A stretch of DNA of 64,000 nucleotides from Argonema antarcticum A004/B2 (GTDB lineage Bacteria; Cyanobacteriota; Cyanobacteriia; Cyanobacteriales; Aerosakkonemataceae): assembly GCF_023333585.1 (NCBI RefSeq), contig NZ_JAIQZN010000016.1, positions 1 through 64,000 of the forward strand, written 5' to 3'. Numbering within the stretch: position 1 is the first letter of the stretch; every line of letters starts with the position of its first letter. Of this stretch, positions 1 to 64,000 are shown one piece after another. Position numbers and translations under genes: made by a program. The notes beneath the pieces are model-generated. The model was not told the DNA's origin. It made no database searches and saw nothing but the letters and a program-made list of their open reading frames with translations.

Positions 1-259
1 GCGGTTAAAACCGCTCGTGTCGTTTCCCTCTCAGGTCTAAAGACTCTGAGTTTCCCACTTACCGAGTGTTTTTATGATTATCGGGGTAATTAGGCTCTTT
101 CGGAATAAGTATGCAAATGTTATTTTAAGAACATTTTGACTTCTTTTTTCCCCGTTTAGAGTTCCCGGTTCCATATTTCTGCGATATAACTTGGCATATT
201 AGGTAAGAAAGACCCCGACTTAACTTCGCTATCATAGGACTGACTGAGGGAAGAGGCTA
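1..259. other. Intergenic leader with small hairpins
   Basis: No gene is visible before ycf66. Two small inverted repeats stand out: GCGGTTAAAACCGC at 1-14 and CTCAGGTCTAAAGACTCTGAG near 31-51. Both look like dispersed cyanobacterial repeat fragments or the tail of a terminator belonging to a gene outside the window. The rest is AT-rich and probably carries the ycf66 promoter, which I cannot place. Confidence 0.4.
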
Positions 260-1066
260 ATGATAAACGTAAATTTTAACTTAGCGAGTATGTCGGGCAT
301 TGTTCTAGCTATTGGTGGAACAGCCTTATATGCTCTAAGAACTTGGCGTCCAGAGCTATCGCGAGACTCAGATATCTTCTTTTCGGCAGTTTCTTTACTG
401 TGCGGGGGGATTTTGCTGGTTTATGGATGGCGGTTCGATCCAATTATGCAGTTTGGTCAGGTTTTGCTGACAGGAGCGACCATCTTTTTTGCGATCGAAA
501 ATCTTCGCCTGCGGGGAGTAGCGACAGAACAAGCAAAGCGGAATACACCGATTGTGGATGAAGAGCGCCCCGTCAGCAGGAAGTACAAAGTTTATCAGGA
601 TGCGGAACTAGATGCACTCACCCCTGATGATGAGGAACTCATCCCCCGCCGCCTCCGAGGTAACCAAGAATCCAGAAACACGCGAAACGGGACTAATGGA
701 AGCGAAACCCGTCGCCGTCCAACCAATCGGGACACCAGTAACGACAAACTCGGTTCGGGAGAAACGCGCCGCCAACGTCGCCCCCGTCCAGAAACTCCAC
801 GTCCTGAAGTAAGGGATGAGTGGGGAGATTCGGGGAATGTGGAAGACACTCAACCTCGCAGAAGCGGAAATCGTCCCCCCCGCGACGAACCCCGACAGCC
901 AGAAACAGCATCTCCGCGCCCCCGGCGGCGTCCAGCAGGAGACTCTGGTTACGATCGAGAACGTTCTTCGCGGAATACAGACCCCACACCAAGCGATTAT
1001 GTGGATTATCAGCCGATCGATCCTAACGATGATGAGGAGGATAATTCAGTCAATTTCGATCGATAA
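260..1066 (+). CDS. ycf66: Ycf66 family membrane protein
   Basis: The N-terminal ~85 residues match my recollection of Ycf66, a family found in cyanobacteria and some plastids whose function is unknown. Three hydrophobic segments are visible at about residues 10-27, 40-57 and 62-80, with the family-like stretch RPELSRDSDIFFS between the first two. From about residue 95 to the end the protein is a low-complexity, Arg/Pro/Glu/Asp-rich and probably disordered tail, longer than the compact plastid versions. The membrane position is inferred from the hydrophobic segments. The gene stands alone, with an STRR directly downstream. Confidence 0.85.
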   Translation: MINVNFNLASMSGIVLAIGGTALYALRTWRPELSRDSDIFFSAVSLLCGGILLVYGWRFDPIMQFGQVLLTGATIFFAIENLRLRGVATEQAKRNTPIVDEERPVSRKYKVYQDAELDALTPDDEELIPRRLRGNQESRNTRNGTNGSETRRRPTNRDTSNDKLGSGETRRQRRPRPETPRPEVRDEWGDSGNVEDTQPRRSGNRPPRDEPRQPETASPRPRRRPAGDSGYDRERSSRNTDPTPSDYVDYQPIDPNDDEEDNSVNFDR

Positions 1067-1140
1067 AGTGCTGAGTGCTGAGTGCTGAGTGGTAAGTGAG
1101 GAGTGCTAAGTGGGGAGCGGTGAGTGGTAAGTGAGGAGTG
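1067..1140. repeat. Heptamer-type tandem repeat (GAGTGCT/GAGTGGT)
   Basis: A run of near-identical 7-nt units (GAGTGCT, GAGTGGT, AAGTGAG) follows the ycf66 stop. This is a typical cyanobacterial STRR. It encodes nothing. Confidence 0.8.
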
Positions 1141-1214
1141 CAAACACAGTCGCTTCCTTGCGGGGAATACCTCAATACTGTCCTAAAATATCTGACTGTG
1201 GCTATAAAAAATAA

Positions 1215-1775
1215 ATGCCTAGATCCTTAACCCAGCAGTGGCTCAATTGGGGAATGGGCTTAAGTCTAGCTGGATTGGTTGTTGGCTGTAGTCAGATTGA
1301 GATTCCTTTGATCTCAAGCTCTCTCAACAGTGGGAACAGCGATGAGCAACCGGCTTTGAGCGGAAACGGTCGCTTTTTGGCGTTTGTATCGAACCGTCAG
1401 GGCGGGCGCAGAATTCTGCTGTACGATTTGCAACAGCGGCGATCGATCGAGTTACCGGGCTTGAACCGTCCTGGAGCGATCGTAGAACATCCCAGCCTCA
1501 GTTACACAGGTCGCTACATTGTCTACACCGCCGACGATCGAGGTAGACCGATTGTGGCACTTTACGATCGCGCCATTCAACGATCGCAACCTCTCACCCT
1601 ATCGTATCGAGGTCAAGTGCGTAATCCAAATATTAGTCCCGATGGTCGTTATATCGTTTTTGAAAGCGGTAATCGCGGTCAATGGGATATTGAGATAATA
1701 GACCGGGGTTTAAATATTGAGTTAGATAAGGAAGAGGGAGAGAGGGAGAGAGGGGGAGCAGAGGCTTCGACGTGA
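1215..1775 (+). CDS. TolB-like beta-propeller lipoprotein, repeat-altered C-terminus
   Basis: The N-terminus is a lipoprotein signal (hydrophobic stretch ending in LVVGCS, so Cys-25 is the likely lipidated residue). It is followed by three PD40/TolB-type propeller repeats, recognisable by phrases such as GNGRFLAFVSNRQG, TGRYIVYTADD and DGRYIVFESGNRGQWDI. Such proteins sit in the periplasm on a membrane; TolB itself serves the Tol-Pal envelope system, but this short protein need not. The downstream gene at 1861 is a clear paralogue. Unlike it, this protein ends in a Glu/Arg/Gly-rich tail encoded by a GAGAGG microsatellite, suggesting the original C-terminus was replaced or frameshifted. Confidence 0.75.
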   Translation: MPRSLTQQWLNWGMGLSLAGLVVGCSQIEIPLISSSLNSGNSDEQPALSGNGRFLAFVSNRQGGRRILLYDLQQRRSIELPGLNRPGAIVEHPSLSYTGRYIVYTADDRGRPIVALYDRAIQRSQPLTLSYRGQVRNPNISPDGRYIVFESGNRGQWDIEIIDRGLNIELDKEEGERERGGAEAST

Positions 1776-1801
1776 GACGTTCGGCGAGGATAAAAAAATA
1801 A

Positions 1802-1862
1802 CTAATGACCAATGACCAATGACCAATGACTAATGACTAATGACCCATGACCAATGACTAAT
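1802..1862. repeat. Heptamer STRR (AATGACC/AATGACT)
   Basis: Eight or so 7-nt units of the type AATGACC/AATGACT fill the gap between the two TolB-like genes. The last unit supplies the ATG start codon of the next gene. Confidence 0.9.
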
Positions 1863-2379
1863 GAAATTTATCTTGCTATCAGCTATTGCTACGCTTGGTT
1901 TAAGTGCTTGCACCGCTAACCTCAGCTTCCAACAACTTCCCTTCGATGCAGGAGATGGAACTATCAATAGTCCATCTGCGGATATGGAACCGCAAATGGC
2001 CGATCGCTATATTGTTTTTAGTTCTGACCGACGGCGACGTCAAGATATCTACCTTTATGATGTGGTGGAGCGGCGTCTGATCGATTTGCCGGGACTAAAT
2101 GCCCAAGATGCTCTAGCAAATCATCCCTCTATTTCCCAAGATGGTCGCTATATCGTTTTTGCCACGATTCGCCAGGGCCGATCGGGAATTTCTCTTTACG
2201 ACAGGCAAACCAGGCAGTTACGCAACCTTACCAGCAACCTACAAGCCCAAGTAAGAAACCCGACCATCAGCGCTGATGGTAATATAATTGCCTTTGAATC
2301 GAGCGTCAACGGCCAGTGGGATATTTTAGTTTACGATCGATCGGGAAGACCCTTAGACGTGCCGACAGATCCTCGTTGA
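1861..2379 (+). CDS. TolB-like beta-propeller lipoprotein
   Basis: This 172-residue paralogue of the preceding protein has a lipobox near residue 17 (LGLSAC) and three PD40-like blades (ADRYIVFSSDRRRRQDIYLYD, DGRYIVFATIRQG, DGNIIAFESSVNGQWDI). It is probably a periplasmic, lipid-anchored propeller fragment. The start codon lies in the final unit of a heptamer repeat, so translation signals upstream are made of repeat sequence. Three blades are too few for a closed propeller, so oligomerisation, perhaps with its neighbour, is plausible but inferred. Confidence 0.75.
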   Translation: MKFILLSAIATLGLSACTANLSFQQLPFDAGDGTINSPSADMEPQMADRYIVFSSDRRRRQDIYLYDVVERRLIDLPGLNAQDALANHPSISQDGRYIVFATIRQGRSGISLYDRQTRQLRNLTSNLQAQVRNPTISADGNIIAFESSVNGQWDILVYDRSGRPLDVPTDPR

Positions 2380-2529
2380 GATCGGTGATTTCGGTCAATG
2401 CCACAGGTAAATAAAACTGCTAATAAAGTATTAGCCAGCTGGATTCGAGACGGTGAAGCGAAACTGGGAACAGAATAAGCTATAACCGCATTCAAATATG
2501 ACAATAACCATTAAATCCTAAGTTCAAGG

Positions 2530-3978
2530 ATGAACACTAAACTTCTATCTTTAATTACATCAGGGGTATTAAGCGCCGGATCTGCGATCGGTCTGACTGG
2601 GATTAACGCTCTTGCCATAACCAGTCTGCTATCCGTCAATTCAAGCCCTGCTTACGCCCAAGACGCTGACGAACAAATTAATGTTCGAGTTTATCAAAGA
2701 GCGAGTCCGGCAGTGGTATCCGTCGTCGTGGGGAGTGGAACTGGAAGTGGCAGTATTATCAGCCCAGACGGTCTTGTTTTGACCAATGCCCACGTCGTCC
2801 AAAACACCAGGCGCACCGTCACAGTTGTCTTGGGCGATAACAGGCGGTTTCCAGCAGATGTTATTGCTTTTGGTAACAACGGTCTCGACTTAGCCGTCCT
2901 CAAAATTCGCGGTGTCACCAATCTGCCCACTATTCGCTTGGCACGTACTGGTTCCATACAGGTGGGACAGCGAGCATTTGCGATCGGCAATCCCTTCGGT
3001 CAATTCGCAGGTACTTTTACCGTCGGAATTGTCAGCCGCATTGACAGAGAACGGGGCTTGATTCAAACCGATGCCGCCATCAATCCCGGCAATTCTGGGG
3101 GGCCACTCCTGAACGGCCAAGGAGAACTGATTGGCGTAAATACTGCTATTTTTACCAACAGTCGTGCTGGTGGCAACATTGGCATTGGGTTTGCCATCTC
3201 TGTAGACCGTTTGCAGCCTTTCTTAGCAGCCGTCCGCGCCGGACGCGCCCCCCGCGTCACTCAGCGGCAACAACCTAGAACAGCCAATCCGCCACAAAAT
3301 CTAGCATTCAACGGTGTGCCGGTCAATGACAGACTAGGCCCCGGCGACAACATCTTACCAGTGGATAACAGCTTTTTTAAAGTCTACAGGTTTGAAGGCA
3401 GAGCCGGTCAGCAAGTTGTAATTGAGATGCTCAGCCGGGAAATCGACCCGTTTTTGATTCTGCTGGGGCCGAATCGCCGCGAAATAGCTCAAGATGATGA
3501 CTCAGCTGGCAGCAAAAATGCCAGAATCGCGGTGACATTGCCGATGTCAGGTACTTATTTGTTGATTGCCAACTCATATCAGGCAGGTGAATCGGGCAAT
3601 TTCATTTTAAGAGCCTTGGCTGGTGGTGCTGGCGGTCGCCGGAATCGACTCAGGGTAGAAAACTTGATTTTACAGCAAGAGGGCGTGCTAGGCCCTGGTG
3701 CCTCGGTATTGTCTTCCGATGGCAGTTTTTACAGAATGTACAATTTTCAAGGTCGTGCCGGTCAGTCGGTGACGATTACGCTGGAAAGTGCTGATTTCGA
3801 TCCTTATTTGGCACTTTTAGGGCCAGATGGTGAGAAGCTGGCAGAGAATAACAATATCAGCCCGAACGACCCTAATTCTGCCGTTAGTGTGACTTTACCC
3901 AGGGCTGGTATCTATCGTGCGATCGTCAATACCTACCAGCCAGGAGGTCGAGGCCGTTATCTGCTGACAATTCGCTAG
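2530..3978 (+). CDS. Secreted HtrA-like serine protease with two PPC domains
   Basis: A signal peptide (cleavage likely after AYA at residue 43) precedes a trypsin-like S1C protease domain (about residues 50-235). The catalytic triad is His-88 in TNAHVV, Asp-120 in GLDLAVLK and Ser-189 in NPGNSGGPLL. Instead of the PDZ domains of classical HtrA/Deg proteins, the C-terminal half carries two bacterial pre-peptidase (PPC) beta domains at about 255-365 and 375-482; the phrases DPFLILLGPN and DPYLALLGPDG mark the pair. It probably degrades or checks proteins outside the inner membrane. PPC domains are often removed or act in secretion; their role here is inferred. Confidence 0.88.
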   Translation: MNTKLLSLITSGVLSAGSAIGLTGINALAITSLLSVNSSPAYAQDADEQINVRVYQRASPAVVSVVVGSGTGSGSIISPDGLVLTNAHVVQNTRRTVTVVLGDNRRFPADVIAFGNNGLDLAVLKIRGVTNLPTIRLARTGSIQVGQRAFAIGNPFGQFAGTFTVGIVSRIDRERGLIQTDAAINPGNSGGPLLNGQGELIGVNTAIFTNSRAGGNIGIGFAISVDRLQPFLAAVRAGRAPRVTQRQQPRTANPPQNLAFNGVPVNDRLGPGDNILPVDNSFFKVYRFEGRAGQQVVIEMLSREIDPFLILLGPNRREIAQDDDSAGSKNARIAVTLPMSGTYLLIANSYQAGESGNFILRALAGGAGGRRNRLRVENLILQQEGVLGPGASVLSSDGSFYRMYNFQGRAGQSVTITLESADFDPYLALLGPDGEKLAENNNISPNDPNSAVSVTLPRAGIYRAIVNTYQPGGRGRYLLTIR

Positions 3979-3981
3979 ATT

Positions 3982-4088
3982 TTAAATTTCAGATTTTAGA
4001 TTTTAGATTTGAAATCTGAAATTCTTCCCTCTTCCCCCTAGCCCCTAGCCCTATTTGCTTTTGACTTTTGACTTTTGACTTTTGACTT
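3982..4088. repeat. Three STRR families in tandem
   Basis: Units of AGATTTT, CCCTAGC and GACTTTT follow each other between the convergent protease and sdhB genes. The last array runs up to the sdhB stop codon. Confidence 0.85.
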
Positions 4089-5117
4089 TTATAGCCCCTT
4101 CTTCCCTTCCAGTTGTTGAACGGATTCGATTAGCGATCGCACTTCTTCTACACCACCAGAAGGTTCAAATCCCAGGGGAAATTTGCCTTTTAGGAGCATC
4201 CGCAATCCCAGAGGCCCCAGGCTAATCAGTCCTTTTATATCCCTAAAATAGTTACCGACTACTTGCAAACCAAATTTACGTTCGTCAATCCAGCCGCCTT
4301 CTTTAACTAGATCCACTAATACCTTACGATGGCGAATCGATCGACTGGCTTGGGCGTCCTGGAGAGCCAGAATTTCACTTTTAATTTCGCCAATTCGATC
4401 CATCGGTGCTACATCCATAGGACAAACCGCATTGCAATAAAAGCACCGGGTACAGCCCCACACTCCCTGAGTGCCTTGGTTATATTTTTCCAAACGGGTT
4501 TCGGTTTGGGCATCGCGAGAATCAGCTACCATCCGATAAGCTTTCGCTAGGGCGTGAGGGCCGACAAATTCTGGGTTAACTTCACGGGCGTTACATTCGG
4601 AATAACAAGCGCCGCAAAGTATACAATTTCCAGTTTGATCGAGTTGCGATCGCTCTGCGGGGGTTTGCAGAAACTCCCGTTCCGGGACTTGTCTAGCAGC
4701 AGTACTAATATAAGGATCGACTGCCTCCAGATTGTCCCAGAAACTTTGCATATCCACCACCAAATCCTTGATGATCGGCATATTGCCCATTGGTGCGATC
4801 GTCATTTCCAGAACCGATTCTGACGAACTAAGAGCAGCATCTGAATTGGACGTGGAAGCCATCTGTTGCAGCCGAGCCACTTCGTTACCTATATTTTCCT
4901 TACAAGCCAGAGCCGATCGACCGTTAATCCGCATAGAGCAACTGCCGCAAATCGTATTGCGGCAATTTTTCCGAAAAGCTAAACTTCCATCTTGTTCCCA
5001 CTTGATGCGATTCAGGCAATCTAGAATTGTGTTACCAGGTTCAACATCCAGCTGATAAGTCTGAAAGCGGGGGCTGGTATTTTGGCTCTGTCTGACAATT
5101 TTAAAACTAACTTGCAT
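4089..5117 (-). CDS. sdhB: Succinate dehydrogenase/fumarate reductase iron-sulfur subunit
   Basis: This is the electron-transfer subunit that passes electrons from succinate oxidation to quinone. The [2Fe-2S] ligands are Cys-52, -57, -60 and -72 (CRNTICGSC...C). The C-terminal ferredoxin domain holds two further clusters: Cys-165/168/171/175 (CILCGACYSEC) and Cys-222/225/228/232 (CTRCFYCNAVCP). At 342 residues it is longer than the E. coli protein (about 240), as is usual for cyanobacterial SdhB, with an extended C-terminus. No sdhA or membrane anchor gene is adjacent, in line with scattered sdh genes in cyanobacteria. Confidence 0.93.
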   Translation of the reverse strand: MQVSFKIVRQSQNTSPRFQTYQLDVEPGNTILDCLNRIKWEQDGSLAFRKNCRNTICGSCSMRINGRSALACKENIGNEVARLQQMASTSNSDAALSSSESVLEMTIAPMGNMPIIKDLVVDMQSFWDNLEAVDPYISTAARQVPEREFLQTPAERSQLDQTGNCILCGACYSECNAREVNPEFVGPHALAKAYRMVADSRDAQTETRLEKYNQGTQGVWGCTRCFYCNAVCPMDVAPMDRIGEIKSEILALQDAQASRSIRHRKVLVDLVKEGGWIDERKFGLQVVGNYFRDIKGLISLGPLGLRMLLKGKFPLGFEPSGGVEEVRSLIESVQQLEGKKGL

Positions 5118-5650
5118 TGTCTCTAACCTTCGTGAAGTTTACGGTGGGGAGGGGGGAACCTTCTCTTAAAGTGCCACTTTTTCTAGTTTAAAGCTCAGCC
5201 GTCAACAACAGCACGATTTTGCTTTCTTGGCAAGGGAATAAGGTTTTTTTTCTATTAGCGAGCGCTGGGCATAGCAAAAATGTAGATCTATCAAAGCAAG
5301 GAAGCCACTCTGTTTCCACTCAGGACTCAGGACTCAGGACTCAGCACTTTACTATATGTATCACTGAGTAAATGTTCTCAAAGATAGATTTTCTCTTTCA
5401 AGATGCTCGTAATAATGTAGCGCTATGTATCTTTTGTAGGGAAAACCTGCCGATCGGCCCGGTGAATTACATCTCGAAGCCTTAAATATCGAGTCGGGGA
5501 TTGCCAAAGTTAAATGAAATATTTGATTTAGGATAAATTTTCAGAAAAGTACTTGTCAAAACCACCTCATTTAAGGATATATTCTTTATAGAGCCAAACT
5601 TGGCTTCGGATTCTATTAACTAAACTAAAAAGCGGATATTTCTCAAAGCA
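5118..5650. other. Divergent intergenic region between sdhB and cyabrB
   Basis: No gene is evident in about 530 bp. It must contain the promoters of both divergent genes. A short STRR (GGACTCA units) lies at 5322-5345. At 5414 GTAGCGCTATGTAT resembles an NtcA box (GTA-N8-TAC) with one mismatch; I do not call it. Confidence 0.5.
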
Positions 5651-6076
5651 ATGACTGAAACAGCAACAGCACCATTAACAGGAAAAGCTCTCCTTAACAA
5701 AGTAAAAGAACTCTCCCACTTACCCCGCCGCGAAACAGCAAAGCGTTGTGGGTACTACTCGGTTACCAAAAATAACCTGGATCGCGTCAATCTAACAGAT
5801 TTTTATGACGCAGTTCTAGAAGCGCGGGGTATTGCTCTCAATCCCGAAGGCTCGAAAGATGGTCGCGGTCGCGAAGCGACTTATCGGGTAAGCGTCCATA
5901 AAAACGGTCAGATTGTGATAGGTTCAACCTATACCGAGTCAATGGGATTAAAGTCCGGTGATGAATTTGAAATAAAGCTGGGCTATAAGCACATTCACCT
6001 GATCCAGGTTGACGCTGACAAAAATGGGTCAAGCAACGGTAAGGTATCGGTGGATGACGGCGAAGAAGAGGAATAA
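5651..6076 (+). CDS. CyAbrB-type transcriptional regulator
   Basis: The 141-residue protein has the cyanobacterial AbrB architecture: an N-terminal family-specific region (LTGKALLNKVKEL, then KRCGYYS) and a C-terminal AbrB-like DNA-binding segment at about 80-118 (GQIVIGSTYTESMGLKSGDEF). CyAbrB proteins bind DNA as multimers and influence nitrogen, carbon and redox gene expression in model strains; this is family knowledge, and I cannot tell CyAbrB1 from CyAbrB2 here. A highly acidic tail (DDGEEEE) ends the protein. It is monocistronic. Confidence 0.88.
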   Translation: MTETATAPLTGKALLNKVKELSHLPRRETAKRCGYYSVTKNNLDRVNLTDFYDAVLEARGIALNPEGSKDGRGREATYRVSVHKNGQIVIGSTYTESMGLKSGDEFEIKLGYKHIHLIQVDADKNGSSNGKVSVDDGEEEE

Positions 6077-6124
6077 AAATCCTCAAGCAGGTGAAGCTCA
6101 ATAAACTGACACCAAGCCAAAATG

Positions 6125-6199
6125 GTAGGGCGAAGTATTTGTGTAGATAATTTTTGACTGAGTATCAAAATCTTAACAACACAAATGCTTCGAGCCTAC
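6125..6199. repeat. 75-bp palindromic repeat element
   Basis: The ends are inverted copies: GTAGGGCGAAGTATTTGTGT at 6125-6144 against its near-complement ending at 6199. An inner pair (AGATAATTTTTGA and TATCAAAATCTT) extends the stem. It looks like a dispersed, non-coding cyanobacterial repeat or short MITE; it could also act as a terminator for cyabrB. Confidence 0.7.
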
Positions 6200-6244
6200 T
6201 GACTACTTCGTCAAAATTACCGCTAATGGTCAGGTTGATTGGCT

Positions 6245-7081
6245 ATGACTATGTTTGAGGGGACAGTTGGCGCGATGCAGTTGTTTTTTACTTCTGCGAT
6301 CGCACTTGTGAAGGTGATGGTTTTTTTCCTCGCCTGGACGCTGTGTTGGTTGCCTATAGCAATCCCCACCGCCAGGGCCTTGAATTGGCACCCTCCGAAG
6401 CCCTTGGAGGCGTCGCAAAAGCTGCCTTTGTTGGCATCCCTCTATCTCATTGCGCCACTCCTATTGTGGGGTGTAGCTTGGGTGGAGGGCGTGTCTTTCT
6501 CAAATTACGGGTTAGCCTGGAATCCCGCTGTCTTAGTTTCTGTAGGACTGGGATTGGGCTTTGGTGCGATCGGCATTATCGTTATATTTGGCATTCAATG
6601 GGCGCTAGGTTGGGTAAATTGGCGTCTTGAAAAAGACACAAATCTCTTAGAGATCTTGCTGACAACCTTATTAATAGGATTGTTGGTTAGCGGGATAGAG
6701 GAGTTAATTTTTCGCGGTTTCCTGCTGAACGAACTTCAGCAGGATTATTCTATATTAGTGGCGGCGATTATTTCCAGCCTGATTTTTGCCCTGCTGCACT
6801 TAGTTTGGGAAATTGACGAAACTTTGCCCCAATTGCCGGGATTATGGTTGATGGGAATGGTTTTAGTTTTGGCGCGGTTGGTAGATGGCGGTAGTTTGGG
6901 TTTAGCTTGGGGATTGCACGCAGGTTGGATTTGGGGTATTGCAACTATTGATACAGCTAAATTGATTAAGTATACGGGTAAGATTTCGCCTTGGATAACG
7001 GGTTTTTCGGAGAAACCTTTAGCTGGTTTAATGGGAATTTTGTGTTTGTTGGGAACTGGGGTGGTGTTGATGAGGATTTGA
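6245..7081 (+). CDS. CPBP family intramembrane metalloprotease
   Basis: A multi-pass membrane protein carrying the CPBP (CAAX protease/bacteriocin-processing, Abi) motifs: EExxxR in GIEELIFRGFLLNEL, and a downstream conserved His in SLIFALLHLVWE, with a final HAGW motif. The Glu and His residues would form the intramembrane active site. About eight hydrophobic segments are visible. The substrate is unknown; family members process prenylated proteins, signal peptides or bacteriocins. Several starts are possible (TTG 6239, ATG 6245, 6251 or 6272); I chose ATG 6245. It lies just upstream of the GTPase cassette but is separated by about 170 bp and a hairpin, so co-transcription is unproven. Confidence 0.85.
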   Translation: MTMFEGTVGAMQLFFTSAIALVKVMVFFLAWTLCWLPIAIPTARALNWHPPKPLEASQKLPLLASLYLIAPLLLWGVAWVEGVSFSNYGLAWNPAVLVSVGLGLGFGAIGIIVIFGIQWALGWVNWRLEKDTNLLEILLTTLLIGLLVSGIEELIFRGFLLNELQQDYSILVAAIISSLIFALLHLVWEIDETLPQLPGLWLMGMVLVLARLVDGGSLGLAWGLHAGWIWGIATIDTAKLIKYTGKISPWITGFSEKPLAGLMGILCLLGTGVVLMRI

Positions 7082-7160
7082 GAAACCCTGGATAGAAACC
7101 CGGTTTCTTAGAGAAACCGGGTTTCTGGGTAGGGGGTTTCTGGGTAGGTGAGTGTGCGAT
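7082..7160. repeat. AGAAACCCGGTTTCT hairpin repeat
   Basis: Nested inverted copies of AGAAACCCGG/CCGGGTTTCT follow the CPBP gene (main stem about 7094-7126). The same core occurs near 28213, 52847 and 56219 in this window, so it is a dispersed repeat; it may terminate transcription. Confidence 0.7.
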
Positions 7161-7249
7161 CGACTAAACCAATTTGCGAGTGTCTACGATCGCAGCGTCA
7201 ACGTTGAAACCAGTGATAGAATAACCGCAAGTTTCGGGTATGGTAGCGG

Positions 7250-7963
7250 ATGAGCGTGGTGGTGATAGGCGATCGAGCGGTAGGGAAAACGAGTATGGTC
7301 ATAGCTTTGCATGACCCAGGGACTAAGCACGTCAAAGTGCTTACCGACCTGAAAAAATATTACGATCCCGATACGGGTGAAGCAGCAGGTACTTCTAGGA
7401 AAGAGGAAGAAACGTTGCTAGTGGAAGTTAAGCTACCGGGTGGGGAAAGGCAAATCCAAGTTCGTTGGATAGATACTCCCGGTGAAGCTTGGGAAAAATC
7501 TAAAGAGTGGCAAGAAACAAAATTGGCGGCTTGGCAGGGTATCCAAACAGAAGTCAGCCAGAGTCAAGGGGTTCTGCTCCTGCTGCCTCCCCAGCGTATC
7601 ACAACGGAAGAAGAACTGCGGCGTCCAGACGCTTGGACTAATAACTTGGCAAGCTGGCTACAATTTTTCAATCAGAATTGTGCCACAGTCCAACACATTC
7701 TGATCTCGATTCACAAAGCGGATTTGTTTTGCGACATTCAAGCTGAAGCCCAGAGGTGGCGATACGAACAATTGAAAGGGCTGCGTTGGATTGAATACAA
7801 TGAATATATTCGCAATACCTATTTTAATAAAGCGGATGAGATAATTCGGGAATATAATCGTCAGCATAGCACAAGCCTGCGATTTTTTATTACCACGATT
7901 AAGAATCCGTCTCTGTTAGAACTTCCCTGGATTCATCTTGCTTCTTATCTCGCCCATAAGTAA
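7250..7963 (+). CDS. Small GTPase-like protein, first gene of GTPase cassette
   Basis: A 237-residue stand-alone P-loop GTPase-like protein. Walker A/G1 is GDRAVGKTS at residues 7-15, the switch-II/G3 motif is DTPG at 75-78 preceded by a beta strand (VRWI), and a G4-like base-recognition motif HKAD is at 155-158 after the strand ILISI. No transmembrane segment is present. An in-frame stop at 7244 lies just upstream, so the start is fixed and the P-loop is at the extreme N-terminus. The next gene begins 1 nt after its stop. It differs from the following two P-loop proteins in length and motifs. Function is not known; the context argues for a nucleotide-dependent switch in a multiprotein system. 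Confidence 0.75.
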   Translation: MSVVVIGDRAVGKTSMVIALHDPGTKHVKVLTDLKKYYDPDTGEAAGTSRKEEETLLVEVKLPGGERQIQVRWIDTPGEAWEKSKEWQETKLAAWQGIQTEVSQSQGVLLLLPPQRITTEEELRRPDAWTNNLASWLQFFNQNCATVQHILISIHKADLFCDIQAEAQRWRYEQLKGLRWIEYNEYIRNTYFNKADEIIREYNRQHSTSLRFFITTIKNPSLLELPWIHLASYLAHK

Positions 7964-7964
7964 T

Positions 7965-8843
7965 ATGACTCGCCAAACTCCTAAATCAGCAGAAATTCGC
8001 ATTATTGGCCCCAGACAATCTGGGAAGACAACTTATCTGGCTACTTTGGCTTATTTTCCTCATAAGAAACAAATGAAGCAATTATATGCAGGTATGGAAA
8101 TAACGCCTGTGGGAGAGGATGCAGAGAGACTGGGGAGAATGGCGGAAGATATTATTATGCAAGGGAATAAGCTGGCTGGTACTTTCAAAACAAATATAGA
8201 TTATTTGCCGTTTTACTTTTTTAGAATTAAGATTCCCTCAATTAAGGGAATGCCTCCTATAGAAATTGAACTAAATACCAGAGATTATCCGGGTAAGATA
8301 TTTGAGGAAATTCCCCTACCCCATAAGCAAAGTGAAGTAGAACCATTTATTGATGATTTGTTTACAGCAAATGCTTGGATGGTGATGCTAACTGATTGGG
8401 AACCTGGACGGGATAAGACACTTTATAAACCGGCTTTTAAAAAGCTATGTGAGGAAATATTTAACAAAGAGAAGATTAACCCAGAAATAAAGAATTTGCG
8501 AATAGCTGTGGTGATGTCTAAATGCGAACGCGGGGAATTATGGCCGTGTCGTCTTGACCCAGAAGAAGATTTATTTAGAGTGCGATTACCGGAAACTTAT
8601 GATTTTCTGAAGACAAAACTTTCGCCGCAAAGATTAAAGTTTTTTGCTTGTTCGTCTTTTGGGGTATTGAGCGATCGCATTGGCGATTTCGATCCTCGTC
8701 CCAATCGCTATATTCCCGATGATGGCAGTATATCAGAATTTAATGCTTTTCTGCGAATACCTGAGCAATGGCAACCTTACGGTTTAATAGCACCGATTTA
8801 TTGGTTAAGTACGGGGAGAACTTTACATGACCACCGTCTTTAG
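7965..8843 (+). CDS. P-loop GTPase-like protein, paralogue 1
   Basis: A 292-residue soluble protein starting from ATG 7965 (1 nt after the previous stop). Walker A is GPRQSGKT at residues 15-22; a G3-like motif RDYPGK is at 106-111, and a G4-like strand plus SKCERG is at 185-190. A second conserved block, FFACSSFG, may be the G5-like element. The C-terminus has GLIAPIYWL, shared nearly exactly with the next gene. The stop overlaps the start of the next gene by 17 nt, so translation is probably coupled. The motifs recall the 'double-GTPase' families described computationally in bacterial conflict systems; I have not tested this. Confidence 0.72.
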   Translation: MTRQTPKSAEIRIIGPRQSGKTTYLATLAYFPHKKQMKQLYAGMEITPVGEDAERLGRMAEDIIMQGNKLAGTFKTNIDYLPFYFFRIKIPSIKGMPPIEIELNTRDYPGKIFEEIPLPHKQSEVEPFIDDLFTANAWMVMLTDWEPGRDKTLYKPAFKKLCEEIFNKEKINPEIKNLRIAVVMSKCERGELWPCRLDPEEDLFRVRLPETYDFLKTKLSPQRLKFFACSSFGVLSDRIGDFDPRPNRYIPDDGSISEFNAFLRIPEQWQPYGLIAPIYWLSTGRTLHDHRL

Positions 8844-9771
8844 AAAAATCATTAAAACTATTAGCAAATTTTTCCGAAGCGTGGTCAATCTTTTTTCAAG
8901 AAGACCGCGATATTTATCCGGCAGTCCCGATATTAGAATTGTTGGCCATCGACGCGCTGGCAAAACAACTTTTATGGCAGCTTTAGCTAGGTGGCCCAAT
9001 GCCAGACGCGATAGTCCAATTGAGTCAGTTAAACCTTTTGACGATCGAACAGACAAACTTATCGACCAAGCTAAAGATATATTAGAAAATGGATTACCTT
9101 TAGCGGGAACTTTCTTTCCTGAAGATGCAAACGAACTACCGCTGTATACCTTATTAATTGAAATGAAACCCGCCTTTCGCATCGGCGGAAATATTAAGTT
9201 TCAAGTATCTTGTCGCGACTATCCGGGTAAACTGATTGAAGAACTACGAAAAACCAATATAACTCCCAAACTGAGTAACTATTTAGATGATTGCGCTGAT
9301 GCTACTGGTTTGTTATTATTGATAGACGGAACAGCGAGAGAAGATAAGTTGTATTCCCAAGCTTTCGAGAGGTTAAAGGAAGAGTTAAATTTTCGGTTGA
9401 CGGGACAAAATAAAAATCTAAACAGCTATCGCATTGCGGTTGCGTTCTCGAAAGCAGAACAAGGTTCGGTTTGGATTCATCGCCACGATATGCAGAAGTT
9501 TATGAGGTTAAAATTTTCGCAAACGGAAACCACTTTACAAAAGTGGCAGAAGGAATGGGGTTGTCCGATGAACTACTTTTTTTGTTCGGCTTTTGGCATG
9601 ATAGGGGAACCACTAACCCCGAATTTTAGAGAGGAAACAAGAGATAGCGGCGCTATTTGTGGAGTGATTAATTACCCGCAGTATTGGAGACCTTTTGGTT
9701 TGGTTGCACCTATCTATTGGCTGCATACAGGGAAAGATGATTGGCGTTTAAGAAAAATGGAGGATTTATAG
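8827..9771 (+). CDS. P-loop GTPase-like protein, paralogue 2, with amphipathic N-terminus
   Basis: A clear paralogue of the preceding protein: Walker A GHRRAGKTT (residues 40-48), RDYPGK (130-135), SKAEQG (208-213), FFCSAFG (251-257) and GLVAPIYWL (291-299) occur in the same order. The extra N-terminal 30 residues are basic and amphipathic (KIIKTISKFFRSVVNLFSRR), suited to lying on a membrane surface; the preceding paralogue lacks this. I infer a soluble/peripheral pair, perhaps a heterodimer. The gene overlaps its upstream neighbour by 17 nt and is 3 nt from the next gene. Confidence 0.72.
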   Translation: MTTVFRKIIKTISKFFRSVVNLFSRRPRYLSGSPDIRIVGHRRAGKTTFMAALARWPNARRDSPIESVKPFDDRTDKLIDQAKDILENGLPLAGTFFPEDANELPLYTLLIEMKPAFRIGGNIKFQVSCRDYPGKLIEELRKTNITPKLSNYLDDCADATGLLLLIDGTAREDKLYSQAFERLKEELNFRLTGQNKNLNSYRIAVAFSKAEQGSVWIHRHDMQKFMRLKFSQTETTLQKWQKEWGCPMNYFFCSAFGMIGEPLTPNFREETRDSGAICGVINYPQYWRPFGLVAPIYWLHTGKDDWRLRKMEDL

Positions 9772-9774
9772 GTT

Positions 9775-12135
9775 ATGTCAGGTATACAAATATATGAGTT
9801 TTCTAGAGAGTTTTACGAAGAAGAGAAGGATGGAAAATTTGTATCTGGAGGGTATAAAAATGAAGTTGGGCCAGGTACTATAGCTGTTCCGCCAAAAATT
9901 CAAGAAGCTGTCGAGCGGGGGGATTTTCGGATTAACGATAATCGTCCACCTCAAGGAGGAAAATTCGCCCTAATCGGCAGAGAAATTGATGATAAATATT
10001 CTGTCTTGGCAGTTGCTACAAGCTTAACAGAAGACGGATATCGCCCAGGAGTATGTTACCGATATTTTTGGTTGGAAAAACCTCAAAATGAAGATATAGA
10101 TGGAATTGGCACGTTATTACTTTGGTGGGAAAAAGTTAAATCTCCGAAATTTGAGTTTAATTGGAAACCTAATAATTCAAGGCTAGATTATTTTGCAGAT
10201 ACTCGTAGTAGGGATGATTTTATACAATCTAATTCAGAATTTAAAGATTGGGTTCCAAAAATAAAAAATAATTCGTCTCAATCTCCATTAACATTAGACA
10301 ACAATGGTAAAAATATTAGTTACAAAGGACTGCATTACCTCGCTATACATCTTCATCAATCTTATAATTTTCCCATTTCTTGGGCTTGGAATGTAAAAGA
10401 GCTAGATAAAAAACAAAAATTCACTATAATATATTATACAAATAGTAAAATTGAGATAAACAGATTATATAACCCAAATTCATCAGCAATTGTAAAGCGA
10501 GATGAGCCGATCCCACCTCCAGGTTATATTGATTGGCAGCCAACAAGAGATTGCCTATCAGACCTGGCCAAAAATGAAAATATTAATCAAAACAAGCTTT
10601 CAGAACTTGTTAATTACTTGCAACATTCTTCAATCCTTCAGTGGAATTGGAGTCAGATTAACGATCAAAAAATAATCAACCAGTCTACTACTCCATCTGG
10701 GGCCAGGTATAAAGCATTACGGGCGATTTTAGGAGGCGAAGAAGTACAAGGTTGGCTAGACTGGTTGAGGAAAACGAGTAACCAGACTTTTCAGCCAACT
10801 TCTTTAACTATTCAAGCAGCACTTCTAAAGGCTAGCCACAGTGAAAATACAAAAAATGCTTACAATCAACTGGTATCCCGTGTGAATGAAGGGATAAGTC
10901 AAATGCTGCTACAATGCACGTCACCAGATATTACAAATAACCAATATGACAATATTGAATGGTTATTGTTTAAATCAAATACTGTATTAAGTAGTGATTT
11001 TGTAAATTACACATGGTCTTCCTATTTACAGGGATACGCCAAAAAACTCGTGTCTTGGCTAAGTGCTGAAGATACACAAAGAAACGATGATTTTTATAAA
11101 CAAATTCGAGAAACATTAAGTGAGTGGGATAAAAAGGGTAAGATAAATAGAAAATACCCCTTATTCCCCGAATATAAAAAGCTAGCTCTGTTATTTGAAA
11201 AATGTAAAAATTACGATTTGTCAGCAGTTTTATATCAACTTAGCGAGGGAGATGTCCCAGAGGATATATCCAAAAATGTAAACGAGAATGTAAACGAGAA
11301 AATTATTCGACTCAGGAAGAGACAAAAAAAGGCTAACATATATCTAATTGGGGTTGCTGTTCTTATCGCCATTTTAGCATTAGTCGCAGGGATGCGTTTT
11401 GCCCCTGGGGTATTTCATCTACCAAATTTGCCGCAAGCAAATTTGCCGCAAGCAAAAGATAATTCTGCGAAAAATAATTTCATCCTTCCCAGAAATTTTG
11501 AGCGGGACTTAGACTTGTGGGACAATACGGGCGACCCGCAAGCAAAGCAAAGATTAATTCAATTTCTGAAAGATGAATTACCCGAAATTCTCAAAGATAA
11601 AGATAATGATGGAAATAACGAGGGAAGAAAGAAAACCTCTATCGCAACAACAAATACATTCATTAAAAATGCCTTTACTCCTACAGTATCTTTGTCAAAA
11701 GATAATCCTGTAAAGTCTGATAGTCCGCCTGATGACATAAAAATTATCCAACAAATGCTGAATTTCATAAAGTATACTTCTAATTCAGAAGAACTCCAAT
11801 TTTATACTGGAGATGGAGAAATCACCGGACAATTCGATCAAAAAACTACAGAAGCAATTAAGAACTTTCAGCGAATAAAGATGAAATTAAATCAAACTAC
11901 TGGTACTGTTGGCCCAGACACTTGGAAAAAGTTGCAAGACTCGTTTAAAGAGGAACAAGTAAAGCCAGTTAAAGAGTTTTTGAGAAAAAGCTTTGAAGAA
12001 GGAACAAATGATAATGAAATCAAACAGAATATTAACAAACTAAAATCTTGTAAAAAAGATCCGACAAAAGCTATAGAATTCATCCCATGCTTGAAGGAAA
12101 ATCAAAAAATACTAAAAAAAGAAGATCAAAAATGA
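9775..12135 (+). CDS. Single-span protein with large cytosolic region and peptidoglycan-binding domain
   Basis: A 786-residue protein. The N-terminal ~515 residues match no family I can name with certainty; the first 130 (KFALIGREIDDKYSVLAVAT, YRYFWLEKP) resemble what I recall of the 'GTPase-associated protein 1' N-terminus. A basic stretch (IIRLRKRQKK) precedes one transmembrane helix at about 520-541, predicting cytosolic N- and periplasmic C-termini. The C-terminal part holds a peptidoglycan-binding-1-like domain at about 652-720 (repeat-like helices plus TGTVGPDTWKKLQ). The DNA is visibly more AT-rich than its neighbours, suggesting separate origin or faster evolution. I infer a scaffold or effector linking the GTPases to the cell wall. 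Confidence 0.65.
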   Translation: MSGIQIYEFSREFYEEEKDGKFVSGGYKNEVGPGTIAVPPKIQEAVERGDFRINDNRPPQGGKFALIGREIDDKYSVLAVATSLTEDGYRPGVCYRYFWLEKPQNEDIDGIGTLLLWWEKVKSPKFEFNWKPNNSRLDYFADTRSRDDFIQSNSEFKDWVPKIKNNSSQSPLTLDNNGKNISYKGLHYLAIHLHQSYNFPISWAWNVKELDKKQKFTIIYYTNSKIEINRLYNPNSSAIVKRDEPIPPPGYIDWQPTRDCLSDLAKNENINQNKLSELVNYLQHSSILQWNWSQINDQKIINQSTTPSGARYKALRAILGGEEVQGWLDWLRKTSNQTFQPTSLTIQAALLKASHSENTKNAYNQLVSRVNEGISQMLLQCTSPDITNNQYDNIEWLLFKSNTVLSSDFVNYTWSSYLQGYAKKLVSWLSAEDTQRNDDFYKQIRETLSEWDKKGKINRKYPLFPEYKKLALLFEKCKNYDLSAVLYQLSEGDVPEDISKNVNENVNEKIIRLRKRQKKANIYLIGVAVLIAILALVAGMRFAPGVFHLPNLPQANLPQAKDNSAKNNFILPRNFERDLDLWDNTGDPQAKQRLIQFLKDELPEILKDKDNDGNNEGRKKTSIATTNTFIKNAFTPTVSLSKDNPVKSDSPPDDIKIIQQMLNFIKYTSNSEELQFYTGDGEITGQFDQKTTEAIKNFQRIKMKLNQTTGTVGPDTWKKLQDSFKEEQVKPVKEFLRKSFEEGTNDNEIKQNINKLKSCKKDPTKAIEFIPCLKENQKILKKEDQK

Positions 12136-13241
12136 GATATTTCCTCTTCACCATATCCGGCATTTTCTCCGCCCTATTTGGTTGGGGAATCAGCCAATTT
12201 GTCCTCGATTTATTGAGATCCCCCATCGATGAAACTCTCCCGATAAAAGCGGACTTTATCATCCTTCCCTTTGTCGCCGCTTCTCTCGCCGTCGCCATTG
12301 TGATTGCTGAAATCTTTTCCAGCAACCCCACTCGCCATAAAGCTAACTTCCGAGTATTACCGCCTTATTTTTGGAGTGCGTTGCTAACAGGTATGGGTGC
12401 GGGTTTAGCTGCTGCTATCTTTAATTTCATCCTCTATCAAACACCAGCGCCAGATTGGATGGTTAGGGTTATCGTCTGGAGTATTGTTGGTTTGTTTACG
12501 GGGGTGGGTGAGGGGTTTAGCTGGCGGTTTCGCAGTATTGAAGGCGGTACGGATAAGGCGAAAGAACGGATTTGGAAATCGACTTTGTTTGGTTTAGGTG
12601 CGGGTGTGCTGGCGGCGGTAATTGTGGAGTTGATTCGCAATAAAATAGAATTGGGTGGATATGAAGATCCGGTGGGATTTTCTATTTTGGGATTTTCTCT
12701 CGGTTTGTTGTTGAGTTTTGCTACTTCTCCAAGTTATTTAGCTGCTTTGAGGGCGGGGGAGGGTTTTGAGGCGATGGCGATCGATCCTAAGTATGGTGGG
12801 AATAGGGAAAAAGCTCTATTAAAAAATAGTCAACTTAGATTTGTGACGATGGATAGAGATTTTGAGGATGACGATGACGATGAGGATGAGGATAATGATG
12901 AAAATAATAACACAAGAAACAATGGGATTGTAATCGAGGAAGGTTTATCTATTCAATTACCATTTGAAATTAAACATCCTATTGTTATTGGTTCTAGAGA
13001 TGATGCGGATATCTATATCCCTAATCTACCCAAAAAATCTGCTACTTTGCAAATAAAAGGAAGAAATTTTGTGCTGAAATGCAATGTGGAAGGCGCAGTT
13101 CAGGTGCAGCGATCGCGCCTTTCCAAAAATGGGGAGGTCACTTTAAGACACAATCATATATTGACATTTTACCATAAAAATAATAGGGATAAATATTATC
13201 GATTTGTATTTTATAATAAGTTTCTCGATCCGCAAGCTTAA
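12132..13241 (+). CDS. Six-span membrane protein with FHA-like C-terminal domain
   Basis: The ATG at 12132 overlaps the previous stop as ATGA, so translation is coupled; an upstream ATG at 12087 would give an unlikely 49-nt overlap. Residues 1-225 contain six hydrophobic helices with glycine-rich loops. An acidic linker of Asp/Glu (around 240-255) follows, then a beta-rich domain at about 275-365. That domain has FHA-like spacing (IVIGSRDDADIYIP, then SATLQIKGRNFVLKC), but the usual Gly-Arg...Ser...His phosphothreonine-binding set is not intact. Six helices place both termini on one side, presumably the cytosol. Function is unknown; membrane partner of the preceding protein is the simplest reading. 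Confidence 0.65.
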   Translation: MRYFLFTISGIFSALFGWGISQFVLDLLRSPIDETLPIKADFIILPFVAASLAVAIVIAEIFSSNPTRHKANFRVLPPYFWSALLTGMGAGLAAAIFNFILYQTPAPDWMVRVIVWSIVGLFTGVGEGFSWRFRSIEGGTDKAKERIWKSTLFGLGAGVLAAVIVELIRNKIELGGYEDPVGFSILGFSLGLLLSFATSPSYLAALRAGEGFEAMAIDPKYGGNREKALLKNSQLRFVTMDRDFEDDDDDEDEDNDENNNTRNNGIVIEEGLSIQLPFEIKHPIVIGSRDDADIYIPNLPKKSATLQIKGRNFVLKCNVEGAVQVQRSRLSKNGEVTLRHNHILTFYHKNNRDKYYRFVFYNKFLDPQA

Positions 13242-13260
13242 AGGCGGGGGATGGAGATTT

Positions 13261-13312
13261 TTTTTTTACCACAGATGAAGACAGATGAACACAGATGAAC
13301 ACAGATGTAGAT
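13261..13312. repeat. ACAGATGAAC tandem repeat
   Basis: Units of ACAGATGAAC preceded by TTTTTTTACCAC. An inverted copy lies at 16005-16040 and related copies lie near 19245 and 47600. Confidence 0.85.
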
Positions 13313-13427
13313 GTAGATTTTGGGTTGGGGGAGGGAATTTTAGTGTAGAATGTTTGGATGGGGAGGATGGGGGTTTTGTTTACAGCCGATAGGAACAGAT
13401 GTAGATTAAGTTGGAAGGATGGTTAGT

Positions 13428-14123
13428 ATGTCGGAAGTTTTGGCAATTGAGTTAACACCGGATATCAGTCATATCATTACGGAAGATGATACGCCAGTGG
13501 ATAACATTTTTTCGGCTAAACAACAACGTCTGTTGGTAGAATCTTTATATAGTTCTTGGCAAAGTACGGTTCCTTTTTTGGTTTGCGCTAATGTCGGTTT
13601 ATTTTATAGCCGCACTTTACCTCCTTTTGTACCGGATGTTTTCCTCAGTTTGGATGTCTCTGTTACTCCCGACTGGCGACAAAAAGAAAACCGCGCCTAT
13701 TTTGTTTGGGAATTCGGTAAACCACCAGAATTAGTAATCGAAATTGTCTCGAATAAGGTGGGTAATGAGTTGGGTAAAAAGTTGAGAGATTATGCTAGAA
13801 TTGGGATAGGTTATTATGTGGTTTTAGACCCGTTCCAGCAACTAGGAGAAACTCGCCTCCAAGTTTATGAATTGCAAGGAATTCACTATGTTTCTAGGAC
13901 AGAAACTTGGTTGGAAGATGTGGGGTTGGGATTAACTTTGTGGCGGGGAGTTTATGAAGGGGTCGAGGATACTTGGTTGCGCTGGTGCGATGTTTCTGGT
14001 AATATGATTCCCACTGGCGCGGAGAGAGCAGCACAAGCGGAGGAACGCGCCCGACAAGCGGAGGAACAATCCCGAAGGTTAGCAGATCAATTGCGATCGG
14101 CGGGAATTGAACCGGAGGTGTAG
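13428..14123 (+). CDS. Uma2 family endonuclease-like protein
   Basis: Uma2/DUF820 proteins have a PD-(D/E)XK nuclease fold and are massively expanded in cyanobacteria; their targets are unknown. Here the core is PDVFLSLDV followed by PPELVIEIVS (residues ~65-110) with KKLRDYARIG after it, the usual order. The C-terminus is a short Ala/Glu/Arg-rich coiled coil (GAERAAQAEERARQAEEQ). I chose the second ATG (13428) because GGAAGG then sits 9 nt upstream; the ATG at 13419 overlaps that motif. It lies inside the GTPase cassette but could be a passenger, since Uma2 genes occur in many contexts. Confidence 0.85.
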   Translation: MSEVLAIELTPDISHIITEDDTPVDNIFSAKQQRLLVESLYSSWQSTVPFLVCANVGLFYSRTLPPFVPDVFLSLDVSVTPDWRQKENRAYFVWEFGKPPELVIEIVSNKVGNELGKKLRDYARIGIGYYVVLDPFQQLGETRLQVYELQGIHYVSRTETWLEDVGLGLTLWRGVYEGVEDTWLRWCDVSGNMIPTGAERAAQAEERARQAEEQSRRLADQLRSAGIEPEV

Positions 14124-14195
14124 AGGCGCTAAACAAAGCTGGAGGGTGAAAATACCTAGCTCGCCTGGGGTTCAAACCTCCGGGCTAATAGCGAA

Positions 14196-14213
14196 AGTCC
14201 GTTTTAACGGACT
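14196..14213. repeat. 18-bp perfect palindrome AGTCCGTTTTAACGGACT
   Basis: The arms AGTCCGTT and AACGGACT are exact complements. It lies between the Uma2 and vWA genes; the neighbouring bases (GCGAAAGTCC) look like a dispersed cyanobacterial repeat. Transcription-terminator activity is possible, although no T-run follows. Confidence 0.6.
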
Positions 14214-14289
14214 GAAGATACCGGAATTTATCGGTTAAAATTGATATTGGTTTAATCAACAATGAACCATGAATAATGAACTATGAACT

Positions 14290-15561
14290 ATGAACAAACT
14301 CAAAATAATTGCATTTTCTACTTTGTTGGCGTTGTTTCCTTTCCCCGCTTTATCGACTTCGCTGGAAATATATCGGGTTACGACAAAACAGGATAAGGTT
14401 ACTTTGAGGGTGAAGGTTTTGGATGATGAAAGAGTTCCGATCGCAGGTTTGAATAAAAATGATTTTAAAATTACTACTACTAACGCACAAGGAAATTCGG
14501 TAAGATTAAGTCCATCACAAATAACTTTACTTTCTTCAGAACAATCTAAACCTGACCCTGCTAAGTTGGTGATGCTGTTGGATATGAGTGGGAGTATGAA
14601 AAATGAAGATTCGGGGGGGACTAAAAAGTTGGATGGTGCGGTTGGCGGTGTGAGAGAATTTATTAATGAAGTTAGGGGAGATAATTGGGATGTGCGGATC
14701 TCTCTAGTTCCTTTTGGGGAGGGATGTAAGAATAGCTTTACTGTTAATGAAAGTATTATAGATAAAAATTTTAGTCCGTCTTGGAGTCCCGATTTAAACC
14801 TGGAATTAGATAAATTAGCTAAAGTTGATGTTTGTGCTGCTACCAATATATATCAGCCGTTAGATGAAGCTGTCAAGTATTTGGGAAATCTACAGCAAAA
14901 TCCAAATGATAAGTTACCCCCACCAAGATTAGCTGTTATTTTACTTTCTGATGGGTATGATGTGGTAAACGATCGCAGCGATGAGTCAGAGAGATTCGAT
15001 AAATTGCTTGAGGTTTTTCAACAATATCCAAAAGTGACAGTTCACACGATGGGATATGGGGAGAAGTTGAAGGAATTGCGCGATCGCATCGGATGTCGTC
15101 TCAGCGATAATGAACTTACTGTCGATAATTTGAAAAAATGTCGAAGTGATATTAAAAATATACACGAGTTTATTGTAGACGAACCTCGATTAAAACAAAT
15201 TGCGGAAGCGACAGGCGGAATAAACGCCTTTCCCGCCAACGCCGCAGCGGTAGCAGATACTTTGCGGAAATTTTTAAGCACTTTGCGCGAATATGAAATC
15301 GAATACGAACAACCTGGTGCGCGTCGCAGCGGTAATTATGAAGTTACGGTATCAGTAAACTCACCATCTCGGCGTTTAACAAATGTTAGATCCGATCCAA
15401 AACCTTACCGCTTAGATACTTTTGATTATATCGCTCTCCCCTTATCAGAGCGCTTACCCATTCTGGGAAGTATCTTGATGTTGGGTTTAGGAACGATGAT
15501 ACCATTTATATGGTGGAGCAAGCAATTGAAAGATTCTTCTTTTCGCGACTTAAACTCATAA
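14290..15561 (+). CDS. Secreted or membrane-anchored vWA domain protein
   Basis: An N-terminal signal peptide (residues 1-22, ending ALS) precedes a short beta domain and a von Willebrand factor A domain at about 92-340. The MIDAS metal site is intact: DMSGS at 98-102, Thr-185 and Asp-221 in LLSDGYD. A hydrophobic segment near 390-410 (LGSILMLGLGTMIPFIWW) anchors the C-terminus. This topology puts the vWA domain outside the inner membrane unless the N-terminal helix is retained. vWA domains bind partner proteins through a metal ion and often pair with AAA ATPases; one lies two genes downstream. It is 3 nt from the next gene. Confidence 0.8.
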   Translation: MNKLKIIAFSTLLALFPFPALSTSLEIYRVTTKQDKVTLRVKVLDDERVPIAGLNKNDFKITTTNAQGNSVRLSPSQITLLSSEQSKPDPAKLVMLLDMSGSMKNEDSGGTKKLDGAVGGVREFINEVRGDNWDVRISLVPFGEGCKNSFTVNESIIDKNFSPSWSPDLNLELDKLAKVDVCAATNIYQPLDEAVKYLGNLQQNPNDKLPPPRLAVILLSDGYDVVNDRSDESERFDKLLEVFQQYPKVTVHTMGYGEKLKELRDRIGCRLSDNELTVDNLKKCRSDIKNIHEFIVDEPRLKQIAEATGGINAFPANAAAVADTLRKFLSTLREYEIEYEQPGARRSGNYEVTVSVNSPSRRLTNVRSDPKPYRLDTFDYIALPLSERLPILGSILMLGLGTMIPFIWWSKQLKDSSFRDLNS

Positions 15562-15564
15562 AAA

Positions 15565-15945
15565 ATGCCCGAATACATCGCCGTCATCAAAATTTTCAAC
15601 AAAGAAATCCGATTACCTGTGACTCTGACAGGTACTCACGAAGACTATCCCGAAGACTATTTTCGTTTGGAGAAAAACCAATCTCTTTTGCGCCAACGTC
15701 TTCAAGAACAAGGTATCCATCAAATTGAAGACGCGCAGTTAAAAAAATTGATCGATGAATGGATTGGCGATATCAAAGAAGGACGGAAATATAGTGCGAT
15801 CGCGATCGATTTACCCCCAGATGCGATGACTCCTCCCAAAACTACTATTCCTCCTAATGCTAAACCTAGTGATATCTTTGATTATACACCGAAATCATCT
15901 CCTAGTATATTTTATGAAACAGATAGCAATGAAGCGGAATTTTAG
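15565..15945 (+). CDS. Small unknown protein of vWA-AAA block
   Basis: A 126-residue protein I do not recognise. The first 90 residues look folded, alternating beta strands and helices (YIAVIKIFNKEIRLPVTLTG, then an amphipathic helix LLRQRLQEQGI), while the Pro/Ser/Asp-rich tail is probably disordered. It starts 3 nt after the vWA stop codon and so is almost certainly co-expressed with it. No membrane segment or catalytic motif is visible. An adaptor role for the vWA or AAA protein is a guess from position. Confidence 0.65.
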   Translation: MPEYIAVIKIFNKEIRLPVTLTGTHEDYPEDYFRLEKNQSLLRQRLQEQGIHQIEDAQLKKLIDEWIGDIKEGRKYSAIAIDLPPDAMTPPKTTIPPNAKPSDIFDYTPKSSPSIFYETDSNEAEF

Positions 15946-16004
15946 CATAAGTTGCTAGTTGGTATAGCACTGAAGCGCAACTACGTACCTAAGAGATCCT
16001 AATT

Positions 16005-16040
16005 ACATCTGTGTTCATCTGTGTTCATCTGTGGTAAAAA
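16005..16040. repeat. Inverted copy of ACAGATGAAC repeat
   Basis: ATCTGTGTTC units followed by GTGGTAAAAA are the reverse complement of the array at 13261-13312. The two copies enclose the Uma2, vWA and 126-residue genes. Confidence 0.85.
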
Positions 16041-16058
16041 ATAATCCTTTTACTCATA

Positions 16059-17684
16059 ATGCAAACCCCACTTCCTTATCAAAGATGCCAACAAGAATTA
16101 GAAGATTTACTCCGTTCCCAATATCCTCTAATTTTTCTCCGTTCCGCTGAAGAAACTAGAGCGGTTAATTGCGCGATCGCATCTCACCAATCCCTCACCT
16201 ATTGCTCCGATATTCCCGATGGAGAATTAGCCAGATGGAGCAGCAATAACGGTTTCCAAAAACGTACTGGAGAACCGGGAAAAGCTGTTTGGGAAATTAT
16301 CTCTTCTCCCCTCCCAACGAGAGCCGATCCCATTCAGCACGCTCTCAATTTTTTATCAGAAAGATTGGAAAAACAAGCGCTCGAAAATTCAGCTAGCCAA
16401 CATACTTATATATTACCAGATTGGTCAACTTTTGTCGATCCACATTCTCATCTTTTAGCGCGACAATTGAAAGAATTAATTATCGCGATCGATCAAAAAA
16501 GACCTCGCCCTAGAATGAGTTTAATTGTCATCGGTTCCGATTGGCAAATTCCCACCATCCTTCGCAACAGCATTCACATTTTAGACTTACCGCTTCCCAT
16601 CGGTGAAGAATTATATCAAGATGTATTTAGAGTCGCCGTTTCCAAATATAATCTCCCCGATGAAGAAGCCAGACGCCTCGCCGAACAAGCTCAAGGAATG
16701 CCATTGCAAGCTGCTAGTCAAACTGCTAAATTAATTACTACCAGAAATCTTTGGATGTATCCCCAGCAAGCCGGAGAATTGATTCTAGAAGTCAAGAAAC
16801 AAGAAATTAGAAAAACCGGGGTTTTGGAATATTTCGAGCCGCAAGGACAGGGATTGAATGAAGTAGGCGGATTGCAAAATATTAAAGATTGGATCGTAAA
16901 TCGGCAACAATGGTTCGAGCAAGATGTTCACCCACAAATGCGACCGCGTGCTATACTATTGGAAGGATATCCGGGATGTGGAAAAACTTTCATTGCGAGA
17001 GCGATCGCACAACAGTGGCGCGTTCCTCAAATCAACTTTGAAATATCTCGATTGCAATCAAAATGGGTAGGCGAATCAGAAAGTAACACCTTCCAAGCAT
17101 TAAGAGCGATCGAAGCTTCCGCACCCAATATCCTATTTATGGATGAAATCGAAAAAGCATTCGCTGGAATAGGTGGCGATACCTCTGGCGTCAATACCAG
17201 ACAATTCGGTACTTTCCTATCTTGGCTCAACGATAATCAATATTCCATCTTTTTTATCGCTACTTCTAATAATAGAAACGCACTACCAGCCGAACTATTT
17301 CGCGCTGGCAGATTTGACGAAATTTTTATTATTATGCCACCGAATACAGAAGAACGTCGTGAAATTATTCGCAAACGCTCTTCTGCCTACAAACTGCCGC
17401 TCATAACTCAAAATATACTAACATTTTTAGTAGAAAATAGCAATGGTTTTTCCGGTGCAGAACTGGATAAACTGGTAAAAGAAGCCAAATATTTAGCTGG
17501 TTTTGGGAAACCACCAACTGATAGTCACTGGCGACAAGCTTTAAAAGAAATATCTCCCCAGTATAAAAGTCGCAAAATGCAAGAATTATTGCGAAATTAT
17601 CGCCAACATTTAGAAGAAAGAGGAGGAAAACCTGCCTCAGTAATAGAAGTAGGTTTTTGGGAAAGTTTGATTGTTCATGGTTGA
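16059..17684 (+). CDS. Ycf46-like AAA family ATPase
   Basis: A 541-residue ATPase with an N-terminal degenerate AAA-like region (residues 1-250, opening with LLRSQYPLIFLRSAEETRAV, as in Ycf46-type proteins) and one complete AAA module. Walker A is GYPGCGKT at 303-310, Walker B is LFMDE at 359-363, and the second region of homology ends in LFRAGRFDE. The C-terminal helical lid is followed by about 40 extra residues. It is cytosolic. Ycf46-like ATPases have been tied to inorganic carbon use in Synechocystis, but the neighbourhood here suggests a cassette-specific remodelling role, possibly acting on the vWA protein. It is the last gene of the same-strand run. Confidence 0.82.
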   Translation: MQTPLPYQRCQQELEDLLRSQYPLIFLRSAEETRAVNCAIASHQSLTYCSDIPDGELARWSSNNGFQKRTGEPGKAVWEIISSPLPTRADPIQHALNFLSERLEKQALENSASQHTYILPDWSTFVDPHSHLLARQLKELIIAIDQKRPRPRMSLIVIGSDWQIPTILRNSIHILDLPLPIGEELYQDVFRVAVSKYNLPDEEARRLAEQAQGMPLQAASQTAKLITTRNLWMYPQQAGELILEVKKQEIRKTGVLEYFEPQGQGLNEVGGLQNIKDWIVNRQQWFEQDVHPQMRPRAILLEGYPGCGKTFIARAIAQQWRVPQINFEISRLQSKWVGESESNTFQALRAIEASAPNILFMDEIEKAFAGIGGDTSGVNTRQFGTFLSWLNDNQYSIFFIATSNNRNALPAELFRAGRFDEIFIIMPPNTEERREIIRKRSSAYKLPLITQNILTFLVENSNGFSGAELDKLVKEAKYLAGFGKPPTDSHWRQALKEISPQYKSRKMQELLRNYRQHLEERGGKPASVIEVGFWESLIVHG

Positions 17685-17772
17685 TTGTTCATGGTTGCTA
17701 ACAAGCGATCGAGCGATTGGATAGAATTATAGACTACCTAATCCGACGCGATCGCAGCGAAAATTGAGAGCA

Positions 17773-19008
17773 TTACTTCTTGATTGCAGTTAAAATAGTA
17801 ACGGGATTTAGGGGAGAAAAACGAGTCAGAGATGCTACCGGGACCGATCGCGATAACTGCACTTGCAACAACTGGTAATCCCATTTCCTTTCGCTCACCC
17901 ATGTGACAGCCATATTCAAATGTTCCAAAGTAGCTAAAGCCAACACCAATACGCCGCCAGGAATTAGCTTTTCGCCACATATATTCAAAATATCGCTTAA
18001 ATTGCCACCACTACCGCCAATAAAAATGCGCTCTGGGTGCGGGAGGTGATATAATATTTCAGGAGCTTTTCCGTGGATGGAAATAACATTGCGGACTTGG
18101 AAACGACGGCAATTATCCTCAATCAATGCCGTACCAGCAGATGTTTTTTCGATCGCATACACGGCAGAAGTGGGAAATAAGCGACCAATTTCAATCGAAA
18201 CCGAACCTGTTCCAGCGCCAACATCCCAGATTGTTTGTTTTGGTTTTAGTGCTAATTCTCCCAAGACTAAGATGCGGACTTCTCGCTTAGTCATCAAACC
18301 GGGCCGATCGCTAAAACTCAAAAAACTAGAATCTGGCAATCCCAGATGCGGTAAGGTTTCTAAGTCGATTTGCTCATCTGTGATTTGACGCAATAATACT
18401 ACCACATTCAGGGGTGCAAATGTCTGATTTAGTACAGATGCGATCGGCAAAGATTGAACGCGCTCATCCGCACCACCTAAATTTTCGCAGATCCAGAATT
18501 GGTAATGACTGGGTAAATCTAAAGATAACAACAGACGTGCGATCGCACCTGGACTGTGAGAATCATCCGTCAGCACCGCTATTTTCTCCACGCCTTGCTG
18601 CAACGCTTGGATAAGCTCGTCAAAAGAGCGTCCGTGAGCGCTAATTACGCGAGCATCTTGCCAAGAAACTTTAATCCGATTAAACGCTAGCTGGATAGAA
18701 CTTAGATGGGGATAAAAAGTCAATTGTTCTGGAGGAAGTTCCATCAGCAACAGACGCCCCAACCCAAAAAATAACGGGTCGCCAGTAACTAAAACGACAA
18801 TAACATTGTCAGTAGAAAGGCGGTGGCGAATTTCCCGAATTGCTATTGTAAAATCGCCCAATAAGATTCGGTCAGCTGGATGAGTGGGGAAGTACTTGAG
18901 ATGGCGATCGCATCCCACCAGTACCGTCGCCCATTCCACAATTTGCCGCACCGTATCCGTCAGTCCATCTGCCCCATCCAAGCCAATTCCAACAATATGT
19001 ACTGTCAT
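17773..19008 (-). CDS. cobL: Precorrin-6Y C5,15-methyltransferase (CbiE-CbiT fusion)
   Basis: This bifunctional cobalamin enzyme methylates C5 and C15 of precorrin-6Y and removes the C12 acetate carboxyl. Residues 1-200 are the CbiE tetrapyrrole methylase half (VGIGLDGADGLT at the start, LVTGDPLFFGLG). Residues ~225-411 are the CbiT half, a class I SAM methyltransferase with the binding loop WDVGAGTGSVSIE. The length, 411 residues, fits the CobL fusion. cobH lies 350 bp upstream on the same strand and acts later in the same pathway; co-transcription across that gap is uncertain. Confidence 0.93.
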   Translation of the reverse strand: MTVHIVGIGLDGADGLTDTVRQIVEWATVLVGCDRHLKYFPTHPADRILLGDFTIAIREIRHRLSTDNVIVVLVTGDPLFFGLGRLLLMELPPEQLTFYPHLSSIQLAFNRIKVSWQDARVISAHGRSFDELIQALQQGVEKIAVLTDDSHSPGAIARLLLSLDLPSHYQFWICENLGGADERVQSLPIASVLNQTFAPLNVVVLLRQITDEQIDLETLPHLGLPDSSFLSFSDRPGLMTKREVRILVLGELALKPKQTIWDVGAGTGSVSIEIGRLFPTSAVYAIEKTSAGTALIEDNCRRFQVRNVISIHGKAPEILYHLPHPERIFIGGSGGNLSDILNICGEKLIPGGVLVLALATLEHLNMAVTWVSERKWDYQLLQVQLSRSVPVASLTRFSPLNPVTILTAIKK

Positions 19009-19192
19009 TAGTCATTAGGAAAATTTTAATTTTAGATAGCAGATTTCAAATTTATTTTGAATTAACTCCGAGAATTAAGCTATTACGCATCTAAATCGAA
19101 TATAAAGACGGCTTTCCTGCCCATCCCACAAGAAGCAAGAGAAAAACTGACTATGAAATTAGATGCGTAGCAGCTTAGAAATCCGAACAAGT

Positions 19193-19330
19193 AATATCAT
19201 GTCCATACGTATCGGTTACCTAAAAAAATATTGTTCTTATTCTTATCTGTGTTCATCTGTGTTCATCTGTCTTCATCTGTGGTAAAAATTTAACCAACGA
19301 TGACAACAGACAATTTGACGTGCTGAAATC
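19193..19330 (-). repeat. Dispersed ~135-bp repeat, copy 1
   Basis: Read on the minus strand, it has GTCAAATTGTCTGTTGTCAT, then ACCACAGATGAA units, GATAAGAATAA, TTTTTTTAGGTAACC and GGACATGATATTA in order. The same order is found on the plus strand near 47571-47695. It lies in the cobH-cobL gap and codes for nothing. Confidence 0.8.
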
Positions 19331-19359
19331 TTAAATTAGTCAACAGTCATTAAAACAGA

Positions 19360-19968
19360 CTATTCCTCAGATGCTAAAACGATTAAAGCATTAAGGATCG
19401 CCGCAGCGACTGGAGAACCACCTTTACGACCCTCGACCCGAATCTGAGGAACGGTAGTAGAAGCAAGTGCTGCTTTTGACTCTACCACCGAAATGAAGCC
19501 GACGGGAACGCCAATTACCAAAGCAGGTTGTACCGATGCCTCTAGCAACTCAGTGCAAAGAGCCAGCAAAGCGGTGGGTGCATTCCCGATCGCAAAAATA
19601 GCTTCTGGAAACTCCCGCCAACATTGCAACAAACCCGTTTCGGTGCGCGTTTTTCCCGGAAGTGCGGTTTGTGCCATCTCTACAGCACTGAATAAGGGGT
19701 TGTCAAAGGTTTGTGACACCAATCCAACAACCCCTTGTTTGACCATCCCAACATCTGTCACAATCGGTACGCGACATCGGATAGCAGCAATTCCCGCCTC
19801 TATTGCGCCTGGAGTAAAGCGAATTAGCTGCTTGAACTCAAAGTCAGCCGTGCTGTGGATCACCCGTCGCACGATCGCGTATTCGTTTGGGCTGAAGTTG
19901 TGGGAGCCAATTTCGCGATCGATTACCGCGAAACTCTGCTCCATAATGGGATGAATAGGCAAACTCAT
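19360..19968 (-). CDS. cobH: Precorrin-8X methylmutase
   Basis: CobH/CbiC moves the C11 methyl group of precorrin-8X to C12, producing hydrogenobyrinic acid or its cobalt form. The 202-residue length is normal. The conserved catalytic histidine is in RRVIHSTADFEF (about residue 34), and the conserved block IVTDVGMVKQGV and the glycine-rich VIGVPVGFISVVESK match the family. It lies upstream of cobL, transcribed the same way. Soluble, cytosolic. Confidence 0.94.
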   Translation of the reverse strand: MSLPIHPIMEQSFAVIDREIGSHNFSPNEYAIVRRVIHSTADFEFKQLIRFTPGAIEAGIAAIRCRVPIVTDVGMVKQGVVGLVSQTFDNPLFSAVEMAQTALPGKTRTETGLLQCWREFPEAIFAIGNAPTALLALCTELLEASVQPALVIGVPVGFISVVESKAALASTTVPQIRVEGRKGGSPVAAAILNALIVLASEE

Positions 19969-20053
19969 GGAAATTTTGGATGAGAAGGATGATTAGGTGG
20001 CAAATCAGTTTCCTAGATTATCCGATTTAGACCAGCTTTCCCCAATCTAAAAT

Positions 20054-20836
20054 CTAAAATTCCAGGACTGGCCAGTCAGGTTCCCGATAGTAGCGCGTCA
20101 TATCGTCGAACTTTCGCAATTCAGCTTTCTTTACCAAGAGTTCCGGCGCATTTTCCAGCCACTGCAAATTGAAATCAGATAGCGTACTGCTGAGACGATC
20201 CCGGTCTAAATCAGCCGATACAGAGCCAAAATAGCTCAGAGTTATGTGAGCTGTGAAGTGGTACTGCTGCTCAATTCCAAGCGAAATTAAATCGCGATTT
20301 TGATAGACCGTTTGACGGAGTTTGAGAATGCGATCGTAGGAAGGTTCATCTGCGGGCAACAAATAAACTGCCAGCGCTCGCGGCATCAGCATTAATCCTA
20401 ATATTTGCCATCGAATTGGAATACCACCGCTCACCAACGGTAGACTCTGCTGAAAAATTTGTGCAATTGTTTCACCCAACCGCACATCAAACTCAGGATT
20501 CTGACTCGCGTCGCGGTAAGCACCATCCCAAATCAAGTCAGCTAAAGTTACATGAAAGCTAGCTGGCGGCACCGCCACCATCAGACCGGGATCTAACTTT
20601 TGCAAAAGTTGCTCTTGGCAATCTTTTAATTGCGTATAAAAAGCAAAATTTTCCGAATCTTCCTCTGAAGGTGGGGTGATAACCGTATAGCCAGGAAATG
20701 GCACAGCTTGGAAGCCACCTTCCGGGCGCGGCTGAAACTTTGGCGATTCCTGAATATGCTGTACTTGGGATCTGTAAGTTTCTGGTAGCATCATCCGTGC
20801 TACCCGATTCAAGTAAGTTTGATAGTTCTCGTCCAA
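20054..20836 (-). CDS. DUF1868 protein, 2H phosphoesterase-like
   Basis: A 260-residue cyanobacterial DUF1868 protein. Two HxT motifs (SFHVTLADL near 104 and FTAHITLSYFG near 198) define the 2H phosphoesterase fold shared with 2'-5' RNA ligases and cyclic phosphodiesterases, so a nucleotide or RNA 2',3'-cyclic phosphate substrate is plausible but not shown. The start is a TTG codon; the next ATG codons fall inside the conserved N-terminus. It is monocistronic and soluble. Confidence 0.82.
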   Translation of the reverse strand: MDENYQTYLNRVARMMLPETYRSQVQHIQESPKFQPRPEGGFQAVPFPGYTVITPPSEEDSENFAFYTQLKDCQEQLLQKLDPGLMVAVPPASFHVTLADLIWDGAYRDASQNPEFDVRLGETIAQIFQQSLPLVSGGIPIRWQILGLMLMPRALAVYLLPADEPSYDRILKLRQTVYQNRDLISLGIEQQYHFTAHITLSYFGSVSADLDRDRLSSTLSDFNLQWLENAPELLVKKAELRKFDDMTRYYREPDWPVLEF

Positions 20837-20917
20837 CCTTGATAGCCTCGCATTTTAAATGGAATAGATTTTAGGTAGCTGCCACAGTCATTGTCAGTTG
20901 ATGGGGGGCTACGAACC

Positions 20918-21033
20918 TAAAACGGGAACCTCACCCCCCCCAACCCCCCTCTCCGACCTCGGAGAGGGGGGAGAAATACTTCTCTCCCCGTTGACGGGGA
21001 GGGGAGGGGGCAAGGGGTGGGGTTCCCGGTTTA
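20918..21033. repeat. C-rich/G-rich inverted-repeat element
   Basis: The ends are inverted copies (AAACGGGAACCTCACCCC and its complement ending in GGTTCCCGGTTT). Two smaller hairpins (CTCTCCGACCTCGGAGAG and CCCCGTTGACGGGG) lie inside. It is a dispersed non-coding, MITE-like element between DUF1868 and holA. Confidence 0.75.
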
Positions 21034-21079
21034 AACTGGTAGCCTGATGGGGCATCGGACGAAAATCTCAAAAATTTTC

Positions 21080-21114
21080 ATGACCAATGACCAATGACCA
21101 ATGACCAATGACCA
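21080..21114. repeat. Heptamer STRR (AATGACC)
   Basis: Five units of TGACCAA immediately precede holA. They supply in-frame ATG codons that extend the open frame artificially. Confidence 0.9.
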
Positions 21115-21139
21115 ATTACCGGGGATCAACGTACTCTTT

Positions 21140-22120
21140 ATGCCAATTTACCTCTACTGGGGGGAAGATGATTTTGCGATCCAACAAGCTGTTGGCAAGT
21201 TGCGCGAAACCGTACTCGATCCCCAATGGGCTAGTTTTAACTATGACAAAATATCTCCCGAACAACCAGATGCTGCGATCCAGGCTTTAAATCAAGCCAT
21301 GACGCCGACTTTTGGGGCGGGTCAGCGTTTGGTCTGGCTGGTTGATACAACCATAACCCAGCATTGTTCTGAAGACCTGTTGGCGGAATTACAGCGGACT
21401 CTGCCCGTCCTACCGAAGTCTTCTGTTCTGTTAATGACTTGCCGCTCCAAACCGGATGGGCGGCTTAAATCCACTAAGCTGCTGCAAAACCACGCCGATG
21501 TCCGGGAGTTTTCCCCGATCCCGCCTTGGAAGACAGACCAGATCGTACAGCAAGTTAAACAAGCTGCACAAGAGGTTGGGGTAAAGCTAACGCCAGATGC
21601 GATCGAACTTTTGGCTGATTGCGTTGGTAACGATACAAGGCTGCTTTTTAGCGAGCTGAAAAAACTACGGCTGTTCGGACTGGACTCACAACAGGCTCTT
21701 TCTGCCGATACTGTTGCTTTTTTGGTCACGGCTAACACCCAAAACAGCTTGCAGTTGGCGGTGGCCATCCGAGGCGCTGATACAGGCAAAGCTTTGGGAT
21801 TAGTCGCCGATTTGATCGATCGCAACGAGCCAGCTTTAAGAATTGTTGCGACCTTAATTGGACAATTTCGGACCTGGTTATGGGTTAAGCTGATGATCCA
21901 GTCGGGCGAGCGGGATGAAAAAGCGATCGCCACCGCCGCTGAAGTCGGCAACCCCAAACGCATTTACTTTCTTAAGCAAGAGGTCAACTCTCTCACCTTG
22001 CCAAAACTTTCTGCCACTTTGCCCGTACTGCTAGACTTAGAAGTCAGCCTCAAACAAGGCGCAGAGGCAACAACCGCCCTGCAAACCAAGGTCATCGAAC
22101 TTTGCCACATCTACAAGTAG
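21140..22120 (+). CDS. holA: DNA polymerase III delta subunit
   Basis: HolA is the clamp-loader subunit that opens the beta sliding clamp. The protein starts MPIYLYWGEDDF, the typical delta N-terminus (a strand, then a 'G-x-D/E' turn), and continues with a AAA-like fold lacking a P-loop, then the helical collar (about residues 205-325). At 326 residues it fits the family. I prefer ATG 21140 to the upstream ATG 21101, because the latter lies in a heptamer repeat and adds 13 residues unrelated to the family. Monocistronic. Confidence 0.9.
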   Translation: MPIYLYWGEDDFAIQQAVGKLRETVLDPQWASFNYDKISPEQPDAAIQALNQAMTPTFGAGQRLVWLVDTTITQHCSEDLLAELQRTLPVLPKSSVLLMTCRSKPDGRLKSTKLLQNHADVREFSPIPPWKTDQIVQQVKQAAQEVGVKLTPDAIELLADCVGNDTRLLFSELKKLRLFGLDSQQALSADTVAFLVTANTQNSLQLAVAIRGADTGKALGLVADLIDRNEPALRIVATLIGQFRTWLWVKLMIQSGERDEKAIATAAEVGNPKRIYFLKQEVNSLTLPKLSATLPVLLDLEVSLKQGAEATTALQTKVIELCHIYK

Positions 22121-22213
22121 CCAGTCATCACCCGAATGGTGGAACTTCACACCCCAAAAATAGTTCAAAACAATTGAACCTATCAGTGTGCTGGTTCTTG
22201 ACAACACCCAAAC

Positions 22214-22702
22214 ATGATGAACTCCTCTCTTGACATTGCCCGACTGGGCCTGAACCGGATGCTGTCGCAATCCTTGATTGTGGCTTTCCTCTCCACTATG
22301 GGTTTGCTCTGCGGACTGGCTCCCGATTTCTCTGCAAGTTCCCCTACTCTGATCTTCAGTTCTTCTGCCAAAGCCCAAGCCGTTAGCGATGATGAAGCCA
22401 GTAGATTTGCCCGCGCTGCCTATACGATTGAAAAAAGGCGTCAAACTGTGGTAGAAGAAATTAAAAACAGAACAAGTGGAAACGTTCCCGATATTACCTG
22501 CTATCCACCAGAAAGATTGGAAACGCTCGACGCCGACATTCGCAATGATGTGAAGAGTTTCTGTGATTTTTCCAGACAGACTATACAGTCAAATCAATTC
22601 TCGGTTGGGCGCTTCCTTGAGATTCGCAGTAGCCAAGCTTCCGATCCCAGCCTCAAGCAACGAATTGACCGTGAATTGCTACGACTCCAGTCTGGTTCCT
22701 AA
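22214..22702 (+). CDS. DUF4168 exported protein
   Basis: The 162-residue protein has a long N-terminal signal sequence ending in SSSAKAQA (about residue 56), then a helical domain with the DUF4168 hallmarks: ASRFARAAYTIEKRR near the start and FLEIRSSQASDPSLKQRI near the end. Two cysteines (CYPPE and FCDFS) could form a disulfide. The function of DUF4168 is unknown; location is periplasm or thylakoid lumen. It converges on the LuxR-type gene, only about 20 bp away. Confidence 0.8.
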   Translation: MMNSSLDIARLGLNRMLSQSLIVAFLSTMGLLCGLAPDFSASSPTLIFSSSAKAQAVSDDEASRFARAAYTIEKRRQTVVEEIKNRTSGNVPDITCYPPERLETLDADIRNDVKSFCDFSRQTIQSNQFSVGRFLEIRSSQASDPSLKQRIDRELLRLQSGS

Positions 22703-22721
22703 CACATAAAGGCAATAATGT

Positions 22722-23336
22722 CTACATTTCCGAATCGCAGGTAGCTTTTCGCTTGGCATGAATATTCTTCATGTGTTTCTTCACAGTATTAAGGGAAATA
22801 AACAGCTTATCCCCAATCTCCTTATAGGAGTAATTAGCTCGATAAAGTAACCAAACCTCGCTTTCCCGTGGCGTCAAACTGTATTGGTGAGCATCGTTAT
22901 TTACTATAGTCTGGAGAGATTGATGTCGATCTTCTAGGCTCACCAACAGGCAAGGATACTTCATATCTTCTAATTTTAGCCATCGCGCCCGCACGCGAAG
23001 ACTAACTGAATCGTCCTTGTGAATTTCGGACTCGATCGCAATTTTTTGATTGGGAAATATATCGCGGCTCTCAATTAAGGACTCGCAAACACGCCAAATC
23101 TCATGAGGTAGGGAATTATTTTTATCTTTTTCTTCACTAAGTTGTGTGCAAATCTGTCTGGCAGATTGATTGGCATGAACTAACTCGCCTTGCTCTGTTA
23201 AAATCAAAATGCCGTCCATAAAGCCCTCAAGGACTCCTTGCAACAAGTAAGATGAATCGATATTCTGTGAAAAGGCAATTTTTGACTGTTTATCTTGAGT
23301 ATTCGCTGTGATGGGGGCAGTTGTTAACGGGTTCAT
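22722..23336 (-). CDS. PAS-LuxR transcriptional regulator
   Basis: From ATG 23336 the protein is 204 residues: a PAS-like sensor domain (about 30-140, opening GVLEGFMDGILILTEQGELVHAN) and a C-terminal LuxR-type helix-turn-helix (about 150-200: TPRESEVWLLYRANYSYKEI, then SLNTVKKHMKNIH). There is no receiver domain, so regulation would come from the PAS domain. Upstream in-frame starts (23348, 23396) add sequence that does not look like the family. It is transcribed away from ureE, but its role in urease control is unproven. Confidence 0.82.
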   Translation of the reverse strand: MNPLTTAPITANTQDKQSKIAFSQNIDSSYLLQGVLEGFMDGILILTEQGELVHANQSARQICTQLSEEKDKNNSLPHEIWRVCESLIESRDIFPNQKIAIESEIHKDDSVSLRVRARWLKLEDMKYPCLLVSLEDRHQSLQTIVNNDAHQYSLTPRESEVWLLYRANYSYKEIGDKLFISLNTVKKHMKNIHAKRKATCDSEM

Positions 23337-23525
23337 TGCTAATCTCATCGATTTCCTTGACGACACACAGGACAAATGGACGTTTGAGAAATGCACCCCA
23401 GTATGATTACGTACTCATACTTCTTTGATAAAGGATCTATTTAAATGAAAAATCACCCATACTCGTGAATACACTTAGTTTATGGAGACTGGGGACTTGG
23501 TAATTCTCCCGCTCTCCGGCTCTTA

Positions 23526-23562
23526 CCCTAGCCCCTAGTCCCTAGTCCCTAGCCCCTAGCCT
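23526..23562. repeat. Heptamer STRR (CCCTAGT/CCCTAGC)
   Basis: Five units of CCCTAGC/CCCTAGT run up to the ureE start codon. Confidence 0.9.
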
Positions 23563-23563
23563 G

Positions 23564-24001
23564 ATGATGCTGATTTTGACGCAACGTTTACCAGCTGACC
23601 CAAATGCCGCAGTCAGTTATACTCTCTCTCTGACAGCTAGTGAACGCACTCGCAGTCGCCACCGCTTCGAGATGCCGGACGGGCAAGCTTTGTTTCTGCG
23701 TTTGCCTAGAGGTACGCTGCTGCGCGATCGCGACCTCCTCCAATCGGAAAACGGTACACTGGTGCGAGTGACTGCCAAACCGGAACCAGTTATGACCGCT
23801 CTAGCTCCTACTGAGTTAGCTCTGCTGCGGACAGCTTATCATCTGGGTAACCGTCATGTGCCGCTAGAAATCGCTCCCACTTATTTACGGCTATCTCCCG
23901 ATCCAGTCTTGAAGGATATGCTGGAACATTTGGGGGTAGAAGTAAGAGAGGAAATTTTGCCCTTTGAGCCAGAAATGGGAGCATACGGACATAGCCATTG
24001 A
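23564..24001 (+). CDS. ureE: Urease accessory protein UreE
   Basis: UreE is the nickel metallochaperone that hands Ni to UreG for urease assembly. The 145-residue protein has the N-terminal peptide-binding beta domain (about 1-70) and the C-terminal ferredoxin-like metal domain (about 75-140), with the conserved [13 protein letters not shown] segment containing a Ni-binding His and a short histidine tail (GAYGHSH). That tail is much shorter than the His-rich tail of Klebsiella UreE. ureF follows after about 95 bp; structural ureABC and ureD are not in the window. Confidence 0.93.
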
Positions 24002-24095
24002 AAATTACTCCCTTCCCACCCAAAGAATATCTATGAGGGAGCAGAGGGGAAGAAGAATGATAGCTAATCTTTTAGCCCGAAAGGAGTAAAGATTT

Positions 24096-24773
24096 ATGCT
24101 GAATGATTGGGCGCTATTATCTTTGCTGCAATTGACTAACTCCGCTTTACCAGTGGGAGCATATAGTTATTCCGAAGGTTTGGAAAATCTGATTGAAGTC
24201 GGTACAATTAAAAATACCCAAAGCCTGAAGCATTGGCTAGAACAAGAACTGCGCTACGGTGCAATTCGGTTGGAAGCATCGGTGATGGTACGAGGCTATA
24301 CATCTGTCAAATTGGGCGATTTAGATACTTTGAGTTATTGGAATGGTTGGGCTTCAGCTGCTAGGGAAACCGAGGAGTTGCGGGAACAAAGCTGGCAGAT
24401 GGGTCGCGCCTTAGTTCGTCTTTTGCAACATTTGCAGCCACAATTAACCTCAGTTTTTACCGAATTGGGTGAAACTTGTAATTATGCTCTAGCATTTGGC
24501 ATCGCCGCAGCCCACTGGCAGATTTGCGATCGAGCATCTGTGTTAGGCTATTTACACAGTTGGGCTACAAATCTTGTCACTGCTGGCGTCAAATTGATTC
24601 CTTTGGGACAAACTGCCGGTCAACAGTTGCTGTTAGATTTACACCCCACGATCATCAGTGCAACTACAGAAATTTTAGCTTTAGATGATGACCAACTTAG
24701 TAGCTGTGGGTGGGGATTATCTTTAGCAAGTATGGCTCACGAAACCCAGTATACAAGGTTATTTCGGAGTTAG
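24096..24773 (+). CDS. ureF: Urease accessory protein UreF
   Basis: UreF joins UreD and UreG to form the complex that loads nickel and carbonate into urease. The 225-residue, mostly helical protein opens with [21 protein letters not shown], the family signature, and keeps the conserved C-terminal [17 protein letters not shown]. It is preceded by AAAGGAGTAAAG, a good ribosome-binding site. The next gene is a histidine kinase, not ureG, which is unusual. Confidence 0.94.
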
Positions 24774-24827
24774 AGTCTAATTTCTTATTAAGATTGTGAG
24801 CAATTCGTAAAACAACAATCAAAAATT

Positions 24828-26375
24828 ATGCTTTCCATCCAAATGTTTTCTTCTATCTTGCACTCAGTAAATCGGTATTTGATATCGCGTTTTAGGTTAG
24901 TTCGCCGTTTATTCCTAAATCTTACTCACAAAAAATTAACGCCAAAAGCAACGGTCGCCCCCTTACCTGACAATGAACCAGCTAGGCTAAAATCACTTGA
25001 TAGTTACCAAATTCTCGATACATCTCCCGAAGAAGTATTCGACGACCTCACAAAGCTAGCATCCCATATTTGCGATACTCCCATTGCTTTAATTAGTCTT
25101 GTAGATGCTCATCGCCAGTGGTTCAAATCTAGAGTTGGTTTAGACGCAACAGAAACCCCCAGAGAATTAGCTTTCTGCGCTCATGCTATACTGCAACCAG
25201 AAGAGATCCTAATTGTACCAAATACCTTAAAAGATAAACGATTTGCAGCTAATCCATTAGTACAATTAGAACCAAACATCAAATTTTATGCGGGAACACC
25301 TCTCGTAACACCTGATGGCTTTCCTTTGGGTACTCTATGTGTCATTGACCGAGTACCACGAACCCTCACATCAGAACAATTAGAAGCACTACAAGCATTA
25401 GGTCGCCAAGTAATTACCCAAATGGAATTGCGAATTAATTTAGGTAAGTTAGAACGTTCCATAACTAAACGTCAGCGAATAGAAAAAGCACTCCGTCGCA
25501 GCAATAAGCAACTAAAGCAAACTCTCCAAGAATTACGAAATGCTCAAGTTCAAACAATTCAAGGTGAAAAAATGTCCTCTTTGGGACAGATAGTTGCTGG
25601 GATAGCCCATGAAATTAATAACCCAGTTAACTTTATTCACGCTAATTTACCCCATGTGAATCGTTATACAGAAGAAATGCTTAATTTGCTAGCTCTATAT
25701 CAAAAGCAATATCCCAATCCAACTGGAGAAATTCAAGCATATTCTGAAGAAATTGATCGGGATTTTTTAATCGAAGATTTATCTAAAATTCTGGGTTCCA
25801 TGCAAGTTGGGACTGACCGAATTCATAAAATTGTTTTATCATTGCGTAACTTCTCTCGATTGGATGAGGCTGAAAAGAAAATAGTTGATATTCACGAAGG
25901 GATTGATAGTTCAATCCTAATTTTGCAACATCGACTAAAAGCCACGGAAAAGCATCCCCTAATTGAAGTAATTAAACACTATGCGGGAATCCCGCGTTTG
26001 GCGTGCTATGCTAGTCAAATAAACCAAGCTTTTATGAATATTTTGCTCAATAGTATTGATGCTATTGAAGCAGCTTTTGAATTCAGTTATTTATCCTGGG
26101 AGAAGGATAGAGGAGAAATTCATATTCTCACAGAACTTTCAGATGAAAATCATGTAATAATTCGGATTGCTGATAATGGAACTGGGATTAAAGAAAATAT
26201 TCAAAAACGAATATTTGACCCGTTTTTTACTACGAAAGCAGTAGGTAATGGAATTGGCATAGGACTTTCAATTACTTATCAGATTGTAGTCAAAAATCAT
26301 AGCGGCAGGCTCAATTTTATGACAGAACCAAAAAAAGGTACAGAATTCTCCGTTGAGATCCCGATTTACCTTTAG
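24828..26375 (+). CDS. GAF domain sensor histidine kinase
   Basis: A 515-residue kinase without obvious membrane helices. A GAF domain (about 55-200, beginning EPARLKSLDSYQILDTSPEE, with FCAHAIL) leads through a coiled coil to an atypical HisKA (H-box IVAGIAHEINNPVNFIHANL near 265) and a HATPase_c domain (about 395-515; N-box near NILLNSIDAIEA, G1 in IADNGTGI, G2 in GNGIGIGLSI). The H-box type belongs to the HPK4-like kinases common in cyanobacteria. No response regulator is adjacent. It sits between ureF and ureG, 54 bp after ureF and about 230 bp before ureG. Confidence 0.88.
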   Translation: MLSIQMFSSILHSVNRYLISRFRLVRRLFLNLTHKKLTPKATVAPLPDNEPARLKSLDSYQILDTSPEEVFDDLTKLASHICDTPIALISLVDAHRQWFKSRVGLDATETPRELAFCAHAILQPEEILIVPNTLKDKRFAANPLVQLEPNIKFYAGTPLVTPDGFPLGTLCVIDRVPRTLTSEQLEALQALGRQVITQMELRINLGKLERSITKRQRIEKALRRSNKQLKQTLQELRNAQVQTIQGEKMSSLGQIVAGIAHEINNPVNFIHANLPHVNRYTEEMLNLLALYQKQYPNPTGEIQAYSEEIDRDFLIEDLSKILGSMQVGTDRIHKIVLSLRNFSRLDEAEKKIVDIHEGIDSSILILQHRLKATEKHPLIEVIKHYAGIPRLACYASQINQAFMNILLNSIDAIEAAFEFSYLSWEKDRGEIHILTELSDENHVIIRIADNGTGIKENIQKRIFDPFFTTKAVGNGIGIGLSITYQIVVKNHSGRLNFMTEPKKGTEFSVEIPIYL

Positions 26376-26405
26376 CTCCCATGCTGTACCCTCAAGTGGT
26401 ATAAT

Positions 26406-26532
26406 AAGACTTACGCACCCTATCAAAGGTGTAGGGGCGGGTTTTGTTGAGAGATTATTGATTTGACACAGGGGTTATCTGCTAAACCCGCCCCTACAAT
26501 CCTTGATTTTTCCTAATTTTGCGTAAGTCCTA
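26406..26532. repeat. MITE-like element with GACTTACGCA ends, copy 1
   Basis: The ends AAGACTTACGCA and TGCGTAAGTCCT are inverted copies. An inner pair, GTAGGGGCGGGTTTTGTT and AAACCCGCCCCTAC, forms a second stem. The same ends occur at 48462-48573 and 52927-52978. Confidence 0.75.
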
Positions 26533-26565
26533 ATAAGTAAACCAGTTTTCTGCATAAGTCCTCAA

Positions 26566-26599
26566 AAATCTAAAATCTAAAATCTAAAATCCAAAATCG
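26566..26599. repeat. Heptamer STRR (AAAATCT)
   Basis: AAAATCT units lie directly before the ureG start codon, leaving no clear ribosome-binding site. Confidence 0.85.
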
Positions 26600-26602
26600 A
26601 TT

Positions 26603-27208
26603 ATGAATGCGTTTAGAGTGGGAATTGCCGGCCCAGTGGGTTCTGGGAAAACTGCCTTAGTCGATGCGTTGTGCAAGGGAATGCGCTCAAGCTACAGCAT
26701 TGCAGTTGTCACCAATGATATTTATACCAAGGAAGATGCCCAGTTCTTGGTGCGGAGTCAGGCGCTGGAGAGCGATCGCATCCTGGGTGTAGAAACCGGC
26801 GGTTGTCCCCATACCGCCATTCGAGAAGACGCCTCCATGAACCTAGTGGCGATCGAACAAATGGAACGGAGATTTACAAATCTTGACCTGATTTTTGTAG
26901 AAAGCGGGGGCGACAACCTCGCCTCCACCTTTAGTCCAGAACTGGTCGATCTGACAATTTACGTCATTGATGTCGCCGCTGGTGATAAAATTCCCCGTAA
27001 GGGTGGCCCCGGAATCACCAAATCTGACTTACTGGTAATTAACAAGATTGACTTAGCCCCCTTAGTGGGGGCCGATCTGGGCGTGATGGAACGGGATGCC
27101 AAAAAGATGCGCGGCGATAAACCGTTCGTGTTCACCAATTTAAAAACTCAGTCAGGGCTACCTTCTGCGATCGAATTTATCAAGTTGCATATTGGGCGGA
27201 CGCACTAG
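26603..27208 (+). CDS. ureG: Urease accessory GTPase UreG
   Basis: UreG is the SIMIBI-class GTPase that powers nickel insertion into urease. The P-loop is GPVGSGKT at residues 10-17, the metal/GTP motif is in [18 protein letters not shown] (the CPH metal site), then [13 protein letters not shown] and the base-recognition motif NKID. The length, 201 residues, is standard. It is separated from ureEF by the GAF kinase and a MITE-like repeat. Confidence 0.96.
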
Positions 27209-27215
27209 CGCAAGT

Positions 27216-27322
27216 TGTCAGTGGTCAGTGGTCAGTTGTCAGTGGTCAGTTGTCAGTTGTCAGTTGTCAGTTGTCAGTTGTCAGTGGTCAGTTGTCAGTT
27301 GTCAGTTGTCAGTTGTCAGTGG
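27216..27322. repeat. Long heptamer STRR (GTCAGTT/GTCAGTG)
   Basis: About fifteen 7-nt units GTCAGTT/GTCAGTG. A short open frame here (SVVSCQLSV repeats) is an artefact of the repeat. Confidence 0.95.
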
Positions 27323-27454
27323 TAAAAATCAAGATTTCCAGAGCAAAACAGGCAATTTTTAGTGGTGAGTTATTTCCGCCATCCTGCACTAGCGCTAACT
27401 GGCACCACATTTCTATAGTATTTTGTGGGATAGTCATTTTTTAGGTTCCATTCC

Positions 27455-28183
27455 ATGAAACAGCTCTCATCCCAAATTTCCAGTTGGAGAAACTACCTCC
27501 AGCGCCTGATGTTGTCAGTCGTGTTGATATTGGCGACAACTGTGCTAGTTGCTGACCCGGCTTTTGCTACGAGTGTGTATGAAATGCCTAGCCTTACAGC
27601 AGACTCTAGCACTTGGGTAGTTGACAAGGGCGAAGTTGTCAGTCGCGTCACCGAAGGCAAAATTAGCAGCTTGCTAGAGAATTTAGCCAAACAGACGGGC
27701 AATGAAGTCAGAATAGTCACCATTCGCCACCTTGACTACGACGAAACAATCCAAAGTTTTACAAATCAGCTGTTTGAAAAATGGTTTCCAACACCAGAAG
27801 CGCAAGCTAATCAAACTTTGCTAGCGATCGATACCGTCACCAACAGCACGGCAATTCGGACTGGGGAAAAAGTAAAATCCATCATGCCCGATGAAATTGC
27901 CCAGAGTGTGGCCTCAGAAACCGTACAAGTACCGCTGCGACAAGGTGATAAATATAACCAAGCTTTCGAGGATGCAGGCGATCGCCTAGTTGCCGTATTA
28001 TCCGGTCAGCCAGATCCAGGGCCACCCCAAGTAGCAGCAGAAAACGCTCGGGTAGAAGGAACCTTTAAAACGGCAGCAGAAACCGACCGAGGCAGTTCTA
28101 CTGTCTGGGTAGTTGGTTTGCTAATTGCCGCCACAGTCATCCCAATGGCGACTTACTTTTGGTATCAGTCCATGAGTTCTTAA
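27455..28183 (+). CDS. TPM domain protein, Psb32-like
   Basis: A 242-residue protein with a signal peptide (about residues 1-39, ending PAFA), a TPM/TPM_phosphatase domain (about 50-190; WVVDKGEVVSR at the start, LLAIDTVTNSTAIRTGEKV in the middle) and a C-terminal membrane helix (about 213-236). Such proteins correspond to cyanobacterial Psb32 and plant TLP18.3, which help photosystem II repair and protection. The TPM domain would lie in the thylakoid lumen or periplasm. The specific identity with Psb32 is likely but not tested. Confidence 0.85.
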   Translation: MKQLSSQISSWRNYLQRLMLSVVLILATTVLVADPAFATSVYEMPSLTADSSTWVVDKGEVVSRVTEGKISSLLENLAKQTGNEVRIVTIRHLDYDETIQSFTNQLFEKWFPTPEAQANQTLLAIDTVTNSTAIRTGEKVKSIMPDEIAQSVASETVQVPLRQGDKYNQAFEDAGDRLVAVLSGQPDPGPPQVAAENARVEGTFKTAAETDRGSSTVWVVGLLIAATVIPMATYFWYQSMSS

Positions 28184-28204
28184 GTAGCTGGGCGTAAATA
28201 AACT

Positions 28205-28250
28205 GAACACCCAGAAACCCGGTAACTCCTGCTCTCACCGGGTTTCTTTT
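28205..28250 (+). terminator. Hairpin terminator / GGGTTTCT repeat
   Basis: AGAAACCCGGT at 28213-28223 pairs with ACCGGGTTTCT at 28237-28247 and is followed by TTTT: a rho-independent terminator shape for the TPM gene. The flank AGCTGGGCGTAAATAAACTGA (28187 on) matches the repeat at 52815, so the terminator is part of a dispersed element. Confidence 0.7.
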
Positions 28251-28638
28251 AGTCTTGAACGTAATCTTGACCGCTAATTAGAGCCATCTGGGCCAGAACA
28301 AACTCTCGGCCTAGATACGCGGCATGATCCAGAAGAGTGACTGGACAGGGCTGAGTTTCTTCAAAAATCTTGACGCAAAGTTCCTTTGCGGTTGTGCCAG
28401 TATATATGGTGCTGTAAGTTCGTTCCACTTTACCTTTTGCGGGAATCACCTTTCCAGTTTCGGGGTCAACGGCTAAACCGCGATCGTCAATTACATTCGT
28501 GAAATGCTTGGCGCAAATCAGTCCGGCATCCCGATCGAGGTAGATAATAAAATATCCCCCAGGGTCGAGTTCGATATCGCGCTTAGAAAGGTTTTCATCA
28601 ATTGCAGCAAGGTTTTCAGAAGTTTGATTCATTTTCAC
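28249..28638 (-). CDS. DUF4346 domain protein
   Basis: A 129-residue soluble protein matching the cyanobacterial DUF4346 family, with the pattern ELDPGGYFIIYLDRDAGLIC (about 22-41), KHFTNVIDDRGLAVDPETGKV and the C-terminal LLDHAAYLGREFVLAQ. Function is unknown. The family is sometimes joined to thymidylate synthase-related or pterin-related proteins, which I mention only as recollection. Its stop codon overlaps the T-run of the converging terminator. Confidence 0.82.
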   Translation of the reverse strand: MKMNQTSENLAAIDENLSKRDIELDPGGYFIIYLDRDAGLICAKHFTNVIDDRGLAVDPETGKVIPAKGKVERTYSTIYTGTTAKELCVKIFEETQPCPVTLLDHAAYLGREFVLAQMALISGQDYVQD

Positions 28639-28735
28639 TCAAAAACTTAATTTGATTGCTCAACAAATTTATTGTTATTCACTCTGAATGGCGATGAAGT
28701 AGAGTTTTACAGAAGGACAAAAATGGGCAAAATTA

Positions 28736-29941
28736 TCAGGTTTCCAACTCAACATCAAGTGGAAGTTCGCGGCGGCTAAAGGGAATATCCTTGTTAATCG
28801 CGTCGATTTCTTGCTGCTCCATTTCGTTGACTTGGCTGATGTAAGACCGCAGAATTTGGCTGAGGCGGGGGTTATAAAAGCGGTGCAGGCTGTGATTGGC
28901 ACTAGCGGGGAAACCGCGACGTTTTTTGTGGTGTCCGCCCGCACCAGGGTCAAAACTTTGGATGCCGTGCGCGATCGCCCATTCGATTGGGCTATAGTAG
29001 CAAGCATCAAAATGCAGGCAGTCAATTTCTTGATTGCAACCCCAGTAGCGTCCGTAAAGGCGATCGCCTTTTGTGATGCAAAAAGACATTCCCATCGGCT
29101 GGTGGTCATTTTGTTCATTGTAAGCAGCTACAAATAATACTTGGTGTCGGTATTTGGGATACAGTTGTTCAAAAAAGCGCTTAGTCAGATATTTGCTTCC
29201 CCACCAACCAAACTTATCGCAATGGTCGCTATAAAAGCTGTACATCTGACTAAATAGCGACTTAGGAATTTCATCGCCTGTCAGGGTTTCGAGTCGCAAA
29301 CCCGCTTGTGTCACAGAAGCGCGTTCCCGTTTGATGTTGCGGCGCTGATTGGCATTAAAAACGCCCAAATAATCATCAAAAGTTTTAAATCCTTTGTTTT
29401 GCCAAATATAGCTGTGGTGCAGCCAACTGATGAAACCGTGGCGTTCCATCACTGTTCGCCATTGTGGGTCAACATAGAGGAAATTGCAGCCCGAAATGCG
29501 GTTACTGGCGCAGAAATGATCGATCGCCGCTACCATCAACTCTGTTAGTTCATCCTCATCTTCGTCAGGGGCAATTAAAAAGCGATAACCTTCAGCAGGC
29601 GTAAACGGCGTCATTCCCAAGAGTTTCGGGTAATACTCCACACCCAAACGACTAGCCAAATCTGCCCACTGGTGGTCAAAGACAAACTCGCCGTAACTAT
29701 GACCTTTAACATAAAGTGGCGCAGCGGCAATCAGATCTCTGTTTCGCCACACTGTCAGATGTTGAGGAAGCCATCCAGTTTGAGCCTTAACACTGCCAGA
29801 CGTTTCTAAATTGTGCAACCATTCCCATTCGAGGAAAGGCGTTTTCAGGGGCATTGCGAGGGCATCCCACTGCTGTTGCGGAATGTCGCCGATTTGGTTA
29901 ATCCAGGTCAGGTTATAGCTCGGCTTGAGTTGTTCTAGCAT
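28736..29941 (-). CDS. FemAB-like / GNAT-fold N-acyltransferase (DUF482)
   Basis: About 400 residues from ATG 29941; a TTG at 29968 would add nine. It belongs to the PF04339-type FemAB-like family ('peptidogalycan biosynthesis'), recognised by PLKTPFLEWEWLHNLE near the N-terminus, LYVKGHSYGEFVFD, and the C-terminal FDPGAGGHHKKRRGF followed by HRFYNPRLSQIL. Two GNAT-like halves are expected. The family name suggests aminoacyl or acyl transfer, but no substrate has been shown that I know of. Soluble. Confidence 0.8.
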   Translation of the reverse strand: MLEQLKPSYNLTWINQIGDIPQQQWDALAMPLKTPFLEWEWLHNLETSGSVKAQTGWLPQHLTVWRNRDLIAAAPLYVKGHSYGEFVFDHQWADLASRLGVEYYPKLLGMTPFTPAEGYRFLIAPDEDEDELTELMVAAIDHFCASNRISGCNFLYVDPQWRTVMERHGFISWLHHSYIWQNKGFKTFDDYLGVFNANQRRNIKRERASVTQAGLRLETLTGDEIPKSLFSQMYSFYSDHCDKFGWWGSKYLTKRFFEQLYPKYRHQVLFVAAYNEQNDHQPMGMSFCITKGDRLYGRYWGCNQEIDCLHFDACYYSPIEWAIAHGIQSFDPGAGGHHKKRRGFPASANHSLHRFYNPRLSQILRSYISQVNEMEQQEIDAINKDIPFSRRELPLDVELET

Positions 29942-29994
29942 CGTGAAAGGGTGCGATCGAAGTTTCAAACTTTCTTTAAAGTAATATAATCTTC

Positions 29995-30672
29995 CTAATG
30001 TTGGAGGCGATAATGCAAAAACACTTCCTCCTCAACCTGTTGAACTGCTAAAAGTTGAAGACGAGGAGCCAAATCAGGTAAAAATCCCGCTCCTTCCACT
30101 GGCGTTGGTGCAGATGCTCCGCCTAAAATCAACGGGCAAACCGTCAGCCAAAATTCATCAATTAAATTAGCTGTTAGCAGCGATGCTACCAGTTTGCCGC
30201 CGCCTAAAACCGCCAATCGTGCCAAACCCAGCTGTGCCAGCTGTGCAAAAGCCGCCACCCACTCAATCTCTCCATTATCTGTCTCAAAAACTAAAACTCG
30301 CTCAAATTCTGAGTTTAATTGCCATTTTTGGGCACCGCTAGCTGTAGTGAGCAACCAGCGGGGAATCGGCTGAGAAAAGAAGCGCAATTGAGGGTCAATC
30401 TCTGCGGAAGCGGAACAAACAATCTGTACTGGTTGTAGTGCTTTGCTTTGCTGTTCTCGTTGTTTGAGGAGATGGGGATTAGAAACGCTCAGCGTTGTTC
30501 CGTAGGTACGCAGCGTCCCAGCACCAAATAATACCCCGTCAGAAGAAGCGATCTGTTTTTCCAGGTGTGCTTTATCATTTGGGGAACCGAACCGTGCGGG
30601 GGAAGCTTTGGCATCGGCAATCTTGCCATCGGCACTCATGGCTAGAATAACGGTGGTATGCGGTTGGTTCAT
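29995..30672 (-). CDS. RibD C-terminal domain reductase
   Basis: Starting from ATG 30672 (MNQPHTTVILAMSADGKIAD) the protein is 225 residues and consists only of the RibD-C/dihydrofolate-reductase-like fold. The NADPH-binding and substrate motifs are LAMSADGKIAD, SDGVLFGAGTLRTYG and LGGGKLVASLL. It lacks the RibD deaminase half, so it resembles 5-amino-6-(5-phosphoribosylamino)uracil reductase acting in riboflavin synthesis, or a relative with another pterin-like substrate. The upstream ATG 30747 adds 25 non-family residues. Confidence 0.82.
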   Translation of the reverse strand: MNQPHTTVILAMSADGKIADAKASPARFGSPNDKAHLEKQIASSDGVLFGAGTLRTYGTTLSVSNPHLLKQREQQSKALQPVQIVCSASAEIDPQLRFFSQPIPRWLLTTASGAQKWQLNSEFERVLVFETDNGEIEWVAAFAQLAQLGLARLAVLGGGKLVASLLTANLIDEFWLTVCPLILGGASAPTPVEGAGFLPDLAPRLQLLAVQQVEEEVFLHYRLQH

Positions 30673-30840
30673 CACAAAAACTATAATTGTGTTTATCGAT
30701 TGTTTTAAGACCGACTGGCGGCGATCGTTCAGACTCACCCATAGCATATTTCGACACTTGTGGCTCTAGGACATTCGCTCGATCCGGTCTGTTTTTGCCT
30801 CCTTGTTGTTGCGGTTAGCATCTTAAGTTAGAGACTATCT

Positions 30841-32877
30841 ATGGCTAAGCCAGGTCAATTTTCTGTTCGGAGCATCCTGCTTGAGCAATACGCGCAAGCT
30901 ATGATGCGATCGCCCTTAATGCAGTTCATGGCTGGGCCACGTCAATCCTCATTTCGCCGCATCCTGCTAACCCGGATTTTGCTGCTGAGCGTACCAGTTT
31001 TACTGTTGGGACAGTATGTGATATATAGAAAGGCACGCTCGACGCTATTGGAAACTGCCCGCCAAAACTTAACCGAAAGTGCAGTGACAAAAGGAGAGAG
31101 GATTGACGAGTCAATCCAAGCAGTAGAGGCGAACCTACTTACAGCTACCGAAACAGCTGTTGTCAAGTCTGGATCGATCTCCCAGTCGCAAGAATTTTTC
31201 GCCTTTCTCACAAAACAACTGCCGACAAAGATACAGTGCATTCAACTTACGAACGTCCAAACGGGTAAAGTTGTCACCAGTACTTGTGGAAGTAGATCGA
31301 TTAGTTCGCTTCCGGCTAATTTATGGCCGCAGCAGCAAAGTCAATTGTTTCCCGATCGCTCAATTATTCACGTGACAACGCTACTACCGCCAGGAAAATC
31401 GCCAAGAGTTGCTTCTCTTGCCGAACAAAGCAGTTCAGAAGGCCAACTGGAATTAATTTTTACAGCACCCATTTATGACAATACCGGGTTACTCCGCAAC
31501 GCCTTAAGTATTCAGTCAACTTTGTATCGGCAACAGGTTGCTAAACCAGGGTCTCTTTCCGGCTATACGGTAGTGATTGACCAGGACGGAATGATTTTAG
31601 AGCATCCGGTTGCTGACTTAGTAGGGCGTAATGTTGAGCAACTGGAAGATGCAAAGCGACTCAAAATTTTAATTAAAAATGCCCTGGCTGGCGAACAAAA
31701 TTTTCTTCACTTATTTGCCTTTGAAAAAAATGGCACAGAATCAGTGGCTGGGTATACGGCTATCCCCAGCCCCGTCAGTAACGATCCAAATCACAAGTGG
31801 GTTATTTTAGCAGTAGCAAGTTTGGATAATGCACTGTTTGGGCTTAAAGAAATTAACCAAGTTCTGATTAATTTGAGCTTGTGGTTGTTAGCGGCTAACC
31901 TATTGGCAACTCTGTATGTATCTCGCGATCTAGCGCGTCCCTTAGAGCAACTCGGAGACTATGCCTTGAATGTCCGGGGCAGACGATCGCCATCCAAGGT
32001 CCCCCACAACTTCAAAATCCAAGAGTTTAATCAATTGGCCGAATCCCTCGATAGTATGGTCGAACGACTGACAGCGTGGGCTCAGGAGGTAGAAACAGCC
32101 TGGAAAGAAGCGCAAGCAGCTAACCAACTAAAAAGTGAGTTTCTGGCTAATACTTCTCACGAGCTGAGAACTCCCTTAAATGCCATCATTGGTTGTATTC
32201 GCTTGGTAAAGGATGATTGCTGCGATGACCGGGAAGAAGAGATAGAGTTTTTGCAGCGGGCAGATGATGCAGCTATTCACCTGCTTAATATTATTAATGA
32301 CATATTAGACTTGTCAAAGGTTGAATCGGGTACTCTTTCTGTGGTGATGCAGCCGATGGATTTGCGATCGATCCTCCAGGAAGTAATCGATCTACAAAAT
32401 GTTCACATTAATCAGAAAAACCTACAGTTGCTTTGGTCTGAGCCACCAGAGGCGATCGCACTACAAGCAGACCCGGCAAAGCTAAAACAAGTTTTCCTAA
32501 ATGTGATCGGCAACGCTATTAAGTTTACTGACAAAGGCAGCATCACTATTAGTACACGCCAGGAAATAGCGTTAGACAAAGACGGTAGCACTAATAGTTC
32601 TTTAGTTGTCGTAAGCGTTAAAGATACGGGAATTGGCATTGCGATCGATCAGCAGCAAAAACTGTTTCGACCTTTTGTAATGGCTGATGGTACGACAACT
32701 CGCAAGTATGGCGGCACCGGACTGGGACTTGCCATCTCCCGGAAATTAATCGAACTGATGGGCGGTAGCATCTCTCTACACAGTGCTGGTATAGGTCTTG
32801 GCACAACGGTTGAGATCGAAATGCCGATGATTAATTCCTCTCGGTTAGCCACACAAACCGATGCAGCATTAATTTAA
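30841..32877 (+). CDS. Cache-HAMP sensor histidine kinase
   Basis: A 678-residue membrane kinase. A first helix at about 42-62 and a second at about 342-362 flank a periplasmic double-Cache-like sensor (about 65-335; SGYTVVIDQDGMILEHP and FVAGYTAIP-type phrases). HAMP, a coiled coil, a HisKA domain with the H-box FLANTSHELRTPLNAIIG (His near 440) and a HATPase_c domain (G1 in VKDTGIGI, G2 in YGGTGLGLAI) follow. The sensor probably detects a small molecule outside the membrane. The gene converges on the cyclase operon and has no regulator of its own next to it. Confidence 0.9.
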   Translation: MAKPGQFSVRSILLEQYAQAMMRSPLMQFMAGPRQSSFRRILLTRILLLSVPVLLLGQYVIYRKARSTLLETARQNLTESAVTKGERIDESIQAVEANLLTATETAVVKSGSISQSQEFFAFLTKQLPTKIQCIQLTNVQTGKVVTSTCGSRSISSLPANLWPQQQSQLFPDRSIIHVTTLLPPGKSPRVASLAEQSSSEGQLELIFTAPIYDNTGLLRNALSIQSTLYRQQVAKPGSLSGYTVVIDQDGMILEHPVADLVGRNVEQLEDAKRLKILIKNALAGEQNFLHLFAFEKNGTESVAGYTAIPSPVSNDPNHKWVILAVASLDNALFGLKEINQVLINLSLWLLAANLLATLYVSRDLARPLEQLGDYALNVRGRRSPSKVPHNFKIQEFNQLAESLDSMVERLTAWAQEVETAWKEAQAANQLKSEFLANTSHELRTPLNAIIGCIRLVKDDCCDDREEEIEFLQRADDAAIHLLNIINDILDLSKVESGTLSVVMQPMDLRSILQEVIDLQNVHINQKNLQLLWSEPPEAIALQADPAKLKQVFLNVIGNAIKFTDKGSITISTRQEIALDKDGSTNSSLVVVSVKDTGIGIAIDQQQKLFRPFVMADGTTTRKYGGTGLGLAISRKLIELMGGSISLHSAGIGLGTTVEIEMPMINSSRLATQTDAALI

Positions 32878-33050
32878 ATTTTGGATGAAAAGATTTTGGA
32901 TCGATCCCCAGACGGTCGTTCTAAGGCTTGAGACATTTTTGGTCATTATGCGATTTTATAGCCATAGCCTTGGCAGTTAGGACAACTCCAACTTTTACTT
33001 CTGGTCTTTCCATCCTTTACTCCGTAACCCTTTTCCCTCAACACTCGCCC

Positions 33051-36000
33051 CTAGTCCCTAGCTATATCTGTGAGCAAATAGGTAATCATTTGCCCTTTGC
33101 CTTTAATAACGATCGGCCCCCTTTTTTCAAACAAATATTTATCTTTTAAACGCTCATAAGTAGCCTCCGTAATTTGAATACTTCCCGGTAACCCTGTTGA
33201 TTCCATCCTTGAAGCAATATTAACTGCATCGCCCCAAAGATCGTAGATAAACTTTTTCGTACCAATGACTCCCGCTACCACTTGTCCGGTATTAATTCCG
33301 ATCCGAATTTGAAACTGCTCACCCTTTTTGGCTTGAAAGTGGTTAATGGCAATTTGCATATCCAGTGCCATTGCTGCGATCGCTTCTGCATGATCGAATC
33401 TTGCGATCGGCAATCCACCCACCACCATGTAAGCATCCCCAATCGTTTTAATTTTCTCTAAACCGTGTTTTTCAGCTAGTTCGTCAAAAGTCGAAAAAAT
33501 CTCATTTAGCAAGTTGACCAATTCGATCGGCGGCATTTTAGCAGAAAGAGGAGTAAAGCCAACGATATCGGCAAATAGAATAGTCACTTCATTGAAATGC
33601 TCAGCGATTGGAAGCTGCTGTTTTTTTAACTGGTTAGCTATAGCTTCTGGTAAAATATTTAGTAATAATTGTTCCGATTTTTCCTGCTCTAATCGCAAGG
33701 CTTCTTGTGCCTGTTTGCGATCGCGCGATTCGATTGCCAAAGCAACCAAATCGGCAATAGAGCGAGCAAAACTTTCCTCTTCGGGCGTCCAGTGATGGCA
33801 TCTTCCCACTTGTTCCAAACAAACTATACCCAGAGTTTTTCCACTCTGGTTAATCGAAACATCTAGCAAAGATTTAATGTTCAAAGGAATCAGGTAAAAT
33901 TCAATCAATTCCTGGAGTCGCGGATCGGTAAGAGCCTCGACAGCAACGACGGAAGCAGAGGATTGTAAAGCTTTGAAATAGGAGGGATAATCTTCGGTAG
34001 AGATTTCCATCCCTTCAGAATAACAGTTGCGATCGCTCTCGAACAGATTCAAACACTCAATCTTAGACCCACTCCGATCGTACAACCATACACTCACCCG
34101 CCCTATCCCCAGCATTTTAGCAGTTGCTTTGGTAATCGCTTTCAGCGCTGCCGATAAATTACCCTGGGAAATCGCCTTATTTCTTGTTAGTTTTACCAGC
34201 ACTTTGTTTTGTTTCCGCAATTGTCTTTCGCTCTCTCGCAACGCATCCTCTGCCAGTTTGCGCCGAGTAATATCCGTGACAATCCCTTCGTAATAACATA
34301 AGTTTCCTTGAGCATCGCAAACCGCACGGGAATTTTCCGAAACCCAGATAATGCTGCCATCTTTGCGATAAACCTGAGATTCAAAATTGGATAAAGCACC
34401 ATTGTTTGCTAGCATTTCTACAAAAAATTTCCGCCGATTTGGGTCTACATAGACTTGTTTTTCAAGATTAGTGACGTTAGCAATCAATTCCTCTTGTGAA
34501 TCGTAACCATAAATTCGTGCCTGTGCCAAATTTGCGCTGAGATAGCGTCCATCGGGGGATGTTTGGAAAATTCCCTCAGTGGCATTCTCAAAAATACTGC
34601 GATATTTTTCCTCAGCTTGTCGGAGAGCTTCTTCTGCCCGTTTGCGAGCGGTGATGTCCCGCACCAGAATTAACACCTCATTCTCATTTATAGGGACAAT
34701 TCGGACTTCTTCATCTAATATGCCGCTATCAATGTGAACTTGCTGTTCGTAAATTTGCACCTCACTTGTTTCCAGTGCCCGGTGGATATAAAACATTCTT
34801 ACTTTAAATAATTCCGGCGGAAATCCTGTCGATAAATGCTGACCGATCGGATTGTGGCTGATAGCCGACACCTGAGAATATTTCGGTTGGATGAAATCCA
34901 AGTAATAGCCATCTCGATTAATTCGCATCATTAAATCGGGAATCGCCAAGAGAATTGCTTGCTTTTGTGCTTCGCTTTGGCGCAGTGCTTCGTCAGCTCG
35001 CTTGCGTTCGGTGATGTCAAATATCGCTCCATCCAACCAGAGCATTACCCCATCTCGATCGAAAATGCCCTGACCTTTTTCATAAATCCAACGGATGCTG
35101 CCATTGGCATGAATTATTCTGTACTCCAGAATATAAGGAAGTTTTGCACTCAAGGCCCGATCGACATCTATTTCCACCATCTCTGTGTCATCGGGATGGA
35201 TGATACTAGCAAAAGTTCGCACCTGATTGTCAATAAAATCAGAGGCAGGATAGCCAGAAATTTCCTCGATTACATCGCTGATGAAATCCATTGTCCAGTC
35301 AGAGTCCCACTTGCCGCGATAGATAGCACCTGCGATATTAGAAACCAAACTTCTAAATCGCTCCTCGCTTGAGCGCAGTGCTTCTTCTCCTTGCTTGCGT
35401 TCGGTAATATCTTCGGAAATGCACAGCAAGTGAGTCACTTGAGCGCGATCGTCAATCAGAGGCACTTCCAAGGTTCGCAACCATCTTGTTTCACCGGATT
35501 TTATATTGATGGGTTGAGCGTCCATGTCAATTAACTTGCCCGTTTTCACCACTTCCAAGTCCTTTTCGACAAAGAAATCAGCTTGCTCTTGGGAATATAA
35601 ATCGTGGACATTGCGCCCAATAGCCTCATCTCTGGAATTGCCAAATATCTTTTCGCTAGCTTTGTTCCACAGCACATAGCGAAAGTCATTGGCAACATCT
35701 TTGGCAAATACTGCCAAGGGAATGTGTTCGATGATGCTGTCTAAAAACCGCTGTTGTTGAGACACTTCCTCTTCCAAGCGCTTGCGTTCGCGTGCTTCTA
35801 GAGCTAAAGATGCTAAATCTGCTAATGAGCCTGCAAAATTTTCCTCTTCCAGCGTCCAATGACGAGCTAATCCCACCTGTTCCAGACATAAAACACCCAC
35901 CGTCTGTCCGCCCAATCGAATGGGAGTATCTAGCATAGAAGTGATGCCTAGTGGAACCAAGTAAGAATCTGTAAATTCTCCAGTTCGAGGATCGTTGCGA

Positions 36001-36815
36001 GCATCGTGGGCTGCGATCGTCCAGTCTTCTAGCAAAGCTTTGAAATAAGCAGGATAGTCTGCTGCTGTCAGCTCAAGTCCTTCTGAATGTTGGTTTGGAG
36101 TGCGCTCAAATAAGTCCAGGCATTCGATCGCCGTATTTGTCTCGTTATAGAGCCAGACACTAGCTCGTTCGATCTCTAGGGTATAGGCAGCCGCTGCGGT
36201 GATTTCTGTGAGGGCAGCATTTAAATCGCCCCCATACAGCCCCTTATTTCTTGATAAGTTTACCAGCACTTCGTTCTGATGGCGTAACCTTATTTCACTT
36301 TGCCGCAGGGCTGTTTCTGCTAAGGTGCGATCGCGAATTTCTTGTTGCAGCACTGCATTTTGTTCTTGCAGTTGCCGTTGCAGTTTCCATAGAGCTAAGT
36401 GATTCTCGACGCGAGCAACAACTTCTGCACTTTGAAATGGCTTGGTGATGTAGTCTACACCACCGACAGCGAAGGCTTTTATTTTATCCAACACATCATT
36501 AAAGGCGCTGATAAAAATTACCGGCACCCCGCGAGTTTGCTCATCCGCTTTAAGATGTTGACAAACTTCATAGCCATTCATTTCTGGCATATTGATATCG
36601 AGTAAAATCAAATTTGGTAGAATTGCCTGACACGCCGTCAGGGCCATCTTACCGTTCAAAGCTTTGCGAACTTCATACCCTTCCTTGGTTAGGATCGTTG
36701 ATAAAAGGCGCAGGTTGTCCGGTTTATCATCAACAATAAGAATATTCGCTTTATTATTAAGAATAACTCCTTCTATATCATTGATTTTAATTCCTAATGC
36801 TTGCTCGTTAGTCAT
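33051..36815 (-). CDS. Receiver-GAF-PAS adenylate cyclase
   Basis: A 1254-residue soluble protein. Order: receiver (21-140, phospho-Asp in LILLDINMPEMNG), coiled coil, GAF (~195-350), four PAS domains (~360-860), second GAF (~880-1030) and a class III nucleotidyl cyclase domain (~1070-1254). The cyclase has both metal aspartates (FADIVGFT near 1081 and TIGDAYM near 1125). The purine-selecting residues are Lys in KIKTIGD and Asp in YDLWGD, the adenylate-type pair, so cAMP is the predicted product. It is the last gene of the operon; its ATG overlaps the upstream stop by 4 nt. CyaC-like enzymes are the closest named analogues. Confidence 0.88.
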   Translation of the reverse strand: MTNEQALGIKINDIEGVILNNKANILIVDDKPDNLRLLSTILTKEGYEVRKALNGKMALTACQAILPNLILLDINMPEMNGYEVCQHLKADEQTRGVPVIFISAFNDVLDKIKAFAVGGVDYITKPFQSAEVVARVENHLALWKLQRQLQEQNAVLQQEIRDRTLAETALRQSEIRLRHQNEVLVNLSRNKGLYGGDLNAALTEITAAAAYTLEIERASVWLYNETNTAIECLDLFERTPNQHSEGLELTAADYPAYFKALLEDWTIAAHDARNDPRTGEFTDSYLVPLGITSMLDTPIRLGGQTVGVLCLEQVGLARHWTLEEENFAGSLADLASLALEARERKRLEEEVSQQQRFLDSIIEHIPLAVFAKDVANDFRYVLWNKASEKIFGNSRDEAIGRNVHDLYSQEQADFFVEKDLEVVKTGKLIDMDAQPINIKSGETRWLRTLEVPLIDDRAQVTHLLCISEDITERKQGEEALRSSEERFRSLVSNIAGAIYRGKWDSDWTMDFISDVIEEISGYPASDFIDNQVRTFASIIHPDDTEMVEIDVDRALSAKLPYILEYRIIHANGSIRWIYEKGQGIFDRDGVMLWLDGAIFDITERKRADEALRQSEAQKQAILLAIPDLMMRINRDGYYLDFIQPKYSQVSAISHNPIGQHLSTGFPPELFKVRMFYIHRALETSEVQIYEQQVHIDSGILDEEVRIVPINENEVLILVRDITARKRAEEALRQAEEKYRSIFENATEGIFQTSPDGRYLSANLAQARIYGYDSQEELIANVTNLEKQVYVDPNRRKFFVEMLANNGALSNFESQVYRKDGSIIWVSENSRAVCDAQGNLCYYEGIVTDITRRKLAEDALRESERQLRKQNKVLVKLTRNKAISQGNLSAALKAITKATAKMLGIGRVSVWLYDRSGSKIECLNLFESDRNCYSEGMEISTEDYPSYFKALQSSASVVAVEALTDPRLQELIEFYLIPLNIKSLLDVSINQSGKTLGIVCLEQVGRCHHWTPEEESFARSIADLVALAIESRDRKQAQEALRLEQEKSEQLLLNILPEAIANQLKKQQLPIAEHFNEVTILFADIVGFTPLSAKMPPIELVNLLNEIFSTFDELAEKHGLEKIKTIGDAYMVVGGLPIARFDHAEAIAAMALDMQIAINHFQAKKGEQFQIRIGINTGQVVAGVIGTKKFIYDLWGDAVNIASRMESTGLPGSIQITEATYERLKDKYLFEKRGPIVIKGKGQMITYLLTDIARD

Positions 36816-39694
36816 TTTTTTGCCTGTTGAATTAAATCTATGACCTTATCAAAACGAAATTCATCAGCCCACTCTTTCAAGGTTTTGGCGAGAGGGGAAC
36901 CGTTCGCTGGAATATGCTCGATCATCTCGAAAATTAGGCTATCGCTGCATTGGGCAGCCGCCTGATATAGCTGGGTTACCCACTCGGCGGACATTTCGCA
37001 CAAGTATTCATCAAGGGGTCGATCTGAGCCGTGGCAGAGATCTGGTGAACCTAGATCTCGCGTCTCTTCTTGCTTGGATTTAACTTCCAAGCTGTTCACC
37101 ACTGGCTCGTCATAAATGTATAGCACCCCTAAATAGCGAGCCATTTTTTCTAAGATTAGCTCGATTGAGAACGGCTTGCTCACAAAATCGTCGCAGCCAG
37201 CCGACAAAATAGCGATTCGGTCTTCCTCAAAGGCACTGGCAGTCAGGGCGACGATCGCAGTTGCCCCACCCAGAGGATGCGCTTTGATGCGTTTGGTAGC
37301 CTCGTACCCATCCATCACCGGCATCTGTATATCCATCAAAATTAGGTGTGGTTTCCAACTTTCCCACAGGGCAACTGCTTCCATACCGTTAGCGGCAGCA
37401 CGCACCTCAAAGCCTACATTTGTAAGCAATTTAACCAGCAGGAGGCGGCTGACTTTCACATCTTCAACCACAAGGATACGATAAGAAAGTTGGTTAGGCG
37501 CTAGCCCAATTACCTTGCGGGTTTCCTGAGAAGTCGGAACATCCTGCCTTTCAACTACACAAACGGGGATATCAAATTTAAAACTTGTTCCTATCCCCAG
37601 GGTACTGCTGACGGCGATCTCTCCTCCCATCAGTTGCACAAATTGTCGGCTAATAGGTAAACCCAATCCGGTTCCTTGCTCAGATTTTCGACCTGTTTCC
37701 GTTTGTCCAAAAGGTGCAAATAGGAGATTTATTTCTTCACTGGCAATGCCAGGGCCAGTGTCTTCAACTTCAAACTGGATTTTCAGTTGTTGTGGCACAG
37801 GCATTCCGACTGTGTCAGTTGTCCGTTGTTTAGATCTGCTAACCGCTGACACGCAAAGCGTGACACTACCTCTTTCCGTGAATTTGATTGCATTTCCAAG
37901 CAGATTTATCAAGACTTGACGCAACTTGTTATCGTCTGTTTTCACGTATTGAGGAAGGTCTGGAAATAAATTGAAGATTAGCTCTAAGCCCTTAGATTTA
38001 GCTTTGAGTTGGAACATCTCTTTGAGAGTGCCAAGCAAGTAGTATAGGTCGAAGCTATTTTCATTCAGCGTTAACCTGCCAGCTTCAATTTTCGACATTT
38101 CCAAAATGTCATTGATCAATGTCAGCAAATGCTCGCCACTGCGACTGATAATTCCCAAATGTTGCTTCTGCTCAGCCGATAAGGATGAATCGCGGTTCAT
38201 CACTTGGGTAAAGCCCAGAATCGCGTTGAGAGGTGTACGAAGTTCGTGGCTCATCTTGGAGAGGAATTGGCTTTTGGCGCGGTTCGCTGCATCTGCGGCA
38301 TATACAGATTCTTGGAGCTTCTCTTCTGCTTTTTTGCGCTCCAATTCGGCTCCGGCTCTGGCCGCGAAAATTTCCAAAATTAACTCTATTCTCTGGTCAT
38401 TTCCCATCGGCTTCACATCCATCACTACCAAATGACCTAAGACATTGCCATTGGAGTTAATCAGCGGCATTCCTGCATAGCTTTGTATGCCTAAATCAAT
38501 GAGAAATTTATTGTCAGGAAAATGTTCCGTCAGGCTATTAGGGTAGTAGCACAATTTGGCATTGAAAATAGTTTCACCGCAGGGAGTGCCAGCTATTTCA
38601 AATTCGATGTTTTCATTGAAATCAGTGCCATTCCAAAACGCCAGAGTGCGAACTTTGGTTTTTTCCCAATTTGCCAACTCCGTCACCAAGGCGTAACTGA
38701 CTTGCAGTATTTCAGCTAGATATCGGACACACGAGTGCATGAAGATACCGCCAGTTTTTGAGGCTGTACCCTCTACTATTAATCGCAGCGCTTCTTCCCG
38801 TCGCTTGCGATCGGTGATATCTCGCGCTACTAAGATTACCGAATCTGGAGAAAGAGGTGAAATGTTTGCAGACAGCCAAACTTCTCGCGTCTTAATTGTG
38901 AGACTGTATTCAATACTGACTGTCTGCTGATTTAAGAGAGCTTGTTGAATGGAGCTAAGAATAAGGTCAGCTTGCTCTTTTGGTATAACATCGTGCAGCG
39001 TTTTGCCAATCATATCAGCAGCCTGTTTGTACAAATTCGTTGTATATGTGGGGGCGATTTTGAGACAGCGCCCTTGAACATCTCTCACAATCACAACATC
39101 AGTCATCGCCGCGAATATGGCACGCAGTTCCATCTCAGATTCTTGGAGTGCTGACTCTACTTGTTGGCGTTCGCGAATCTCTTGTTGCAGTTGCAGATTT
39201 TTTTTCTCTAATTCCTGCGTGCGAATTTTTACTAATTCCTCTAATTTCTGATTGTAATCCTCCAATTTAACATTTTGTTCGACTAATTGTTTTTCCTGAG
39301 AGTATGTGCGTACTGCTTCTTTAATCGTCAATTTTAGGTCTTCAGACTGCCACGGCTTGGCAATATAACGATATAAATTTGCGGAGTTTATAGCATTCGC
39401 TACAGCTTCAATATCTGCTTGTCCAGTCAGCATTATTTTGATGGCTTTGGGTAAGATGGCATGAATACGCTTTAATAATTCATCGCCTTTGATATCGGGC
39501 ATTATATAATCGGAGATTACGAGAGCAATTTCATACTCATTTTTTACCAACTCTGACAATAACTCCAAAGCATCTTCACCACCTTCAGCAGTTTCTATAA
39601 GATATTCATCCCCAATTGCCCTTTTTAGTTCGATTTTCAGGCTATCCAGGATTGTATATTCGTCATCGACACAAATAATGACTGGTTTATTCAT
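36812..39694 (-). CDS. Hybrid histidine kinase REC-PAS-GAF-HK-REC
   Basis: A 960-residue soluble hybrid kinase. Order: receiver (phospho-Asp-62 in VISDYIMPD), coiled coil, PAS (~185-300), GAF (~305-455), HisKA (H-box FLSKMSHELRTPLNAILGF near 485), HATPase_c (~580-710, EVEDTGPGI and GTGLGLPIS), second receiver (~735-850, LILMDIQMPVMDGYE) and a 100-residue tail. A short in-frame insertion within HATPase_c (RSKQRTTDTVG, 37816-37834) looks repeat-derived. Two receivers suggest a phosphorelay. Both ends overlap neighbouring genes by 4 nt, so it is the middle of a translationally coupled chain. Confidence 0.9.
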   Translation of the reverse strand: MNKPVIICVDDEYTILDSLKIELKRAIGDEYLIETAEGGEDALELLSELVKNEYEIALVISDYIMPDIKGDELLKRIHAILPKAIKIMLTGQADIEAVANAINSANLYRYIAKPWQSEDLKLTIKEAVRTYSQEKQLVEQNVKLEDYNQKLEELVKIRTQELEKKNLQLQQEIRERQQVESALQESEMELRAIFAAMTDVVIVRDVQGRCLKIAPTYTTNLYKQAADMIGKTLHDVIPKEQADLILSSIQQALLNQQTVSIEYSLTIKTREVWLSANISPLSPDSVILVARDITDRKRREEALRLIVEGTASKTGGIFMHSCVRYLAEILQVSYALVTELANWEKTKVRTLAFWNGTDFNENIEFEIAGTPCGETIFNAKLCYYPNSLTEHFPDNKFLIDLGIQSYAGMPLINSNGNVLGHLVVMDVKPMGNDQRIELILEIFAARAGAELERKKAEEKLQESVYAADAANRAKSQFLSKMSHELRTPLNAILGFTQVMNRDSSLSAEQKQHLGIISRSGEHLLTLINDILEMSKIEAGRLTLNENSFDLYYLLGTLKEMFQLKAKSKGLELIFNLFPDLPQYVKTDDNKLRQVLINLLGNAIKFTERGSVTLCVSAVSRSKQRTTDTVGMPVPQQLKIQFEVEDTGPGIASEEINLLFAPFGQTETGRKSEQGTGLGLPISRQFVQLMGGEIAVSSTLGIGTSFKFDIPVCVVERQDVPTSQETRKVIGLAPNQLSYRILVVEDVKVSRLLLVKLLTNVGFEVRAAANGMEAVALWESWKPHLILMDIQMPVMDGYEATKRIKAHPLGGATAIVALTASAFEEDRIAILSAGCDDFVSKPFSIELILEKMARYLGVLYIYDEPVVNSLEVKSKQEETRDLGSPDLCHGSDRPLDEYLCEMSAEWVTQLYQAAAQCSDSLIFEMIEHIPANGSPLAKTLKEWADEFRFDKVIDLIQQAKK

Positions 39695-40086
39695 ACTTTT
39701 GACAAGCCATCCTTTATAGTTTCAATTAATTCTTTTTTACTCCAGGGTTTTGGCAAGTAAGAATGCAGGTTAGCTAGAAGGTTGGCACGTTCGACCGCTG
39801 CTCCATCGGCTTGTCCTGTTAACATGATTTTAATAATGTTGGGATATTTTGCATGGACGCGAATGAGAAATTCATCTCCCTTGATTCCCGGCATTAGCCA
39901 ATCAGAGACGATCGCCACAATATCAGTTCCTTCTTCTTTCAGTTCCTCAATAATTTCCAAGGCTTCATCAGCACTCTCAGCAATTTCATATAGGTAGGCA
40001 TCCTTAAACTCGTTTCTGAGTTCGATCTTTAAACTATTCAAAACTACGTTCTCATCATCTACGCATAAAATTACTGGTTTAGACAT
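39691..40086 (-). CDS. Single-domain response regulator
   Basis: A 131-residue receiver with no output domain. Acidic pocket Asp-10/Asp-11 (VDDE), phospho-acceptor Asp-62 in IVSDWLMPG, Thr in MLTGQAD and Lys in LPKPWSKKEL are all present. It is closely related to the first receiver of the next gene (both begin with KPVI-CVDDE), indicating duplication. It lies 18 nt after the giant kinase and overlaps the hybrid kinase by 4 nt. It may shuttle phosphate between them. Confidence 0.9.
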   Translation of the reverse strand: MSKPVILCVDDENVVLNSLKIELRNEFKDAYLYEIAESADEALEIIEELKEEGTDIVAIVSDWLMPGIKGDEFLIRVHAKYPNIIKIMLTGQADGAAVERANLLANLHSYLPKPWSKKELIETIKDGLSKV

Positions 40087-40104
40087 AGGGTAGTTACTCC
40101 TCGT

Positions 40105-43100
40105 TCACTTAATTGGTAGGGACACCGTAAAAGTAGTTTGACCTGGCATTGACTCCACCGAAATGTTACCCTCGTGTTTGTCAATTATCTTCTTGACAAT
40201 ATTCAATCCCAAACCGCTACCTTCTCCTGGAGGTTTTGTGGTGAAAAATGGATCGAAGATGCGCGACATAATTTTTGGATCTATTCCCGTGCCGCTATCG
40301 GTGATGCCGATCAGTAAGTTGGTATCTTGCTGCCTTGCATCAATGGTTAAGCTTCCCTTGTTACTCATCGCTTGTAAAGCATTATGGATTAGATTTGTCC
40401 AAACTTGATTAAGTTCGTCGGGATAGCACAGAATTGATGGCAAGGCCCGATCGTAGTTTCTGATCGTCTCTACACCATGTTTGAGTTGACTTTCATAAAT
40501 GGTTAAGACAGTTTCAATTCCTTCTATTATATTTGCCTTTAGCTTATCTCCAGAATTGTCATAACGAGCATAGCTTTTCAGGGCAAAGACTATTTTGGCG
40601 GCACGGTTTGTGGCAGTCGTGATGATTTGCGTGCTTTTTTGGAGGCTAGCAAGTTGGTAGAGGTTGTTTAAAATATCTTCGCTTTTTGGATCTTTTAACA
40701 ATGGCAAAAATGGTTCGATATTTTCATAAATGCCGAGGTCTACTAGGGTATCGGCAATCGTGTCAGCATTGGTAATTTCGCGATCGGAAAGTTGACTAAC
40801 TAAAGCGCGTTTAAAAGCTCGTTTTTCTTTACTAGAAAATGTAGTTACTTGTCGAGTTGAATTTTGCAGCAAGGCAAAGAAGTCTTGCTGACGTTGTGGA
40901 GAAAGTTGTTGAAAAAATGCCGGTAATTTTTCTAGGTATAAAGTCATGAACTCGGCAATATTCTCAACGGATGAGCGAATTGCCCCCAAGGGAGTATTGA
41001 TTTCGTGGGCAACCCCAGCAACCAGTTGACCTAAAGCTGCCATTTTTTCGGATTGGATTAGTTCTTCTTGGGTGGCTTGCAGGTGTTCCAGTGTTTGAGA
41101 GAGTTCTTGGGTGCGTTCTGCCACTTGGATTTCTAAGTTGCGATTGTATTCAGCTAATAACTTTTCGGCTTGTTTGCGTTCGGTGATGTCTTGAAAGGCG
41201 GCGAGTGCATAAGCCACATTACCTTCTGCATCATAAATAGGTGTTCCCCAAACTTCTAGGGGGATAATCTTGTTTTCTTGGTGAATTTCCATGTCGTCTA
41301 TTGTCGCACGTTCCCCTTTCAATGCCTGCATTATCACAGTGCGTTCATAGGGAAAGAGTCGATCGCTTCCGGCGAGATAAGCTTGATAAACTTTTGTTAA
41401 TTCATCGTCAGTGGCATGAGGTACTACTCCTTTGCCCAGCATCTGCTGTGCAGTTTGATTGACATAGCAGGGTTTACCTGCTGCATCTGCTACAAATATG
41501 CCCACCGGCATAGCTTCTAGGTATTGATTCAGCCGACTCTTGCTTTCGCGGACTTCTGCGTAGAGTTTGGCATTGGCGATCGCGATCGCTGCTTGCCCAG
41601 ATAAAAGTTGCAGAACTTCCAATCTGTCAGGGGTAAAAGCTCCTGCAATCAAATTATTTTCTAGATAAACAATGCCGCTGAGTTGACCCTGATTCATCAG
41701 AGTAGCACACAAAATAGATTTAGTCTGATGTTTTTTGATGTAAGAGTCATTGGTAAAATTTCCCTCACTCATGGCATTATTCAAAACCACAGCTTCATTA
41801 GTGCGGACAACGTAGTTTATTATAGATACGGGTAGGGAATTATCAATAGGAATTGACTGCAAGACGATGATATCGGAATCTACTGCCCCCGATGCTTGAA
41901 TCAGCAGTTGCTCTCCTTCTTCTGCCTGGGAATGTAAAATTAGGTAGCCAACTTGCGCCCCGGCATTTTCGATGAGAATTTTCATCAATTTTGCGAGTAA
42001 CTTATCCAGCACCATTTCGCCGGAAATCGCTTGCGATGCTTTCATAACTGTGGCTAAATCCAAAACTGACGCTGACTGAATGCCAGTAGAGATACTGCTA
42101 GTTATCGTGCCACCGTCTGAAATCCTCTTGGCTGCTCCGATGCGTCTGAGTAACTGCGGATAATTTGACTCTAAATGCTTGACTTTTGCCGTTGCTCCCC
42201 AGCGAGAATAGCAGTAGTAGGCATCAGTCATATAAACTTGGGCAATTTTATCTTTGCCCCATGAAAGGTAGAATTTCGCAGCTAGTTCGTTGGCAAGGGC
42301 TTCTTCGTTGATATACTCATTTTGTTTGGCTTCAGCAATCGCGCGATCGTACATCTCTAGGGCTTCTACATATTGACCGAGTACCCGATGTCGTTCGGCT
42401 TCCACTAGATAAAATTTCTGTAAGTGATTCATGGGAGCATAATGCGCCCATTTCTGCATCTTTTCCTGGTTAGCTATTACCTGTTCTATCAGGGCTTGTT
42501 GTTCGGATTTTTCGGCGCTAGCATACAAGCCCAGCCTTGCTAAAGAATCATAGAAATGGAAGACAGGAACAGCTAGCATTCCAACCACGCCGTCTAAATA
42601 TTCCGCTGCTTTGGTGGCATTTTCAACCGCTTGAAAATAGTCGTAAAACAAATAACTTAAAATTAGTTTATTTAAATATAAATAATTCAGTGATAACCGG
42701 TCATTTGCAGCTAAAAACTCTGGCAATAATTGTTCTTCGTTGTAAACTTCGCCAATTAATACACTAGGACTTTTAGTCTCGTAGTTCAAATTTAAAACTG
42801 ATTGATGAAAAACATCCATCTTTTGTCTAATTTGACCTATATCGCGACTGTATTTAGCCGTATCCTTAACAAGTTCATTTAAATCTTTACCGATAAAATA
42901 TGAATTTTGAAAATTCACAATTGCACAATAACCAGCCCATTCAAACTCTCCCGTTTCTAGTCCAACTTGATAACCTAATTCTAAATAAATTAATGTTGAA
43001 GCGACCGATTCTTTCCAATGATATATATGTCCTGCAACCGCTTCAAATGTCATGGCTTTAAGTGAATTATCGTTGAAAATAGACAATACATTTAAAGCTA

Positions 43101-46056
43101 ACTTGCCAAATTGATAACCAGATTTAATGTCGAATACTACGCCACACAAAATTGCTCCGTAAGTAGCATAAGCATAGCTAGACCAAGGGGCATTTCCATA
43201 TTTAATAGATAGATTAACTTCTTCGCACACAATCAACGTAAACATGGGAGGAGCTACCATATAGGCAGCAGGAACTATCCTCGCTAGGATACGCATAGCT
43301 GCTAACTTGTCTGGATCGGTCATTTTTGGCAGGTGAATTAATCGATCGATCTGCCTCCCGTTCAAATTTGAAATTGTTTGTTCCAGTTTTCGCTGAATAT
43401 CGGACAAGCTAGGTTGTTCGGTCAAATTTATACCCAATAATTTCAGAACTTGTAGCCCAATTTTGAGTACTTCGAGCAATCTAGCTTTTACTTGATAAGC
43501 TTGAATTTTAACTTCATACACTTTCACGCGATCGAGCAAAGTTTTGGCTTGTTGCAGCACTACTTCTACCAGTGTCTCCATCTGCTCAAAGTCGCCCGAT
43601 AAATATGCCGCCTCCGCTGCTAATTCATAAAGTGCCAGGGTCATGTTATACTGTGTTTGCCAGCTATCTTCTGCTAAAAGTTCGCGCCCCAAATTAAAAT
43701 ACCTGCTTGCCGCCCCATAAGCTGTCGCTGCTTTGGCTTTTTTACCTGCGATCGCATTCAGTCTGGCAATTTCATCTTTTTCCGCTCGACTGATATGCAT
43801 AGACGTTAAATTCAACGTTTCTACAACACCAAGATTGAGATGATCGACGATCGCAAATATGTTCTCTGATAACGCCTCTGGCGTGGTATTCCGCAACAGC
43901 AAGCGACCTATTTGCAAATGAACCGCTTTTTTCTGCTTTTTATCGATCAAAGCATAAGCCGCTTGTTGGACGCGATCGTGCAAGAATTTGTAATTTTGAA
44001 TTAGCAATCGATCGTCTAATTCTGATGTCGGCAAAATGAACCCAGACTTAACTGCCGTAACTAGGTCTGAAAAAATTTCTGAGGGTGATTTTTCACAGAT
44101 AATCGAAAGGGTGTTTAAGTCAAAAAATGCCCCCACACAAGCCGCCAAGCGTAGCACCTCCTGCGTTGATTCTGGCAGTTTCTGCAACTTACCTATAATC
44201 AACTCTACCACATTGTCTGTGATGCCCTTCGCCTCAATTTCTGCAATATCCCATTGCCAAACATGATGCTCACAATCAAATGCCAGCAGGTTTTCTGCGT
44301 ACAAAGTTTTCAGAAATTCATTTACAAAGAACGGATTGCCAAGAGTTTTCCGCACTACCAATTCTGCCAAGGGTTTTACTGAGTTAGGATCGCTGTGTAA
44401 TGTGTCGGCAATCAAGTGGCTAATATGCTCTACATCTAAAGGATTCAAGGTGATAAAATTGACATTTTTTCCTTTATTTTGTAACTCATCAAGCATGAGG
44501 AGTAACGGATGGGAAGCGTTGACTTCGTTATCGCGATACGCCCCTATAAAAAATAAGTATTTCGTATTTGCATCTGTCATCATTAGCTCAATTAACTTCA
44601 GAGATGCTCCGTCTGCCCACTGGAGATCGTCCAGAAAAATAACCAATGGATGAGCTTTGGAGCCAAATGCCCGGATGAAGTTTTGGAAAACAAGATTAAA
44701 GCGATTTTGCGATTCTTGCGGCCTTAATTCTGGTACGTCTGGCTGCTTGCCCACAATCAATTCCACTTCGGGAATAACATCTATAATTACCCTACCTTGC
44801 TGGCCGAAAGCAGCTAGGAGTTTGTCTCGCCATTGGTTTACCTGTGCTTCGCTTTCAGTTAAGAGTTGCTTCACCAATCCCTCCAAGGCGACTACCACAG
44901 CAGAATAAGGAATATTGCGTTGAAATTGATCGAATTTACCTGAAATGAAATAGCCGCGCTTTTCTGTAATCGGTTTGTAAATTTCAGCTACCAGGGATGA
45001 TTTACCGATACCGGAATAACCGGCTATCAGCATCATTTCGATTTTGGATTTTGGATTTTGTATTTTGTATTTGGCAATTTCTACAACTGGTTTGTCCTGG
45101 GGAGACGCTACGCGATCGAAAGCTGCGAGAAGATCTTTAACTTCGGCTTCACGTCCGTAAAGTTTTTGAGGAATAAGAAACTTGTCGGAAATATCTTGTG
45201 TACCCAGCGTCAAATCTGATATATTTCCATGACGCTGTAATTGAGTCAAACATTTTTCCAAATCGGCTTTAATTCCCCAGGCACTTTGGTATCGTTCTTC
45301 AGCCGTTTTCGCCATCATTTTCATCACAATATCTGACAGTGCTTTGGGAATATCGGGATTTAATTGATGGGGGCAAATTGGCTGTTTAGCAATATGACAA
45401 TGCACCAATTCGAGGGGGTCGATGGTAGCAAAAGGCAATTGTCCGGTCAGCAGTTCGTAGAACGTGACGCCAAGGGAGTAAAAATCCGTGCGGTAATCTA
45501 GGAAGCGGTTCATTCTCCCTGTCTGTTCGGGAGATATATATGCTAAAGTACCTTCTAAAATATTGGGATTTTTGAGGGTAGGATTTTCGCGGGTTAAGAC
45601 GGTGGAAATGCCAAAGTCGATAATTTTGAGTTGCCCTGTTTCTGGGTGAAAAACTATATTGGAGGGATTAATATCTTTGTGGATTATATTGGCAGTGTGA
45701 ATATGGCCTAAACTATCAGCAATAGCAATAGAGATCGCTAAAAATTCAGCTAGGTTAAATTTCCGGCTATCCATCAATATCTTTAAGGATTCGCCGCCAA
45801 AATCTTCAAAAATAATGACGAGAGTATTCTGATAATTTTGTAAACCATAAGCTTTGATGGTGCCATCAATATTCAGGTTGCAGGCGATCTCATATTCTTG
45901 CTTATATCTGCGGATCTCCTCTGGTGTGGGATAGTCTTGTTTCAGCACTTTGAGGATAACAGGTTGGTTATCCTTCTGAAGGATGCCTCGATACACTTCA
46001 GAGTTAGGACTGTCATAGATTTTAGCTGTAACTGCAATGCCGGTCAGGTTGAGCAT
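40105..46056 (-). CDS. HstK-type Ser/Thr kinase-ATPase-GAF-PAS-histidine kinase
   Basis: A 1983-residue fusion. Residues 1-270 are a Hanks-type Ser/Thr kinase: Lys-36, catalytic HKD (Asp-128, replacing HRD), Asn-133 and DFG at 147-149. A predicted AAA_16/STAND-like ATPase follows (~300-600; GYSGIGKSS, LVIFLDDLQWAD), then a long helical TPR-like region (~700-1340), GAF (~1375-1530), PAS (~1545-1665), coiled coil, HPK4-like H-box (VAGVAHEINTPLGAI) and HATPase_c (DSGTGI, GEGSGLGLNIV). HstK-family proteins are a cyanobacterial speciality with roles in nitrogen and stress signalling. It heads the four-gene operon. Two repeats are embedded in frame before the ATPase. Confidence 0.92.
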   Translation of the reverse strand: MLNLTGIAVTAKIYDSPNSEVYRGILQKDNQPVILKVLKQDYPTPEEIRRYKQEYEIACNLNIDGTIKAYGLQNYQNTLVIIFEDFGGESLKILMDSRKFNLAEFLAISIAIADSLGHIHTANIIHKDINPSNIVFHPETGQLKIIDFGISTVLTRENPTLKNPNILEGTLAYISPEQTGRMNRFLDYRTDFYSLGVTFYELLTGQLPFATIDPLELVHCHIAKQPICPHQLNPDIPKALSDIVMKMMAKTAEERYQSAWGIKADLEKCLTQLQRHGNISDLTLGTQDISDKFLIPQKLYGREAEVKDLLAAFDRVASPQDKPVVEIAKYKIQNPKSKIEMMLIAGYSGIGKSSLVAEIYKPITEKRGYFISGKFDQFQRNIPYSAVVVALEGLVKQLLTESEAQVNQWRDKLLAAFGQQGRVIIDVIPEVELIVGKQPDVPELRPQESQNRFNLVFQNFIRAFGSKAHPLVIFLDDLQWADGASLKLIELMMTDANTKYLFFIGAYRDNEVNASHPLLLMLDELQNKGKNVNFITLNPLDVEHISHLIADTLHSDPNSVKPLAELVVRKTLGNPFFVNEFLKTLYAENLLAFDCEHHVWQWDIAEIEAKGITDNVVELIIGKLQKLPESTQEVLRLAACVGAFFDLNTLSIICEKSPSEIFSDLVTAVKSGFILPTSELDDRLLIQNYKFLHDRVQQAAYALIDKKQKKAVHLQIGRLLLRNTTPEALSENIFAIVDHLNLGVVETLNLTSMHISRAEKDEIARLNAIAGKKAKAATAYGAASRYFNLGRELLAEDSWQTQYNMTLALYELAAEAAYLSGDFEQMETLVEVVLQQAKTLLDRVKVYEVKIQAYQVKARLLEVLKIGLQVLKLLGINLTEQPSLSDIQRKLEQTISNLNGRQIDRLIHLPKMTDPDKLAAMRILARIVPAAYMVAPPMFTLIVCEEVNLSIKYGNAPWSSYAYATYGAILCGVVFDIKSGYQFGKLALNVLSIFNDNSLKAMTFEAVAGHIYHWKESVASTLIYLELGYQVGLETGEFEWAGYCAIVNFQNSYFIGKDLNELVKDTAKYSRDIGQIRQKMDVFHQSVLNLNYETKSPSVLIGEVYNEEQLLPEFLAANDRLSLNYLYLNKLILSYLFYDYFQAVENATKAAEYLDGVVGMLAVPVFHFYDSLARLGLYASAEKSEQQALIEQVIANQEKMQKWAHYAPMNHLQKFYLVEAERHRVLGQYVEALEMYDRAIAEAKQNEYINEEALANELAAKFYLSWGKDKIAQVYMTDAYYCYSRWGATAKVKHLESNYPQLLRRIGAAKRISDGGTITSSISTGIQSASVLDLATVMKASQAISGEMVLDKLLAKLMKILIENAGAQVGYLILHSQAEEGEQLLIQASGAVDSDIIVLQSIPIDNSLPVSIINYVVRTNEAVVLNNAMSEGNFTNDSYIKKHQTKSILCATLMNQGQLSGIVYLENNLIAGAFTPDRLEVLQLLSGQAAIAIANAKLYAEVRESKSRLNQYLEAMPVGIFVADAAGKPCYVNQTAQQMLGKGVVPHATDDELTKVYQAYLAGSDRLFPYERTVIMQALKGERATIDDMEIHQENKIIPLEVWGTPIYDAEGNVAYALAAFQDITERKQAEKLLAEYNRNLEIQVAERTQELSQTLEHLQATQEELIQSEKMAALGQLVAGVAHEINTPLGAIRSSVENIAEFMTLYLEKLPAFFQQLSPQRQQDFFALLQNSTRQVTTFSSKEKRAFKRALVSQLSDREITNADTIADTLVDLGIYENIEPFLPLLKDPKSEDILNNLYQLASLQKSTQIITTATNRAAKIVFALKSYARYDNSGDKLKANIIEGIETVLTIYESQLKHGVETIRNYDRALPSILCYPDELNQVWTNLIHNALQAMSNKGSLTIDARQQDTNLLIGITDSGTGIDPKIMSRIFDPFFTTKPPGEGSGLGLNIVKKIIDKHEGNISVESMPGQTTFTVSLPIK
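45038..45071. repeat. STRR embedded in the giant kinase coding sequence
   Basis: Units of GATTTTG/TATTTTG on the plus strand encode KYKIQNPKSKIE in frame on the minus strand, at about residues 329-340, just ahead of the ATPase P-loop. Identical units are seen in intergenic STRRs here (for example 26566-26599). Confidence 0.8.
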
Positions 46057-46283
46057 AGTATAGCTAGGGACTAGGGGCTAGGGGCTTTCTGGCTAGGGAA
46101 AGTTTTGAATTTTGAGTTAAAAGAGGGAAGAGGGAAGAGGGAAGAAGGGTCTAGAATCAGGGGTTTGGTGGAATTAAGAACGTCCTAACTGCCGAGAAGG
46201 TTGCTATAGTCTTAAATCGTTGGGTTTTGCGATAGCGAAACCCAACCTACAAATTGAGCTACGATTGTTAGTTTTAAATCCGA
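46057..46283. other. Intergenic region upstream of the kinase operon
   Basis: Contains CTAGGGG-type heptamers (about 46062-46085) and GAGGGAA repeats (about 46124-46147) and presumably the promoter of the giant kinase. A small inverted GGGTTTTGCG...CGAAACCC pair is near 46220-46243. No gene is visible. Confidence 0.5.
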
Positions 46284-47327
46284 CTAAAATCTAAGTGGAT
46301 CGGGAACAGTAACGGGCACTCCACCTTGCTCTAATGATTCTGTTATAGCACGCAGAATTTGGACTAAATGAGCGCCAACCCAGCCAGAAGAAACCTTTGA
46401 GGTGGTGTTGTTGCTAACACAATCAAGAAAGTGTTGGCAAACTTGTTTTAGAGGTTCTCCTGGTTCGATATTTACGACTTCATGGCTTTGATTTACAGGG
46501 GTAAATCGGTTGCCGCTTTGGTCTAAGCTTCCATGCTGTATGCTGAGGGGTGATTTTGTCGATAATTCGTCAAAAATTAAAGTACCCTGACTGCCTACGA
46601 CTCCCAGACGCCTCTGTTTATCGGGATTCAACCAACACAGATGGATATATGCTTGAAATCCGCTGGGGTAGGTAAGCGTCACCCAAACCAAGTCGGCTAA
46701 ACCGCTTTGCAGCCAAACGTTGCCAGTAGCTTGTACTTTTATTGGCGTTTCCCCTAGCCAGGTGTTGAAAATGGCGATATCGTGGATGGCTAAATCCCAT
46801 AAGGCATCGACATCCGGGCGCACTGGGCCAAGGTGGGTTCGGGTGGCGTAACCGTAGCGCAAGTCTCCCAGTATTCCCTTTTGGATGACAGTTTGTCCGC
46901 CAATTACTGCGGGATGAAATAAATAGGTGTGATCTACTACAAGTTGGCGCTGGTGTTGTTCTGCTAGGTGGCAGAGTTCCAGGCACTCAGCTGGGTAGAG
47001 GGTTAAAGGTTTTTCTGCGAGGACGTGGTAGCCTTGCTGGAGGGCGTCAGCGATTAAGGTGTAGTGGGTTGTGGCTGGGGTGACGATCGCAACAGCATCC
47101 AGTCCCGGTAATTCTCGTACTTGGGCCCAGTCGGTTGCCAGCACTATGCTCTCGTCGAACTGATAGCGCGATTGCGCTGCACGCACGCTACGCGATCGCA
47201 AAGCTTCTAATCTCTCCGGGTTGGGGTCTACCACCGCCACTAAATGCGCTTGGGGATTTTCTAAGAAGTTTCGCACCAAGTGGATACCCCATCGCCCAGC
47301 CCCTAATACAGCAATTTTAATTGTCAT
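46284..47327 (-). CDS. Gfo/Idh/MocA family oxidoreductase
   Basis: A 347-residue NAD(P)-dependent sugar-type oxidoreductase. The Rossmann motif is GAGRWG (residues 8-13), the conserved EKP is in HVLAEKPLTL (~98-105), and the C-terminal half contains DHTYLFHP and the active-site-like stretch WDLAIHDIAIFNTWLG. These resemble WlbA-like UDP-sugar dehydrogenases for cell-surface glycan precursors, but the substrate cannot be read from sequence. A GCACGCTACGCGATCGCAAAGC segment near 47184 looks like a repeat fragment within the gene (encoding LRSRSVRA). Confidence 0.86.
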   Translation of the reverse strand: MTIKIAVLGAGRWGIHLVRNFLENPQAHLVAVVDPNPERLEALRSRSVRAAQSRYQFDESIVLATDWAQVRELPGLDAVAIVTPATTHYTLIADALQQGYHVLAEKPLTLYPAECLELCHLAEQHQRQLVVDHTYLFHPAVIGGQTVIQKGILGDLRYGYATRTHLGPVRPDVDALWDLAIHDIAIFNTWLGETPIKVQATGNVWLQSGLADLVWVTLTYPSGFQAYIHLCWLNPDKQRRLGVVGSQGTLIFDELSTKSPLSIQHGSLDQSGNRFTPVNQSHEVVNIEPGEPLKQVCQHFLDCVSNNTTSKVSSGWVGAHLVQILRAITESLEQGGVPVTVPDPLRF

Positions 47328-47570
47328 TGGTTATTTGTTATTGCAAAAGGGAAGATTTTAGATAAAGTAGAAGAATTGAGAAATCGAACAACGTTGCTAC
47401 GCTTTTATTAGTTTGTCGTCATTCATCCCTGCCTAAAATGTGGTTTTTTTGATAGTATTTTTAGGTAGGTACTTCTGACGACATTTCTGTTAAATCTGAA
47501 ATTTTAACTCTGAAATCTGAAATTATATCGTGTCCGGTTGCATCGTTAGTATATGAGTGAGATCGTCAAA

Positions 47571-47695
47571 TTGTCTGTTGTCATCGTTGGTTAAATTTTT
47601 ACCGCAGATGTAGGCGCTTCGCCTTCCCGTAGGGTAGACAGATGAACGCAGATGAACGCAGATAAGAATAATCACACGATTTTTTTAGGTAACCA
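47571..47695 (+). repeat. Dispersed ~125-bp repeat, copy 2
   Basis: Plus-strand copy of the element found inverted at 19193-19330. A 29-nt block, TAGGCGCTTCGCC... (47611-47639), interrupts the ACCGCAGATGAACGCAG repeats; that block resembles another dispersed cyanobacterial repeat. The 47328-47570 stretch before it shows no gene. Confidence 0.78.
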
Positions 47696-47713
47696 ATGCG
47701 TAAGGACATGATA

Positions 47714-48436
47714 TTATTCATTTGACATTTTAACTTTTGATTGCTCAAAAGCAACTTTTGCAGCAGCTTGTTCGGCTGCTTTTTTCGATCCTCCTTTTCC
47801 GGTTCCCCAAGTTTGTCCCAGTACTTTGACAACTGCGGTAAACATTTGTAGATTACCTCGAATTGGCTTCATTTCCTTAACTTCATATTCGGGTAAAACC
47901 TTGTAGTAGCTCTGGGTAAGTTCCTGGAGTGCTGCTTTATAATTGCGACGGGCTGGGTCGCTGCGAATTTCTGCGGCTAATTGTTTAAAGTGGGTAGCTA
48001 ACCAGGGTAGCACTAATTCCAAAGTGTGTGTACTTAGGTAGAGAGCGCCCAACACAGCTTCTAAAGCGTCTGCCAGCCTAGTTTCCCGTCCGGCAATGTC
48101 TCCTGCCGCACTCCGATCGAGCAGTAGGTATGCTTCTAATCCATAACTATCGGCTATTTGTGCCAGGATGCGATCGCTCACCAATTCCGCCCGAATCCCC
48201 GAAAACTCACCTACACTACAGTCGGGATAAGTTTCCCATAAAAATTCTGCTGCTGCCAGCCGCACCACGGCATCTCCCACAAACTCTAGCTGTTCGTAGT
48301 TAGCCTCAGCCGAAAAAGTCGGATGAGTTAGCGCCAAGTCCAGTAGGTGCCACTCAACAGGCACTTTTTCAGGTAGTCCAAGCTTTTGCAGCAAGCTTTG
48401 GAGTTGCTTTTGACGGCGGGGATAAGTGAGATTCAT
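47714..48436 (-). CDS. rnc: Ribonuclease III
   Basis: RNase III cuts double-stranded RNA in rRNA maturation and mRNA decay. The catalytic signature is YEQLEFVGDAV (residues 47-57, with Glu-51 and Asp-55), and a second acidic cluster lies in RLADALEAVLGALYLS. A double-stranded RNA-binding domain occupies the C-terminal ~70 residues (YKAALQELTQ, KGGSKKAAEQAAAKVAF). The length, 240 residues, is normal. rnpB, another RNA-processing gene, lies directly upstream on the same strand, separated by a palindromic repeat. Confidence 0.94.
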   Translation of the reverse strand: MNLTYPRRQKQLQSLLQKLGLPEKVPVEWHLLDLALTHPTFSAEANYEQLEFVGDAVVRLAAAEFLWETYPDCSVGEFSGIRAELVSDRILAQIADSYGLEAYLLLDRSAAGDIAGRETRLADALEAVLGALYLSTHTLELVLPWLATHFKQLAAEIRSDPARRNYKAALQELTQSYYKVLPEYEVKEMKPIRGNLQMFTAVVKVLGQTWGTGKGGSKKAAEQAAAKVAFEQSKVKMSNE

Positions 48437-48461
48437 GGAAGTTAGGCCGATTTCTTTAAAA

Positions 48462-48573
48462 AAGACTTACGCTTTTCGCCCCCCTAGCCCCCCAAATCTG
48501 GGGGGAACAGGACTCTTCTCCCCCCAGTTTTGGGGGGTCGGGGGGGCAAAACCAAGGTTTTTGCGTAAGTCCT
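48462..48573. repeat. MITE-like element with GACTTACGCA ends, copy 2
   Basis: Ends AAGACTTACGC and TTGCGTAAGTCCTG are inverted copies; the centre holds CCCCCC/GGGGGG stems. It lies between rnc and rnpB, just past the rnpB 3' end, and may serve as its terminator. Confidence 0.75.
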
Positions 48574-48595
48574 GTTTAAAAAAGAAAAGAGAGGA

Positions 48596-49020
48596 AGAGA
48601 GTCGGACATAAGCCGGGTTCTGTTTTCAAGGCCCACGTGGAGCTTTGAAGGCGGTTATCTATCTGGGACGCCTGTTACCAGACGCCTCTAGCGGTACACA
48701 ATAAGCGGAACGGGTAAAAGACCAACCGTAGTTCCTCCGACCTTGCTCCCAACCGGGGTTTACCGAGCCAACGCCTCTCGACGCTGCTGGTGCGCTCTTA
48801 CCGCACCTTTGCACCCTTACCCCTAGCAAATCAAAAGTAAAAAGTTTTATTTTTGACTTTTGACTTTTGACTTTTGACTTTCTAGGGGCGGTATCTTTCT
48901 GTGGCACTATCCTCACGGTCACCCGCACTGGGCGTTATCCAGCAAGTTTGGTCTTTCGGGAGCCCGGACTTTCCTCAGACTAGCTTTCGCTAGCCCGCAA
49001 CTGCCTGCGCCTACTCTCTC
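48596..49020 (-). ncRNA. rnpB: RNase P RNA
   Basis: The RNA subunit of RNase P, which removes tRNA 5' leaders. Read on the minus strand, the 5' end AGAGAGTAGGCGCAGGCAG pairs with the 3' GACTCTCT (P1). The invariant GAGGAAAGTCCGGGCTCCC follows, and further downstream are the family segments CAGTGCGGGTGACC, GGTAAACCCCGG, and the 3' region AGAACCCGGCTTATGTCC. Its length is about 425 nt. A helix closed by CCCCTAG/CTAGGGG (P12-like) carries an STRR in its loop at about 48852-48881. Confidence 0.95.
48852..48881. repeat. STRR inside rnpB
   Basis: Four units of GACTTTT on the plus strand (AAAAGTC in the RNA) lie in the distal loop of a P12-like helix. The same units occur in intergenic arrays at 4062 and 58553. 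Confidence 0.85.
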
Positions 49021-49112
49021 CCCTTATCATTTTAGATTGTGAATTTTAGATTTTAGATTTTAGATTAGGAATTTGGATATGGGGCAGAGAGGATGAGATC
49101 TGTTTGTTTTTC

Positions 49113-51407
49113 TCAGTTGCGATCTTCTTCTTCTATAGCTTTGTAAAGAGCCTCTGCTTTTTGCCGATCGACGATCGCACCCTTATCGTCTCCTAAACGA
49201 CGACGAATTTCGCTCCGCAGGTCATAGGCATCAGGCTGGTTTGGATTTAGCTCGATCGCATAGTTCGCATCGGTAAGGGCACCTTTGTAGTCCTGTAGCC
49301 GCTCACGAGCGTATCCGCGAGCGAGGTAAGCCGAGATGTTTTTGGAATCCAATTTGATAATTTCGCTATAATCTGCGATCGCACCTTTGTAGTCCTTTAA
49401 CATATTACGCATTTGTGCCCGTCTGCGATAGATCTTGATATCTTTGGGGTTGAGACGCAAAAGATAGTCGTAATCTTGATTCGCACCTTTATAGTCTCGT
49501 AACCTAGCACGAAGGCTAGCACGGCTAAGGCGATATCCAATGTCGTTGGGTTTTAAGCGTACAAGGTGATCGTAATCTGCCATAGCTCCCCGATCGTCAC
49601 GCAGCCACATCCGCGCCCGCGATCGCTTAACATAAGCATTGATATCATTCGGATTTAAGCGCAAAGCTTCGGTTGCCTGCTCAACTTCTCTTTTTTTAGC
49701 TTCCGTTGCCCGTTTTCGTAATTTTTGCGGATTTTGAAACGAGTAAGAGATTATTCTAGCCCAATTAGGCGCGATCGCTTGAAGAGTGCCGATCGTACCT
49801 CCGAATAAGCTGACAAAGTAAAGCATTACCAGCAATACTATTGTTGTCCGCTTGGCACCGGATTCGTGGTGACGTTGGATTAAATCTTTCGCCAGTACAT
49901 ATCTCTTGCTAAAGGGCAAATTTCCGTAGCCCATCTGCTTCAGATTCTGGAAGATAGAATACAGAAGATTTTCTCGATTTTCAGGTGGGTTTTGCCGGAG
50001 TTCCTTCCGCAACCACGAATTCACTTTGGCACTGCGGAAACTATTTGGAATACTCAAAGATATCAAGATAGCGAATAACAACAACATCGGTTGACCGATA
50101 CCAAGCAATCCCAAGATAATGACACCAAATACCTTGAAAATTACGCCAATGTAAGGATGGCGAGAAAACAATAGCAGGTCGGCAATTTGTCCGCCATCAA
50201 GCGGGTAAACTGGGAGCAGATTAAACAGGTTAAGACCAATCAGTATCCAGCTAGCTTGTTGCACCCAACCAGGATAGCTACCGTCACGAGACGCGATCGC
50301 TAATCCCATCCCAAGAATCAACCCAGGCAAAGGCCCTGCCAGCAATATCCAAAACTTTTGAGTGAGTGTCGCGTCTTCTTTGCGAGCAGTTGCTACAGCA
50401 CCCAGAAACGGTAGGAAGAGGAGAGAAGTATCTTGATAGCCGAAAAGTTTCATCGACAACAAGTGTCCGCTTTCATGGAACAACAGTGCGCCCATAAAGA
50501 TTGCGAAACTTTGCAGAGAAAAAAGTTTCATATAGCTAGCGATAAACAACGCCAGACTGCCTAGTAGCAGCCAAGTGCGTAATTTTTTGTTAACAATTCC
50601 CTGCTGCAATTGTTCCATACGCTGAAATCCCTCAACTTCCAGTTCTACGGGGATTTCAACCTGGATAGTTGAATCTGTTTTGGCTTGTTGTCTGCGTTGC
50701 TTGATGATACCTGCTGCCTTCGATCCACCCTGTATTGTCTTGTGGGATGTTTTTAACGCTGTCAACCAATCGATCTGAAATAATTCTGCTTCCTTGATTG
50801 GCGATATATTACCTGCCTTTGCCAAACAATCAATGTAATCTTTAATAAATATCTGTAGCGTCTTGGCAAAAGTATCTGGTGCTAAATTACAGGGCGTTTT
50901 GGTTGCCGCTAATTGATTTAATTTATCTTGGTGAGCTTGCCATTGCACCGATGTTTTATCTGTATAACGATCTTCGATAATGAAGTTAGGAATCTCACCT
51001 ATAATGCCATACGCCTTACCGTTCATGGTAAGCAACAAACTTCTGTCTTCAAAGAAGGTGAAGAACTCAATGTCAAACAAATTGACAGGCTCAGCCGGAC
51101 GACGAATGGAGACTATCGCATAGGTTTTGAGCGTTTCATTATACAGCAATATCTGCCAACTTGTGGGAGGGTAAACCTTTACTATTGACTCAACCTGCAA
51201 ATAGCTGCATGGTTTGAAATCCAATTGTTCTAGCTCTCTAATTGGAGTTTGAAATAACTCTTTGAGGTAAGTAGGAACTTTGTCAGCTTTTTGAAGCTCG
51301 TACTTTGGGTATTGGACTGGTAACTTGCGAATCTGCAAAAATGTGATGAGATAGCGGATCACATACAGCAGTGCATAGATAGCGATCGGGTAGAGCAGGT
51401 ATTGCAT
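49113..51407 (-). CDS. Site-2 protease (M50) with C-terminal TPR array
   Basis: A 764-residue membrane protein. The first ~260 residues contain an N-terminal membrane helix and a soluble domain I do not recognise. The M50 core has the zinc motif HESGH (near residue 307; HExxH) in FHESGHLLSMKLFGYQD and the second motif PLDGGQ (near 397), with several membrane helices. The C-terminal ~180 residues form about five tetratricopeptide repeats (for example ALRLNPNDINAYVKRS, KLDSKNISAYLARGYA), possibly to dock a substrate or partner. Site-2 proteases cleave membrane-bound regulators such as anti-sigma factors; the target is unknown. Confidence 0.86.
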   Translation of the reverse strand: MQYLLYPIAIYALLYVIRYLITFLQIRKLPVQYPKYELQKADKVPTYLKELFQTPIRELEQLDFKPCSYLQVESIVKVYPPTSWQILLYNETLKTYAIVSIRRPAEPVNLFDIEFFTFFEDRSLLLTMNGKAYGIIGEIPNFIIEDRYTDKTSVQWQAHQDKLNQLAATKTPCNLAPDTFAKTLQIFIKDYIDCLAKAGNISPIKEAELFQIDWLTALKTSHKTIQGGSKAAGIIKQRRQQAKTDSTIQVEIPVELEVEGFQRMEQLQQGIVNKKLRTWLLLGSLALFIASYMKLFSLQSFAIFMGALLFHESGHLLSMKLFGYQDTSLLFLPFLGAVATARKEDATLTQKFWILLAGPLPGLILGMGLAIASRDGSYPGWVQQASWILIGLNLFNLLPVYPLDGGQIADLLLFSRHPYIGVIFKVFGVIILGLLGIGQPMLLLFAILISLSIPNSFRSAKVNSWLRKELRQNPPENRENLLYSIFQNLKQMGYGNLPFSKRYVLAKDLIQRHHESGAKRTTIVLLVMLYFVSLFGGTIGTLQAIAPNWARIISYSFQNPQKLRKRATEAKKREVEQATEALRLNPNDINAYVKRSRARMWLRDDRGAMADYDHLVRLKPNDIGYRLSRASLRARLRDYKGANQDYDYLLRLNPKDIKIYRRRAQMRNMLKDYKGAIADYSEIIKLDSKNISAYLARGYARERLQDYKGALTDANYAIELNPNQPDAYDLRSEIRRRLGDDKGAIVDRQKAEALYKAIEEEDRN

Positions 51408-51503
51408 AGCAATCTCACAGTTTAAACTACGCTTAGTGTTCCCATATAGAAGAAGGTTGTAACCATATTATCCGATCGCGTCCAATTCACACTTGACTTG
51501 CCC

Positions 51504-52670
51504 TTAATCTTTCTTGATTGTAGAAAAATTATCGAACCAGCCCCGACGCCAGAAAAAGTAGATTAGACCAGAGGCGATCGCAATCATAACAGCCCAGCAA
51601 AACGGATAGCCCCAGTACCAGTTGAGTTCTGGCATATTCAAGGGGGATTTTTCTGTATCAAAGTTCATCCCATACACGCCAGCGATGAAAGTTAGCGGAA
51701 TAAAAATTGACGAAATCACAGTCAGCAGTTTCATAATTTCATTCATTTTGTTGCCGACACTGGACAGATAAACATCCATCAAGCCGGAAGACAGTTCTCG
51801 ATAAGTCTCCACAATATCCATCACCTGAACTGCGTGGTCGTAACAATCTCGCAGATAAATTCGCACATCGGAACCAATCAGACTGCTGCCATCTCGAATC
51901 AGGTTATTTATGGCATCTCGCTGCGGCCAAATAGCGCGGCGGAGTGTGAGCAAATCGCGTTTGACTTGATAGATTTTTTCTAGCGTGTGCCGCGTCGGGT
52001 TAGTCACCACTTCATCTTCTAGTTCTTCAATCTGCTCACCATAGATTTCTAGCACTGGGAAAAAGCCATCAATAATCGAATCTAACAAGGCATAGGCTAG
52101 AAAATCGGCTCCACGCTGGCGGATCGTACCTTTGTCGTGGCGAATGCGATCGCGCACCGGTTGGAAACAATCGCGCTCTGCCTCCTCCTGCACTGTAAGC
52201 AGATAATACTTGCCTAAAACAAAACTGACTTGCTCGCTGTAAAAACCATTACCTTTCTCCTTGGGCATCACCATTCGAGCAATAATCACCAGCTGGGAAT
52301 CCAAATCGTCCACTTTAGGTCGCTGGGGTACATTGACCACATCTTCCAGAACCAGGGGATGCAAATCAAACACTTGACCCATTCGCCGCCAAATGTTTTC
52401 ATTTCCTAAGCCGAGTACGTCCACCCAAGAAACCGACTCCGTATCCAAATAAGGAACGCAAGCTTCCGGTGTATCGAGTTGAACGCGGGTGGCTTTGCTA
52501 GCGCAGTAATCGATCAACACAATGGAGGGCGGCGCGGCATCATCCTCAAGGTCAAGAGTCCCCGGCATACTCCCTGGTTTGTCGTAGTTGAAATCAATGT
52601 AAGATTCATCTTCATCTTTGGCATGGGGTGGTGCAGCTAATTCAGAAGGTGGGAAACGTTTATCTGCCAT
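51504..52670 (-). CDS. corA: CorA-type magnesium/cobalt transporter
   Basis: A 388-residue divalent-cation channel of the CorA family. A large cytosolic N-terminal domain ends in a long stalk helix. Two transmembrane helices follow at the C-terminus (about 330-350 and 360-380), with the selectivity signature YGMNF between them. The family assembles as pentamers importing Mg2+ (and Co2+ or Ni2+). Residues 1-45, acidic and Pro-rich, are an extension. Substrate preference cannot be read from sequence. Confidence 0.92.
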   Translation of the reverse strand: MADKRFPPSELAAPPHAKDEDESYIDFNYDKPGSMPGTLDLEDDAAPPSIVLIDYCASKATRVQLDTPEACVPYLDTESVSWVDVLGLGNENIWRRMGQVFDLHPLVLEDVVNVPQRPKVDDLDSQLVIIARMVMPKEKGNGFYSEQVSFVLGKYYLLTVQEEAERDCFQPVRDRIRHDKGTIRQRGADFLAYALLDSIIDGFFPVLEIYGEQIEELEDEVVTNPTRHTLEKIYQVKRDLLTLRRAIWPQRDAINNLIRDGSSLIGSDVRIYLRDCYDHAVQVMDIVETYRELSSGLMDVYLSSVGNKMNEIMKLLTVISSIFIPLTFIAGVYGMNFDTEKSPLNMPELNWYWGYPFCWAVMIAIASGLIYFFWRRGWFDNFSTIKKD

Positions 52671-52810
52671 GTTGGTTCACTTGGAAGCTATAGCAAAAGT
52701 CAAAAGTCACTCATTCAAAAGTCAAAAGTGAAATGCTTTCTGTGAATTGATTCTAGCGTTTTAGTACGTCTTAACCGACGAGAGCGGTTGCTATACTTGA
52801 GCGGGATATT

Positions 52811-52894
52811 AAGGTGGGCGTAAATAAACTGAACTCCCAGAAACCGGGTTTCTAAGGGCCTGACAGTTTTACGTTTAATGATGCCCACCTACTT
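52811..52894. repeat. MITE-like element with GGTGGGC ends, copy 2
   Basis: Begins AAGGTGGGCGTAAATAAACTGAA and ends TTTAATGATGCCCACCTACTT, partly inverted copies, around an AGAAACCGGGTTTCT core. Matches the element at 56179-56282 in reverse orientation and the left part of 28187-28250. Confidence 0.78.
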
Positions 52895-52926
52895 AATCAA
52901 ATTCTGGACGACAAAAGTGACATTTT

Positions 52927-52978
52927 CAGGACTTACGCAGAAAGCCCCCAGAGTTGGGGGCTTTCTGCGTAAGTCCTG
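52927..52978. repeat. Perfect 52-bp palindrome, GACTTACGCA family
   Basis: Two perfect 24-nt arms starting CAGGACTTACGCAGAAAG and separated by GAGT. Its ends match those of the elements at 26406 and 48462. Confidence 0.88.
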
Positions 52979-53071
52979 ATTTCCATAGCTCCGGGTTCGA
53001 TTCCATACCTTAACATCACTAATGAGATAATCTTTAGAATTTGAGTTCTAGCAATTGACCGATCGGCCCAA

Positions 53072-54244
53072 ATGAAGACAATCAAACCAACCGAACCAAT
53101 TCAGACACGGGGAAACCTGGACAAAGTAGTCATCGAAAACGATGTTTTGCACTTAGGGGGCTGGGTAGCCTCAGTTGACGCAGGCCCTGTGGAAGGCTTC
53201 AAGATTGTCTGTGCAGGTAAAGAGTTGACCGACTTTGTGATGGCTTTGGGCCTTGATAGCCCTGACGTGGAGGAGATGTTTCCAAAGCTAGACTGCTCTG
53301 AAAAAGCTCGGTTTCATATTAATGTGTTTTTGAACGAACAACAGCAAGAACAGGTTCGGGATTCCCTGATCGTTTTAACGCCGTTGTTCGAGGGTAGAGA
53401 AGGATGCCTCCTGCTCGATCTGCTAGAACCTTCCCTACCGCTCCCAGACAGCGATTTGCGGGGCTTTATCGGCGCAAACGTCAACTTTACCGACGCTGCG
53501 ATCGAATTTCTCGGCTACTTTTTGCAAAAGGGTGGCCTCAAACCGACAGAAAACGTCCTCGATATTGGCTGCGGTGCAGGTCGCATGGCTTATGCTCTAG
53601 CTTACTACTTGGCACCCACAGCCCGATATGAGGGATTTGATATCGCACAACCGTTGATCGAATGGGCTGGGAAAAACATTACTGCTCGCTTTCCCAACTT
53701 TAATTTTCGCCAGGTCAACATCTACAATAAACTTTATAACCCGGATGGAACTTTGCAAGCGACGGAATTTGCTTTCCCTTATGAGGATGAAACCTTCGAC
53801 TTCGCGTTGCTGACTTCAGTCTTCACTCATTTACCATCTGAGGAGGTTCGCCATTACCTGGACGAAATTGTGCGAGTTCTCAAGCCAGGTGGTCGTTGTC
53901 TATGTACCGTTTTGCTGCACAACGAGGAGTCCCAAAAGCTGATGGAGGAAGGCAAAAGTACCGCTAACTTGGTTTACCAAATCGATGATTATTTCGCTAC
54001 CAGCCCGGATGTGCCGGAAAGGTTCATTGGTTTCCCAGAAGATTTGCTGCTGACGTGGATTTGCGATCGCGGTTTCACCCTACAGGGCAAGTACTATGGC
54101 GATTGGTGTCGCCGCACCGAGTTCACCAGTCACCAAGACATACTGGTTTTCCAAAAAGATTGCTCTTTCCTTTTCCGTATGCAGATGTTCGCAAAGAAGA
54201 TTTACCGGATGTTCCAAAGTCGCAACATGAATGAAAAAGCTTGA
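53072..54244 (+). CDS. SAM-dependent methyltransferase, tandem copy 1
   Basis: A 390-residue protein with an N-terminal domain of about 130 residues I do not recognise (GWVASVDAGPVEGFKIVCAG) and a class I methyltransferase domain (about 150-320). The SAM loop is VLDIGCGAGRMAY (near 166-178), the following acidic residue is in YEGFDI, and the motif-IV-like FDFALLTSVFTHLP is present. The acceptor is unknown; N-terminal domains of this sort may occur with glycan-modifying enzymes, but this is a guess. A 20-residue basic tail is absent from the second copy, which starts 45 nt downstream. Confidence 0.82.
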   Translation: MKTIKPTEPIQTRGNLDKVVIENDVLHLGGWVASVDAGPVEGFKIVCAGKELTDFVMALGLDSPDVEEMFPKLDCSEKARFHINVFLNEQQQEQVRDSLIVLTPLFEGREGCLLLDLLEPSLPLPDSDLRGFIGANVNFTDAAIEFLGYFLQKGGLKPTENVLDIGCGAGRMAYALAYYLAPTARYEGFDIAQPLIEWAGKNITARFPNFNFRQVNIYNKLYNPDGTLQATEFAFPYEDETFDFALLTSVFTHLPSEEVRHYLDEIVRVLKPGGRCLCTVLLHNEESQKLMEEGKSTANLVYQIDDYFATSPDVPERFIGFPEDLLLTWICDRGFTLQGKYYGDWCRRTEFTSHQDILVFQKDCSFLFRMQMFAKKIYRMFQSRNMNEKA

Positions 54245-54289
54245 CTTTAGTACCAAATAGCATAGTAATTCTGAAAGAGCCAGACCTTT

Positions 54290-55396
54290 ATGAAGACAAT
54301 CACACCAACTCAACTGGTTCAAATGCGCGGGAACATCGACAAAGCAGTCATCGAAGACAATGTGTTGCTGTTAATAGGCTGGGCAGCTTCAGTTAATGCA
54401 GGCCCTGTGGAAAGCTTAAGGGTTTCATATTCAGGTAAAGAATTCACTGACTTTGAGATGGCTTTCGGCATCAAGAGTCCTGATGTCAAGGAAATATTCC
54501 CAAATCTAGAATGCGGGCAGAAGTCGCGGTTCCGCATTCGCATACCTCTCAATCTAGAAGAACAACAACAAATTCGCGATTCCCTCATTGTTGTGACTCC
54601 CTTATTCAAAGAGGGAGAGGGAGGAACCATACTCTACCTGCTAGAACCTTCCTTACCGCTTCCGAGTGAGGATGACAGCGAATTGATGATCTGGATAGGG
54701 TCAAATGCTCTAGACACCTTCAGTCGCACAGCGATCGAGTTTCTCGGCTACTTTTTGGAAATGGCCGCTCTCAAACCGACTGACTCGGTACTTGATGTTG
54801 GCTGCGGTATGGGCCGCATAGCCTACACCCTAGCCTACTACTTGGCACCGACAACCCGATACGAGGGGTTTGATATTATGGAGCCACTAATTCAATGGGC
54901 TCACAATAATATTACTCCTCGCTTTCCCAACTTCAACTTCCGTCGAGTAGACATTTATAACAAGCTTTATAACCACAACGGAACTTTGCAAGCGACGGAG
55001 TTTGTTTTCCCCTACGAGGACGAAAGTTTCGACTTTGTTTTTCTGGGTTCTGTATTTACTCACATACCCGCTTGTGAGGTTCGTCATTATCTAGAAGAAA
55101 TCTACCGGGTTCTCAAACTGGGGGGTCGTTGTCTATGTACCGTCTTCATGCACAACGAGGAGTCGGCAAAACTGATTGCAGCAGGCAAAAGTTCTGCTAA
55201 TCTGGTTCACGAGATCGATGATTATTTTGCCACCAGCTTGGATATGCCGGAGATGTTCACTGGGTTTAAAGAAGACTTGCTGCTGGAGTGGATTTGCGAT
55301 CGCGGTTTCACAGTGAAAGGCAAGTATTACGGCTTGTGGTGTGGCCGCAGCGAACACACCAGTTACCAGGATATTCTGATTCTGCACAAAGATTGA
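54290..55396 (+). CDS. SAM-dependent methyltransferase, tandem copy 2
   Basis: A 368-residue paralogue of the preceding protein, similar over its whole length: the same N-terminal domain (GWAASVNAGPVESLRVSYSG) and methyltransferase core (VLDVGCGMGRIAY, YEGFDIME, FDFVFLGSVFTHIP). The catalytic region is well conserved while the N-terminal half has diverged more, suggesting a related reaction on a changed substrate. It is probably co-transcribed with copy 1. A hairpin at 55418-55447 follows. Confidence 0.82.
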   Translation: MKTITPTQLVQMRGNIDKAVIEDNVLLLIGWAASVNAGPVESLRVSYSGKEFTDFEMAFGIKSPDVKEIFPNLECGQKSRFRIRIPLNLEEQQQIRDSLIVVTPLFKEGEGGTILYLLEPSLPLPSEDDSELMIWIGSNALDTFSRTAIEFLGYFLEMAALKPTDSVLDVGCGMGRIAYTLAYYLAPTTRYEGFDIMEPLIQWAHNNITPRFPNFNFRRVDIYNKLYNHNGTLQATEFVFPYEDESFDFVFLGSVFTHIPACEVRHYLEEIYRVLKLGGRCLCTVFMHNEESAKLIAAGKSSANLVHEIDDYFATSLDMPEMFTGFKEDLLLEWICDRGFTVKGKYYGLWCGRSEHTSYQDILILHKD

Positions 55397-55417
55397 ACTA
55401 GATTCGGTGTAGGTGTA

Positions 55418-55447
55418 GGGTGCGTTACGCTTAGGCTAACGCACCTT
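55418..55447. terminator. Hairpin between convergent genes
   Basis: GGTGCGTTA and TAACGCACC form a stem with a short loop (CGCTTAGGC). It lies between the methyltransferase and the converging protease gene and may end both transcripts. It also resembles a dispersed repeat. Confidence 0.6.
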
Positions 55448-55462
55448 AAAATAGCTGAACCC

Positions 55463-55831
55463 TCAACTTTCTCCCAAAGTCAACACACCTGACTGCATAT
55501 CCACTACCAACCGGCGATTTTTCAACCACTGACGACCGATTAAAACTTCTGGAATTCCCTCTCCAACATGAACGGCAATATCAAACTCTTCTCCATCTAT
55601 TCGTACTTTTCCTACATAAATCTCAAAAACAAAATCTCCTTGTGCTGTTCCCATCATTTGCTCATCTAAATAAGTCCAATTAACTCCCTCTATATCCTGC
55701 TTGTTCATTGCTAGCCACCCTGAAAATCCCGTATCCAGCATGGCATCAACTGGTAGTTCTAAGCCGTTATCAACTATCAACTCTATTTCAAAAAATAGCT
55801 CATCTCGATCGCCAAACTTCCCATGTATCAT
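55463..55831 (-). CDS. Retropepsin-like (clan AA) aspartic protease, copy A
   Basis: From ATG 55831 the protein is 122 residues, the size of one retropepsin lobe, so activity would need a dimer. The catalytic motif is DTG at 33-35 in VDAMLDTGFSGWLAM; the second conserved block is VHVGEGIPEVLIGRQWL. Its start overlaps the previous gene's stop as ATGA. Two close relatives lie on the plus strand near 60.7 and 61.5 kb. The substrate is unknown. Confidence 0.82.
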   Translation of the reverse strand: MIHGKFGDRDELFFEIELIVDNGLELPVDAMLDTGFSGWLAMNKQDIEGVNWTYLDEQMMGTAQGDFVFEIYVGKVRIDGEEFDIAVHVGEGIPEVLIGRQWLKNRRLVVDMQSGVLTLGES

Positions 55832-56145
55832 ATTGTGCCGCACACCCCTGTCTCATTGATTCTGAAAACGTGCAGCCTAGCATTTGGGTGCTTTTGATGC
55901 GCTATCTTTGCCACTACTAATTCATCCTTATCAATAAAATAATCTCCACTATCAGGCTCAACTGCCATGTACCAGTTGTAGTGAGTTTTTATCAATTCTG
56001 GCTGAACACGATCGAAAACTACTTTGGAATGCTGACGAAATGCTGCTCTTTCAGCGTGCCACTGGTTTATCTCTTCTTGAGACATCGTTCGTTCCGGATA
56101 TAATCTTCCTCGGCGTACTGTGCGAGTGGGCTTTGTTTCTGCCAT
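55828..56145 (-). CDS. 105-residue unknown protein, module copy A
   Basis: An unrecognised 105-residue protein with a basic N-terminus (KPTRTVRRGRLYPE), a central amphipathic helix (WHAERAAFRQHSKVVFDRV), a conserved THYNWYMAVEPDSGDYFIDKDE and a C-terminal strand region (HVFRINETGVCGTI). The gene is always followed by the aspartic protease with an ATGA overlap, except in one decayed unit. Three paralogues lie near 60-61.5 kb. It may be the protease's partner or substrate; no DNA-binding motif is evident. Confidence 0.75.
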   Translation of the reverse strand: MAETKPTRTVRRGRLYPERTMSQEEINQWHAERAAFRQHSKVVFDRVQPELIKTHYNWYMAVEPDSGDYFIDKDELVVAKIAHQKHPNARLHVFRINETGVCGTI

Positions 56146-56178
56146 TCTTTTTCCCTCTTTTTTTGAAATCTTTATGAT

Positions 56179-56282
56179 AAGTAGGTGGGCATAATTAAAC
56201 GTAAAACTCCAGGCCCTTAGAAACCCGGTTTCTCCAAGAAACCGGGTTTCTGGGAGTTCACTTTATTTAAGCCCACCTACTT
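56179..56282. repeat. MITE-like element with GTAGGTGGGC ends, copy 3
   Basis: AAGTAGGTGGGC and GCCCACCTACTT are perfect inverted ends around GAAACCCGGTTTCT stems. The flanks (TAAACGTAAAACT, AGTTCACTTTATTTA) match the 52811 copy inverted. Confidence 0.82.
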
Positions 56283-56283
56283 A

Positions 56284-56400
56284 TACCAAATCCGCAACGA
56301 TTACCCCCTTTATATGGATCGGCTGTAGAGACGTTTCATGAAACGTCTCTACAATGTTTATGCCAAAAATTAAAGGGGGTAACAAACCCGGGTTTGGTAT
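56284..56400. repeat. Nested palindromic element
   Basis: ATACCAAA/TTTGGTAT ends, an inner TTACCCCCTTTA/TAAAGGGGGTAA pair and a central perfect 28-bp palindrome at 56325-56352 (arms GTAGAGACGTTTCA). No gene is present. It abuts the preceding element directly. Confidence 0.8.
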
Positions 56401-56401
56401 T

Positions 56402-56440
56402 ATAGCTAGGGACTAGGGGCTAGGGGCTAGGGACTAGGGA
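56402..56440. repeat. Heptamer STRR (CTAGGGA/CTAGGGG)
   Basis: Five units of CTAGGGG/CTAGGGA lie between the palindromic element and the groEL terminator. Confidence 0.85.
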
Positions 56441-56553
56441 AGAGGGAAGAGGAAAAAGCTTACTCTGTAAGGGATTATGGACTAAAGGTAACAGTTGGAG
56501 TTGGCTTAATCGCCCTGGCGGTTGCTATATATCCGCATTTTAGGCGATCGCCA

Positions 56554-56587
56554 CAAAAAAAGCAGCTTGTCTGGTAAACAAGCTGCT
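56554..56587 (-). terminator. Rho-independent terminator of groEL
   Basis: On the minus strand AGCAGCTTGT and ACAAGCTGCT form a 10-bp stem (56561-56587) followed by a run of seven Ts. It lies about 55 nt past the groEL stop. Confidence 0.9.
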
Positions 56588-56641
56588 GTAATGAATCATT
56601 GGTCATTGTCAAAATTCTACTAATGACTAATGACTAAAGGG

Positions 56642-58379
<1,738 letters not shown>

Positions 58380-58387
58380 TCTCTTGG

Positions 58388-58603
58388 GGATTGGTCAGTG
58401 GTCAGTGGTCAGTGGTCAGTTGTCATTGGTCAGTGGTCGGTGGTCATTGGTCAGTTGTCATTGGTCATTCTCCCCCACTCTCCCACTCTTCCCATCTTCC
58501 TCTAGCCCCTAGTCCCTAGCCCCTAGCCCCTCGCAAGAGCCCCTATTTTCTTTTGACTTTTGACTTTTGACTTTTGACTTTTGACTTCCCTAGTCCCTAG
58601 TCC
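58388..58603. repeat. STRR-rich spacer (GTCAGTG, CCCTAGT, GACTTTT)
   Basis: Three different heptamer arrays in sequence: GTCAGTG/GTCATTG at 58388-58470, CCCTAGC/CCCTAGT near 58500-58530, and GACTTTT near 58553-58587, ending just before fabG. The groEL promoter must lie in or beside the first array. Confidence 0.85.
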
Positions 58604-59386
<783 letters not shown>

Positions 59387-59497
59387 TCAATAACTGCCCT
59401 AACTATCTTAGGGTGATTCGTACCTAAGACTTACAAAATTCATCAAACCAGTAATCTAGGATTGAGTTGGTGTTAAGCAAACAATTAATTTTGTCTT

Positions 59498-59815
59498 ATG
59501 GCTACTAAACAACAGTTCAACAGCTTTGAAGAGTTGCTATCTGGTTCGGATGTGCCAGTGTTGGTTGATTTTTACGCTACCTGGTGCGGCCCATGCCAGA
59601 TGATGGCTCCCATTCTAGAGCAGGTGAATGCCCAAATGCAAGGCCGCTTAAAGGTTGTAAAAATTGACACAGATAAATATGCTCAGTTAGCTTCTCAGTA
59701 TAGCATTCACGCTCTGCCAACGCTAGTACTCTTTAAGAATGGTAAGCAGGTCGATCGAATTGAGGGTGTGCAGTCAGCGCCACAGTTGATTCAGCACTTA
59801 CAGCCTTTTATTTAA
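59498..59815 (+). CDS. trxA: Thioredoxin
   Basis: A 105-residue thioredoxin that reduces protein disulfides. The active site is WCGPC at residues 29-33, with cis-Pro in HALPTLVLFK and the usual terminal helix (APQLIQHLQPFI). No signal peptide is present, so it is cytosolic. Which of the cyanobacterial thioredoxin types it is (m, x or y) cannot be fixed from sequence alone. Confidence 0.94.
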   Translation: MATKQQFNSFEELLSGSDVPVLVDFYATWCGPCQMMAPILEQVNAQMQGRLKVVKIDTDKYAQLASQYSIHALPTLVLFKNGKQVDRIEGVQSAPQLIQHLQPFI

Positions 59816-59991
59816 GTAAATCTGAAATCAAATAACCCACCTGGTTCGATCGAATTAGTTGGGTTATTTCATCGGTCATCGATCATTGGTAGGAAGTTGA
59901 GAGGGAAGGGCGATCGCATATAATAAAAATATCTTCAGCCAATACTAGAGATAATCAAAAATTAGATATTTCAGAAATAGGAGAATTAAAA

Positions 59992-60309
59992 ATGACCGAA
60001 ACAAAACCTACTCGCACGGTGCGTCGAGGCAGAATATTCCCAGAAATTCAGTGGTCAGAAGAAAAAAAGGCGCAGTGGAAAGCAGAAATGGCAGCAACTC
60101 GTCACCGTTGCCAAGTTATTTTTGAAAAAGTCAAGCCAGGGGTAATCAAAACTCACTATAACTATTTTATGGCGATCGATCCAGATAGCGAAGACTATTT
60201 TATTGACAAAAATGAAGAAGTAGCTACACAGATGGCTCGCAAAAAAAACCAGAATGCTATTCCATATATTTTCGTTATTAATGAAACAGGAGTAGCTGGC
60301 AGAATATGA
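59992..60309 (+). CDS. 105-residue unknown protein, module copy B (partner lost)
   Basis: A paralogue of the protein at 55828-56145 (TRTVRRGRIFPEIQWSEEKK; HYNYFMAIDPDSEDYFIDKN; VINETGVAGRI). It is the most diverged of the plus-strand copies. GGAGAA lies 8 nt before the start. The ATGA junction is still there, but the downstream reading frame keeps only a few codons of the protease start (MIQG) before switching to the leader of the next unit, so the protease gene has been deleted. Confidence 0.72.
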   Translation: MTETKPTRTVRRGRIFPEIQWSEEKKAQWKAEMAATRHRCQVIFEKVKPGVIKTHYNYFMAIDPDSEDYFIDKNEEVATQMARKKNQNAIPYIFVINETGVAGRI

Positions 60310-60385
60310 TCCAAGGCAATCACTATCTTCAGCCAATAGCAGAGTTAATTGAAAATTAGATATTTCAGAGATAGGAGAATCAAAA
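60306..60385 (+). pseudogene. Vestige of aspartic protease start fused to next leader
   Basis: ATGATCCAAGGCAA resembles the protease start ATGATCCACGGCAAATTT of the next unit; it then passes straight into TTCAGCCAATAGC..., the leader sequence found before the other module copies. I read this as the scar of a deletion by recombination between repeats. Confidence 0.6.
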
Positions 60386-60703
60386 ATGACTGAAACAAAA
60401 CCTACTCGCATCGTCCGCCGAGGCAGAATATTCCCAGAAATCCAGTGGTCAGAAGAAAAGAAGGCGCAGTGGAAAGCCGAACAAGAGGCATTTCATAAGC
60501 GCTGTAAAGTGGTTTTCGATCGCGTTCAACCCGAACTGATTAAAACTCATTACAACTGGTATATAGCGGTTGAACCTGATAGTGGAGAATATTTCCTCGA
60601 TCGCGATATAGAAATAGCTACACAAATGGCGCGTCATAAACACCCAAATGCCATCCCGTTTCTATTCCGAATTAATGAAACGGGAGCTTGTGGTACGATA
60701 TGA
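60386..60703 (+). CDS. 105-residue unknown protein, module copy C
   Basis: A paralogue with the same layout as copy A (basic N-terminus, helix KAEQEAFHKRCKVVFDRV, THYNWYIAVEPDSGEYFLDRD, RINETGACGTI). Its N-terminal 45 residues are nearly identical to copy D, indicating recent duplication or conversion. It overlaps the protease gene downstream as ATGA. Function is not recognised. Confidence 0.75.
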   Translation: MTETKPTRIVRRGRIFPEIQWSEEKKAQWKAEQEAFHKRCKVVFDRVQPELIKTHYNWYIAVEPDSGEYFLDRDIEIATQMARHKHPNAIPFLFRINETGACGTI

Positions 60704-61071
60704 TCCACGGCAAATTTGGCGATAATGATGAGTTATTTTTTGAAATAGAGTTGATTGATGATGAGCAATTAGAATTGCCAGTTGATGCCATGCTAGATAC
60801 TGGATTCTCAGGTTGGTTAGCTATTGAGAAACAAGATTTAGAGGGACTCGGTTGGTTTTATGTTCGCAAGGAATTGATGCGGTTAGCACAAGGAGGAGAT
60901 TCAGAGTTCGATCTCTATGCGGGAAAAGTACGAATAGATGGAGAAGAGTTTGATATTCCCGTTCATGTTGGGGATGGAGTTCCCGAAATTTTAATCGGTC
61001 GTCAATGGTTGAAAAGTCGGCGGTTAGTGGTGGATATGCAGTCGAATGTTTTGACTTTGGGAGGAAGTTGA
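60700..61071 (+). CDS. Retropepsin-like aspartic protease, copy C
   Basis: 123 residues from ATG 60700, coupled to the preceding stop. DTG motif in VDAMLDTGFSGWLAIEKQD; VHVGDGVPEILIGRQWLKSR near the end; the last 40 residues are practically identical to copy D. A single-lobe protease that should act as a dimer. The upstream start at 60688 would add four residues and is less likely given the ATGA arrangement. Confidence 0.82.
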   Translation: MIHGKFGDNDELFFEIELIDDEQLELPVDAMLDTGFSGWLAIEKQDLEGLGWFYVRKELMRLAQGGDSEFDLYAGKVRIDGEEFDIPVHVGDGVPEILIGRQWLKSRRLVVDMQSNVLTLGGS

Positions 61072-61084
61072 GAGGGAGGGAAGG

Positions 61085-61194
61085 AAGGGCGATCGCATAT
61101 AATAGAAATATCTCTGTGATTGAGTCGATCGCTAGGTTCAGCCAATAGCCGAGTTAATCGAAAATTAGATATTTCAGAAATAGGAGAATCAAAA
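61085..61194 (+). promoter_or_regulatory. Duplicated leader/promoter cassette of the module
   Basis: GCGATCGCATATAATAGAAAT contains a good -10-like TATAAT. It is followed by a leader ending in TAGGAGAATCAAAA before the ATG. Versions occur at 59909-59991 and, cut short after CAGCCAATAGC, at 61894-61952. No matching -35 was identified. Confidence 0.55.
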
Positions 61195-61512
61195 ATGACT
61201 GAAACAAAACCTACTCGCATCGTCCGCCGAGGCAGAATATTCCCAGAAATCCAGTGGTCAGAAGAAAAAAAGGCGCAGTGGAAAGCCGAACAAGAGGCAT
61301 TTCATAAGCGCTGCCAAGTGATTTTCGATCGAGTTCAACCCGAACTGATTAAAACTCATTACAACTGGTATATAGCGGTTGAACCTGATAGTGGAGATTA
61401 TTTTATTAATAAAAATGAATTAACCGCTATAAATATGTCGCGACATAAGCATCCTAATGCTCCTGTTTATATCTTCCGAATCAATGAAACGGGAGTAGCT
61501 GGCACAATATGA
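61195..61512 (+). CDS. 105-residue unknown protein, module copy D
   Basis: From ATG 61195 (ribosome-binding site GGAG 9 nt upstream) it is 105 residues, almost identical to copy C up to about residue 70 and then diverging (INKNELTAINMSRHKHPNAPVY). The upstream in-frame ATG 61120 lies in the leader and is rejected. The stop overlaps the next start as ATGA. Confidence 0.75.
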   Translation: MTETKPTRIVRRGRIFPEIQWSEEKKAQWKAEQEAFHKRCQVIFDRVQPELIKTHYNWYIAVEPDSGDYFINKNELTAINMSRHKHPNAPVYIFRINETGVAGTI

Positions 61513-61877
61513 TTGAAGGCAAATTTGGGGATGATGAGGAGTTATTTTTTGAAATAGAGTTGATTGCTGCTGATGGATTGGAATTACCAGTTGATGCCAT
61601 GTTAGATACAGGATTTTCAGACTGGTTAGCAATAGATAAGCAGGATTTAGAAGGGCTTGATTGGCCCTATGTAGGAGAGCGAAATATGCGAATAGCAAAG
61701 GGAGAGGCAAATTTTGATATTTATGTAGGAAAAGTACGAATAGATGGAGAAGAATTCGATATTCCCGTTCATGTTGGGGATGGAGTTCCCGAAATTTTAA
61801 TCGGTCGTCAATGGTTGAAAAGTCGGCGGTTAGTGGTGGATATGCAGTCGAATGTTTTAACTTTGGGAGGAAGTTGA
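61509..61877 (+). CDS. Retropepsin-like aspartic protease, copy D
   Basis: 122 residues starting MIEGKFGDDEELFFEIEL. The catalytic DTG is present (VDAMLDTGFSDWLAI), with Asp in place of the Gly seen after DTGFS in copies A and C. The C-terminal 45 residues match copy C almost exactly. Coupled to copy D of the unknown protein. A truncated leader copy follows it, marking the end of the tandem duplication. Confidence 0.82.
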   Translation: MIEGKFGDDEELFFEIELIAADGLELPVDAMLDTGFSDWLAIDKQDLEGLDWPYVGERNMRIAKGEANFDIYVGKVRIDGEEFDIPVHVGDGVPEILIGRQWLKSRRLVVDMQSNVLTLGGS

Positions 61878-62129
61878 AGGGGAGGGAATGAAGGGCGATC
61901 GCATATAATAGAAATATCTCTGTGATTGAGCCGATCGCTAGGTTCAGCCAATAGCATTTATTTCAAAATGAAGAATTTATCTTAAAACCGATAATGGGAT
62001 ATAAGAGCGCATTTGGTATTTTGGAAACGAGCCAGAGATTCTCGAAAAAATACCGCATATCCGAAATAGTTTCGATGATAACATGAGTTAAAATAAAAAT
62101 ATCCTCAATAAATAGCTTATGGACGAACT

Positions 62130-62411
62130 ATGACCAAAATCAAGGATAACTATCAAGTTACTCTCACCCAAGAAGGATGGATGGCAATTGAAAGTATTGC
62201 CGAAAAGTTACATCTATCGGTGTCTGAACTTTTAGAACGAGTTGGTAGCGGAGAATTGGCAATTGTTGACTCAGAAGATTTAGAAGATTATCTAGATTTG
62301 CAAGATGCACTAGCAGCAGAAGCAGATCCAGAAAATCAACAGCGAATTTCTTGGGAACAAGTTAAACAAGAACTTGGGTTGTCAGAAAGCAATGGAAGAG
62401 TACCGGATTGA
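62130..62411 (+). CDS. Antitoxin-like protein
   Basis: A 93-residue protein with an N-terminal predicted ribbon/helix region (YQVTLTQEGWMAIESIAEKLHLSVSELLERVGSG) and an acidic C-terminal part ending ISWEQVKQELGL, a phrase typical of cyanobacterial type II antitoxins. Such proteins bind DNA by the N-terminus and neutralise a RelE/ParE toxin by the C-terminus. The following frame overlaps and begins like such a toxin but stops after 15 codons. A four-codon frame (MDEL) ends on its start as ATGA. Confidence 0.68.
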   Translation: MTKIKDNYQVTLTQEGWMAIESIAEKLHLSVSELLERVGSGELAIVDSEDLEDYLDLQDALAAEADPENQQRISWEQVKQELGLSESNGRVPD

Positions 62412-62439
62412 ATTTCTCCGTACAGCTTTAAAGCAATAA
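62392..62439 (+). pseudogene. Truncated RelE/ParE-like toxin remnant
   Basis: The frame MEEYRIEFLRTALKQ followed by a stop resembles the beginning of RelE/ParE-type toxins (YxIEFxxxALKxL). It overlaps the antitoxin gene by 20 nt, as active pairs commonly do. No continuation in any frame before 62535 looks like the rest of the toxin, so the gene seems broken. Confidence 0.6.
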
Positions 62440-62534
62440 CGATATTTTAGAGATTTTGATTATAAAAGTGGGACAACGGAAAAATATTTACAAGGATTGA
62501 AGATTGGCGATCGCATTTTCTGCATCAACCTTCC

Positions 62535-62996
62535 TTACAACTCCGGCAAAAAATCTTCATCAAGGCATTCTTCAGGCGTGAAAGCTGGCTCAATGGGAAA
62601 TGTATCGAGGTGAAGTTCTGTTTCGTCTGCGGCTTCTTTTATGGCGTTTTGGTAGCATTTGTAAAACACTTCTGTAAAGTAATTCCGCAAACTGGGACTG
62701 TCTTCAAAAGCTTCTCTCAAACGGCGACGGTGTTCCCTAATTGTATGTCTCCAGCTTCCCGATCGCTTTTCTGGTTGATATTTGTACTTGAGAAGGTGCA
62801 TTAAAACTACGATCGAATTGCTCCGAACTGCTTGTTTCTGACTTTTCCCTATATCCTCCATTTCTTCAATTAAATTTTCTACATCTACTGCGGCGAAGTT
62901 ACCTTTCCGCAAAAGTGTTATTGTCTCTTGAATCCACAGGTAAAAGTCGCGATCGTATAGCTTAGAAATATTTTTCTTCCTATAAGTTGCTGTCAT
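62535..62996 (-). CDS. DUF29 family protein, copy 1
   Basis: A 153-residue DUF29 protein, a family expanded in cyanobacteria with no known function. The pattern is LYDRDFYLWIQETITLLRKG near the N-terminus, DVENLIEEMEDIGKSQ, MHLLKYKYQPEKRS and the terminal FTPEECLDEDFLPEL. Mostly helical, soluble. Two further copies follow upstream on the same strand; the gap to copy 2 is 12 bp. Confidence 0.88.
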   Translation of the reverse strand: MTATYRKKNISKLYDRDFYLWIQETITLLRKGNFAAVDVENLIEEMEDIGKSQKQAVRSNSIVVLMHLLKYKYQPEKRSGSWRHTIREHRRRLREAFEDSPSLRNYFTEVFYKCYQNAIKEAADETELHLDTFPIEPAFTPEECLDEDFLPEL

Positions 62997-63008
62997 TGTC
63001 GATCTTCC

Positions 63009-63470
63009 TTACAACTCAGGTAAAAAATCTTCATCGAGACATTGTTCTGGCGTGAAAGGTGACTCGCTGGGAAATGTATCGATCGGCAAATTGGTTTCTT
63101 TGGCAGCTTGTTTGCGGGCTTTTTGATAGCAGCTGTCAAACACTTCAAGAAAATAGGGCTTTAAGCTGGGACTATCCTCAAAGGAATCTTCTATGCGGAT
63201 GCGATGTTCCTCGATTGTGTTTAGCCAACTTTGAGAACGTTTTGTCGGTTGGTATTTGTACTTGAGTAAGTGCATTAAGAGAATTCGGAGATTGCTTCTC
63301 AGCGCATTTTTATAACTTTTGCTCATGTCTTCCACTTCTTCGATGAGGTTTTCCATATCCAGTTCGGAAAATTTGCCTTCTCTGAGAAGCTTTGCTGTTT
63401 TTTGTGCCCACAAGCAGAAGTCGCGATCGTACAATTTAGAGGTTTGGATTTCTGACTGAGATACCGTCAT
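63009..63470 (-). CDS. DUF29 family protein, copy 2
   Basis: From ATG 63470 the protein is 153 residues, the same size as copy 1 (MTVSQSEIQTSKLYDRDFCLW...FTPEQCLDEDFLPEL). The open frame extends upstream to 63668, but that part is encoded by a palindromic repeat and lacks family similarity, so I reject it. It is very similar to copy 3, as in MHLLKYKYQPTKRSQSWL. Confidence 0.88.
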   Translation of the reverse strand: MTVSQSEIQTSKLYDRDFCLWAQKTAKLLREGKFSELDMENLIEEVEDMSKSYKNALRSNLRILLMHLLKYKYQPTKRSQSWLNTIEEHRIRIEDSFEDSPSLKPYFLEVFDSCYQKARKQAAKETNLPIDTFPSESPFTPEQCLDEDFLPEL

Positions 63471-63547
63471 AATTACAATACCTGCTACAAATATTCTTTC
63501 AATTATACGCGAAATGACGATTGATATTACAGCGGATTGCGAGTGGT

Positions 63548-63666
63548 GAGGTACAGGTAAATTGTAGGGGCTTTTTTGGCAGATAATTTGTGGCCGATCG
63601 ACAATAATTATGGCAAAACCCGCCCCTACGAACGCGCCCTCAAAGAAAATCATTTCATTGTACCTC
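63548..63666. repeat. Palindromic element between DUF29 genes
   Basis: GAGGTACA/TGTACCTC ends (63548-63555 and 63659-63666) enclose GTAGGGGC and AAAACCCGCCCCTAC arms. The inner sequence resembles the centre of the 26406-26532 element. Confidence 0.7.
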
Positions 63667-63687
63667 ATGTGCCAAGATCGATCTTCC

Positions 63688-64000
63688 TTACAATTCAGGT
63701 AAAAAATATTCGTCTAGACATTCTTCAGGGGTAAAAGGTGATTCGCTGGGGAAAGTTTCTAGGGGCAAATTAGTTTCATCAGCAGCTAGTTTCCTGGCTT
63801 TTTGATAACACTTGTCGAAAACTTCCTTGAAATATGGCTTCAAGCTAGGACTATCCTCGAAGGCTTCTTCCAGGCGTGTGCGGTGTTCCCGAATTGTACT
63901 TAGCCAACTTTGAGAACGTTTTGTCGGCTGGTATTTGTACTTGAGTAAGTGCATCAAGAGAATTCGGAGATTGCTTTTCAGCGCATCTTTATATCTTTTG
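63688..64000 (-). CDS. DUF29 family protein, copy 3 (partial, 5' end outside window)
   Basis: The reading frame is open to the window edge and encodes the C-terminal two thirds of a third DUF29 protein (SNLRILLMHLLKYKYQPTK... FTPEECLDEYFLPEL). It is closer to copy 2 than to copy 1. Its N-terminus lies beyond position 64000. Copy 1, copy 2 and copy 3 form a tandem array. Confidence 0.88.
   Translation of the reverse strand, partial: KRYKDALKSNLRILLMHLLKYKYQPTKRSQSWLSTIREHRTRLEEAFEDSPSLKPYFKEVFDKCYQKARKLAADETNLPLETFPSESPFTPEECLDEYFLPEL

Follow-up and report, generated by a model that had tools for sequence, protein, structure and literature searches.

Heptanucleotide repeats in helix P12 of the RNase P RNA of a probably non-heterocystous cyanobacterium and of many other members of its class

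Introduction

How do tandem heptanucleotide repeats come to lie within the gene of a catalytic RNA, and is their presence there tied to the formation of heterocysts? These questions are raised by the gene for the RNA component (rnpB) of RNase P, the enzyme that trims tRNAs, in the 64,000-nucleotide stretch of Argonema antarcticum A004/B2 analyzed here (contig NZ_JAIQZN010000016.1, positions 1 to 64,000; hereafter the window). STRRs within rnpB were reportedly present in all heterocystous strains tested and in none of the others, and are said to lengthen helix P12, to be unrelated in sequence in related strains and to be unneeded for activity in vitro; by the same account, they seem to be recent, independent invaders. 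Helix P12 is described as sometimes dispensable, as in cyanobacteria, in a passage of a later article (PMC2858038, citing Vioque 1997). The observations presented below are quite probably best explained by P12 being a tolerant outer helix, in which slippage-prone heptads would repeatedly expand or be replaced, mostly as hairpins that close.

The rnpB Gene and Its P12 Hairpin

The RNase P RNA that had been read at 48596-49020 in an initial annotation of the sequence was recovered by the Rfam model RF00010 with coordinates at most three bases off. The match lies on the minus strand (rnpB, 49017-48594), covers model positions 1-367 of 367 and scores 248.9 bits (E-value 7.4e-80; gathering score 100). 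Class A RNase P RNA, whose model of sequence and structure is thereby matched over its full length, was the sole Rfam family over its gathering threshold in the window, and a single RF00010 match exists in the whole genome (G000, 7.74 Mb), in keeping with one gene per genome. The Rfam/Infernal analysis, which the annotation had itself proposed, also aligned the insert in the P12 hairpin and so bore out the P12-like stem suggested there. The locus thus appears to encode an RNase P RNA that looks functional and in which heptanucleotide repeats have come to make up the outer helix P12.

Infernal alignment and folding place the P12 region (ACCGCC...GGGGT) at 48819-48892 on the minus strand, on which all elements of the helix are read. 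From 48892 to 48819 it consists of ACCGCCCCTAG, followed by (GTCAAAA)n and a degenerate complement that terminates in CTAGGGGT. The heptad array, (GTCAAAA)n in the RNA and TTTTGAC on the plus strand, occupies 48851-48881 and was delimited by exact 14-mer matches and by Tandem Repeats Finder (period 7, 4.4 copies, 100% perfect). The predicted fold is a single hairpin in which 25 pairs are interrupted by two single mismatches (-29.6 kcal/mol; z -7.6 relative to dinucleotide shuffles). In this structure, the proximal strand CTAGGGGT (48819-48826) pairs with GCCCCTAG at 48882-48889, and the 5' arm of the distal stem, which is built of heptads (48881-48863), pairs with the 3' arm (48845-48827), whose degenerate complement of the heptads reads ACTTTTTACTTTTGATTTG in the RNA. 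Both the minimum-energy and the centroid structure leave a terminal loop of 17 nt (48862-48846), the first part of which still consists of heptads. The placement of the repeats in the loop, as initially annotated, is therefore right only in part, because in the predicted fold they begin in the 5' arm and then enter the loop: of the 31 repeat bases, about 19 pair within the arm, which leaves 12 for the loop.

Heptad Arrays Elsewhere in the Window

The 14-mer TTTTGACTTTTGAC occurs at 48851-48878 within rnpB and in arrays at 4059-4086 and 58551-58585, and is absent from the rest of the window. Its 10 matches compare with none in 100 dinucleotide shuffles, and a chance origin of the shared heptad was rejected on these grounds. 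The initial reading that the units in rnpB are identical to those of intergenic arrays is thereby upheld. As delimited by Tandem Repeats Finder, a lag-7 scan and the 14-mer, the two TTTTGAC arrays outside rnpB extend on the plus strand over 4051-4090, beside a CCCCTAG array, and over 58543-58587, beside TCCCTAG units. Altogether, 23 lag-7 arrays scoring at least 12 are present in the window, as against none in 20 mononucleotide shuffles. Most of them do not fold as hairpins: with 40-base flanks, the P12 array ranks first in hairpin strength (z -4.9) and only 2 of the 22 others reach -3.

The two structural hallmarks of STRR-bearing rnpB genes are thus found at this locus, namely tandem heptads in helix P12 and the same heptad arrayed elsewhere in the genome (the two arrays of the window and no fewer than 62 additional BLAST matches). 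In its short tandem heptads, which lengthen P12 from within the gene, the locus resembles the genes that Vioque is said to have described.

A different heptad array, of the CTAAAAT type, lies directly upstream of rnpB on the minus strand (49029-49077; Tandem Repeats Finder and lag-7 scan), where the promoter would be expected; no sigma-70 consensus site was found within positions 48400-49200 of the window. A stretch resembling this upstream array is also present in a second genome of the same genus (G002).

The Host Is Probably Not Heterocystous

The reported restriction to nitrogen-fixing, heterocyst-forming hosts is a claim about distribution rather than a structural feature, and neither nifH nor family places the present host within it. 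In the 99.93% complete genome, the best match to the nifH model scored 219 bits against a cut-off of 394 bits, and no match over the cut-off was therefore present. The family of the host (f1) also includes a genome (G003) that was taken to be Microseira wollei NIES-4236 on account of an identical P12, a species placed by NCBI in the Aerosakkonematales, Oscillatoriophycideae. By the same kind of identity, two further members of the family would be uncultured cyanobacterium PMM_0008 (G001) and Phormidium sp. LEGE 05292 (G008). The host is probably non-heterocystous because no nifH exceeds the cut-off and because its family is shared with Microseira wollei, which supports, as probable, the view of an Oscillatoriales-like organism that had been taken from the sequence at the outset. 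HetR is present in the host and in 35 of the 60 genomes searched; this protein occurs in many filamentous non-heterocystous forms. A literature search covering few subscription journals returned nothing linking the Aerosakkonemataceae with heterocysts and a genome. By the present findings, the supposed link of repeat-bearing RNase P RNA to heterocysts is removed.

Period-7 P12 Helices Across Cyanobacteria

P12 was extracted from 177 cyanobacterial rnpB genes, which derive from 56 of 60 relatives of the host and from 121 further genomes of the class. Genomes without an RF00010 match (3 of 60 and 4 of 135) and those with partial matches only (G019, G096, G099 and G130) were left out. Extracted lengths range from 16 to 138 nt. 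A P12 was called period-7 at a lag-7 score of 9 combined with p 0.01 in a shuffle test (300 shuffles), which was applied to 176 genes; the remaining one (G090) stands outside the statistics and was counted by eye on account of its GAAGGCA repeats. By this definition, a period-7 P12 is present in 43 of the 177 genes, 42 of which passed the test and one of which was assigned by eye, and these genes are spread over 21 of 57 families, while one gene with a score of 11 (G172) remained uncounted at p 0.017. In the latter genome, a partial rnpB match (model positions 104-213, 47.6 bits) was also seen at 605576-605684 on the plus strand of contig C6, in the opposite orientation to the adjoining full gene at 604982-605427.

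The periodicity is specific in length and position. P12 tips of at least 30 nt were present in 99 of the 176 tested genes and lag 7 reached score 9 in 43 of these, as compared with 0-2 genes for each of lags 3-6 and 8-12, 2 for lag 13 and 1 for lag 15; lag 14 did so in 33. The signal does not extend over rnpB at large: in the trimmed remainder of the gene outside P12, lag 7 reached this score in 1 of 177 genes, lag 6 in 14 and lag 12 in 4.

Period-7 helices were found in all 10 examined members of the host's family, in all 5 examined members of a second family (f33, perhaps the Nostocaceae) and in 1-4 members each of 19 other families. Of the 24 period-7 genomes within the set of 60 relatives, 18 lack a nifH match over the cut-off, whereas 6 possess one. 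In one of these 18 (G043), nifH is broken into two parts separated by about 2.5 kb (contig C49:158143-161456), as if interrupted by an element. Among 19 loci from named organisms, six or more of which come from genomes that are also numbered here, 11 reach the lag-7 score of 9, including those of two Calothrix MAGs, Microseira wollei, Phormidium sp. LEGE 05292, Gloeocapsopsis crepidinum and Lyngbya aestuarii; the 8 that do not include Planktothrix paucivesiculata, the P12 of which measures 16 nt. The initial suggestion that the trait might extend beyond the heterocystous strains consequently holds, given a probably non-heterocystous host and the count of genes and families.

On a tree of the rnpB core, which is weak at about 300 bases, the trait requires at least 24 changes, as compared with a mean of 39 (range 31-43) for shuffled labels, and called and not called helices coexist within three genera. 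The heptad P12 therefore appears to follow kinship in part and to change often. Gain or loss of heptads in an essential ribozyme is accordingly frequent over the cyanobacteria, and the length or sequence of P12 is a poor guide to kinship.

Turnover of P12 Between Close Relatives

The host and G001 belong to the same genus and their rnpB cores match at 98.7% of 306 columns, but the identity of their P12 helices in a gapped alignment is only 53%, the (GTCAAAA)n of the host standing against (GATTTTG)n with a near-perfect complement in G001. An assembly artefact was rejected, as G002 (core 99.7% identical to that of the host) has a P12 that is 100% identical. Similar differences were observed for G004 and G008 (core 97.4%, P12 46%) and for G161 and G182 (core 97.9%, P12 64%). 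Elsewhere, P12 is retained between close relatives (G003/G009, 98%; G003/G007 and G007/G009, 89%; G010/G041, 87%; G043/G161, 81%). Replacement does not, then, regularly accompany a split, which counts against a helix that is readily exchanged. Differences on a smaller scale are also found within genera: G007 carries one extra CCAATTA unit in one arm only as compared with G009, and heptad numbers in G103 and G157 are unequal in both arms. Growth by slippage is supported by such one-unit differences and exchange of the whole P12 by the within-genus pairs, as far as can be judged from sequence comparison. These pairs, with near-identical cores and different P12 helices, represent natural experiments on the tolerance of an RNA enzyme.

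Dispersed Copies and Possible Insertion as a Unit

Copies of the P12 sequences are numerous in the genus of the host. With the own site included where present, BLAST matches to the P12 of the host number at least 63 in its own genome, at least 51 in G001 and at least 55 in G002, and those to the P12 of G001 at least 92, 89 and 92, respectively. Many of the copies displayed are plain arrays and some are hairpins of similar build. As each of the three genomes is rich in either type of heptad, the heptad content of a genome did not predict the type found in its P12, i.e., this comparison did not discriminate, and a transfer from donor to recipient is left without support.

The dispersed hairpins raise the possibility that an element of this kind inserts into P12 as a unit, similar to MITE or REP elements, instead of growing by slippage. 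Hairpins of about 50-75 nt that are built like P12 do occur elsewhere in the host, G001 and G002, and two of the three with examined ORF context fill gaps between ORFs: in the host genome, a 51-nt copy of the host's hairpin (92%) occupies the 54 bp that separate a pair of convergent ORFs and a hairpin of the G001 type lies between two co-directional ORFs. The remaining one extends over the TTG start codon of a long ORF. The differences between the P12 helices of the host and G001 run throughout and include the proximal stem, as would be expected of such an insertion. However, in 18 copies inspected by eye, flanks differed and neither a common element end nor a target-site duplication was evident, and the unit-number differences in one arm, together with the non-complementary arms of G103, suggest that local growth takes place as well. 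Insertion of a dispersed hairpin as a unit thus appears rather unlikely.

Period-7 sequence is also found in another ribozyme. Group I intron matches in the genus of the host reach lag-7 scores of 12 (host and G001) and 24 (G002), and 7 of the 19 scanned in f1 and a few other families, out of 20 retrieved from 32 listed, reach a score of 9. These loci may be tRNA-Leu introns with the repeats in P6b; ARAGORN found no tRNA in five intron loci. The Nostoc tRNA-Leu (UAA) group I intron carries heptad repeats in its P6b stem-loop, where one class of repeats has been inferred to have taken the place of another time and again (PMC4476775). To this extent, Nostoc P6b and the P12 of the window are both outer stem-loops of ribozymes made of complementary 7-nt repeats, although the former belongs to a different RNA and to lichen-symbiotic Nostoc. 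A tentative extension, possible rather than probable, would be that outer helices of ribozymes (P12 of RNase P RNA, P6b of group I introns) and dispersed hairpins share one fast-moving pool of heptads, which are exchanged as cassettes. If true, an essential catalytic RNA would change a helix of 75-90 nt between congeneric species while its core remains about 99% identical.

Pairing of the P12 Arms and Possible Cleavage

Heptad P12 helices are long hairpins as a rule. In the predicted structures, the median stem comprises 27 pairs with heptads as compared with 10 in helices not called, and at least 20 pairs are reached by 42 of 43 heptad P12s but by only 22 of 134 without called heptads; the stem of G001 extends to 41 pairs with one mismatch. 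Against mononucleotide shuffles, 33 of the 43 heptad helices fold with z below -3 (median -4.6) and 10 miss this value. The own 3' arm outperforms every arm from other families in 18 of 43 cases, and the median share of foreign arms that pair equally well is 2.4%. An exception is G103, whose long heptad arms hardly pair (z +2.5). Complementarity of the arms is therefore, by these folding models, usually but not always kept.

In view of stems of this length, the P12 hairpin might be cut by RNase III, so that the working RNase P RNA would consist of two pieces that remain paired, comparable to rRNAs with intervening sequences. An RNase III gene (47714-48436, minus strand; Pfam) adjoins rnpB directly downstream on the same strand. 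Among the 50 loci examined, 32 likewise have an RNase III motif behind rnpB in the same orientation, which in 30 of them lies within 1 kb. This neighborhood is nevertheless uninformative as to the substrate, since the motif also follows rnpB genes without heptads (G021, G048 and G034 are examples); stems of at least 20 pairs likewise occur without called heptads, as counted above, and internal mismatches interrupt many P12 stems. Cleavage by RNase III is accordingly considered improbable. Retention of the heptad arm as a platform for a sequence-specific RNA-binding protein with a regulatory role, for which the presence of heptads in all 10 examined members of f1 and the period-7 runs in group I introns of the genus could be cited, is most improbable in view of heptad sequences that are unrelated between some close relatives and of the 134 of 177 genes in which heptads are not called.

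P12 as a Probably Tolerant Outer Helix

The preferred reading remains that of a tolerant helix in which heptads expand or are replaced. P12 would tolerate many different hairpins provided that a conserved base, usually GCC/GGT, closes. Heptad arrays would alter their length in whole units of seven bases, and dozens of them are scattered through these genomes; given the tolerance of P12, they would be able to expand there or be swapped in. Variants with complementary arms would mostly persist, as such arms would leave the catalytic core undisturbed. At the level of DNA, the putative route comprises slippage and recombination or template switching with other copies, and a new heptad P12 may be initiated either by slippage growth or by exchange of the whole helix. 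The heptads would then recur as mostly neutral passengers in a permissive helix and bear no relation to heterocysts. In the present species, P12 may well be neutral, to judge from the in vitro result reportedly obtained with other species. Against this reading, the presence of heptads in every examined member of f1 (10) and of f33 (5) might point to some benefit.

That STRRs occur in P12 is already known; added here are the host range, the confinement to P12 over 177 genes and the differences of the whole P12 between cores that are about 97-99% identical. The genes thus depart from the STRR-bearing rnpB genes as reportedly described in a host that is probably non-heterocystous and whose best nifH match lies below the cut-off, in a spread over 21 of 57 families and in whole-P12 differences within one genus. 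A literature search found no titles on heptad P12 helices in non-heterocystous cyanobacteria, which is weak evidence as most subscription journals lay outside its coverage. Heptad arrays outside structured RNAs are known from Nostoc (GGGGA(C/T)T; PMC4692102) and from Beggiatoaceae and some cyanobacteria (TAACTGA; PMC4679880). In the available excerpts of these reports, such arrays resemble those of the window in their 7-nt length, tandem arrangement, mostly intergenic location and several sequence classes, but are not described within a ribozyme.

Additional Features of the Window

Three short, MITE-like stretches with inverted ends of the AGGACTTACGCA type were observed at 48462-48573, 26406-26531 and 52928-52977, one of which is situated between rnpB and the RNase III gene. 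Ends of this type occur at six sites with at most one mismatch, as compared with 0.27 expected; the left end at 48462 was found by eye. In addition, a tandem duplication at 59930-60713 comprises two copies of a 394-bp unit with 76% identity.
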